Virus record (IMG/VR): IMGVR_UViG_3300030294_000125
Location: 1 to 30,974 of that record
Direction: 5' to 3' (one strand)
Length of the DNA: 30,974 bases
Source of the DNA: a virus
Shown here: positions 1-30,974 of the stretch, piece by piece
Layout: every line of letters begins with the position of its first letter
Position numbering within the stretch: the stretch's first letter is position 1
Position numbers and translations under genes: made by a program
Notes under the pieces: model-generated
The model's database searches: none
What the model saw: only the letters and a program-made list of their open reading frames with translations
What the model was told of the DNA's origin: nothing

Positions 1-233
1 ATACTTTTTTTCCAGGGGGCCAAATCTTCGTCGTTGGTCATATCGCCAATACCTACGCCCAGCAGGGGCTCTTCTTTCAATTCGCCTTTTTGGGCGGAAA
101 GGATGATGTACTGATTTTGATACAACGTGTCGCCTATTACCAGCCCGGAAGTAATTAACCCGCTGCTGTCTTTCTCTACCGATATAAATAAATCGATGTC
201 CGAATCTAATTGTATGCCTGTTTTTTTACTCAT
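1..233 (-). CDS. gp25-like baseplate wedge protein (partial, cut by window edge)
   Basis: The first 77 residues are present and the gene continues beyond base 1. The ATG at 233 overlaps the stop of the upstream gene by one base (TAATG), a translational-coupling arrangement. The visible part contains LYQNQYIILSAQKGE, then an acidic segment (GVGIGDMTNDEDL) and WKK. This resembles small gpW/gp25-like proteins that follow the spike gene in Bacteroidota contractile prophages. In that family the protein builds the baseplate wedge at the distal end of the tail. The position directly after gpD- and gpV-like genes supports the call more than the sequence alone does. The remaining baseplate genes (gpJ-like, fibres) would be expected to the left of the window. 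Confidence 0.6.
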   Translation of the reverse strand, partial: MSKKTGIQLDSDIDLFISVEKDSSGLITSGLVIGDTLYQNQYIILSAQKGELKEEPLLGVGIGDMTNDEDLAPWKKS

Positions 234-742
234 TAGTGTTTAATCGTGTTATCTTCAATGTTCGAAAAATCTTCCTTATCAGTAATTAATTTCAGTGCTG
301 CAACAACCGTTGCTTTATAGCTTGCCCCCCCATCTCCTGTCGCTACTTCTCCATTTTCTAATGCTAATATAACAGCATCCAAGCGGTTAGAAAGGTTTCC
401 TAATTGAGTTACCAATTCCGGGGTTATGGTCAATCCGCCAAGGTAGCCTCCATTGATGGTGATTTTATCTATTTCGGTATATTGGAATACTACCAGGTCG
501 CGATACTCGCCACCCATGTCGATAACCGAAACCACGGAGCCTACTGAGGGCGTTATCACGATGGTGTTGGTGCTCTTGTTGGTAACCGAGGTGAGGCGCA
601 CTCCGGTAAGTTTCAGGTCGTGTATTTGTATGGTGCAGGTGTTGTTGGTTTCCACGCTTACCACTTCGGCTGTAAAAACACCTAGGGTGTTGTTGTTTGC
701 TATTTTCCGAATGAGTTCTCTTATTTCTTGTTCGCGTGTCAT
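233..742 (-). CDS. Baseplate spike/hub protein, gpV-like
   Basis: A 169-aa protein with an N-terminal helix, then a beta-rich OB-like region of about residues 20-95 (TAEVVSVETNNTCTIQIHDL, then PSVGSVVSVIDMGGEYRDLV). A Gly-rich linker (INGGYLGGL) and a helical C-terminal part follow, ending in EDNTIKH. This layout is that of phage baseplate assembly/spike proteins which sit on the gpD-like hub and puncture the envelope. The ATG at 742 overlaps the end of the upstream gpD-like gene by four bases (ATGA), and its stop overlaps the next start by one base, so the three are translationally coupled. The role is inferred from position and fold pattern; the sequence is too divergent for certainty. Confidence 0.6.
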   Translation of the reverse strand: MTREQEIRELIRKIANNNTLGVFTAEVVSVETNNTCTIQIHDLKLTGVRLTSVTNKSTNTIVITPSVGSVVSVIDMGGEYRDLVVFQYTEIDKITINGGYLGGLTITPELVTQLGNLSNRLDAVILALENGEVATGDGGASYKATVVAALKLITDKEDFSNIEDNTIKH

Positions 743-1698
743 AAATCACTTAGTTTTTTGCCCAGGGTTATTTTTCGTTTGGCGCCCGATTGCGCGAAGG
801 TGGTTTCCACGGCTATGGCATAGTACTTACCGTTTTTGTATTCGTACTCTTTGTCGCGTATGCTTACTTCGTATCCGGCATCGCAATAGGGGATGAGCCA
901 TCCGGTAAAGTTGCCTTCGTACCCGGTAAATACTTTGCAGATCAATATTTCTTTGGCCATTTGGGTAAGGCTGCTGGTGGAGGATACGGCTGAGATATTA
1001 ATCGTTTCCTTGTCGCCACCGGAAGTTCCTTGTTGTATTTTAATCGGTTTCCCGTCTGAGCCCTTGCCGTTTATTTCCACCATGTATTTCCGCTCATCTT
1101 CTTTCCGGTACTTTAGGTCGGCACTTTCAATGTTTACACTAAAGTCGTATTGTGCGTTTCCAAAAGTTTGAGCATAGCGAGGGTGTATGTGTAGTTTTTT
1201 GTCTTTTACATATACATTTGGTTTGGCTTCTTCTTGTATTTTTTTCAATATATCGTATCCGGTGTTGGATTTGATGGTAAAGGTGTCGTAGGTGAAGCTG
1301 TAATCGCAATCTAACCCGAACGATGTATCGATGTTGCTGTTTACGTATTTTAATATGTCGGCTACCGAATTGTTTTTTAGCTGGGTGTCGGGTATGCTTT
1401 TGCGGTATTGAAATATTTCGTCTTCGCAAATTAGTTTTACCGCGCCTCCATCGGTGGTAATGCTTTCTATGTAGCCTTCAAATTCGGTTTTCAGGTTGTC
1501 GTTATACCCTAGTTCTATGGTTACCTTGTTGCCACGCGCCAGTTTGTTTTCAACGTCCAGCGATTTGTTGTACATCGTGGCGGGCAGGGTGATGGTAGCC
1601 GTGTCGGCGAGCTCTTCCACGGAGTGTTTGATGCTTACGTCTTCTATGTACATCAACCGGAAGTTGCCTATCGTTATTTTCCAAGACATGTTGAACAT
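739..1698 (-). CDS. Late control protein gpD-like tail hub
   Basis: A 319-aa protein resembling the P2 gpD / Mu gp44 / T4 gp27 hub family. The N-terminal beta domain (ITIGNFRLMYIEDVSIKHSV) describes an axis-like barrel. It is followed by VTIELGYNDNLKTEFEGYIE, a typical hub segment, and a middle domain with SVADILKYVNSN and GYDILKKIQEEAKPNVYV, typical of the gpD second domain. The C-terminus returns to a barrel (ETTFAQSGAKRKITLGKK). The hub sits at the centre of the baseplate and carries the spike. A second ATG three codons in is an alternative start. The gene lies five bases after the DUF6046 gene and overlaps the spike gene by four. Confidence 0.75.
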   Translation of the reverse strand: MFNMSWKITIGNFRLMYIEDVSIKHSVEELADTATITLPATMYNKSLDVENKLARGNKVTIELGYNDNLKTEFEGYIESITTDGGAVKLICEDEIFQYRKSIPDTQLKNNSVADILKYVNSNIDTSFGLDCDYSFTYDTFTIKSNTGYDILKKIQEEAKPNVYVKDKKLHIHPRYAQTFGNAQYDFSVNIESADLKYRKEDERKYMVEINGKGSDGKPIKIQQGTSGGDKETINISAVSSTSSLTQMAKEILICKVFTGYEGNFTGWLIPYCDAGYEVSIRDKEYEYKNGKYYAIAVETTFAQSGAKRKITLGKKLSDL

Positions 1699-1703
1699 AG
1701 CGG

Positions 1704-2579
1704 CTATTTTATGGTGTTTTTATCTACTAACAGGGTGTAGTTATCATCGCTGTAAGCTTTGATGGTGTATGTTTGATTGTCGGTTCCGGCAGTAAAGGGT
1801 AACTCGTAACTTTCGATGGATATGCTGCTGATGCCGAAAACGGAATTGAGGAATTCGCACACGATGGGGATGCTTTGCTTTGCTTCGCAAAAATCGCGGA
1901 GTGCTTTTTCATAATCCAACACGGTTTTACCCTTGTCGAAATTGTCGGTGTCGGTAGATAAAAGGCCGCTTATGGTTATCTCCAGGTCGTCCTGACACCA
2001 CCGTTCTTTTATGGTACCGCGCGAACTGCTTTTGTTTACATAGCGGCGTGTGATAATGTTTTTACCGCTGAGGCTTACAATGGGGTCGAAGGGTAATTTG
2101 AGCGCATCAATATCCTTGTTGCCTTCAGTGATTTTTTGAAAGGTGATGGGCATTTGCCAGAAGCTGGAAGGAATGGATTGTGCGGCTTTTTTTGTTGTAT
2201 CTGCTTTTGCTCCTACTTTTAATTTCTTGCGCAACGTGTCGTCAACCTTTACTAGGGTTTTGGAGGCGTAGGTTGATAGAGATCCGTATCCTGAGGCTAT
2301 TTGCTTGTTGAGTGCTTCTACGGCTGCTTTTGAGGCTTTGCCTTCGGCTTTTGTTATTATGTTGGATGAGTTTTCGTCTCCGAACTTGACATCTACTTTT
2401 GCTTTTGCTTTTAACGTGTCGTTGGCCTTCACTAAGGTTTTGGATACGTATTCGGATCCTTTTTCATATCCTGAGGCTTTTTGTTTGGTCAGTTCTGCCA
2501 ATCCTTTAGTTTTAGCTTGCGTTATTTTTTCTTTGGCTTGGGCTATTTCTTCTTTGGCTAGCTTTGTTATCTTTCCCAT
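1704..2579 (-). CDS. DUF6046-like phage tail/baseplate protein
   Basis: A 291-aa protein. The C-terminal half (from about residue 140, SFWQMPITFQ) carries the pattern typical of DUF6046 proteins of Bacteroidota phages: KLPFDPIVSLSGKNIITRR, an IKERW segment, DLEITISGLL, a KALRDFCEAKQSIPIVCEFL helix and a final beta stretch. It probably connects the tail tube to the hub, as gp53/LysM-type proteins do in other contractile tails; that role is inferred from its place between tape measure and hub. The N-terminal 130 residues are Lys/Ala-rich and hold two related units (ASGYEKGSEYVSKTLVKAND and ASGYGSLSTYASKTLVKVDD), so this extension arose by internal duplication. Confidence 0.7.
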   Translation of the reverse strand: MGKITKLAKEEIAQAKEKITQAKTKGLAELTKQKASGYEKGSEYVSKTLVKANDTLKAKAKVDVKFGDENSSNIITKAEGKASKAAVEALNKQIASGYGSLSTYASKTLVKVDDTLRKKLKVGAKADTTKKAAQSIPSSFWQMPITFQKITEGNKDIDALKLPFDPIVSLSGKNIITRRYVNKSSSRGTIKERWCQDDLEITISGLLSTDTDNFDKGKTVLDYEKALRDFCEAKQSIPIVCEFLNSVFGISSISIESYELPFTAGTDNQTYTIKAYSDDNYTLLVDKNTIK

Positions 2580-2601
2580 GGTTGTATTTTGTATTTATAA
2601 A

Positions 2602-4155
2602 TTAACCTGCATTTTGGGCGGCATACAAAACGCGTACTAAGGCATCTTCAAGTTGTCGGGTAAGGTCTTGCGAATTTTCTTTTACACTTCCGTTGAAAAC
2701 TATATTTTCCACCATTTTGCCTAGGTTGATGGTAATTTGATTATTGCGGGTTCCGCCTGAGGCTACGCTGGTAGCTGTTTCTTTAGCTGCTGCTTTGCGC
2801 GTATTACCATTGTGGTTGATGTTATTTTGTTTGTTTTTAACGGTTGCGGGTATATAGGCTTTTGATACGGCATCCATACCGAGGGTTTTTTTCACATCGC
2901 CTACTAAATCGCCTAGGCCTTTATTATTCCATTTAAGCTCAATAATGGGCTTGCTTTTCAAGTCGTTATACTTCTTTTGAAGCTTTTGCTGGTTATTCCA
3001 GTCGTCCTGAAATGCTTTGGCTCTAGCGTTTCCGTCAGCATCTAATTGTTTCAGGGATGCTGCCGCGGAGGTGTCGCCAAACATGGCTTTTAGTTTATAC
3101 CATTTACGCATTACTTTATCTACCCCTGCCATGATTAGGCCTTCGAACATATCCCAAACTATCACTGTATTGGCTATAAATAGTTGAAATGATGTTTTCA
3201 TCAATTCAGTTACGTTATGCCATGTTTTACCCCATCCGTCGGTTTTATAAATAACATAGGAAATGGCTGCAATAAGGGCTACAACTAAAGCGATTATTAA
3301 TCCTACTTCATTTGCTTCCATGGCTATGTTTAGCAGCCATTGTAGGGCAGTACAGACTTGTATTGCTATTGCCATATCGCCAAACGCTGTTTGCAAATCT
3401 TCGATGGATTTTTTGTATAGAGCGGAGGGGTCTGAATCGAAAGCGGCTTTCGCGCTACCGCCTATTTTGTCTTGTACAATACCGACTAATTTTAAACGTG
3501 CGGCGGCTTCCTGTCCATTTTTAGCCAGGTTCTCAATGTTGCTTACATCGTTAGGGTCTATGTGAAGCATTGAGGCTAGTTTGTTCATTATATCGGGGCT
3601 GTTTACGGCGTTTGCCAGCATGCTTCCGGCATCTTGTAAGCTTAATCCGAACTTGGTGGACATGTCGGCCGAAGCCATTGTCAGTTTTTGCATTTCGTTT
3701 TGGCCTATATTGCCCAATAGATAGAATTGGCTTTGTAGCCCGATAATATCTGCCGTGGAGTAGTTGATGCCTGAGGATAATGTTTCGGCTCCTTCAATGT
3801 TTTTTTTGTATGCTGCTTCGGAATAGATGCCCATGTTTTGCATGGTGTTGGCAAGCTGGGCTTCGGCCGATTGCAGTGCTTGTGCCTTGTCGGCTCCTTC
3901 TTGCAGCATGGAACTTATTTGATCGAGGTTCGAATTACTGCCTGTTTTTGCCATTGTGCCGCTTAACGAAGATAGCGAACCGCCTAATTTAGTTGTTGAC
4001 TTACCTAACCCATCGGTTTTTGTTTGCAAGGAAGTCATCGCTTTTCCTAGCTCGGTTGAACCGCGCTCGTTGTTAGCGAATTCAGCCCCTATTTTTTCAA
4101 GACCGCCACTAGCATTATCTCTTAATGATATTCCAAATTCTACAGCACTTGCCAT
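2602..4155 (-). CDS. Tail tape measure protein (short, contractile tail)
   Basis: A 517-aa protein. The N-terminal 110 residues are Gly/Ser/Thr-rich helix, followed by Ala-rich helical segments. A hydrophobic stretch at about residues 265-300 (VGLIIALVVALIAAISYVIY) is the membrane-spanning segment usual in tape measures. A polar, Asn-rich C-terminus follows. Tape measure proteins fill the tail tube, set its length and leave during DNA or effector delivery. At about 0.15 nm per residue this would specify a tail near 77 nm (inference from a general rule). It follows the chaperone and its frameshift extension by four bases, the standard order in tailed phages. Confidence 0.75.
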   Translation of the reverse strand: MASAVEFGISLRDNASGGLEKIGAEFANNERGSTELGKAMTSLQTKTDGLGKSTTKLGGSLSSLSGTMAKTGSNSNLDQISSMLQEGADKAQALQSAEAQLANTMQNMGIYSEAAYKKNIEGAETLSSGINYSTADIIGLQSQFYLLGNIGQNEMQKLTMASADMSTKFGLSLQDAGSMLANAVNSPDIMNKLASMLHIDPNDVSNIENLAKNGQEAAARLKLVGIVQDKIGGSAKAAFDSDPSALYKKSIEDLQTAFGDMAIAIQVCTALQWLLNIAMEANEVGLIIALVVALIAAISYVIYKTDGWGKTWHNVTELMKTSFQLFIANTVIVWDMFEGLIMAGVDKVMRKWYKLKAMFGDTSAAASLKQLDADGNARAKAFQDDWNNQQKLQKKYNDLKSKPIIELKWNNKGLGDLVGDVKKTLGMDAVSKAYIPATVKNKQNNINHNGNTRKAAAKETATSVASGGTRNNQITINLGKMVENIVFNGSVKENSQDLTRQLEDALVRVLYAAQNAG

Positions 4156-4159
4156 GATA

Positions 4160-4372
4160 TTAACTGCTTATTTTTTTAATTTCTTTATATTCCAACCAGC
4201 GATATAACCATACATCGAGTACGGAGTCGCACCAAACCTCGTCGGTTAATTTTTCGGGGTGTATCTCGTGCAGGTAGAATCGGATGAGGGAATGTCCCGC
4301 GCGAAGAGTGATTTTTTCAATAAAATTATCGAGTTCCGCTTGTTCTTCGCCTGAATCTACTTGCCAAAACAC
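4160..4372 (-). CDS. Tail assembly chaperone, frameshift-encoded extension (gpGT/E'-like)
   Basis: A 70-residue reading frame (first codon GTG at 4372) between the chaperone and tape measure genes. It has no convincing start of its own. Its frame stays open back to base 4387, directly at an A_AAA_AAC slippery heptamer inside the upstream gene. A -1 slip there joins 178 residues of the upstream protein to RLKGS and then this frame, giving a fusion of about 253 aa. The segment is acidic and aromatic (EEQAELDNFIEKI, then VLDVWLYRWLEYKEIK), as expected for the T domain that recruits the tape measure and tube subunits in lambda gpGT and P2 E+E'. The frameshift is inferred from sequence only. Confidence 0.7.
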   Translation of the reverse strand: MFWQVDSGEEQAELDNFIEKITLRAGHSLIRFYLHEIHPEKLTDEVWCDSVLDVWLYRWLEYKEIKKISS

Positions 4373-4380
4373 AGAGCCCT

Positions 4381-4920
4381 TTAGGCGTTTTTTATGCTTA
4401 CCATGTGTTTTTCCCGTAGGTCTTTCAAAATACGTAACACGGGCATGTGGTAATCAAGGTTCGATGCGTCCTTTAGTTCGGCATCGCCATCCAACCACAT
4501 GGCTTCAAGCATGTTCTGTTGTGTACGGAATGCTATATTGTCCGGGTTGTTGTGTTCGGCCTGGGTGGTGATTTCGATGGATACGGGGCGCAAGCGGCAG
4601 GCTTTGTCCAGCACGGTTACTTTGTACGCGTTTCCGTCTTTCTCCACTTCTGCATCGGCATAGGTAACAAAACTGTCAATCTCGTTAGCAATATCTTCAA
4701 TATAAGGTGATTGTATTAATTCTTTGTCGCCAGATACAAAGCAATTTACTGTCATTGCTCTTTTAAATTCGGTTGCACTTTTGTCTATTGCTTTTAGTGC
4801 GAAACGCCAAATTTTCAAATCGGGTTTGCGGAAATAACCGGTTAAACTTCCTATCGAGATAATTTTAATCTCACCGTACTTTTCTTTCAATTCGTCAAGA
4901 TTAATTTTTTCTTTTGCCAT
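4381..4920 (-). CDS. Tail assembly chaperone (gpG/E-like)
   Basis: A 179-aa protein: charged N-terminus (MAKEKINLDELKEKYGEIK), beta-rich middle, and a helical C-terminus with HNNPDNIAFRTQQNMLEAMW. The assignment rests on position: directly upstream of the tape measure, downstream of sheath and tube genes, and ending at an in-frame slippery site that leads into a second short frame. In other phages this protein coats the tape measure and keeps it soluble until the tube polymerises, and only a small fraction is made as the frameshifted form. A bidirectional terminator-like hairpin lies upstream, so it may be expressed at a lower level than the sheath and tube. Confidence 0.65.
   Translation of the reverse strand: MAKEKINLDELKEKYGEIKIISIGSLTGYFRKPDLKIWRFALKAIDKSATEFKRAMTVNCFVSGDKELIQSPYIEDIANEIDSFVTYADAEVEKDGNAYKVTVLDKACRLRPVSIEITTQAEHNNPDNIAFRTQQNMLEAMWLDGDAELKDASNLDYHMPVLRILKDLREKHMVSIKNA
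4387..4393 (-). other. Programmed -1 ribosomal frameshift site A_AAA_AAC
   Basis: On the minus strand the last codons of the chaperone gene read ATA AAA AAC GCC TAA. This places the heptamer A AAA AAC in exactly the phase needed for a -1 slip (X_XXY_YYZ), two codons before the stop. After the slip the frame reads CGC CTA AAG and stays open into the next gene. Downstream, CGCCT can pair with AGGCG about 35 bases later, a possible stimulatory stem. Such sites are conserved between chaperone and tape measure genes of long-tailed phages. Confidence 0.75.
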
Positions 4921-4942
4921 CGTGTTTGTTTTTGTTTTTTAA

Positions 4943-4975
4943 AAAAAGGCCGCCGAGAAAAAAGACGGCCTTTTT
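4943..4975. terminator. Bidirectional rho-independent terminator between tube and chaperone genes
   Basis: A 10-bp stem (AAAAAGGCCG paired with CGGCCTTTTT) with a 13-base loop and T-tracts on both strands. On the minus strand it follows the tube gene. It would let the abundant sheath and tube be made in excess of chaperone and tape measure by partial termination; that role is inferred. Confidence 0.7.
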
Positions 4976-5005
4976 TTTTACTGGTTGATTTGTTGTGTTT
5001 GTTTG

Positions 5006-5422
5006 TTAAGATACTTTCTTCTTGCGTAAGAAGATGAATGGTAATTTTACTTCCATAAATTTATCACCTTGTTTCATCTCTTTGCTTTCTTCGGTAAATT
5101 GGATGCCTTGTAGGGCATCTGTAATAAGCACGTCGCCTTTAGTAGCGTTGCCATAGGTTACAATAGCATCCAGTTGCAGGCTAAGGATAGAGCCATCGGT
5201 GCTGCTTGAAATAAGGGTTTCAAGTTCGCTTTGCAACAGGGTGATTTCGCCTTCGAAAGAGTAGTTACCTTTTTGAATTTTCAAGGGTAAATTACCTTTT
5301 CCATATACTACTGCTTTTTCTTGCTTCACTGTGTATTTTATACCTCTGAAGCCTGTTATATCAGTGCCGCCTAATGTTAAAGTAAGGTCGGCAAATTCGT
5401 ATTCTCGTGAATCAAATGCCAT
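5006..5422 (-). CDS. Tail tube protein
   Basis: A 138-aa protein immediately downstream of the sheath gene. It is beta-rich: FADLTLTLGGTDITGFRGIK at the start, GNYSFEGEITLLQSELETL in the middle (the strand-helix arrangement of tube proteins), and IQFTEESKEMKQGD with a hydrophobic PFIFLRKKK near the end. This matches the small tube protein of Bacteroidota contractile tails and type VI/P2-FII-like tubes, which form the hexameric inner channel. The gene is 13 bases after the sheath gene and is followed by a strong hairpin terminator, consistent with high expression of these two genes. Family identity is inferred from order and length. Confidence 0.65.
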   Translation of the reverse strand: MAFDSREYEFADLTLTLGGTDITGFRGIKYTVKQEKAVVYGKGNLPLKIQKGNYSFEGEITLLQSELETLISSSTDGSILSLQLDAIVTYGNATKGDVLITDALQGIQFTEESKEMKQGDKFMEVKLPFIFLRKKKVS

Positions 5423-5435
5423 AATGTTTTATTTT

Positions 5436-6635
5436 TTAAGTTGTTGCTGTTTTAAATCCAAGATATAGGTCAATATATTTAGCGTAACCGTAAGGTTTCA
5501 CGCGTAACGTAACTGTAAGTTTAGAGCTGCTCACAATATTTTGAGTTTCGTCAATGTAGCATTCCACACCAATATCAGTAGCATCGCTAGGGTCGTTACC
5601 CAAGTTACCATAAGCCGTCATGTTGTTTTCAATAGCCGTTTCTACGGAGTTTTGGATGTTTTTACAAATGGCTGCTGGGATGGTGTTGGCATCGGTTACC
5701 GGAATTTCGTCGCTCAATTCATTTGCTAATGTTTGATAAGCAATACGATACGCTTTGTCGATAACCGAGCGGCGAGGAATCATTTGATAATCGTCGGTAG
5801 CCGAAGTTGCCAACGTGTCGTCGCTCCAGTAGTAACCTGTTTTGCCTACAAAGGTGCGGGCGGTAATATATCCGGCATCATGAATTGTGTCCGGTTTAGC
5901 ATTTTCGGGAGCCACTGAGCCTACATATAGGGTATCTACCCCGATGGCACCTGTTTTAACTCTGGCAATGGAGCGTTGAACCGGGATGGCTGCTATGCGG
6001 CCTGCAAGCAAACCTACACAAGCACCGTTTGATCCGCTCACGGTGTCGGCTATCAACACGCCTACACGGTTATCTGTTCTTCCTGACAAGAGAGCCAAAT
6101 CATTAGGTACGCCTGTATAATGGCGTCCTTCAATGATGATAAAGAATGGCGCGTAAAGGCTTTCGGTATAATATTTGGCTAATGCCTGGCCATTTGTAAT
6201 AGCTACAGGAACATCGGGGTCTAACCCGGATACTGCAGTTACAGAGTCATTCCCTTTTTTTGCTACAATGAGGTACGTAATAGCTCCCTTGGCACTTTCT
6301 ATCAAGGTGGCGGCATGCGCTTTGTCCTTATCAAGTATTTCGGATACTTTTAACGTGTCGGCAACACCCATTATCCACATGATGGATCCTATTGGGGCTT
6401 CGGTATAGAATTCGCTTACTTCTTTGTACAAGCGATCATTGTTGGCTGCTGTAACGCCCAAGGTAGTTAAATCGGCAAGCGAGGTAATTTGATACGCCTT
6501 ATCAAGAACGAACGTTGTACTTACTGCTACTGCACTTGCTACCAAACCGCATACCCGGTCGTCGATAGCATCAGAGCCTCCGATGGCTCCATTCTCGAAA
6601 TATATTTTTACTCGAGGTAATCCTGTTTCTGACAT
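5436..6635 (-). CDS. Contractile tail sheath protein, DUF2586-like
   Basis: A 399-aa protein recognised as the tail sheath of Bacteroidota contractile phages. It begins MSETGLPRVKIYFENGAIGG and VCGLVASAVAV, continues with a Rossmann-like core (GAITYLIVAKKGND, PFFIIIEGRHYTGVPND) and contains GLLAGRIAAIPVQRSIARVK. It ends in the C-terminal strand domain (LTVTLRVKPYGYAKYIDLYL) that interlocks neighbouring subunits. The sheath surrounds the tube and contracts to drive it through the target envelope. The length fits the family. It starts the structural run sheath-tube-chaperone-tape measure. It is the key evidence that this module encodes a contractile rather than a flexible tail. Confidence 0.85.
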   Translation of the reverse strand: MSETGLPRVKIYFENGAIGGSDAIDDRVCGLVASAVAVSTTFVLDKAYQITSLADLTTLGVTAANNDRLYKEVSEFYTEAPIGSIMWIMGVADTLKVSEILDKDKAHAATLIESAKGAITYLIVAKKGNDSVTAVSGLDPDVPVAITNGQALAKYYTESLYAPFFIIIEGRHYTGVPNDLALLSGRTDNRVGVLIADTVSGSNGACVGLLAGRIAAIPVQRSIARVKTGAIGVDTLYVGSVAPENAKPDTIHDAGYITARTFVGKTGYYWSDDTLATSATDDYQMIPRRSVIDKAYRIAYQTLANELSDEIPVTDANTIPAAICKNIQNSVETAIENNMTAYGNLGNDPSDATDIGVECYIDETQNIVSSSKLTVTLRVKPYGYAKYIDLYLGFKTATT

Positions 6636-6867
6636 AATTAATTTGTGTTAAAGGTTTTTATTTGTTTTTATCGCCGAGGGGTTAATTTGGGTTGTTCGGC
6701 GGTGTTTTGTTTGGTAGCTCTCCTTTCGTTTTCTTTGGGGTATAACGAGGCTGGTTGGGCTGCCATGTATAGTCATTGTTTTTTTTGCCGTTTCAGCATC
6801 AAGGGTTGTTGCTGTTTTCTGGGGGAGGTGAGGGGCAACTGTTTCGGCTGTTTACAGTTGCGTGGGT

Positions 6868-6978
6868 TCAGGGTGGTGCCGGAGGGGCAGCTACAGGTGG
6901 GGCGGCTTCGGTCGGTGCCGCCTCTGTATTTGCTGTTTCAGCCGCATCCGTTTTTGTTGGATCTGGACTTCGTGCCAT
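6868..6978 (-). CDS. Small Pro/Ala-rich phage ORF (possible remnant)
   Basis: A 36-codon frame starting ATGGCACGAAGT at 6978. It begins MARSPDPTKTDAAETANTEA and becomes a Pro/Ala-only tail before a stop at 6868. Bacteroidota contractile prophages often have a short, Ala/Pro/Thr-rich gene at this place, just upstream of the sheath, normally with a further C-terminal part. Here the sequence after the stop (6640-6867) has stops in every frame I followed, so the gene may be truncated. The position and biased composition are the only support; no function is proposed. The rest of 6636-7070 shows no other gene. Confidence 0.4.
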   Translation of the reverse strand: MARSPDPTKTDAAETANTEAAPTEAAPPVAAPPAPP

Positions 6979-7070
6979 AAATTATTTAAAATTAAAGGTT
7001 AAAACTTTTATCTATCCTAATTTTTAGTCTTCCGTTGGAAAAGAGCCTTGGCTTTACCGGGTTAATGGAA

Positions 7071-7562
7071 TCAGAGTGTTACTGTTTCTATTTTAACCGT
7101 TGGGGTAGCGATGGTTTTTTCAGTAGTAGTTTTGGCATCTTTCACACAGCAGAGGTAGTCCGTGTAATAGCATACATGCTTGGGGTAGTATTCGGGTCGG
7201 TGCTCCACCATCCGGGTGAGTTGAGAAAATATGTTGTAACGCTGACCTTCCAGGTTTTGAAATACTTCATCTACTTTATCCAGTAGCTTGAGGCTTTCGG
7301 TTTCCATCACCGAGTCGTCCACCGAATCGGTAGTCAACCCGAAATACAGGTAAGCCCTTACCGTAAGTTCATTAATTTGAACATCTTTCAGGATATTGGA
7401 GAAATCGATGTTCCGAAATTCAAAAAGCAAAGCAGGCGTTGGCGGTGAGTAGGTATCAGACAGTCGTCTGAACTGGCCTTTCTGAAGGTCGATATATGCC
7501 AAGTCTGCAATGTTGCTTTTTGAAATACTTTTTAGCTGTTGATATAATGTGCTTCGTTTCAT
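7071..7562 (-). CDS. Putative tail completion/terminator protein
   Basis: A 163-aa protein. The first gene of the tail operon, transcribed towards the sheath. The N-terminus (MKRSTLYQQLKSISKSNIAD, then LAYIDLQKGQFRR) and the central segment (PALLFEFRNIDFSN, INELTVRAYLYFGL) have the strand-helix alternation and length of tail-terminator/neck proteins that cap the tail and connect it to the head. The helix LKLLDKVDEVFQNLEGQRYN is also typical. The assignment is by position and pattern, not by a signature motif. In an intact phage, head and connector genes should precede it; here the upstream DNA is an accessory cassette instead. Confidence 0.45.
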   Translation of the reverse strand: MKRSTLYQQLKSISKSNIADLAYIDLQKGQFRRLSDTYSPPTPALLFEFRNIDFSNILKDVQINELTVRAYLYFGLTTDSVDDSVMETESLKLLDKVDEVFQNLEGQRYNIFSQLTRMVEHRPEYYPKHVCYYTDYLCCVKDAKTTTEKTIATPTVKIETVTL

Positions 7563-7643
7563 ACGCTATTTAATTCGAAAACAAATTAAATGAAAAAAAA
7601 ACGACTGAAAAAACAGTAAGTTGTTGATTCAAAGTGTGTTTTG

Positions 7644-7671
7644 AATGATTAAATGAGCTCATTTAATCATT
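7644..7671. promoter_or_regulatory. 28-bp perfect palindrome upstream of the contractile-tail operon
   Basis: A perfect 28-bp dyad centred on GAGCTC (half-site AATGATTAAATGAG), 82 bases before the start at 7562 and followed by further ATTAATCATT half-repeats. It has no T-tract, so it is more likely an operator for a dimeric regulator than a terminator. No clear TAnnTTTG box was found between it and the gene. The rest of 7563-7840 is AT-rich without a gene. Confidence 0.5.
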
Positions 7672-7840
7672 AATCATTGAATGGGAGGGTAGGTGTTTAA
7701 TAATGAACTATTTAGGATGGATGAGCTGATTTCTTATCATCTGTTTTTCCTGAAGGGAAAATAATATCCTTCCGTGCCGAGTATATGAAATAATTTTTGT
7801 AACTTTACAGTATATTGTACTGTAAATATATTTAAAACAT

Positions 7841-7871
7841 TTTGCAGAATAGTGAAAGTGTTATATATTTG
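7841..7871 (+). promoter_or_regulatory. Bacteroidota-type promoter for the DUF6169 cassette
   Basis: TTTG at 7841-7844 and TATATTTG at 7864-7871, separated by 19 bases, match the -33/-7 consensus (TTTG, TAnnTTTG) of the Bacteroidota primary sigma factor. The first start codon downstream is at 7961, giving a leader of roughly 85 bases. Confidence 0.6.
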
Positions 7872-7960
7872 TCTTCAAAAATTAGGTATAAGGTTTAGGG
7901 TGATGTAGCTATTTATATTAAAATGGCTCTCTTTTATTCATTATAAATAAAACGACCATG

Positions 7961-8104
7961 AAAACAATTAAAAATAAACCAAAGAATCTTCTTGTGAAAA
8001 TATTAGAAGATAAAAAGGCTATACAGGAATGTATTCGTAATAAAGGGGATTTAAATCAATTAGCAAAAGACCGTGAAATTAAATTCTCCACTCCCATATA
8101 AAGT
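7961..8104 (+). CDS. Small protein upstream of DUF6169 gene
   Basis: A 47-aa protein starting MKTIKNKPKNLLVKILEDKK and ending LAKDREIKFSTPI. It is basic and helical. The motif of a cysteine-containing IQECIRNKGDL followed by KDREIKFSTP resembles small proteins I have seen next to DUF6169 genes in Bacteroidota. It overlaps the following gene by 32 bases in another frame, so the two are almost certainly one transcription unit and translationally coupled. No function is known; a regulatory or antitoxin-like partner role is only a suggestion from the small-plus-larger gene layout and the location in a phage accessory region. Confidence 0.65.
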
Positions 8105-8534
8105 AGAAAAAAAAGACGACAGATATTATTTCATAACGATAAGCGGTGTAATTTACACCGCTTATTTTATTGAAATTAATTTCATATCGGGAGTTAATCT
8201 TTATTCATTCTCTTTTGAAACTGATGGGGAAAGACCTCGATATGATGAACGAATATCTATAACTATAATAAATATTCTGCATAAATTCTTTCAAAACAAT
8301 TCTAACGCTCTAATTTTCGTGTGCGAAACTGACGGACAGGAAAGATGCCGGATGCGTCTTTTTGATAGTTGGTTTATGAAACATAGTGAAAAAGAAGAAT
8401 TAGTGAAAATTGATACGGAGGAGTCATTTCCTGATTACAGTCTGATTGCATCTATTATAATGCACAAAGAAAACCCTCAAGTTGAGGCTATACCCGCTCT
8501 TCTTAATGAATATATTGATACAATGAGGTATTAA
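8073..8534 (+). CDS. DUF6169 family protein
   Basis: A 153-aa protein with a GTG start at 8073 inside the upstream small gene. It shows the features I associate with DUF6169: an N-terminal PYKVEKKDDRYYFIT strand pair, a GVIYTAYFIEINF strand, then an RYDERISITIINILHKFF helix. Next come ALIFVCETDGQERCRMRLFD and a conserved aromatic WFMKH. The C-terminus is ordinary (ASIIMHKENPQVEAIPALLNEY). Soluble, no signal peptide. The biochemical role of the family is unknown. It forms a two-gene unit with the 47-aa protein and is oriented against the phage genes, as expected of a self-contained accessory (moron) cassette. Confidence 0.65.
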   Translation: MKLNSPLPYKVEKKDDRYYFITISGVIYTAYFIEINFISGVNLYSFSFETDGERPRYDERISITIINILHKFFQNNSNALIFVCETDGQERCRMRLFDSWFMKHSEKEELVKIDTEESFPDYSLIASIIMHKENPQVEAIPALLNEYIDTMRY

Positions 8535-8539
8535 CATTA

Positions 8540-8617
8540 TATCAGCTCCGTTTTTTTCTTCCCGTAAGCTCCGTTTTCGTTGATGATTCTCCGCCAGTGC
8601 AAAATCAATATTTTTTT
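8540..8617 (-). pseudogene. Truncated copy of the HTH-like phage gene at 9557-9775
   Basis: Bases 8540-8588 match 9563-9611 at 48 of 49 positions. After a 14-base deletion the similarity continues (CTCCGCCAG and GCAAA) to about 8617. On the minus strand the copy encodes remnants of the 72-aa protein's C-terminus (DFALAEN, then K-rich). It has no start region, so it is a decayed fragment. It forms a direct repeat with the intact gene and brackets the DUF2335 cassette. Confidence 0.75.
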
Positions 8618-8638
8618 CATTCGGCATTTACAATAAAA

Positions 8639-8660
8639 AAGCCCGCTTGGGGGCGGGCTT
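8639..8660 (-). terminator. Rho-independent terminator of the DUF2335 cassette
   Basis: An 8-bp GC-rich stem (AAGCCCGC paired with GCGGGCTT, loop of six) followed on the minus strand by a run of T. It lies about 50 bases after the DUF2335 gene. Confidence 0.8.
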
Positions 8661-8713
8661 GGTATGGGTGATAATCAATTTAATCAGACCGGGTTAAAAG
8701 TAAAATACTGATT

Positions 8714-9151
8714 TTACTTCTTATTGTTTTGATGAATTTCTTTTTTTTTATTTGAAGAAGCTCTCACAAAAGATATTCCGGCAAAAACAATAGTAGCACC
8801 GGCAAAGATGGTACCTTCAGTTTGTAGTTTTTGGCATATCAAAAAAACGGAAAAAAACATTCCACTCAAAATCACAATAAGAGCGAAGGATAAAGCTCTT
8901 TTGTTATAACTATGGGTTTCAGTTACATCTTTTTTTACTAAATCGATACGTGCATCGTTAAAACGTATTCTAGCATCTTGTTCTTTTTCCGTGCGTTCTT
9001 TTATCCACGTTATTATATCAGGATCTAATTCTTTTAATTTTGCTAATTCTTCGGCAGGTGGTAACAGGCTATCGTCAACTATAGTATTTTGTTCTAAAGT
9101 TGTTAATCCATTTTGCTGTTTAAGCTTATTTTGTTGAGCTTGCTTAGTCAT
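8714..9151 (-). CDS. DUF2335 family membrane protein
   Basis: A 145-aa protein. The first 45 residues are Gln/Thr/Leu-rich and disordered. Residues 35-75 hold an amphipathic stretch (LKELDPDIITWIKERTEKEQ then ARIRFNDARIDLV) that matches the DUF2335 pattern. Two membrane segments follow: about 84-104 (ALSFALIVILSGMFFSVFL) and 112-130 (GTIFAGATIVFAGISFV), with a basic tail. The function of DUF2335 is not established; these small inner-membrane proteins occur often on phages and plasmids. The ATG overlaps the end of the preceding small gene by eight bases, so the two are coupled. A membrane-acting toxin or exclusion role is possible but not shown. Confidence 0.65.
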   Translation of the reverse strand: MTKQAQQNKLKQQNGLTTLEQNTIVDDSLLPPAEELAKLKELDPDIITWIKERTEKEQDARIRFNDARIDLVKKDVTETHSYNKRALSFALIVILSGMFFSVFLICQKLQTEGTIFAGATIVFAGISFVRASSNKKKEIHQNNKK

Positions 9152-9362
9152 AATTCAACAATTGCTTAGCCTCTTTTGTAGCCTTTTTAAAGTCTTTTTC
9201 TATCTTCAATACATCACTTCTCATATTTATTCTATCTTGTCTATTATTTATATAATTTAAATTTTTGACAGAAGAATAAATATCAGATATAAGAGGGTCT
9301 TTTGATAAAGACTTTGGCTCAAATACACCAGAAATTTTATCTAAACACACCATTAAGGACAT
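9144..9362 (-). CDS. Small protein coupled to DUF2335 gene
   Basis: A 72-aa helical, basic protein beginning MSLMVCLDKISGVFEPKSL and ending KKATKEAKQLLNYD. An upstream ATG at 9422 would add 20 residues, but a TAnnTTTG box (9384-9391) lies inside that extension. The ATG at 9362 is 22 bases downstream of the box, so I prefer it. I do not recognise the family. The central segment (DIYSSVKNLNYINNRQDRIN) looks helical. It overlaps the DUF2335 gene by eight bases, which suggests a functional pair, perhaps with this soluble protein controlling the membrane protein. Confidence 0.55.
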   Translation of the reverse strand: MSLMVCLDKISGVFEPKSLSKDPLISDIYSSVKNLNYINNRQDRINMRSDVLKIEKDFKKATKEAKQLLNYD

Positions 9363-9383
9363 ATTCTTGTTTTTTATTTTTTG

Positions 9384-9391
9384 CAAATGTA
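9384..9391 (-). promoter_or_regulatory. -7 promoter box of the DUF2335 pair
   Basis: On the minus strand TACATTTG matches TAnnTTTG. No clear TTG at -33 was found. The position supports translation from 9362 instead of the longer frame. Confidence 0.4.
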
Positions 9392-9556
9392 CAATTAGTT
9401 GCATAATATTGAAACTTTTCATAAACTTAATTTTAATCGTACAATTAATTTTAACAAGAGAATTTGCTTTGAAAGTTGTAACAACTTTTCATTGAATTTG
9501 TTTACCAAGATATTTTCACACTGAACCCTAAGCCCTGTTTTACTTCCGGCAGCTAT

Positions 9557-9775
9557 TCAATTTATCAGCTCCGTTTTTTTCTTCCCGTAAGCCCCGTTTT
9601 CGTTGATGATTTGCGCAATCGTGTTCTCCGCCAGGGCAAACTCATCGATCAGTTTTTCCATTACTACTTCGTATCGCAAACCGCTGTTGTACAGTTTGGC
9701 AAATTGAACCTTGATGCGCTCGTTTCTACGCTCGCGGGCTTGAGTTACTCTTGAGTTTTTGTTTGTTCTAGGCAT
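9557..9775 (-). CDS. Phage-type small HTH-like protein
   Basis: A 72-aa basic protein (MPRTNKNSRVTQARERRNER at the start) whose second half (LYNSGLRYEVVMEKLIDEFA then LAENTIAQIINE) has the helix-turn-helix rhythm of sigma-4/MarR-like recognition modules. Small proteins of this type occur in Bacteroidota phage late regions, and a 74-aa protein of similar layout is at 19420-19644 in this window. It may bind DNA as a regulator or packaging accessory; neither is shown. The direction is the same as the phage operons. A truncated duplicate lies about 1 kb downstream. Upstream (9776-9900) there is a tandem AACAAGGAT repeat but no strong promoter. Confidence 0.6.
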   Translation of the reverse strand: MPRTNKNSRVTQARERRNERIKVQFAKLYNSGLRYEVVMEKLIDEFALAENTIAQIINENGAYGKKKTELIN

Positions 9776-10451
9776 TGATTTTAATTTTTTTTCTTAAAAT
9801 ATTGTTTCCGAATGTTTTTAGGATGTGTTAAAAACGAAAAATAACAAGGATAAACAAGGATGGACGAAAAAAACGAACTTTATCGTTTTTTATAAATCTA
9901 AAGGAAATAAATAACTTGTGCAAGGGGTGGGGAGAAGAAAATTAGCCAATTAGCCAATTAGTCAATTAGTCAATTAGTCAATGTGCCGATGTGCTAATTA
10001 GCCAATTAAAGAATGAAGAGAATTAAGAAAATAGAGGAAAAATAAGTGTCGGTGGTGCCGGTGGTGTCGGTGGTGCCTGAGCGGAGTCGAAGCCAGCGAA
10101 GGTGCGAAGTCGAAGCCAAGACGATAAGATTAAACGCGAAGACGGAAAGACGCGAAGATGAAAGAGTAAAGAAAAACATAGACGAAAATAAAGATTGTTA
10201 GCACATACCCATCTCCCCTTCCCGATAGCGAACGGGGAGGCAGGGGGAGGTCTGAAAAGAATAAACACTACCAAGCCCTGTAGCAGACTGCTTGCTTGCT
10301 GTCTGCTAGAAATCCATTCGTGTTTATTTGTGCTATTGGTGTAATTTGTGTTCCTGGTTGGTGCGATGTTGCAAATCGTGTCTGTAACTAATAAGATAGG
10401 ATAGCACGGTTTTGGAAAACCGCACGAGCGGGTACTTACTATATTATACAC
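9776..10451. repeat. Gene-free stretch made of dispersed and tandem repeats
   Basis: No convincing gene. At 9941-9980 there are five tandem 8-bp units (ATTAGCCA/ATTAGTCA). Bases 9991-10057 match 26690-26756 at 66 of 67 positions. At 10072-10092 lies one of four copies of a 21-bp motif containing CTTCGACTCCGCTCAGGCAC (here reversed). A GC-rich imperfect palindrome lies near 10208-10245 and a hairpin (AGCAGAC/GTCTGCT) near 10282-10308. These are typical Bacteroidota intergenic repeats. The remainder to 10637 contains the hairpin at 10452 and no supported gene. Confidence 0.6.
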
Positions 10452-10485
10452 AAACATTCCATATCTTAGCGGTATGGAATGTTTT
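10452..10485 (+). terminator. Repeated hairpin (copy 1), terminator-like
   Basis: AAACATTCCATATC pairs with GGTATGGAATGTTT (14 bp including one G-U) around a five-base loop, followed by TTTTATT on the plus strand. The 35 bases 10451-10485 are identical to 11719-11753. A third, variant copy is at 13829-13861. It lies about 150 bases past the end of the ART-like gene. Confidence 0.6.
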
Positions 10486-10637
10486 ATTGAGTGTGGTATT
10501 TTCCGTGAAGAACGCCGCCTGCATGGCCTCCAAGGTGTGCAAGCCGGATGGCTTGCTTTTAGCTACGACAGAGGCAGAGCCTCAGCCGAACGGGGTAAAT
10601 ATATCGAATATTTAGATACTGTTCAATGTTTATTTGA

Positions 10638-11273
10638 TTATGGGAATTTAGTCATACTTCGAGGCATAAAAAATCCTTTTATGCAATTTAAATTTCTAAT
10701 ACATATTTGTATATGTGTTTTCTTCTGAATGCCAGCTCCTTCAAAAGCTTCACCGCCTTCGGTGAAAACACCCCTTACGGTATCAAAATGCTTATACTGA
10801 CTAAATCCGAATTTACTAATTTCACTTTGAATTTCTTCTTGAATTTTACTGTGCATAAATTCGATAACAGCACAATCTAAATATCTCATAATCAAATCAT
10901 TATTTCTGTCGCCAGTAGCATCTTTATTTTGAGGAATGGCCTTTTGTTTTTGCTGTAGATCAGATTTCATTAAATCATAATACTTGCTTATTTGATTAAT
11001 ATATTTAGAGTCTGTGAAATCCAAACAATTGTCTAATAGGTATATTACGCCAACAACAGAGGGAGTGATTATCTCACCCCCTCTGCGTTTTTTATCAATA
11101 GCCCATTGAAAAGCTCTTTCTTGATTATTTTCCCAAATATAAAATCCATGACCTAACCAATCATATCCCTTGGTGCTTGTTGCTACAATATTTGGTTGTT
11201 TAATTAAATTATCTCTTACGGATTCATCGCACCCATGAAACCCAATCATTATATTAGGTCTTCTAGTGTACAT
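10638..11273 (-). CDS. Predicted ADP-ribosyltransferase-like protein (candidate toxin, DUF3990-like)
   Basis: A 211-aa soluble protein. The N-terminal region has the signature of an ART-like fold: GFHGCDESV (strand with His and Gly binding the nicotinamide moiety), then a WLGHGFYIWENNQERAFQWA block. This is the Y/F-x-W/T-x-N-x-x-x-A pattern of DUF3990-like and related ART toxins. VVGVIYLLDNCLDF gives further core strands, and the C-terminus contains GVFTEGGEAFEGAGI with a Glu-rich turn (candidate catalytic Glu) and KKTHIQICIRN, both conserved in the family as I recall it. The start ATG abuts the stop of a 53-aa gene with no gap, so the two are translationally coupled. This fits a toxin-antitoxin or phage-defence pair; activity is inferred. 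Confidence 0.65.
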   Translation of the reverse strand: MYTRRPNIMIGFHGCDESVRDNLIKQPNIVATSTKGYDWLGHGFYIWENNQERAFQWAIDKKRRGGEIITPSVVGVIYLLDNCLDFTDSKYINQISKYYDLMKSDLQQKQKAIPQNKDATGDRNNDLIMRYLDCAVIEFMHSKIQEEIQSEISKFGFSQYKHFDTVRGVFTEGGEAFEGAGIQKKTHIQICIRNLNCIKGFFMPRSMTKFP

Positions 11274-11435
11274 TTAGAAAGTATGGTTATTTAGGCAACT
11301 ATATGTTTTTGTAAATTTACCGTTCTTTGTTAAGATACCAGCATTAACCAACGTGTTGCTTTTTATTCCTTTTTTTTGTTCAGCTTCTATTTTTTTAGCA
11401 AGCTTGTCTAACAATTCCAGTTGAGTTGGTTCCAT
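11274..11435 (-). CDS. 53-aa protein preceding the ART-like gene (candidate antitoxin)
   Basis: A 53-aa protein: MEPTQLELLDKLAKKIEAEQ, then KKGIKSNTLVNAGILTKNGK and ending in YSCLNNHTF. The first half is a Leu/Lys/Glu amphipathic helix. The second half (VNAGILTKNGKFTK) is a short pattern I associate with small proteins upstream of this ART-like family in Bacteroidota. Its TAA stop is followed directly by the ATG of the ART-like gene. An upstream small gene coupled to a larger enzyme is the usual order for antitoxin then toxin. It is too short for a known antitoxin domain to be recognised. Confidence 0.6.
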   Translation of the reverse strand: MEPTQLELLDKLAKKIEAEQKKGIKSNTLVNAGILTKNGKFTKTYSCLNNHTF

Positions 11436-11547
11436 ATTCTTAATTATTATTGATTAATAATAAATAATTCTTTTGAAGTAATTAGATACTTTTGTAACAA
11501 CAAAGTAACTGTGAAACGAATTAAATATACCTCTTCTAATTACGATA

Positions 11548-11593
11548 CAAATGTACAATATCCATTTTAAATACACACTATTAATGTGTATTT
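11548..11593 (-). promoter_or_regulatory. Promoter and overlapping inverted repeat of the 53-aa/ART operon
   Basis: On the minus strand TACATTTG (11555 to 11548) matches TAnnTTTG. A perfect 9-bp inverted repeat (AAATACACA / TGTGTATTT, seven-base spacer) at 11569-11593 covers the -33 region and could be an autoregulatory operator. The leader to the start at 11435 would be about 105 bases. The gap 11436-11777 otherwise holds only the hairpin at 11720. Confidence 0.4.
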
Positions 11594-11719
11594 ATTTTAC
11601 TGTTTTAACCAACATCTAACAAAACACTATTATATTTATTTACTACCAACTTCTATGACATTACCCTATTTTTTATACCAAACCGAGACTCGTCCTGTTT
11701 ATGTGGTTTTTTTGCGAGC

Positions 11720-11755
11720 AAACATTCCATATCTTAGCGGTATGGAATGTTTTTA
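11720..11755 (+). terminator. Repeated hairpin (copy 2), terminator-like
   Basis: Same stem and loop as at 10452, followed by TTTTTATTT on the plus strand. It lies just beyond the 3' end of the secreted-paralogue pair (which ends at 11778). A plus-strand TACTTTTG box at 11487-11494 could start a short transcript ending here, but it has no -33 element. Confidence 0.55.
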
Positions 11756-11777
11756 TTTCTAACTATTTTTTAGTTTA

Positions 11778-12305
11778 TCATTCATATATTGTTCCGGTTA
11801 TTTCTTCTTTATTTGCTGTTTTATTCCATCCAATAAAAGCATTCCATTCTTTCATCACGGTGTTTCCATATCCATTTTGCACTTGTATTGGAATAATTAT
11901 ATATATTTGTTCTACAGTATCTACTTTGCCTCCATTTACCCGTCCAACACTGCTTCCTTTAATGGGAGAATAGCTTACCCTGTTTTTCACCGACTGCATG
12001 GCCTGCGATGAAGCCGCAGCTATTTTGTTCATAAGAAACAATTCGATATGCTGCATCGATTTGTGGTCTGCCACGTATTTTGCATTTGCAGGGTTGGTAT
12101 AGGTTTCTTTTTCCCATTCTATATAAATAGTTGTCTGTTTTATCTTATCTATATTATCAATCTTAAAAGAGATGGGTACTTGCTCGCCTATGCCACTTTC
12201 TAAATAGGTGTGGAATACATTGGCCGTGTCCAAGTATATTTTTTGCGACTGCGCGCTTACTACGAATGGCAATGCCATTAATACAATGATTAATATTTTT
12301 TTCAT
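11778..12305 (-). CDS. Secreted protein of unknown function (paralogue 2)
   Basis: A 175-aa protein with a Sec signal peptide (MKKILIIVLMALPFVVSAQS, cleavage expected after SA). The mature part begins KIYLDTANVFHTYLESGIGE and carries a core strand pair (TTIYIEWEKETY) and a helix with DHKSMQHIELFLMNKIAAAS. A beta C-terminus with PIQVQNGYGNTVMKEWNAFI follows. About 60% of residues agree with the gene immediately upstream; the first 30 mature residues and the NGYGNTVMKEW segment are almost unchanged. No known domain recognised. It is likely periplasmic. The 18-base gap to the first copy indicates a two-gene operon formed by tandem duplication. Confidence 0.7.
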   Translation of the reverse strand: MKKILIIVLMALPFVVSAQSQKIYLDTANVFHTYLESGIGEQVPISFKIDNIDKIKQTTIYIEWEKETYTNPANAKYVADHKSMQHIELFLMNKIAAASSQAMQSVKNRVSYSPIKGSSVGRVNGGKVDTVEQIYIIIPIQVQNGYGNTVMKEWNAFIGWNKTANKEEITGTIYE

Positions 12306-12323
12306 GATTAGCTATCTTTTAGT

Positions 12324-12851
12324 TTATTGATCGTAAGCCATTCCTCTTATTTCTTCTTTATTTTCTAATTTATTCCATTCAATGGAACCACGCCATTCCT
12401 TCATTACCGTGTTTCCATATCCATTTTGAGCTTGTATCGGAATATCTATAAAAACATATTCTATAGTGTCTGATTTTATACTCATTACACGCCCAATACT
12501 CCCCTTTATAGGCGAATAGCTTATGCTGTTTTTCATTGACTGCTTAGCTACAGACGATTCTGCTTCTATTTTTGACATTAGAAACATTTCTATATGCTGC
12601 ATTGACTTATGGTCGGCCACGTATTTTGCATTCGCGGGGTTAGCGAACGTTTCTTTTTCCCATTCGATATAAACCTTACACAATTTTATTGTATCTATAT
12701 TTTCAATATTAAAAGAGATCGGTATTTGTTCACCTATGCCGCTTTCTAAGTAGGTGTGAAACACGTTGGCCGTGTCTAAATATATTTTTTGCGACTGCGC
12801 AAACAAAGCTAACGGCAAGATTAATAAAACCAGAAGGAATGTCTTTTTCAT
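12324..12851 (-). CDS. Secreted protein of unknown function (paralogue 1)
   Basis: A 175-aa protein with a signal peptide (MKKTFLLVLLILPLALFAQS). An ATG at 12887 in frame would add 12 residues but lies within the TAnnTTTG promoter box, so 12851 is chosen; this also gives the same length as its tandem paralogue. The mature sequence shares KIYLDTANVFHTYLESGIGE, NPANAKYVADHKSMQHIE and NGYGNTVMKEW with paralogue 2 and differs mainly around residues 60-70 and 110-135. No recognised domain. A duplicated exported protein next to phage genes may be a moron that changes the host surface, but this is not supported by any motif. Confidence 0.7.
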   Translation of the reverse strand: MKKTFLLVLLILPLALFAQSQKIYLDTANVFHTYLESGIGEQIPISFNIENIDTIKLCKVYIEWEKETFANPANAKYVADHKSMQHIEMFLMSKIEAESSVAKQSMKNSISYSPIKGSIGRVMSIKSDTIEYVFIDIPIQAQNGYGNTVMKEWRGSIEWNKLENKEEIRGMAYDQ

Positions 12852-12880
12852 AATATTGTTTTTTTTGGAGATTTCGAATG

Positions 12881-12888
12881 CAAACATA
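12881..12888 (-). promoter_or_regulatory. -7 promoter box of the secreted-paralogue operon
   Basis: TATGTTTG on the minus strand (12888 to 12881) matches TAnnTTTG and lies about 30 bases before the ATG at 12851. It decides the start choice. It is divergent from the plus-strand promoter at 13036. Confidence 0.55.
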
Positions 12889-13035
12889 AAAATTTATTCT
12901 TCAAACCAACCATTCGGCCTTACCTTTTTTATCAACATACCTTGTTTTTTAACTATTCATAGACCTTATGAGTAAACAATAATCGTTAAGATAAAAAATA
13001 TGAATATCCATCCGTTTCTATCAAATTATTTTTCA

Positions 13036-13043
13036 TACTTTTG
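13036..13043 (+). promoter_or_regulatory. -7 promoter box of the secreted protein at 13069
   Basis: TACTTTTG matches TAnnTTTG, 25 bases before the ATG at 13069. It lies inside a longer open frame that begins at 13000, and so argues against that upstream start. Confidence 0.55.
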
Positions 13044-13068
13044 CAAGAAACCTATTAATATCATTTCT

Positions 13069-13797
13069 ATGAAAAAACAGGCACTAATTCTACTAGCATG
13101 CGTTGCTGCATTTACCTGCATGGCACAAACTCAAAAACAGATTATTACAGGTATCGGTAAATTAAAACTTGACAGTCCAATCTCACTTCTCAGTGACTTA
13201 GGTTATAATGAGAATTCGCCAAAAATTAAAACTGAAAGAGAATATATGGCTAAGATTTATAACAAAACTGAGGGTCACGAAGTATATGCTCTTGGATCAG
13301 ATACAATAACAGGTGATAATTGCTCATATGAAGCTTACTACAACCCAAAAGTAAAAGTATTTTATATTCCTAAATGTCAGATTCTTGAATCATTATCAAT
13401 CAGTAAAGTATATTTGACTTTTTATAACGATAATTTAATTGACATTAGCTGTGATTTTTCTTTCGAATTGAAAAATGCTTTTAATTTAAAATATGGACAA
13501 GCAACCGAAACTACAGAAAAAGAGGATCGCCAGTTTACAGACTCAAAAACGGGAGAAAAAGTTACACGAACGAATATTCATCAAATATATAAATGGGATA
13601 CCAACAACCCGGAAATAGATTGCACTGGAAGAGAATTAACTATATATGTGTCGGATGACAAGACTATAGAAACAAGCTATTTTAATGTGAAAAAATCAAA
13701 ACTGATTAAAGAAATCGATCAGGAAGAAATGGCCTACCGAAAAAGGGTAAAAATTAGGAAAGAAAATGCCCAAAGAGATGCTCTAAAAGGGTTATAG
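13069..13797 (+). CDS. Secreted protein of unknown function
   Basis: A 242-aa protein beginning MKKQALILLACVAAFTCMAQ, a clear Sec signal peptide (cleavage expected after CMA). An in-frame ATG at 13000 would bury the signal peptide behind 23 residues that overlap the promoter, so it is rejected. The mature part is alpha/beta, with Lys-rich acidic stretches and NIHQIYKWDTNN and ELTIYVSDDKTIETSYFNVK strands. It ends in a charged helix (EEMAYRKRVKIRKENAQRD). No family recognised. It is oriented against its phage neighbours, has its own promoter and a perfect hairpin terminator, and so forms an independent cassette. Codon use is AT-richer than in the adjacent tape measure gene. Confidence 0.65.
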   Translation: MKKQALILLACVAAFTCMAQTQKQIITGIGKLKLDSPISLLSDLGYNENSPKIKTEREYMAKIYNKTEGHEVYALGSDTITGDNCSYEAYYNPKVKVFYIPKCQILESLSISKVYLTFYNDNLIDISCDFSFELKNAFNLKYGQATETTEKEDRQFTDSKTGEKVTRTNIHQIYKWDTNNPEIDCTGRELTIYVSDDKTIETSYFNVKKSKLIKEIDQEEMAYRKRVKIRKENAQRDALKGL

Positions 13798-13828
13798 GCC
13801 AACTCTCTACTGGCAGAATTTTATACGC

Positions 13829-13866
13829 AAACATTCCATATCTCTAAGATATGGAATGTTTTTATT
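13829..13866. terminator. Rho-independent terminator, repeated hairpin copy 3
   Basis: A perfect 15-bp stem (AAACATTCCATATCT paired with AGATATGGAATGTTT) with a three-base loop CTA, followed by a T-tract on the plus strand. It sits between the convergent ends of the plus-strand secreted gene and the minus-strand tape measure. The outer stem is shared with copies at 10452 and 11720; the loop differs. Confidence 0.75.
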
Positions 13867-13870
13867 TTTA

Positions 13871-16800
13871 TCACACAGTGCCGGAGCTTACTATATTGGT
13901 GTAGTTGACATCGGCCTTGCGGTAGTCCTCCACCGTGGTATATACCTTTACTTTGCTCACGGCAGCAACCATAGCCTGGTGCATATCGGCCGCCGTAATG
14001 GCGTTTGCCTGTGTGCGCGCAGAGTAGCCGCCATCGTTGCTGAAAGCGTAATTTACCATGCCTCCCGTTGCATATTTGCCCACCATACCTCCGCCGGCAA
14101 ACTTTACGCCGCCCCCGGCTTCGTTGATAGCCGAAAGCACCGAGCCATACATGGCCGTGCTGCGTTTATTGATAATGGCTTCGCCACCTTCTACCTCGAT
14201 GGGGATGCCGCCCTGGGCATGCGATTTCCCCCGGAGCAACATACCCCGGCCTGCTGTAGGTAATGGCGTGGCGGCTATAACAGCCGCTTGAGCCGCCCCC
14301 GCCGCTATAGTATAGGCAAGAGAAGCATAAGCCACAGGTACATAGGCCACCGTAAGTGGATTCGACTGTAAAACGCCTATTGTTGTCATAATTTTGGCAA
14401 CTGCTTCGCCGGTGTTAACGGCAACGTTGAATAGATTAATGAGTTTTTCTCTTTTTGCCTGATCCTGTGCCACTTTCTTTTTCTTGGCGGCTAGGTCGGC
14501 TTCCGACTTGGCTACCTCTTTGTCGTATTGCTTTTTCGTTATAAGCCCGGAACTCAACTGATTGTCGAGTGCTGTTTTTTTCGAGTTGTTGTCGTTTTCC
14601 GCTTTTTGCACTTCGGCATCGCCCAGTGCTTTAAACAACGAGCTTACTTGCGAGCCCAATTCTATTGATTTATCCGCCCACTCTTTTGCGTTTTCTATTT
14701 TCTTAAGTGTGTGAGCTTGATCCAAATCTTGTATTTCGGCCTGTATCTTTGCCTGTTCGTTCGCACCCAGGTTAGAAAGCATTAGTTCGTCCGCTAATTC
14801 TTTCCGTTTAATTTTATAGGTTTCCTCCGCGCTGTGCCTCGCGGCTATTAACTCCGCCGCGTATTTTTGCTGCGTCTGTTTTATAGTCAACGCGTTAAGG
14901 TTGTTTTCCGAGTTCGTTACAGCTACTCCGGCTGCATCAGCTACATCCTGATCCTTGTTGTCTTTTGCCTTGTCCTTGCTTTTGTGTGATACGCGGGCAT
15001 CCGCTATCGCCTTTTCTTGTTTGAGTTTAGCCAGCCTTTCTTTTTCTTTCGCAATCATGAGGTCGGTTATTTCCTCTTCGTCGCCTACCGCTCGTGCAAG
15101 CCGAAGGGCATATTTTTGATCCAACTGGGCATCAATGAGAGCTTCTTGCTCTTTGAGCGATTTCAGTTTTATGTTTTTTATATCCTCGGCTTCTTGTTTT
15201 TTCACGGCCACGGTGTACAAAGCCAACTCGTTTGCGTTAAGTTTACCCTCTTTAGTTAATAGTTGCAAGCTTTTAATTTCTTCTTCGGTAGCTTTTTGTC
15301 GGTCGGCAACTTGCATTTCCAGGTTTTTTTTAAGAAACGAGAGTGTTTTTTCCTTGAGGTCTTTCAACGCATCCTCATATTCTTTTTTCTTGTCAAAAAT
15401 TTCTTTTTCGGCATTCGCATTTATCAGGGTAATTTGAGCCTCATTGCCCTGGGCGTCGTATATTTTGTGAGCCTGTTGGTCTTGAATTAATTTAATTTCC
15501 GTATCGAGACTTTCCTGTGTATTTTTTTCGGTTTTTAATATGGCTGCCTGATCTCGTGCTTCTTGGTCGGTATATTCTTTGTCTCTGGTTTGCCTGCGTT
15601 GTTCGGCAGCGGCTTTTCTTTTTGCTTCGGCTTCTTTTGCGTCTTGATCTTTTTTTGCCGCGGCAGCTTTATCCTGATCGGACAATTCTTTGGCTAACGA
15701 ATGCTGACTGGCATTTGCGTTTTGAGCTCCTTTCGTGGACTCACCTTGAGCCTTAATGGATATGGTGTAAAGATTGGTGACGTTATCAATTTCAGCCGCC
15801 GTGGTTTTACCATAGGCGGTTAAGGTTTTTGCTAGAACTTTTGTTTGAGTATTATACATATTCTCAACCGCATACGTTGATGCCTGTTGTGCTTTCTCTA
15901 TCGCCTTATCGCCATAATTCATTACACCCTTGGGGTCTATTTCTTTTAATTTTTGTTTATATAATTTTACATAGACTTCTAATTGTTTTGGATTCAACAA
16001 TTCGGCCGGATCCATGTAATTCTTTATGGAGTTTTTCAAACTATTATACATTGTTGCCGATTGTTTCATGGCCGGGAAATCACGCTTGTTGTAATTTTCC
16101 ATGAAACTTTCATATTCTATTTTGGAAAGACCTGTTAACCCAGTTATTTTCTTCATCGCAGCGTTATAATTTCTATCGGCTACCGATTGCTTTAGAGCTG
16201 ATTCCTGATTGGTTAATTCTACTATTTTTTTTGAGGCATCTAACCGCTCTTTATTTGATTTGGTTGCATCACGAGATATTCCGGTTAATTTTAGAATTTG
16301 ATTATTAATCTTTGCTTCTTCCACTGATATAGCAGCGGATGAAGTATGGATATCTTGCATTTCATTATAAAAATCTTTTCCGGCTTTGTACGCATTTTTT
16401 AACCCGGAAAAAGAAAAATCGCCGGAGGCCAACGATTTTTTAAAATAGTTCCAAGACGTGCTTAACCCTTCCAACCCGGATTTGAATTGATTAAACGTTG
16501 TTTGTGTACTTTCCATTACTGATTTTACGGCATCAAAGACTCTCGAAAGGTTACCAAGCACTTTTATTGCGGCTCCCACTTCGGGTACAAATACACCAAC
16601 CACAGTTCCTACGGTTTTTAATGTATCGCCTAATTTGCCGGATGACTTTTCATTTTGATCTACAGCCGTGGTACTGTTTTTCAATTTCTCCGACATTTTA
16701 GTTACGGCATCCGATGCAATTAAGGCTTGTGTGGAATTTTCACCATAAGCATCAGCTAGAGCTTTGGCTTTTTCTATGGTTATCTGGTATTGAAGGCTTA

Positions 16801-17068
16801 GTTTGGACAGGGAAGCCGTGTTGGTGTCTATATTTTTCAGTTCGTTCAGTACCTGAGTTTCTTTGTTTTTTATCTCGGCACCTAGCTCTTTTATCTTGTC
16901 TTTATTTGCATTTATCTGGGTAGTGTTGGTTTTGTAATCGTCAGTTAATTTTGCTATTTCCGCCCGTAGGTTTTGAACGGCTATTTGGGCGGCGGCTATT
17001 TCTTTAATCGCGTCTTGCGTTTCCACGCTTACGGTTAGCAGTATGTTTTGTTGTGTGTTATCGGCCAT
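13871..17068 (-). CDS. Tail tape measure protein (long, second tail module)
   Basis: A 1065-aa protein. Residues 1-140 are coiled coil (Asn/Lys/Glu/Ala heptads). A hydrophobic region (TVGTVVGVFVPEVGAAIKVL) follows. Residues about 450-850 are Ala/Lys/Glu/Asp-rich coiled coil. The C-terminal 180 residues contain a long hydrophobic segment (PLTVAYVPVAYASLAYTIAA) and a Gly-rich part with GGEAIINKRSTAMYG and GGGMVGKYATGG, typical of Bacteroidota tape measures. By the usual rule it would specify a tail about twice as long as that of the 517-aa protein. It is the last gene of the second module and ends against a hairpin terminator. Confidence 0.75.
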   Translation of the reverse strand: MADNTQQNILLTVSVETQDAIKEIAAAQIAVQNLRAEIAKLTDDYKTNTTQINANKDKIKELGAEIKNKETQVLNELKNIDTNTASLSKLSLQYQITIEKAKALADAYGENSTQALIASDAVTKMSEKLKNSTTAVDQNEKSSGKLGDTLKTVGTVVGVFVPEVGAAIKVLGNLSRVFDAVKSVMESTQTTFNQFKSGLEGLSTSWNYFKKSLASGDFSFSGLKNAYKAGKDFYNEMQDIHTSSAAISVEEAKINNQILKLTGISRDATKSNKERLDASKKIVELTNQESALKQSVADRNYNAAMKKITGLTGLSKIEYESFMENYNKRDFPAMKQSATMYNSLKNSIKNYMDPAELLNPKQLEVYVKLYKQKLKEIDPKGVMNYGDKAIEKAQQASTYAVENMYNTQTKVLAKTLTAYGKTTAAEIDNVTNLYTISIKAQGESTKGAQNANASQHSLAKELSDQDKAAAAKKDQDAKEAEAKRKAAAEQRRQTRDKEYTDQEARDQAAILKTEKNTQESLDTEIKLIQDQQAHKIYDAQGNEAQITLINANAEKEIFDKKKEYEDALKDLKEKTLSFLKKNLEMQVADRQKATEEEIKSLQLLTKEGKLNANELALYTVAVKKQEAEDIKNIKLKSLKEQEALIDAQLDQKYALRLARAVGDEEEITDLMIAKEKERLAKLKQEKAIADARVSHKSKDKAKDNKDQDVADAAGVAVTNSENNLNALTIKQTQQKYAAELIAARHSAEETYKIKRKELADELMLSNLGANEQAKIQAEIQDLDQAHTLKKIENAKEWADKSIELGSQVSSLFKALGDAEVQKAENDNNSKKTALDNQLSSGLITKKQYDKEVAKSEADLAAKKKKVAQDQAKREKLINLFNVAVNTGEAVAKIMTTIGVLQSNPLTVAYVPVAYASLAYTIAAGAAQAAVIAATPLPTAGRGMLLRGKSHAQGGIPIEVEGGEAIINKRSTAMYGSVLSAINEAGGGVKFAGGGMVGKYATGGMVNYAFSNDGGYSARTQANAITAADMHQAMVAAVSKVKVYTTVEDYRKADVNYTNIVSSGTV

Positions 17069-17085
17069 GATGTTGTGGGTGTTTA

Positions 17086-17184
17086 AGCCCCCTCAATCCC
17101 CCGGAGGGGGACTTGAATAGGGCTAGTGTTTCTATTGTTGTTGTCTTGTTGTCTTAATTCCCCCTCCGGGGGATTGAGGGGGCT
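17086..17184. repeat. Long inverted repeat between two tail genes
   Basis: Two perfect 26-bp arms (17086-17111 and 17159-17184; each contains CCCCCTCAATCCCCCGGAGG or its complement) flank a 47-base T-rich spacer. The right arm runs into the stop codon of the 744-aa gene. This is a GC-rich mobile palindrome of the kind common between Bacteroidota genes; related palindromes are at 23124-23167, 23231-23256 and 24497-24530. Confidence 0.8.
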
Positions 17185-19417
17185 ATATTCGTACCAGATC
17201 TACTTTGGTGAGTTTGCCGCTCACGAAGTTTTTTATTTTATTTACGTAGAAGTAGGCTCCGAAGGTGTCGATGTACACGGGGGTAAAGGGGTCGTATTCA
17301 CAAATATCTTTTGGGGTGAGGTAGAATTCGGCATCTTCTATGAGGCGCACGTCTGAAAGTACATTGTTTGTTAGCCCGGGGTAATATTTGTCTATAAAGT
17401 GTTGGGCTTCTATGTCGATTTCGGGGGTGGTGCCTATGGCGGGGCTGACTGAGGATACGAAATATAGATTGGGGGTGCCCATATCCGAACTGTTTTCGTT
17501 GCGTATTGTAACCGGGGCGGTGTATCTGAAAAGCAGCAGGGTGGGGGTGTCGCCTGTTGAAAACGTTTGATCTTTACTTATTCGCTTCAATTTTGCATAG
17601 CGATACCTATTTGTTGAGCCGTAAAGAACGGTATTGTTTTCGGCGGCTTTAAATATGGGTTCAAACAGGGTGTATGCTGTTTTGTCCAACGTGTTGTCGT
17701 GCATGTATATGTATCCTTTGCTTTTAATTTTCAGGTCGTCGTCGTCGAGCGCTATGCCTACCACGTAATATTCCAGTTGATCTCTCACAAAGGTGTCGGA
17801 GGGGTTCAACTGGGTGGTATCTCCCCCGGTTGTGTTGGTGTAATAAATAACAAACCGGTTGTTGTGCATGTATTCGGCCAGTCCTTCCGACACTTCGGTG
17901 TAGGCCGAGTCGGTAGCAATACTGTTGTCGAATTCTTTGTATTCTATCTGGTTTGTTTGGGCGTAGGATCCGAGTGTGAATTTAACCGTTCCGCTTCCTT
18001 TGCTGTATTCCCGGCTCCAGTCGGGGGCGTTGGCTTTGTTTTTTATTACCTGGTTCAGGGTGTAGGCTCTCATGGTGTTGCTATCCACGTCAATGTCCAC
18101 GGTGAGGCCGAATAGTTGCAGGAAGGATTTGAAAAAATCTTCCTGCGTGATGTCGGGCAGGTTGCCTTTGATAGGCATGTCTATGCCTATGGCGGCTTTT
18201 GAGTCTTTGCTTATTTTGATGGATTGGCATGTTATGGAAAAAAGGCTCAAAGAGCAATCTCCGGCAATGTAATCACTGTATCCATTAACTTCTACCGTGA
18301 AATAAATATATTCAGTATTAGTAACAGACAATGTAATTAATTGCGAACACGAAAAAGTGGTATCGGAGTGCTGGGCTCCTTGTATCAAAGTAACAGTACC
18401 ATCATCATATCGGTAATTTACTCCGAAAAAAGAATGATCGGTTTTTGTGGCATTTACTTTTATGTTAAATAAATAAATTCCATCAGTTGGCACTCTAAAA
18501 CTACAGGTATAATTTCCAGCTGATCCTTTCCCGAAATAGCCCGTTCTCGTGTTAAGAAATCCTTCGCCTTGATCTCCACTGTCTATCGCTATAAAAACAT
18601 ATTGATCCCACCCGTCGTAATATATATTTAAAGGCAAATTATTTGCCATAATATACCCTCCATTCATTGCATTTACATCCGGCTTCAAACTATCAAACGG
18701 AATACAAGAATTGGTGTATTCTAGGTCGCTTGTAATGTCGCTTTCTAATTTTGTTATTCCGTTGTCGGTTAATATTTTGTCTATAATGCTTTTGAATTTT
18801 ACGAATGGGTATTGCATCCATTCGCTTATTGTTTTGAGGTCTTTGTTAAATGATCCGTTATCTTTCGAACTGGGCTCGCTAAAAAAGTCGGCTATGGCAA
18901 AAAAAGAATGTCGGTCGGGGTAATTCGCGGGCTCTGATTGAAGAAACCCGGCGTATCCGCGATTTATCACTTCCGTAAAGTTCAAATCATTGAGCGTTTT
19001 TTGCACGGGGTTGGTGGCATCTTTGTTTAAATCTTTCAGGGTGGTAAAGAAAGAGGCGAGTGCACCTACTATTTGAACGGTGAAGGCGGTGTCGGTAATG
19101 GAAACGAATTTCAGGTAGGCTCCGTTGCCTACTATGGCGTATCCTTCGGCATACAGGCGGCATGGTATATATTTGTGCCTAAGGTCTAATGTTGTAGTTG
19201 CTGTGTTTGTGGGAAAGTAGGTTGAAAACTCGTCCAAAAAACTGAATATTTTTACATTCGTTGGTGTTTTGGGCAGCTTCACGGCTTGTGAGTAGTCGGT
19301 TTGTCGGTCCTTCAGTTCACCAATGTCATTACGCTGTATGTTGATGGCGGGCAGGTCGGTACCCAGGTCGGCCAGGCGGAAGGTTCCATTGGTGTCTTGT
19401 ATATATAGTTCGTACAT
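17183..19417 (-). CDS. Large phage tail protein with inserted C1q-like domain
   Basis: A 744-aa protein. The N-terminus (MYELYIQDTNGTFRLADLGT followed by NIQRNDIGELKDRQTDYSQA) is a hallmark of a large minor tail protein encoded beside the tape measure in Bacteroidota prophages. Residues from about 430 onwards return to that conserved protein. Between about residues 280 and 394 there is an AT-richer segment encoding a jelly-roll-like domain (YTCSFRVPTDGIYLFNIKVN, later YIYFTVEVNGYSDYIAGD) that resembles C1q-type domains. It may contact the host surface; this is inferred. It is preceded by the 74-aa gene (2-base gap) and separated from the tape measure gene by a palindromic repeat. Confidence 0.65.
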   Translation of the reverse strand: MYELYIQDTNGTFRLADLGTDLPAINIQRNDIGELKDRQTDYSQAVKLPKTPTNVKIFSFLDEFSTYFPTNTATTTLDLRHKYIPCRLYAEGYAIVGNGAYLKFVSITDTAFTVQIVGALASFFTTLKDLNKDATNPVQKTLNDLNFTEVINRGYAGFLQSEPANYPDRHSFFAIADFFSEPSSKDNGSFNKDLKTISEWMQYPFVKFKSIIDKILTDNGITKLESDITSDLEYTNSCIPFDSLKPDVNAMNGGYIMANNLPLNIYYDGWDQYVFIAIDSGDQGEGFLNTRTGYFGKGSAGNYTCSFRVPTDGIYLFNIKVNATKTDHSFFGVNYRYDDGTVTLIQGAQHSDTTFSCSQLITLSVTNTEYIYFTVEVNGYSDYIAGDCSLSLFSITCQSIKISKDSKAAIGIDMPIKGNLPDITQEDFFKSFLQLFGLTVDIDVDSNTMRAYTLNQVIKNKANAPDWSREYSKGSGTVKFTLGSYAQTNQIEYKEFDNSIATDSAYTEVSEGLAEYMHNNRFVIYYTNTTGGDTTQLNPSDTFVRDQLEYYVVGIALDDDDLKIKSKGYIYMHDNTLDKTAYTLFEPIFKAAENNTVLYGSTNRYRYAKLKRISKDQTFSTGDTPTLLLFRYTAPVTIRNENSSDMGTPNLYFVSSVSPAIGTTPEIDIEAQHFIDKYYPGLTNNVLSDVRLIEDAEFYLTPKDICEYDPFTPVYIDTFGAYFYVNKIKNFVSGKLTKVDLVRI

Positions 19418-19419
19418 GG

Positions 19420-19644
19420 TTATTTCATTTTTTGAATTATTTTACTTACTCTGTCTTCGCTGATGCTGAATTGCTCGGCGGTGTTGGTGCGTGCTTGCAT
19501 GCGGCTTATTTCCACGTGGCATTGGGTGAGGTAGTATTCGTATATTTCCTTGTCGCGCTTCACGGTGGCTCGCATGAGTCCTTTCCGTATGAGGGTGTCT
19601 ATCACATCGGGTTCCAGTTGCATTATCAGTTCGTATCCGGTCAT
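19420..19644 (-). CDS. Small HTH-like phage protein
   Basis: A 74-aa protein (MTGYELIMQLEPDVIDTLIR at the start). The C-terminal 30 residues (EQFSISEDRVSKIIQKMK) have the shape of a recognition-helix region, as in the 72-aa protein at 9557. It is tightly placed: three bases after the 847-aa gene and two before the 744-aa gene, in the same operon. Small genes of this type sit between the large tail genes of Bacteroidota prophages. The function is not known; it could be a regulator or a structural adaptor. Confidence 0.6.
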   Translation of the reverse strand: MTGYELIMQLEPDVIDTLIRKGLMRATVKRDKEIYEYYLTQCHVEISRMQARTNTAEQFSISEDRVSKIIQKMK

Positions 19645-19647
19645 GGT

Positions 19648-22191
19648 TTAGAATTGTACTTGTGGGGTGGGTAGCAGGAAGGTGATTTCTATTTCCTGTG
19701 TGGAGGCGTAGGTGTCTTTCTCCACGTCGGAGTCGGATATGCTGAGGGCTATCCAGACGCTTTTGTCGGTGTCGAAGTACTGTATGCGGGGTGAGTATAT
19801 TATTTTGCTCACGGCCTGGTATTCGTTGTCGGTCAGGCCGGAGGCTCCCACGGTGATGGTGGCGGTGCCTTCCACGCCGAGGGTGCGGCTAAAGGCGTCG
19901 GCGGTGAGGGGGTTGTACACCACGTGGTTGTAGGTGTCGGTTATTTTTATTTTTTCCTTGATGGTTTGCCGGAAGGAGAACATCCAGTAGTCGTAGCCTC
20001 CTTGTCGGTTTATCCATCGCACGTAGTAGGGGTTGATGGGGGTGCAGGTGTTTTGGATGGAGAGGCGGTGCTCGGTGTATCCGGTGGCGGGGAGGGCGAT
20101 GGTTATTATTTCGCCCCGATCGTTGGTGGTGATAATTTCGCCGGTGCCTGCTTGCAGGTAGTGGTCGGGGTATTGGTTGCTTAGGGCTACGTAGTCGTTG
20201 CCATCGGTGAGCAGGATGTTGAACAGGGTGGGGGTGAGGGGTGTTTGGTTGTCGGGGTTGAGGGGCATGCCGCTGAGGTTCACGTAGGTGCCGTCTTTAA
20301 AGCCCAGGCAGCTTACTTGGCGTGGGTAGCCGGGGTAGAGCAGCAGGCGATCGAGTTGGGTGAGGAAGGTGCCCCGGCGGGATGTGAGGTCGGAGCTTTC
20401 GGCTAGTTGTGCCACGGCGTTGATGGCGGTAAAGGTTTGGGTTATGGTGTAAAAGGGGCGGCCGTTGTAGGTTCGGGTGGTGGGGTTTACAAAGGTGGGG
20501 TCGTAAATATACACGAGGGTTGCGGTGGCTATTTCCACGGCGGTGTCGGCATTATATGCTGAAATTATGTATTGTATTGTTTGAAAAGAGGCTGTGTCGT
20601 AGTATTGTATTGAGTTTTCAACTGTTGGGGCGGAGCTTATGGTGAATTGTGTGTTTGGGGCTATGGTGTAGAATGGTCGGCCGTTGTAGGTTCGGGTTGA
20701 AGGAGTTAAAAAGTTATTGTCATTAACATAGTAGGCCGTGGTGGTTGCTATCAATGTTTGAACATCAGAGGCACCTATTTTAAATATATGGAATATTAAT
20801 TGCTGCGAAGGTATTGCTGCGAATATATCTTCAAAGTCAAGAGAGAATTTATAATAATTATCGGAAGCAACAACCGTTTTGTTTAAGTTAAAAGAATAAA
20901 GACGAACGTAGGATGAAGTAAGAATATCCATTCTATAATATACAGAACCAGGGAAGGAAATATTTTGAGCATTAACAGAAAAACCAATATTTCCCTCTGA
21001 ATTATGTACATTATCTTCGATAAAATAATAAGCCGTATCATTACCACTAGCTGTGCATGAAAAATTAACAGAATAATCTATTGACCAGGTGCCATTTCCG
21101 GTACTGGTACAATCATAAGGAATATTAAAGAATAATGCTACACCTGAATTTACAGATGTAACCATGTTACTTGTTATTGTTATTACTTCGGAGGTTCCAT
21201 CCGGTTTATGAATAGTGATAGTTCCTGAATTAAAAGTAAAAATTCCATTATCTATAGGGCGTTCATAAAGGAAGAATTTAACATTGCCATAAAATCTTGA
21301 GCTACGAAAAGTTGTAATTGTAATGGATGTAGATGGCGTATCTGTAGTTGATGAAAAGGCATAATTAGTTACTTGCTGATCGTGAAACTTATAATATCCT
21401 ATTGTTCCGCCAAGGGTACCGGTATATGCACCCGAACCAACATTTCCACTACCAATACTAATGAATTCCGTTGGAGAAATACTTACGGGGTCTAAAGAAG
21501 GACTTTCATCATAGACACTTAGTACAAATTTATCTTCCGTGGCTACAGTGCTTGAGCCATCTGAATTGTATATAGTAGGATCAAATTTTAATCCGATATT
21601 ATCAGCCGTCCACGAGGCACCCACGGTTTTCAGGTCGGAATCCGTCATAATGGAATCGCCGGCTTTGTATGGATCAAATTCTTTTGTGTTGCCTGTTATT
21701 CCTATTTGAGCTGTTAGGTTTAAAACGCTGGTGGATAATTTAATTTTTTTGTTTGAATCAAGGTATGGATTGGGGTCGGCAACGTCGAAATATATTTCTC
21801 CATCATCGCCAAAATAGGCGGTTACGGTTACGCCCGTTTTTTCAATTGTCCACGAGGCACTGATGGTTTTTAGGTCGGAGCCCGTCATAAGGCTTGTTTT
21901 TTCGGCGATGAGGCTTTGGCCTCCGGCGGTGAGGGTGTAATTTACAAAGAGGTTGTGGTCTATCTGTATTTGGTCGGATAGGGTGGAGGTGGTGATGGTG
22001 TTTTCAAAGAGGTTTTTCAGGATGGTGGATATTTCAAACAGCACGGAGTTGTTGAGCGGGTATCGCTGCATGGTGATGGGGGTACCGGCGTTGATGGTGA
22101 TGCTTTGAGAGGTGGCGGAGCTGTCGGTGAGTTTTAGCACCACGGGGTTGTAGGCGGTGTGTACTATGGGTGGTTGTTGGGCGATTTCCAT
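19648..22191 (-). CDS. Large phage structural protein (mosaic, tail-associated)
   Basis: An 847-aa beta-rich protein with no membrane segment. The N-terminus (HTAYNPVVLKLTDSSATSQS) and C-terminus (YYVRWINRQGGYDYWMFSFR, then RIQYFDTDKSVWIALSISDS) look like a conserved minor tail protein of Bacteroidota phages. Internally it is repetitive: SDLKTISASWT/SDLKTVGASWT and two TRTYNGRPFYTI units. The stretch 20570-21600 (residues about 200-540) is clearly AT-richer than both ends and rich in Ser/Thr/Asn/Tyr, like a receptor-binding or fibre-like region acquired by exchange. The ATG overlaps the preceding stop by one base (TAATG). Confidence 0.6.
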   Translation of the reverse strand: MEIAQQPPIVHTAYNPVVLKLTDSSATSQSITINAGTPITMQRYPLNNSVLFEISTILKNLFENTITTSTLSDQIQIDHNLFVNYTLTAGGQSLIAEKTSLMTGSDLKTISASWTIEKTGVTVTAYFGDDGEIYFDVADPNPYLDSNKKIKLSTSVLNLTAQIGITGNTKEFDPYKAGDSIMTDSDLKTVGASWTADNIGLKFDPTIYNSDGSSTVATEDKFVLSVYDESPSLDPVSISPTEFISIGSGNVGSGAYTGTLGGTIGYYKFHDQQVTNYAFSSTTDTPSTSITITTFRSSRFYGNVKFFLYERPIDNGIFTFNSGTITIHKPDGTSEVITITSNMVTSVNSGVALFFNIPYDCTSTGNGTWSIDYSVNFSCTASGNDTAYYFIEDNVHNSEGNIGFSVNAQNISFPGSVYYRMDILTSSYVRLYSFNLNKTVVASDNYYKFSLDFEDIFAAIPSQQLIFHIFKIGASDVQTLIATTTAYYVNDNNFLTPSTRTYNGRPFYTIAPNTQFTISSAPTVENSIQYYDTASFQTIQYIISAYNADTAVEIATATLVYIYDPTFVNPTTRTYNGRPFYTITQTFTAINAVAQLAESSDLTSRRGTFLTQLDRLLLYPGYPRQVSCLGFKDGTYVNLSGMPLNPDNQTPLTPTLFNILLTDGNDYVALSNQYPDHYLQAGTGEIITTNDRGEIITIALPATGYTEHRLSIQNTCTPINPYYVRWINRQGGYDYWMFSFRQTIKEKIKITDTYNHVVYNPLTADAFSRTLGVEGTATITVGASGLTDNEYQAVSKIIYSPRIQYFDTDKSVWIALSISDSDVEKDTYASTQEIEITFLLPTPQVQF

Positions 22192-22601
22192 TATCGTTGG
22201 GTTTGTATTTGGGTGGTGTAATAATCGGTTACCTGGGTGGTGAGCTGCCGGGTGAAGGTGTTAATAAGGGGTGTGTAAGGGTCGGCGTTGGAACTGGCTT
22301 TAGCGGAACGGAATTGGGCGGTGCCGTTTTTTTGTATCCACCATTGCAGGAAGCGGGCTACGCGGAGGAGCTCGTCTTGATTGTGGATGGTGATGCCCCG
22401 TGCGCTGATCCATTCCTGTAGTATTTGCTCAAAGTTGTCGGCAGTGGCGGTGATGTCAGGGCCCAGCAGGGTGCCTGTGTTGGCGGTTACGGTGTGGGTG
22501 AAGTTGGCGGCTTGGCCGTTTTCCTGTTGGTAGGCTTGCTGCATGGAGGTTTGCAGGGTGGCGAGGTTTTGTTCCAGTATGTTTTGTAGGGTGTCGGCCA
22601 T
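22191..22601 (-). CDS. Putative neck/minor tail protein (HK97 gp10-like layout)
   Basis: A 136-aa protein. The central part (TGTLLGPDITATADNFEQIL, then WISARGITIHNQDELLRVAR) and the following helix FLQWWIQKNGTAQFR resemble small head-tail joining proteins of Bacteroidota prophages, in which an LLGP motif is followed by a WI..RGI segment and a charged helix. Such proteins close the tail tube near the portal. It is coupled at both ends: start and stop overlap the neighbouring genes by one base each (TAATG). The assignment is by pattern and neighbourhood only. Confidence 0.45.
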   Translation of the reverse strand: MADTLQNILEQNLATLQTSMQQAYQQENGQAANFTHTVTANTGTLLGPDITATADNFEQILQEWISARGITIHNQDELLRVARFLQWWIQKNGTAQFRSAKASSNADPYTPLINTFTRQLTTQVTDYYTTQIQTQR

Positions 22602-23104
22602 TAGGTTTTGTATTTTGCTTGTATTATTTTACTGTATCGCTGGTTGAACTTGTATTCTTCGAGGTCGGTGTAGAGGATGCCGAATACTTTGCCATACTCC
22701 CACTCGAGTATTTCGTCGGGGTCTTTAGCGTAGGTTTTGGCCAGGGCTTTGATGGTGGTGAATTCGCCTACTTTGGCGGTGAAGTCTTTTATCCCGGCTT
22801 GTTTTTCCTCGGGGCTGGGCTGGTAGTTGAGCAGGGTTGTTTCTTGCTGTATCCAGTGGGTGATGCCTTCTATTATTTGGTTGAAGTAGTTGATTAGGCT
22901 TTTGTAATCGCGTGTTTTGGGGGTGTATTGGTGTAGTATTTGAAATGTTTGTTCGAATTTTTCTATTTCGCTTACCTGGCTTTGGTAGAGTTTGCCTAGC
23001 TCGATGCGCTGCCCGAAGGTGAGCTTGCCGCCCTTGATGTCGATGGGGCGGATGTGGCGGGGTAGCTTGGGGTGCCTGGGCTTAAAGGGGTTTCTGAATT
23101 TCAT
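22601..23104 (-). CDS. Phage structural or assembly protein of unknown role
   Basis: A 167-aa basic, helical protein. The N-terminus is Pro/Lys/Arg-rich (NPFKPRHPKLPRHIRPIDIK), followed by LTFGQRIELGKLYQSQVSEI. The second half contains FTTIKALAKTYAKDPDEILE and WEYGKVFGILYTDLEEYKFN, a pattern I have seen in tail-assembly-chaperone-like proteins of Bacteroidota phages. That reading is tentative, because no slippery frame was found after it. It is the first gene downstream of the second copy of the shared phage promoter element, so it heads the neck/tail transcription unit. The next gene overlaps by one base. Confidence 0.45.
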   Translation of the reverse strand: MKFRNPFKPRHPKLPRHIRPIDIKGGKLTFGQRIELGKLYQSQVSEIEKFEQTFQILHQYTPKTRDYKSLINYFNQIIEGITHWIQQETTLLNYQPSPEEKQAGIKDFTAKVGEFTTIKALAKTYAKDPDEILEWEYGKVFGILYTDLEEYKFNQRYSKIIQAKYKT

Positions 23105-23268
23105 GGGTTAATGGTTGGAGCCTCCCCCAACCCCTCCTCCCGATAGCTATCGGGAAGGGGTTGGGGGTGAATTATCTTTGTTCTTAGCGTCCTAGCGGCT
23201 TTGCGTTTAATGTTTTGTTTTTATTCTTAAAGCCCCTTCGGGGGTTGGGGGCTTGTCTTTTCTCTTTT
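23105..23268. repeat. GC-rich palindromes in the leader of the neck/tail operon
   Basis: A long hairpin at 23124-23167 (arms CCCCCAACCCC... and ...GGGGTTGGGGG around CGATAGCTATCG, with a two-base bulge) and a smaller GC-rich palindrome at 23231-23256. Between them is the dispersed motif TTAGCGTCCTAGCGGC/TTTGCGTTTAAT. This insertion places about 160 bases between the promoter element and the first gene. Confidence 0.7.
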
Positions 23269-23356
23269 AACTAACAAATATACGACATTTACCCTGTAAA
23301 ACAAAGTTAAATTATTGATATTCAATTTGTTATTTGCAAAATGTAATTGCATTTTG
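23269..23356 (-). promoter_or_regulatory. Shared phage promoter element, copy 2 (neck/tail operon)
   Basis: On the minus strand this contains TATATTTG with TTG 19 bases upstream, the Bacteroidota -7/-33 layout. It aligns without gaps to 26501-26588: 21 bases around the -7 box identical, 14 bases different, then 16 identical (AAGTTAAATTATTGAT as read on the plus strand). A partly conserved upstream part with two TTTGCA/TTGCA units follows. The conserved upstream part is a candidate binding site for a phage activator. Confidence 0.7.
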
Positions 23357-23957
23357 CGGATGGAAAATGATTAGCCGATATGCTAATGTGGAAATTAGCC
23401 AATGTGCAAATGAATTAAAGAAATGAAGAACATGATTAAACGCGAAGACGGAAAGACGCTAACAAAGAAGGCGGGAACGCCATGTAGTGACAGCTCGTGA
23501 GCTGTCTGTAGAAAATTAGCGAACGGGAGGCGAGCGTGTGTATAGACGGTGCGTGCACCGTCTGACCAGGGGTTACCGGGACGCGGGTTTCCAACGCCGG
23601 GCGGGGCTGTGCTTTGATGGAACACGAATTACACAAATAGACACAAATGAACTTGAATTATTATTCCTTTGCGGCTTCGAGTCTTAGCGTTTAATCTTCT
23701 TCTTGTCTTTATTCTTTGTTCTAATATCTTGTGGAACCCTCCGGGTTCGGGATGTGTGCGTTTGCGTATACCCCGCATTGCATACGGGGTTATCGTTGTT
23801 TCCCCCTCCGGGGGCTTGGCTCAATGTGGAACACGAATTACATAAATAGACACAAATGAACTCGAATTATTATTCCTTTGCGGCTTCGAGTCTTAGCGTT
23901 TAATCTTCTTCTTGTCTTTATTCTTTGTTCTTTGTTCTTTGCTATTTGCTCTGATTT
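23357..23957. repeat. Gene-free stretch of dispersed Bacteroidota repeats
   Basis: No gene supported. A 105-base direct repeat occurs at 23618-23722 and 23827-23931 (two differences; starts TGGAACACGAATTACA). Hairpins of the GACAGCT/AGCTGTC and GACGGTGC/GCACCGTC kind lie near 23489-23510 and 23545-23566. A palindrome GTATACCCCGC...GTATACGGGG-like unit occurs near 23766-23792. Open frames here read through repeats and were not accepted. Confidence 0.65.
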
Positions 23958-24410
23958 TCAGCATCTTTTCAGCGTGCACTCGAATTCGAGCATGACGGAT
24001 ATTTCGTTGGCATCGAAGCGGGGGAAGGGGTAACTGAGGTTGTATTGCTTCACGTCGTCGAAGAGGGCGGCTTGCTTGTAAGCGTCCATAAAGGGCTCTA
24101 CTATTTCGGTTTCTATCTGGTTGCGGAGGGCTTCGCGGGTGGTGGCGTCCTGATGCAGGGGTGTGAATTTGCAGAAGTAGATTTGCATTTTCATGGTTTT
24201 GCTCTTGAAGTATTTTTCGCGGGTGTATCGCCCGGTGATGAATTCTTCTATGTACACGAAGCTGTCGGTGCTTTGCATACCGTCGGCTTGGATGTTCATC
24301 ATGCTGCTTTCTTCGTATTGTACGCTGTAGGTGGGTGCGTCGGGGTTGAGTGCCTGGTAGTTGGCGTTGGCGGTTTGAATGATGCCTTTGAGGGTGTTTA
24401 GGAGTGCCAT
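23958..24410 (-). CDS. Putative tail/neck structural protein
   Basis: A 150-aa protein. An N-terminal helix (ALLNTLKGIIQTANANYQAL) is followed by strands (TYSVQYEESSMMNIQADGMQ, TDSFVYIEEFITGRY). A second helix (REALRNQIETEIVEPFMDAY) and strands ending SVMLEFECTLKRC follow. The helix-strand-helix-strand order and length fit the tail terminator or tube-completion proteins that follow the portal/connector genes. No diagnostic motif was seen. It is isolated on both sides by repeat-rich DNA, without an obvious promoter box upstream, so transcription probably reads through from the terminase genes. Confidence 0.4.
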   Translation of the reverse strand: MALLNTLKGIIQTANANYQALNPDAPTYSVQYEESSMMNIQADGMQSTDSFVYIEEFITGRYTREKYFKSKTMKMQIYFCKFTPLHQDATTREALRNQIETEIVEPFMDAYKQAALFDDVKQYNLSYPFPRFDANEISVMLEFECTLKRC

Positions 24411-24768
24411 TTTAATTCATAATTTTTAATTCATAATTCGTAATTGAGAATACGGAAGACAGAAGTTAAAGAAGTTAAGGAAGTTAAGAAGTTAGCCCCC
24501 CGCCTCCCGATAGCTATCGAGAAGGGGGGATGGGTTTGTTTATTAGTTTTTATTCGTTCGCATTTGCGTGTTTTATTTTTTGTTTATTTCTTCTTTGCGA
24601 CTTCGAGTCTTAGCGTTTAATCTTTCTTTACTTTCTTTCTCCGCTGCCTTCGACTCCGCTCAGGCACCACCGCCACTCATTTTTCCTCTATTTTCTTTGT
24701 TCTCTTTCTTCTTAGCGACCTTGTGTCCTAGCGTTTAATCTTATTGTCTTTCATCTTTGCTCTTTGCT
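24411..24768. repeat. Gene-free stretch between terminase and structural genes
   Basis: Nothing coding. It contains tandem GAAGTTAA-type units (24462-24493), a GC-rich palindrome around CCCGATAGCTATCGAG (24497-24530) and a copy of the 21-bp motif with CTTCGACTCCGCTCAGGCAC (24648-24668). Two TTAGCG...GTTTAATCTT dispersed units are also present. Portal and capsid genes would be expected here in an intact phage; none is present. Confidence 0.65.
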
Positions 24769-25944
24769 CTAGTATGATATTTTCCGTATTCCCCCACTTT
24801 GGGGTTTTATGCTGAGTTTGTTTAGTGCCACGTAGCGGAGGGCATCCAGGAGGTGGTTGTAGCTGTCAATGGGTTCGTTGGTGGGGTGGCCGTTTTTGTC
24901 GGTTTTCCATTTGTAGGCGGTGAGTTCTTTCCGCAGGTTCGTGGATTGGCGGGTTACGTTGAGGTGGTAGCGTTTCAGGATGTCAATGCCGTTGAGTATG
25001 CTGTCGGGGCCTTTGCGGGCGGGTTCTACTTTTAGTTTCTGGGCTTTTAGTTCAGCTATGCTTTTGGGCTCGGCGCAGTCGGCTATAATCTCGTGGGTGT
25101 GGAGCTCGTTGCGTGTTATGCTGTCTATTATGCGGCTGTTGAGCATGCCGGTAGTGTATTCTATTTCGTTGAGCCAGAGCTCACCTTCGCTGAGCATCAC
25201 GTCGATGATGGCCGTGGGGTCGTTGGTGAAGCCGAAATCGAGGCCTATCCATCGTTTCTTGTATTGGTCGGGCATCTCGTCCACCAGGCTCCAGTCGGTG
25301 TAAATCTGCCCTTCCAGTTTTCCGGTAAGCCCGCGGGCATATACTTTCCATAGCTCTTTGTCTTTTATTTCTTCTATCCGCTGGTGCTGTTCGGGGGTGA
25401 GGTAGGGGTTGTTGCGGTGGTCGGAAATGATGAGTTTCACGTCCGGCTTGCCTACCATGTCGTGCGCCCAGAAGCGTGCGGTGGGGTTGTAGTCGATATA
25501 CACTTTTTTGCGTGTGCGGATCTCGAGCTGGAAGTAGATGGGGTACTGGATGCCGTCGGCTTCGTTCACGAATAGGTAGTCGCGCTTGCCGCTTTTGGCG
25601 TCTTGCTCATCCTGATAGGAGTTGAATTCTATCACGGAGCCGTTGTGGCAGGTAAATAGGCGATCGGTTTCGTTGGGTTTGGCTATTGTTTCGCGGTATA
25701 GTGGTGAGTTGCTCCATATTTGTTTGGCATCGCGGTAGGCTCCTTTTTTGAGGTTGGGTATGTCTTGGCCGACTACGGTTATTACTTGGTTTTGTTCGCG
25801 TGTGGCGAGGATGAACAGCACGTCGAGTATGGTGTATGTTTTTCCGCTGGAGGTTCCTCCCTGGTTGATTATGATTCGTTTGTCGGTGTTTAGGTTTTCA
25901 AAAAACAAAGGTGGCTTGTGTAGTGTGATCTTGTTTTTGCTCAT
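24769..25944 (-). CDS. Terminase large subunit
   Basis: A 391-aa protein, complete. ATPase domain: Walker A GGTSSGKTY at residues 29-37, followed by the ITVVGQDIPNLKKGAYRDAK segment. A Walker B-like YLFVNEADGI lies near residue 125. Nuclease domain: GLDFGFTNDPTAI near residue 228 with the first catalytic Asp, DCAEPKSIAEL near 290, and a final LLDALRYV with the last acidic residue. It belongs to the large PBSX/Terminase_6-like group. The enzyme packages DNA into capsids using ATP and cuts the concatemer. It overlaps the small terminase gene by 47 bases. All motifs look intact, though no portal or capsid gene follows. Confidence 0.9.
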   Translation of the reverse strand: MSKNKITLHKPPLFFENLNTDKRIIINQGGTSSGKTYTILDVLFILATREQNQVITVVGQDIPNLKKGAYRDAKQIWSNSPLYRETIAKPNETDRLFTCHNGSVIEFNSYQDEQDAKSGKRDYLFVNEADGIQYPIYFQLEIRTRKKVYIDYNPTARFWAHDMVGKPDVKLIISDHRNNPYLTPEQHQRIEEIKDKELWKVYARGLTGKLEGQIYTDWSLVDEMPDQYKKRWIGLDFGFTNDPTAIIDVMLSEGELWLNEIEYTTGMLNSRIIDSITRNELHTHEIIADCAEPKSIAELKAQKLKVEPARKGPDSILNGIDILKRYHLNVTRQSTNLRKELTAYKWKTDKNGHPTNEPIDSYNHLLDALRYVALNKLSIKPQSGGIRKISY

Positions 25945-26467
25945 TGTCGGGGAATGTTGATTTGGCGTTGCGTTCCACCTTCATATATACTGTTTTCACG
26001 GGTTCTTTGCCTTGGTGGGCGGTGAGTTCCTTTTTGTCGGATAGGCCGAGTTTGCGCATCACGATGCTGGCGTTGAAGGTTCCTACCATGGCGCCTTCGA
26101 ATTGCTGGGTGTTTATTATTTGGTTCACGCGGGTGCAGATGTCGAAGTAGGCTTTGTTGCAGGGTTTGGTGGCGTAGGTGTCGAAGTCCTGGCGGTTGAT
26201 GTCGAGGTAGTTGCATAGCCCGTCCAGGGTGTAGGGGCGGGTGGTGGGCACGGCTATGGTGGGGCCTAGTAGCTGGAGTAGCTCGGTGGTGTCGCCTTCA
26301 AAGTTGGCGGGTATGGTGGTGCTGCCTTTCTTGGGTTGCATTTTTATCCAGGGGTTTTGGTCGCACCAGTCGAAGTATTGGCAGGCTTTGTCCCAGAGCT
26401 GCTGGGGGGTGTATTCTGTATGTTGGGTGGGGTTGCCCCATTTGGTGTGTTGGTCGGGTGCTGGCAT
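25898..26467 (-). CDS. Terminase small subunit
   Basis: A 189-aa protein. An ATG at 26509 would add 14 residues, but it lies inside the TAnnTTTG promoter box, so the ATG at 26467 (MPAPDQHTKWGN) is chosen. Features: TPQQLWDKACQYFDWCDQNP near the N-terminus and RPYTLDGLCNYLDINRQDFD, a helix-turn-helix-like DNA-binding part. A helical MVGTFNASIVMRKLGLSDKK follows, with the GTFNASIVMRKLGL pattern usual in small terminases of Bacteroidota and Firmicutes prophages. It would recognise the pac/cos site and hand DNA to the large subunit. The gene overlaps terL by 47 bases and heads the operon. Confidence 0.8.
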   Translation of the reverse strand: MPAPDQHTKWGNPTQHTEYTPQQLWDKACQYFDWCDQNPWIKMQPKKGSTTIPANFEGDTTELLQLLGPTIAVPTTRPYTLDGLCNYLDINRQDFDTYATKPCNKAYFDICTRVNQIINTQQFEGAMVGTFNASIVMRKLGLSDKKELTAHQGKEPVKTVYMKVERNAKSTFPDNEQKQDHTTQATFVF

Positions 26468-26500
26468 GGTGTGTGGTGTTTTTTCGGTGTTGTCTTTTTT

Positions 26501-26588
26501 AACTAACAAATATACGACATTGTTTTTAAAATGTCAAGTTAAATTATTGATTGTGAGTGTGTTGTTTGCAGTTTGTATTTGCATTTTG
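26501..26588 (-). promoter_or_regulatory. Shared phage promoter element, copy 1 (terminase operon)
   Basis: On the minus strand: TATATTTG (26514 to 26507) preceded by TTG at 20 bases. Upstream is a block shared with 23269-23356 at the same spacing. The transcription start would fall near 26500, so the first usable start codon of terS is 26467. Confidence 0.75.
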
Positions 26589-27100
26589 AGAATATGGGAG
26601 AATAAAGAGCAAAGAATAAAAATGAAAGACTATAATAAAGGTTAAACGCTAAGACGGAAAGGCGCAAAGAGGAAAGACAATTAGCCAATGTGCTAATTAG
26701 CAAATTAAAGAATGAAGAGAATTAAGAAAATAGAGGAAAAATAAGTGTCGGTGGTGGCTGTGGTGCCTGAGCGGAGTCGAAGGCAGCGAAGCCGAAGCCA
26801 ATACAATAAGATTAAACGCGAAGATGCTAGGACGCTAAGAGGAAAGACATGGAATGAGGGGAGGGGAACACGAATTACACGAAGGACACAAATGAACACA
26901 AATGATTAAACGCGAAGGGGCTAGAACGCAAAGAATAACCACACTTACAGGCAAAAGAAGCGACTGCTTGGATAGAAACAAAACTCAACCCGGCGGGCTG
27001 TAAACAATGCTTAAGTTGATGAATGATGTAGGTGCTAATGGATAGGTAGTTAGGGGGTTTGAAAAGTACACTAGCAGATAAAAGCAAAACTACAACATTG
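26589..27100. repeat. Gene-free stretch of dispersed repeats
   Basis: Bases 26690-26756 match 9991-10057 at 66 of 67 positions. The 21-bp motif lies at 26762-26782. A unit GGAACACGAATTACACGAAG with CACAAATG repeats lies at about 26867-26910. No gene, and no strong terminator for the 646-aa gene that ends at 27101, was seen. Confidence 0.6.
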
Positions 27101-29041
27101 CTATTTTACATTAATAGTTATTGGTTGTTTATCTTCTGTTTGAGGTTTATCCTTTTGAATATAAATAGTATCTGTCTTTTGTTTCTCTGAATTATTTATA
27201 GTCTTCATTAATGGAAATTTAAAATAAAGCAAAAAACTTAAAAACAATACAAATAAAACAAAGAATAAAACGGCAAAAAATCTTAGCTTATGAAAATTAA
27301 AGACTTCTTTATAGTCTTTTTTGGTTGTAACAAATGGAGAAACAATAAGAAGCAATGCTAAAAATAATAAGAGAACAGTCCCTAACGCGGATGAATTTAC
27401 TATTATTGATAAAAAATTAGAGCCTTTGTTTGCAACAAATATATTAACAGAGCCAAACAAAAAGGTAATAAGACCCGTGAAGATTCCAAGAATTTCAAAG
27501 TTTCTTTTTAACGCTGATTCAATTTCACTTTTTGTATTTTCAATGCTCTGTTTTACTTTTGAGAAATCAGAACGTTGGGACAAATTCTCTTGTAAAAAAT
27601 CAAAACGTTGGGATAAATTCTCTTTTTTACGTCTTGATTCATCTAAATAATTATCCTGTTCTTTGTAATCGATATATTTGGCAAAAGTTGATGGACAATA
27701 TACACTTATACCATTTATTTCAACCAATGATTCTGAAAATGGGAGTTGAAACGGAAAGAATTTATGATTCTTACTCCATTTGATAGAGTCTTCATATTTT
27801 TTTAATAAAGAATTAAGCTCACTAAATTTATCATCAATAAGGCTACTATAATCTCCTTTTTCTAAATGTGAATCCAAACATTTAATTATTGATTCTATTG
27901 CTTTTTCAAAAGGATGAAAATTTCGTACATCCGTTTTATTGTGCAGTTCTGTAATTTTGTTGATTTCTTCTTTTAGCTCTTTAAGTTGAAGTTTTCCATG
28001 TGTGGACAAAAACGAAAATCGACAATTGTATAGAAAATTTTGGACAGTATCCCATGAAAATTTATCGTGTTTGTCTAATAAATTAGTTGATTCTGATAAT
28101 CTTCTAACTGCAGAATCGTATTTTTTGTCAAATTTACTAATGACTTTATCCATTTTTTTATCAACATCCTTTTTGTCTTTAAGTGTTTGATAATGGCGCA
28201 TCAATAAAATATAAGAAGATAAATTGTTCGATTCAGAATTAATGTCTTTTTTCCATTTGTTTATTTTATTCTCATCAATTTCAATATCCTTATCTTGGTC
28301 AAATAATTTTGTTAATTCAAAAAAATCTTTGAAGTTGTCTATTTCTAATGAGTCTGGATTGTTTTCTCTGGTTACAAAGTCAAGAGAGAAAAAGAAAACG
28401 TCTTTTTTTATCCTTTTAATAATAAAATGACATTTATATAAAAGAATATTATAAATATTGAGTAATTCTTTTTTGTCTGCTGCTACTATATTTCTAATTT
28501 TATTTTCAATGTTAGTTTTGATGCTAAGAAGATCTTGAAACTTGTCATCATTAGATGGAAATTGGTAATCAAATTTACATATAGGAATACATAAATTGAT
28601 AAAATCATCTAATCTCGAAGGTGTAGTAGATGTGTATGTGCTGTAGATGCCAAAATCATTGCTATTATCTTTTGTGTCAACTTTTTGCTTAGCATATATT
28701 TGTACACGTTGAAGATGCCTAATTGAGTTAAATAAACTCTTATTTATCTCTTGTATGCGGTTGTTAATAATTGCTTTTTTCTCATCGTCATCTATAGAAT
28801 ATTCACGTGATATAGCGTTTAAAAAAATAGTAATGTCATTATTAAACGTATCCGAATAAATATATTCACCACATAAAATTGATTTTGAAAAACAAATAAA
28901 GCTGTTTTCTATAAAAGAATCTAAATTATTAGAAACAGTTCTATATGCAACATCATCACTAAAATCTATAGTCTTAGTCTCTATATTAGTTGATTCAATA
29001 TATTCATCATAACATTTTTGTATGTACTTTTTTCTTTCCAT
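27101..29041 (-). CDS. Large protein with C-terminal membrane segments (candidate effector of Panacea system)
   Basis: A 646-aa protein I do not recognise. Residues 1-480 are helical, highly charged (Lys/Asp/Asn) and AT-coded, with no P-loop, nuclease or protease motif that I can see. At about 470-490 there is a duplicated 11-residue unit (ENLSQRFDFLQ/ENLSQRSDFSK), then a short coiled coil (QSIENTKSEIESALKRN). Three hydrophobic segments follow: ILGIFTGLITFLFGSVNIFV, SALGTVLLLFLALLLIVSPF and LRFFAVLFFVLFVLFLSFLL. The tail is polar. The layout, a large soluble sensor-like part with a membrane anchor, fits membrane effectors of bacterial defence systems. Its start follows the Panacea gene stop by four bases. 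A toxin role is inferred from context. Confidence 0.6.
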   Translation of the reverse strand: MERKKYIQKCYDEYIESTNIETKTIDFSDDVAYRTVSNNLDSFIENSFICFSKSILCGEYIYSDTFNNDITIFLNAISREYSIDDDEKKAIINNRIQEINKSLFNSIRHLQRVQIYAKQKVDTKDNSNDFGIYSTYTSTTPSRLDDFINLCIPICKFDYQFPSNDDKFQDLLSIKTNIENKIRNIVAADKKELLNIYNILLYKCHFIIKRIKKDVFFFSLDFVTRENNPDSLEIDNFKDFFELTKLFDQDKDIEIDENKINKWKKDINSESNNLSSYILLMRHYQTLKDKKDVDKKMDKVISKFDKKYDSAVRRLSESTNLLDKHDKFSWDTVQNFLYNCRFSFLSTHGKLQLKELKEEINKITELHNKTDVRNFHPFEKAIESIIKCLDSHLEKGDYSSLIDDKFSELNSLLKKYEDSIKWSKNHKFFPFQLPFSESLVEINGISVYCPSTFAKYIDYKEQDNYLDESRRKKENLSQRFDFLQENLSQRSDFSKVKQSIENTKSEIESALKRNFEILGIFTGLITFLFGSVNIFVANKGSNFLSIIVNSSALGTVLLLFLALLLIVSPFVTTKKDYKEVFNFHKLRFFAVLFFVLFVLFLSFLLYFKFPLMKTINNSEKQKTDTIYIQKDKPQTEDKQPITINVK

Positions 29042-29045
29042 TCAG

Positions 29046-29615
29046 TTATGATTGGGGAATATATCCGTAAAATTTATTCCGATCGTTTCTAATTTCTTCT
29101 GAGGTTATTTTATATGCTTGTTGCCCCATTAGTTGAGCGAAGTTATAAGCAGAAATCCAGCTATCCCATTGATGAGTGATTTCCACTAGATCAAAAGCAT
29201 TCAGCGTAATGAGTTCTGAGTTAATATTTTTTATTTTATTGACTGATTTTTCTATTTTGAGTTGAAGTTCCTTCTCTAACGTTGTTAAACCAGTATTTTC
29301 TTTTATACTTATTTTTCTATCTGTTATATCGTAATTTGGTAATTCATTGCTATTCATTGCATTATACACATCACTTTCAACTGGTCCGTAAGGGAGTGCA
29401 CGAAAATCGTCAAAAATATCCAACAAGTCGCTCTTATCATCTTTATCATCTGTTTTTGTTGCCGCTGTAAGAAAAAGTAATTTTAGCAACGAAAGCTTAG
29501 TGAACGCATTGGTAAATGCGTCATCTTTTCCTGTTCTCTCTTTGTACCAACCCGCAAAAAGTTCAACTAAATAATTGAACGATAGTGCTTTTATATTGTT
29601 TTTAGATAAATCCAT
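29046..29615 (-). CDS. Panacea-domain protein (DUF4065/SocA/GepA-like), candidate antitoxin
   Basis: A 189-aa protein. Residues about 15-60 give the opening helices (FNYLVELFAGWYKERTG, then LSLLKLLFLTAATKT). These are followed by the hallmark FRALPYGPVESDVYNAM, matching the YGPV.S.VY motif of Panacea domains. The C-terminal part (LNAFDLVEITHQWDSWISAY, then QAYKITSEEIRND) also fits the family, where an L..LT/H..W helix ends the domain. Panacea domains act as antitoxins neutralising many unrelated toxins, or as proteolysis adaptors (SocA). It is the first gene of a two-gene operon, directly before the 646-aa membrane protein. Promoter with tandem repeats upstream. Confidence 0.75.
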   Translation of the reverse strand: MDLSKNNIKALSFNYLVELFAGWYKERTGKDDAFTNAFTKLSLLKLLFLTAATKTDDKDDKSDLLDIFDDFRALPYGPVESDVYNAMNSNELPNYDITDRKISIKENTGLTTLEKELQLKIEKSVNKIKNINSELITLNAFDLVEITHQWDSWISAYNFAQLMGQQAYKITSEEIRNDRNKFYGYIPQS

Positions 29616-29646
29616 ACAAGTGTTTGTATTATTTTAAATACTAATG

Positions 29647-29693
29647 CAAATATATGAAATAGAAAACAAGTTATCAACAAAGTTATCAACAAA
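29647..29693 (-). promoter_or_regulatory. Promoter with tandem repeat operator for the Panacea operon
   Basis: On the minus strand TATATTTG (29654 to 29647), with TTG about 20 bases upstream, forms a Bacteroidota promoter. The -33 region is built of two perfect 12-bp tandem copies of GTTATCAACAAA (plus-strand reading; 29670-29681 and 29682-29693). One face of the repeat could be the binding site of an autoregulator. The ATG lies 32 bases from the box. Confidence 0.6.
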
Positions 29694-30484
29694 ATGTTAT
29701 GTCCATAAATATCCACGTTTATTTCCATATTTCCCAGCCATACCGAAGTTCTCCGTTAAGTGTAGGCTCTGCCCATAACCTACGCCGAACATAAGTTATC
29801 GTTTTAAATTTTTGCAGACAGGTCGCAACCTCTCACTAGGGACTTTCCCGCCTTCGTTCTTAGCGTCCTCGTGCCTTCGCGTTTAATCTTATGTGTCAAT
29901 TTGTGTCCTTCGTGTAATTTGTGTTCCAGCATTCAGCACCGAGGCATTTGTGGAAGCCTAACCCCTCCGCTTCGCTCGTCCCCTTTAGCAAAAGAGGACA
30001 ATATTTGTACTAGCTGCGCAATAGTACCTGTAAGAATGCTTGTGCAAATTATTCTTCCCTATTGATAAAGGGAAGTACCCGTAAGGGGGATGGGTTAGAA
30101 TAATTGATAATTCATAATTGTTTAGTTGTGTTGCCCTCCGGGCATTTTCTTTCGCAGCTAGAACACAAATTACACGAAGGACACAAATAAACACGAATGA
30201 ATTTCTAAGAGACAGCTAGCAAGCTGTCTCTACGCAGGCTTTCCCGCTTTTATTCTTCGCGTCCTCGTGCCTTCGCGTTTAATCTTATTGTCTTTCTTCG
30301 CTGGCTTCGACTCCGCTCAGGCACCATAGCCACCGCCCGCAGGTATTCTCCCGGTATTTTTTAATTATTTTAATTTTCTTCATTTCTTTAATTCATCAGC
30401 TAATTAGCACATCGGCACAGTTGCACATTGTCGTTGCTCTTTATTCTTTAACATTTTACACTCTTCATTTAAAATCGGATTTAT
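29694..30484. repeat. Gene-free stretch of dispersed repeats
   Basis: No gene supported. Contains TTAGCGTCCTCGTGCCTTCG and GTTTAATCTTAT units (near 29858-29892 and 30256-30290), CGTGTAATTTGTGTTCC and its reverse (near 29910-29926 and 30162-30180), and a GAGACAGCT/AGCTGTCTC hairpin (30210-30229). A 21-bp motif copy lies at 30305-30325. Short frames here cross repeats and are not accepted. Confidence 0.6.
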
Positions 30485-30492
30485 TAACTTTG
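30485..30492 (+). promoter_or_regulatory. -7 promoter box of the small membrane protein
   Basis: TAACTTTG matches TAnnTTTG, about 79 bases before the ATG at 30571. No TTG at -33 was found, so this is tentative. Confidence 0.4.
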
Positions 30493-30570
30493 TGTATAGA
30501 ACCGGAATTTACATAACTCAAAAAAAGAAAGGAACTTACTTATTGAATAAACCTCTACACCCTTAAATAT

Positions 30571-30936
30571 ATGTTGAACTATTTTTTCTACAAGGATTAT
30601 GTTTATAATCGAAAAATCGGGCATTCTGATCCTTTGCTGACTTCGGCGATGGTGATTAGTGTGCTGGAATTTGTAAATTTATTTACGGTATTTATTTTTA
30701 TCGACAGGTTGATGCCTTTCCTTTCTCTCGAAGCTACCTTTGTTTGCATCATCTTGTTGATAACTATTTTGCTGTACGTAAATATCCACTATTACAAACG
30801 GAGGAAGGTTGAGATTTGTAATAGGTATAAACACGAAACCGAGACAAAAAAGATGTTAGGAAATGTTTTTTATGTCGGGTACTTACTGGCATCATTCCTT
30901 TTATTCATTGTCTTGATTGTTGAGTTTAAACTGTAA
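30571..30936 (+). CDS. Small integral membrane protein of unknown function
   Basis: A 121-aa protein with four hydrophobic segments: about residues 24-44 (LTSAMVISVLEFVNLFTVFI), 52-70 (LSLEATFVCIILLITILLYV) directly continued, and 95-119 (VFYVGYLLASFLLFIVLIVE). A basic loop lies between them (YYKRRKVEICNRYKHETETK). No signal peptide beyond the first membrane segment. I do not recognise a family. It reads away from the phage and Panacea genes and probably belongs to the host chromosome. A hairpin follows the stop. Confidence 0.55.
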   Translation: MLNYFFYKDYVYNRKIGHSDPLLTSAMVISVLEFVNLFTVFIFIDRLMPFLSLEATFVCIILLITILLYVNIHYYKRRKVEICNRYKHETETKKMLGNVFYVGYLLASFLLFIVLIVEFKL

Positions 30937-30943
30937 CAACTAT

Positions 30944-30974
30944 CTCCGTTGGTTGCCCAATTGCGCCAGCGGAG
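30944..30974 (+). terminator. Hairpin at the window edge (possible terminator)
   Basis: CTCCGTTGG can pair with CCAGCGGAG (nine pairs, one G-U) around a 13-base loop, eight bases after the stop of the membrane-protein gene. The window ends at the stem, so a T-tract cannot be checked. Confidence 0.4.

Follow-up and report, generated by a model that had tools for sequence, protein, structure and literature searches.

Genes of the DUF6169 family (Pfam PF19666) are almost always accompanied by a small adjacent partner gene. We gathered relatives independently of the small gene, by a DUF6169 scan of genome contigs (best 80 of 95 relatives retained) and by running the PF19666 profile over genomes, and recovered an adjacent homologous partner at 113 of 127 held-out full-length DUF6169 genes in cross-validation. 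None of 21,876 frames that do not adjoin DUF6169 reached the partner level (best E 0.018, in locus L040). A sequence-only reading of one such locus, in a virus record, had raised the idea of constant pairing with a small protein, and these counts bear it out. The opposite picture, with DUF6169 mostly partnerless and in core chromosomal positions, does not hold: pairing is near-universal, and the family is patchy and non-syntenic. The comparison of gene neighbourhoods across Bacteroidota that had been proposed as a check likewise placed similar copies in different neighbourhoods. We infer a toxin–antitoxin role as the best reading of the pair. That the locus is a mobile, translationally coupled, type II toxin–antitoxin-like module, with DUF6169 as the candidate toxin and carried here as phage cargo, is a proposal to which we give an even chance.

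The cassette and its setting in the window

The window is the whole 30,974-base virus record that was analysed (IMG/VR IMGVR_UViG_3300030294_000125). Its minus strand carries a tail sheath gene and a large terminase gene. The cassette is encoded on the plus strand, between ORFs at 7071-7562 (minus) and 8714-9151 (minus), with the following features in and around it.

7841..7871, plus strand: Bacteroidota-type promoter-like sequence TTTG-19-TATATTTG, a pattern match 86 nt upstream of the small-gene ATG
7958..8101, plus strand: small partner gene, 47 aa, ATG start; candidate antitoxin with the C-terminal tail IKFSTPI
8073..8101, plus strand: dual-coding overlap of 29 nt, small-gene stop codon included
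8073..8534, plus strand: DUF6169 gene, 153 aa, GTG start; candidate toxin with a predicted GNAT-like fold
8540..8588, no strand assigned: copy of a 49-bp repeat, matching 9563-9611 at 48/49 positions, the latter in the 3′ part of ORF 9557-9775 (minus)
8639..8660, minus strand: terminator-like hairpin for the opposing strand, adjoining the cassette

The sequence-only reading had described a 47-aa gene and a GTG-started DUF6169 gene running against the phage operons. Both genes are confirmed, the first as an ORF that is real by homology, conservation and selection, the second as a gene starting at GTG 8073 whose product matches PF19666 (E 6e-17; 61.9 bits vs a cut-off of 27), and the phage-assigned proteins tested nearby all lie on the minus strand. 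Two measurements needed correction: the small-gene ATG is at 7958, 3 nt away from the 7961 first given, and the overlap is 29 nt (8073-8101) instead of 32. The DUF6169 reading frame opens at 8064, and in the window GTG 8073 is the sole ATG, GTG or TTG of that frame within the small gene. The promoter, described as canonical, is present as a pattern at 7841-7871, but the match is not significant alone, because four occurrences in the window compare with 1.5 expected and 13 of 100 shuffles also reach four. A hairpin scan of positions 7000-10200 found no terminator for the cassette itself.

The GC content of the cassette is 31%, vs 43% for the structural block, and the ORFs at 8714-9422 are as AT-rich as the cassette (GC 29.5%). 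The nearer copy of the 49-bp repeat begins 5 nt past the DUF6169 stop codon and, judged from its sequence, may be a recombination scar at the cassette edge.

Other parts of the window contain features of separate interest. A 211-aa ORF at 10638-11435 matches PADLOC PD-T4-9_A (E 9e-7) and phrog_14664 (E 1.5e-14); a 53-aa ORF of the same strand lies before it, and the two may make up a second two-gene cargo unit of the phage. At 27101-29615, a Panacea/SocA-domain gene (189 aa; PF13274, E 2.7e-8) is followed after 4 bases by a gene of 646 aa with no family over its cut-off, a possible Panacea-type toxin–antitoxin pair. DUF4065 proteins, named with SocA, also partner some GNAT toxins, according to PMC9177977. 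Tandem paralogous ORFs of 175 and 187 aa occupy 11778-12887, their DNA 77% identical over 495 bp. Dispersed repeats of roughly 30–250 bp (68–100% identity, some inverted) are found at 9976-10485, 23131-23940, 24496-24770, 26487-26935 and 29805-30419, mostly outside assigned genes.

The partner gene and the dual-coding overlap

Cross-validation was two-fold: partner profiles were trained on one half of the relatives and an adjacent homologue was sought in the other (E < 0.01), the halves being split by sequence, not by clade, with close relatives present in both. Identical DUF6169 DNA was counted once, and all but 2 of the 129 full-length rows could serve as held-out cases. The 14 misses comprise two truncated at the sequence end (L048 and L108), 11 in which a short ORF from a different sequence class takes the partner's position, and L097, which has only an unclear ORF there. 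The bare presence of a short upstream ORF discriminates poorly: under a loose positional criterion, one was found at 115 of 129 full-length DUF6169 genes and at 290 of 710 other genes.

We also ran the profile of class-A partners, the class of the window, alone over 296 genomes. Matches at E ≤ 0.5 occurred in 73 genomes, and five were clear of noise (E < 1e-9). Four of these lie beside DUF6169, three of them with partners in the training alignment, and the fifth is an orphan; the next-best match (E 0.0027) falls within a 266-aa frame. Among its matches clear of noise, this search, limited to class A and to the profile alone in the 296 genomes, found no other effector family with such a partner. 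The orphan is on contig C20 of genome G104, whose sole PF19666 match is on contig C75. Partner sequences differ strongly among clades, and partner class tracks the DUF6169 tree (8 changes vs a shuffled mean of 31.2, on a quick tree with weak deep nodes). At several loci, such as L006, L077, L137 and L150, a broken DUF6169 copy stands beside a partner that is still open. This asymmetry is weak, since the DUF6169 gene is more than three times longer, many loci come from draft assemblies, and L093 has a broken DUF6169 with no partner found. The orphan and the broken copies beside open partners are consistent with a toxin role for DUF6169.

Some loci carry more than one unit. At L063 (4266-4963), a divergent DUF6169-like gene with a partial profile match has a short overlapping upstream ORF of a third sequence class, and this unit lies close upstream of a normal DUF6169 pair, giving tandem divergent modules. 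For L084 and L070, two DUF6169 pairs are found within 0.3–0.8 kb of one another on one contig. On the phage contig L005 (5825-7761), the ORF after a DUF6169 pair resembles Panacea by eye, and a further ORF comes next.

Searches of Pfam, NCBIfam, PHROGs and PADLOC gave no family above noise for the small protein of the window, and those of Pfam and NCBIfam gave none for its class-A relatives. The window's small protein is 53% identical to the L127 partner, and a motif, DK..I...I..G..L..L...GIKF..PL, recurs in most rows across distant lineages. Selection was measured on relatives, the window's own class being too divergent for pN/pS. In 49 pairs of relatives (75–99% DNA identity), pN/pS is 0.13 for the small gene, and in the 33 equal-length pairs among the same relatives it is 0.09 for DUF6169. 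Among 15 independent pairs, pN is below pS for the small gene in 14, the exception being a pair 99% identical. These sequence comparisons indicate that the small gene is under purifying selection in the relatives. Together, homology, purifying selection and cross-validated pairing rule out a chance ORF.

The overlap follows a nearly fixed register. In the window, the DUF6169 Tyr9 codon TAT takes its third base from the first position of the small-gene stop TAA. Among 31 class-A rows, counted without thinning for relatedness, 26 end the small gene as xTA-TRA (TAA, TGA or TAG), so that the tyrosine codon TAT consists of the last two bases of the final sense codon and the first stop base; the exceptions are L135, L002, L106, L088 and L120. 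This tyrosine is present in 83 of 85 DUF6169 proteins. In 24 of the 26 register rows, the DUF6169 starts available within the small gene are limited to GTG or TTG. A TTG giving a 17-nt overlap occurs in 19 rows, from the phylum draw and the order of G104, and is made by the codons of an [FLI]-[AV] pair in the small protein. The window uses a GTG that gives a 29-nt overlap; of its six nearest relatives, five (L127-L129, L131 and L133) have this GTG available and the sixth, L130, has an ATG available. In the first set of relatives, mostly Prevotella-type and without L001 (a repeat of the window) and L086 (a repeat of L005), the commonest overlap is 4 nt (47 of 87 rows). Given the fixed overlap and the GTG- or TTG-only starts, DUF6169 is probably translated in a coupled manner with its partner and at a lower level.

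The same fixed overlap and weak start codons could be read differently, with DUF6169 as an ordinary accessory enzyme and the small ORF as a leader peptide that merely controls its translation. We consider this highly doubtful, because the small protein keeps conserved amino acids outside the overlap as well, for example at the D18-K19 columns, and because its low pN/pS in relatives comes from pairs most of which overlap by at most a few bases.

Distribution and genomic neighbourhoods

PF19666 is patchily distributed. It was found in 9 of 395 genomes of a Bacteroidota phylum draw, in 48 of 399 genomes of one family (47 over the cut-off) and in 18 of 201 genomes of another order (17 over the cut-off), counts that include centre genomes known to carry DUF6169 (G002; G001, in the family draw; G104). 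None of 14 control genomes had a match.

Similar DUF6169 copies often lie in different surroundings. A flanking cluster is shared by 6 of 62 pairs of copies that are 80–90% identical and by 9 of 21 pairs that are at least 90% identical, vs 4 of 5 and 21 of 21, respectively, for other gene pairs of the same loci, a small control from 8 locus pairs. Ten of 99 loci lack a called DUF6169 gene and were omitted, which leaves 89 loci for the flank counts, or 88 once L197, a duplicate of locus L055, is removed. No conserved third gene was seen at the 99 loci, where 684 of 799 neighbour clusters are singletons. The two largest clusters cover 10 loci each. One is SusC-like by eye; the other proved to be an artefact, formed by ORFs called antisense over DUF6169 in nine of the 10 omitted loci.

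We also assigned the 30 nearest flanks of 15 random loci at E 1e-5, of which two (L042 and L085, left) overlap the module on the opposite strand and may not be genes. Five are toxin–antitoxin-like or transposase genes, 13 belong to other families and 12 to none. The five come from four loci: L083 (HTH), L037 (HepT), L074 (nucleotidyltransferase and HTH) and L006 (IS66). With 5 of 30 flanks of this kind, a defence-island setting fits only partly.

Beyond bacterial genomes, relatives were found on one Spirosoma plasmid, on one IMG/VR contig and in two records deposited as fecal phage. One of these deposits, L004, may be chromosomal: its neighbours look glycosyltransferase-like by eye, and a Bacteroidaceae genome contains a nearly identical stretch. 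A scan of IMG/VR for close relatives with the window protein alone gave no match, and the stretches fetched from 18 sheath-related phage contigs contained no DUF6169. Four ORFs around the cassette, also tested, had no match in any of these 18 contigs, so no empty site could be demonstrated among them. The suggestion that the pair sits inside mobile regions thus stands in part: its distribution is patchy and non-syntenic, but most relatives fetched are on bacterial genome contigs, and only 4 of 15 loci are flanked by toxin–antitoxin-like or transposase genes. Patchiness, lack of synteny and ordinary flanks together argue for a module that is mobile and confined neither to phages nor to defence islands.

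These observations bear on the idea that the pair is an anti-phage module, found in phages and host genomes alike and acting in superinfection exclusion or abortive infection, in which the partner would regulate or sense. Its position in a phage record on the strand opposite the phage genes, together with its patchy, mobile occurrence in host genomes, would suit such a role, which is also compatible with a toxin–antitoxin mechanism. The empty result in the sheath-related contigs speaks against it, as does the search of PADLOC-DB 2.0.0, whose matches are spread over 12 families with none prominent, each family matching 1–3 of 85 members (best E 0.0012). We judge a primarily anti-phage module quite unlikely. 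Assignment of DUF6169 to a known defence family was rejected on the same scattered weak matches, at most 3 of 85 members.

Candidate function and comparison with known systems

DUF6169 was noted as having no known function, and its Pfam entry gives none; all 88 aligned relatives match PF19666, and we found no article naming DUF6169, PF19666 or DUF6934 in the open-licence part of PubMed Central. A model built from 85 sequences has a pLDDT of 89.8 and a pTM of 0.84. In a Foldseek search of the PDB, 29 of the 50 matches listed are acetyltransferases, the best being MesI, a CoA-dependent acyl-homoserine lactone synthase (E 8.6e-3). With VIA-align, 49 of the 50 listed are acetyltransferases and the other is phage Mu Mom; the best Z is 8.0 over 113 residues (3.3 Å), and models that lack a clear match typically reach a best Z of 7–8. 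With such values seen in the absence of kinship, the borderline scores of the model are only suggestive of a GNAT-like fold. The one sequence match to a solved structure was at chance level (E 0.08) and was discarded.

Conserved residues are concentrated in one region of the model. R93, F97 and W100 are invariant in 85 of 85 proteins, and D58 (84/85), T64 (82/85), D87 (82/85) and C84 (80/85) nearly so. By the order of elements in the model, this set falls where helix 59-75 begins, where strand 79-84 ends and within helix 90-104, the region in which GNATs hold CoA. In GNATs, the acyl-CoA loop [QR]xxGx[GA] lies between strand 4 and helix 3; the motif occurs in none of the 85 DUF6169 proteins.

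GNATs also carry helices alpha1 and alpha2 among their first strands, and the DUF6169 model has only strands before its first helix, 59-75. The partner is predicted to be a two-helix hairpin with a tail (pLDDT 81, pTM 0.52). On these models, the two proteins could form a split enzyme, the helical partner being an obligatory subunit of a GNAT-like cargo enzyme whose hairpin replaces alpha1–alpha2 in trans, and near-universal pairing would follow from such an arrangement. The strong divergence of partners between clades would be unusual for a structural part of a fold, however, and one orphan partner exists; a split enzyme seems unlikely to us.

A type II toxin–antitoxin-like unit fits a small, overlapping gene pair that is mobile, has partners that vary and keeps a conserved polar set in the larger protein. 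As in such systems, the genes are adjacent, co-directional, overlapping and co-inherited, and their distribution is patchy and mobile. Type II antitoxins usually, though not universally, have a DNA-binding domain, but among the 30 class-A partners searched no such family rose above noise, the best match being HTH_40 in one partner (E 0.096). The missing acyl-CoA loop, the borderline fold match and the ordinary genes at many flanks also count against this reading.

Under the toxin–antitoxin-like reading, the locus would be one copy of a mobile two-gene Bacteroidota module carried as cargo by a tail-sheath phage. Translation of the two genes would be coupled, with DUF6169 the more weakly translated, and the helical small protein would bind DUF6169 and keep it silent. 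Free DUF6169, through its Asp/Thr/Cys/Asp/Arg/Trp set, would modify or bind a cellular target and stop growth; a tRNA- or translation-linked target would suit, as for GNAT toxins. In the phage, the module might serve element retention or competitor exclusion. A bolder version, which we offer tentatively and lean against, holds that DUF6169 pairs form an undescribed Bacteroidota-wide family of overlapping, mobile toxin–antitoxin modules, in which a GNAT-like fold lacking the CoA loop performs new toxic chemistry on the Asp/Thr/Cys/Asp/Arg/Trp set, and in which the antitoxin tail, the weak toxin start and the near-invariant tyrosine share one dual-coding stretch. Should the toxin–antitoxin-like reading be right, a Bacteroidota-wide domain without assigned function would become a testable toxin family with its antitoxin already identified, and the fixed overlap, coding for both proteins, would clearly illustrate how toxin dosage is kept under antitoxin dosage. 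Toxin–antitoxin systems of Bacteroides and Prevotella have received little study relative to those of proteobacteria.

Three groups of proteins invite comparison. DUF6934 (PF22028) matches 15 of 88 DUF6169 proteins weakly by profile (best E 0.0025), and its RxRL[FY] stretch resembles that of DUF6169 by eye. It occurs in 9 of 198 genomes of the phylum draw and in none of 61 of the family draw. We rejected it as a sister module with the same partner, because its 16 loci have no consistent tiny overlapping partner, with the wrong frame probably picked at two of them (L207 and L213). Among phage proteins in BFVD, seven have a similar fold by Foldseek (E ≤ 0.001, best 5.2e-5, query TM up to 0.58), including the Alt RNA polymerase ADP-ribosylase of phage phiAS5 and a zeta-toxin-domain protein of Atu_ph07. 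They differ in size, four of the seven exceeding 570 residues vs 153 aa for the DUF6169 protein of the window.

The GNAT toxins of type II systems (TacT, AtaT, ItaT and KacT) are encoded, like DUF6169, in two-gene modules, and their likeness to the larger protein of the pair lies in the GNAT-like fold, with its borderline scores. DUF6169 differs in lacking the [QR]xxGx[GA] loop in 85 of 85 proteins. The partners of GNAT toxins are DUF1778 (ribbon–helix–helix) or DUF4065 proteins, as stated in PMC9177977, and neither family is among the Pfam matches of the 30 class-A partners at E 0.1. With these two defining features absent, we do not file the DUF6169 pair with the GNAT toxins, although those with DUF1778 or DUF4065 partners are its nearest precedent.

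Follow-up and report, generated by a model that had tools for sequence, protein, structure and literature searches.

In the P2 (Ogr) and Mu (C) systems, several late units of a single phage have an upstream site in common, in addition to their sigma boxes. A narrow search of the open-access literature found no description of a Bacteroidota phage late-gene activator of such a kind. For the primary sigma factor of Bacteroidota the consensus is TAnnTTTG at -7 with TTTG near -33 (PMC7366714), the former being placed at -12 to -5 (PMC9723704). We analysed a whole IMG/VR virus record from a phage of Bacteroidota, a stretch of 30,974 bases referred to here as the window, in which an 88-base element occurs twice. 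The copies resemble P2-like and Mu late promoters in having an upstream site common to several late units, though they differ from them in that there are two sites only, these contain direct TGCAA repeats and not the known sites, no activator was identified and the host belongs to a different phylum. They resemble Bacteroidota sigma-ABfr promoters in their TAnnTTTG at -7, their TTTG-type -33 box and the 19-20 base spacing, though that consensus demands far less than the 25 + 16 + 24/29 bases common to both copies.

The two copies of the putative promoter element, with the paired units at their upstream ends, are:

26501..26588, minus strand: predicted promoter element, copy 1; 67/88 identical to copy 2; upstream of the terminase small subunit
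23269..23356, minus strand: predicted promoter element, copy 2; aligned to copy 1 without gaps; upstream of the second structural unit
26565..26583, minus strand: two TGCAAA units of copy 1, 13 nt apart
23333..23351, minus strand: two TGCAA units of copy 2, 13 nt apart

When 26588-26501 is aligned to 23356-23269 on the minus strand, 67 of the 88 positions are identical, compared to 45 for the runner-up ungapped 88-mer on either strand of the window (mean about 24, standard deviation about 4.6), and a BLAST search of the record with copy 1 returned copy 2 as its sole match (E 6.5e-18). The copies are in direct orientation, 3,232 bp apart, on either side of the terminase block. Read 5′ to 3′, the identities by block are 24/29 (the TGCAA region), 3/8, 16/16 (ATCAATAATTTAACTT), 3/14 (the spacer) and 25/25 (AATGTCGTATATTTGTTAGTTAAAA, surrounding TATATTTG). 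The ungapped alignment and block counts of the preliminary description were thus correct, save that its identical core of 21/21 extends to 25, and the two TTTGCA-type units that it placed in a partly conserved block are present in both copies, the second unit of copy 2 being ATTGCA. On the plus-strand numbering the TGCAA units begin at 26565 and 26578 in copy 1 and at 23333 and 23346 in copy 2, a spacing of 13 bases in both; TGCAA is itself frequent across the window. When the match positions were permuted, two runs of at least the observed length had P = 0.00056 and a 17-nt stretch with 11 mismatches had P = 0.0024; such blockwise clustering is unlikely by chance. The spacer matches no better than chance, whereas the blocks next to it are fully conserved and longer than the sigma boxes, and this suggests conservation beyond those boxes.

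Both copies carry TATATTTG as a TAnnTTTG -7 box, and each has, some 19-21 bases from it, a TTTG-like -33 box, CTTG-N20 in copy 1 and TTTG-N19 in copy 2:

26507..26514, minus strand: predicted -7 box TATATTTG of copy 1, with CTTG and an N20 spacer before it
23275..23282, minus strand: predicted -7 box TATATTTG of copy 2, with TTTG and an N19 spacer before it

The identical 16-mer runs into the -33 box, the 25-mer spans the -7 box together with the predicted start, and the unconserved bases between them form the spacer. Transcription starts would be expected near 26502 and 23270, which would put the TGCAA pair some 58-86 bases before the predicted start. The boxes and their spacing support both copies as well-formed Bacteroidota sigma-A promoters heading two phage gene blocks, which comprise:

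25898..26467, minus strand: terminase small subunit (Pfam PF16677, GP3_package; PHROG 606)
24769..25944, minus strand: terminase large subunit (Pfam PF17288 and other terminase domains)
23958..24410, minus strand: 150-aa protein after the large terminase, conserved in relatives (tblastn 45-47%, L003-L011)
23105..23268, minus strand: copy-2 leader with two G+C-rich hairpins, the larger containing the dispersed repeat TCCCGATAGCTATCGGGA
22601..23104, minus strand: first gene after copy 2 (tblastn 43-65% in L003, L005-L011)
13871..17068, minus strand: tape-measure-like protein of the unit after copy 2 (PHROG 18891, E 6.4e-9)

The distance from copy 1 to the small-terminase ATG (26467) is 35 nt and the large terminase then follows, so that the Pfam domains directly downstream agree with the earlier claim that copy 1 heads a terminase unit. 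From copy 2 to the ATG of the gene 23104-22601 the distance is about 166 nt. The second unit had been described as neck and tail; the tape-measure-like protein bears out the tail, while the neck found no backing, the sole profile match of 22601-23104 being a weak one to PHROG 28240, of unknown function. Downstream of the terminase, in 1-26500 of the window, neither a portal nor a major capsid gene could be recognised, and the start of the structural gene order is common to the relatives. A separate contractile-tail module is also present, with a sheath gene (5436-6635), a second tape-measure-like protein (2602-4155) and baseplate hub genes. No third copy of the element lies before the contractile-tail genes read from 7562, on a contig that may be a fragment.

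The earlier suggestion that a palindrome-rich insert separates copy 2 from its gene was right, the copy-2 leader having a predicted fold of -53.4 kcal/mol (z -4.6). Exact matches to the palindrome TCCCGATAGCTATCGGGA were found in 28 of 395 Bacteroidota genomes, with as many as 34 sites per genome, and to its reversed control in none. Because the palindrome recurs in Bacteroidota chromosomes, the insert is, by its sequence, of the host-type dispersed-repeat kind. The widened intergenic gaps consist of repeats with further copies across the window; a search of Rfam gave no match. Short dispersed repeats crowd the intergenic DNA at 23100-24800, 26600-26950 and 29840-30430, for instance GATTAAACGCGAAGANGCTAGGACGCTAAGA, GAACACGAATTACAC..GACACAAATGA, CTGCCTTCGACTCCGCTCAGGCACC and TCCCGATAGCTATCGGGA. 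No such intergenic repeats were revealed when the nearest terminase relatives were compared with themselves.

Related large terminases were found at 80 IMG/VR loci, nine of which (L003-L011) are 70-73% identical and keep the gene order where the contig covers the region. Where the DNA upstream of their small terminase is readable it holds a TAnnTTTG promoter in otherwise different sequence, for instance TTTG-N20-TAAATTTG before terS in L005, L006, L008, L009 and L011. The element itself is absent from L003-L082, and no relative locus has a promoter pair like that of the window; in the gap before the second unit the relatives showed no comparable promoter, barring TAnnTTTG matches inside small ORFs. 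From terL to the 150-aa gene the distance is 4 nt in L005-L011 compared to about 360 in the window, and from the 150-aa gene to the next it is 108-131 nt in L003 and L008 compared to about 850. The latter gap is about 370 nt in L007 and about 500 in L005, L006 and L009-L011, and this wider gap (L005-L007, L009-L011) is partly filled by a small ORF. L005, L007 and L009-L011 have two further features in common: ahead of the second structural unit, the gap contains a hairpin with core GAGAAAGTCTC, and the homologue of 22601-23104 is preceded by a conserved leader, TATCAAATAGTCA. A genome scan with the large terminase returned one prophage-like relative, in Mucilaginibacter, which lacks the element, and a second, smaller scan by gene for the unit downstream of copy 2 returned one distant relative only.

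We consider it probable that a single sigma-A-type late promoter was duplicated, and that two blocks split by host-type repeats are in this way co-expressed. The host primary sigma factor, of the sigma-ABfr type, would read both copies through the TTTG or CTTG at -33, the 19-20 base spacing and TATATTTG; transcription of the terminase genes would start at copy 1, with a leader of only 35 nt, and that of the structural unit after them at copy 2. The corresponding genes of the nearest relatives mostly lie close-packed behind one promoter. In the window host-type dispersed repeats would have widened the gaps between genes, and a second promoter copy sits in the widened gap, where it would keep both blocks under the same control. 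The conserved blocks lie at the expected sigma contacts while the spacer is at chance level. Against this, the conservation rests on one pairwise comparison, that of the two copies, no relative has a duplicated promoter, some relatives have a wider gap with no evident second promoter, and the contractile-tail genes are not preceded by a third copy. Transcription from both copies, duplication as their origin and restored downstream expression are what we infer, and gene spacing by itself is what would suggest that expression was restored after the repeats widened the gaps. An activator, of phage or host origin, may in addition act at the TGCAA pair.

It is possible, though we do not favour it, that a plain sigma-A promoter was recently duplicated and its spacer changed by chance, with no additional binding protein. 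Duplicated segments fill the nearby intergenic DNA, and such an event would account for the identity outside the sigma boxes; the differences, however, cluster in the spacer and one short gap (permutation P 0.0006). That clustering leads to a tentative alternative, close to what the preliminary description proposed, in which a phage-encoded late activator would, much as Ogr of P2 or C of Mu does, recruit host polymerase to both promoters by binding the TGCAA pair together with the ATCAATAATTTAACTT block beside it. In its favour are the identities of 24/29 and 16/16 outside the sigma boxes compared to 3/14 in the spacer, the pair of units 13 bases apart in both copies, and the specificity of the element to the present phage among everything searched. 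The conserved blocks thus do exceed the sigma boxes, as had been claimed, but the activator part of the proposal did not fare as well: only two sites exist on what may be a fragmentary contig, none of them before the contractile-tail genes, so that the site is not common to all late units; it is not conserved in related phages (L003-L082), the nearest relatives (L003-L011) included; TGCAA is common in the window; and no activator gene was identified. A 72-aa ORF at 9557-9775 had no Pfam match. Because relatives lack the site, two copies only are present and there is no candidate activator, we regard such a protein as somewhat unlikely, and the proposal that a Bacteroidota phage late activator works with sigma-ABfr-type polymerase via a paired-TGCAA upstream site as rather doubtful. 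Two copies alone, in the absence of a close relative, do not allow selection by a bound protein to be told apart from duplication followed by patchy change.

A reading of the element as one more dispersed repeat from the host chromosome, with a promoter within it by chance, appears improbable. It lies among repeats, and one or more of these recur in Bacteroidota chromosomes, but the 19-mer AATGTCGTATATTTGTTAG was found at up to one mismatch in none of the 395 Bacteroidota genomes, including the 28 that carry the neighbouring palindrome, where a dispersed chromosomal repeat would have many copies. The exact 19-mer is in no other IMG/VR contig. Looser patterns returned 12 and 35 stretches of at most 46/88 identity to the element, and no terminase was recognised, by eye, in the next ORF of each. 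BLAST of copy 2 against 396 genomes of another, repeat-rich order gave weak matches in 36; the eight of these inspected had short partial matches, none joining the -7 block to the rest. In phage and plasmid collections the matches were at chance level only. Because the 19-mer is absent from other IMG/VR contigs and from the 395 genomes, the element is not generic host sequence, as judged on the genomes sampled. The preliminary description had held that scattered copies unrelated to phage genes would count against it; the window has only two copies, both heading phage gene blocks, and a partial check of this kind found none in the sampled genomes and none at the related loci. It is very improbable that the copies are direct repeats for recombination, excising or exchanging the 3.2-kb terminase block, since their direct orientation 3,232 bp apart around that block is outweighed by conserved blocks that coincide with promoter boxes, a 67/88 identity with scrambled spacer that would make a poor recombination site, and no recognised adjoining recombinase.

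Several further features of the window were observed. A SocA/Panacea-domain gene (29046-29615) adjoins a 646-aa protein with C-terminal hydrophobic segments (region 27101-29615), and the two are possibly a toxin-antitoxin or defence pair. Tandem paralogues of about 75% DNA identity at 11778-12305 and 12324-12887 encode small proteins with signal-like N-termini, and three near-identical 33-nt palindromes of the AAACATTCCATATCTTAGCGGTATGGAATGTTT type (10452-10484, 11720-11752 and 13829-13861) bracket a cargo region. A stretch of the small ORF 9557-9775 is duplicated (8535-8607 and 9558-9644), adjoining a DUF6169 gene.

Overall, this is a real promoter pair, and a modest departure from the usual control of phage genes. 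Late-gene control in Bacteroidota phages is little described, and a conserved site outside the sigma boxes, in two natural copies, would offer a route to identifying a regulator. The duplicated promoter is also an example of how expression of a gene block may be maintained in a phage whose operon is invaded by host repeats.
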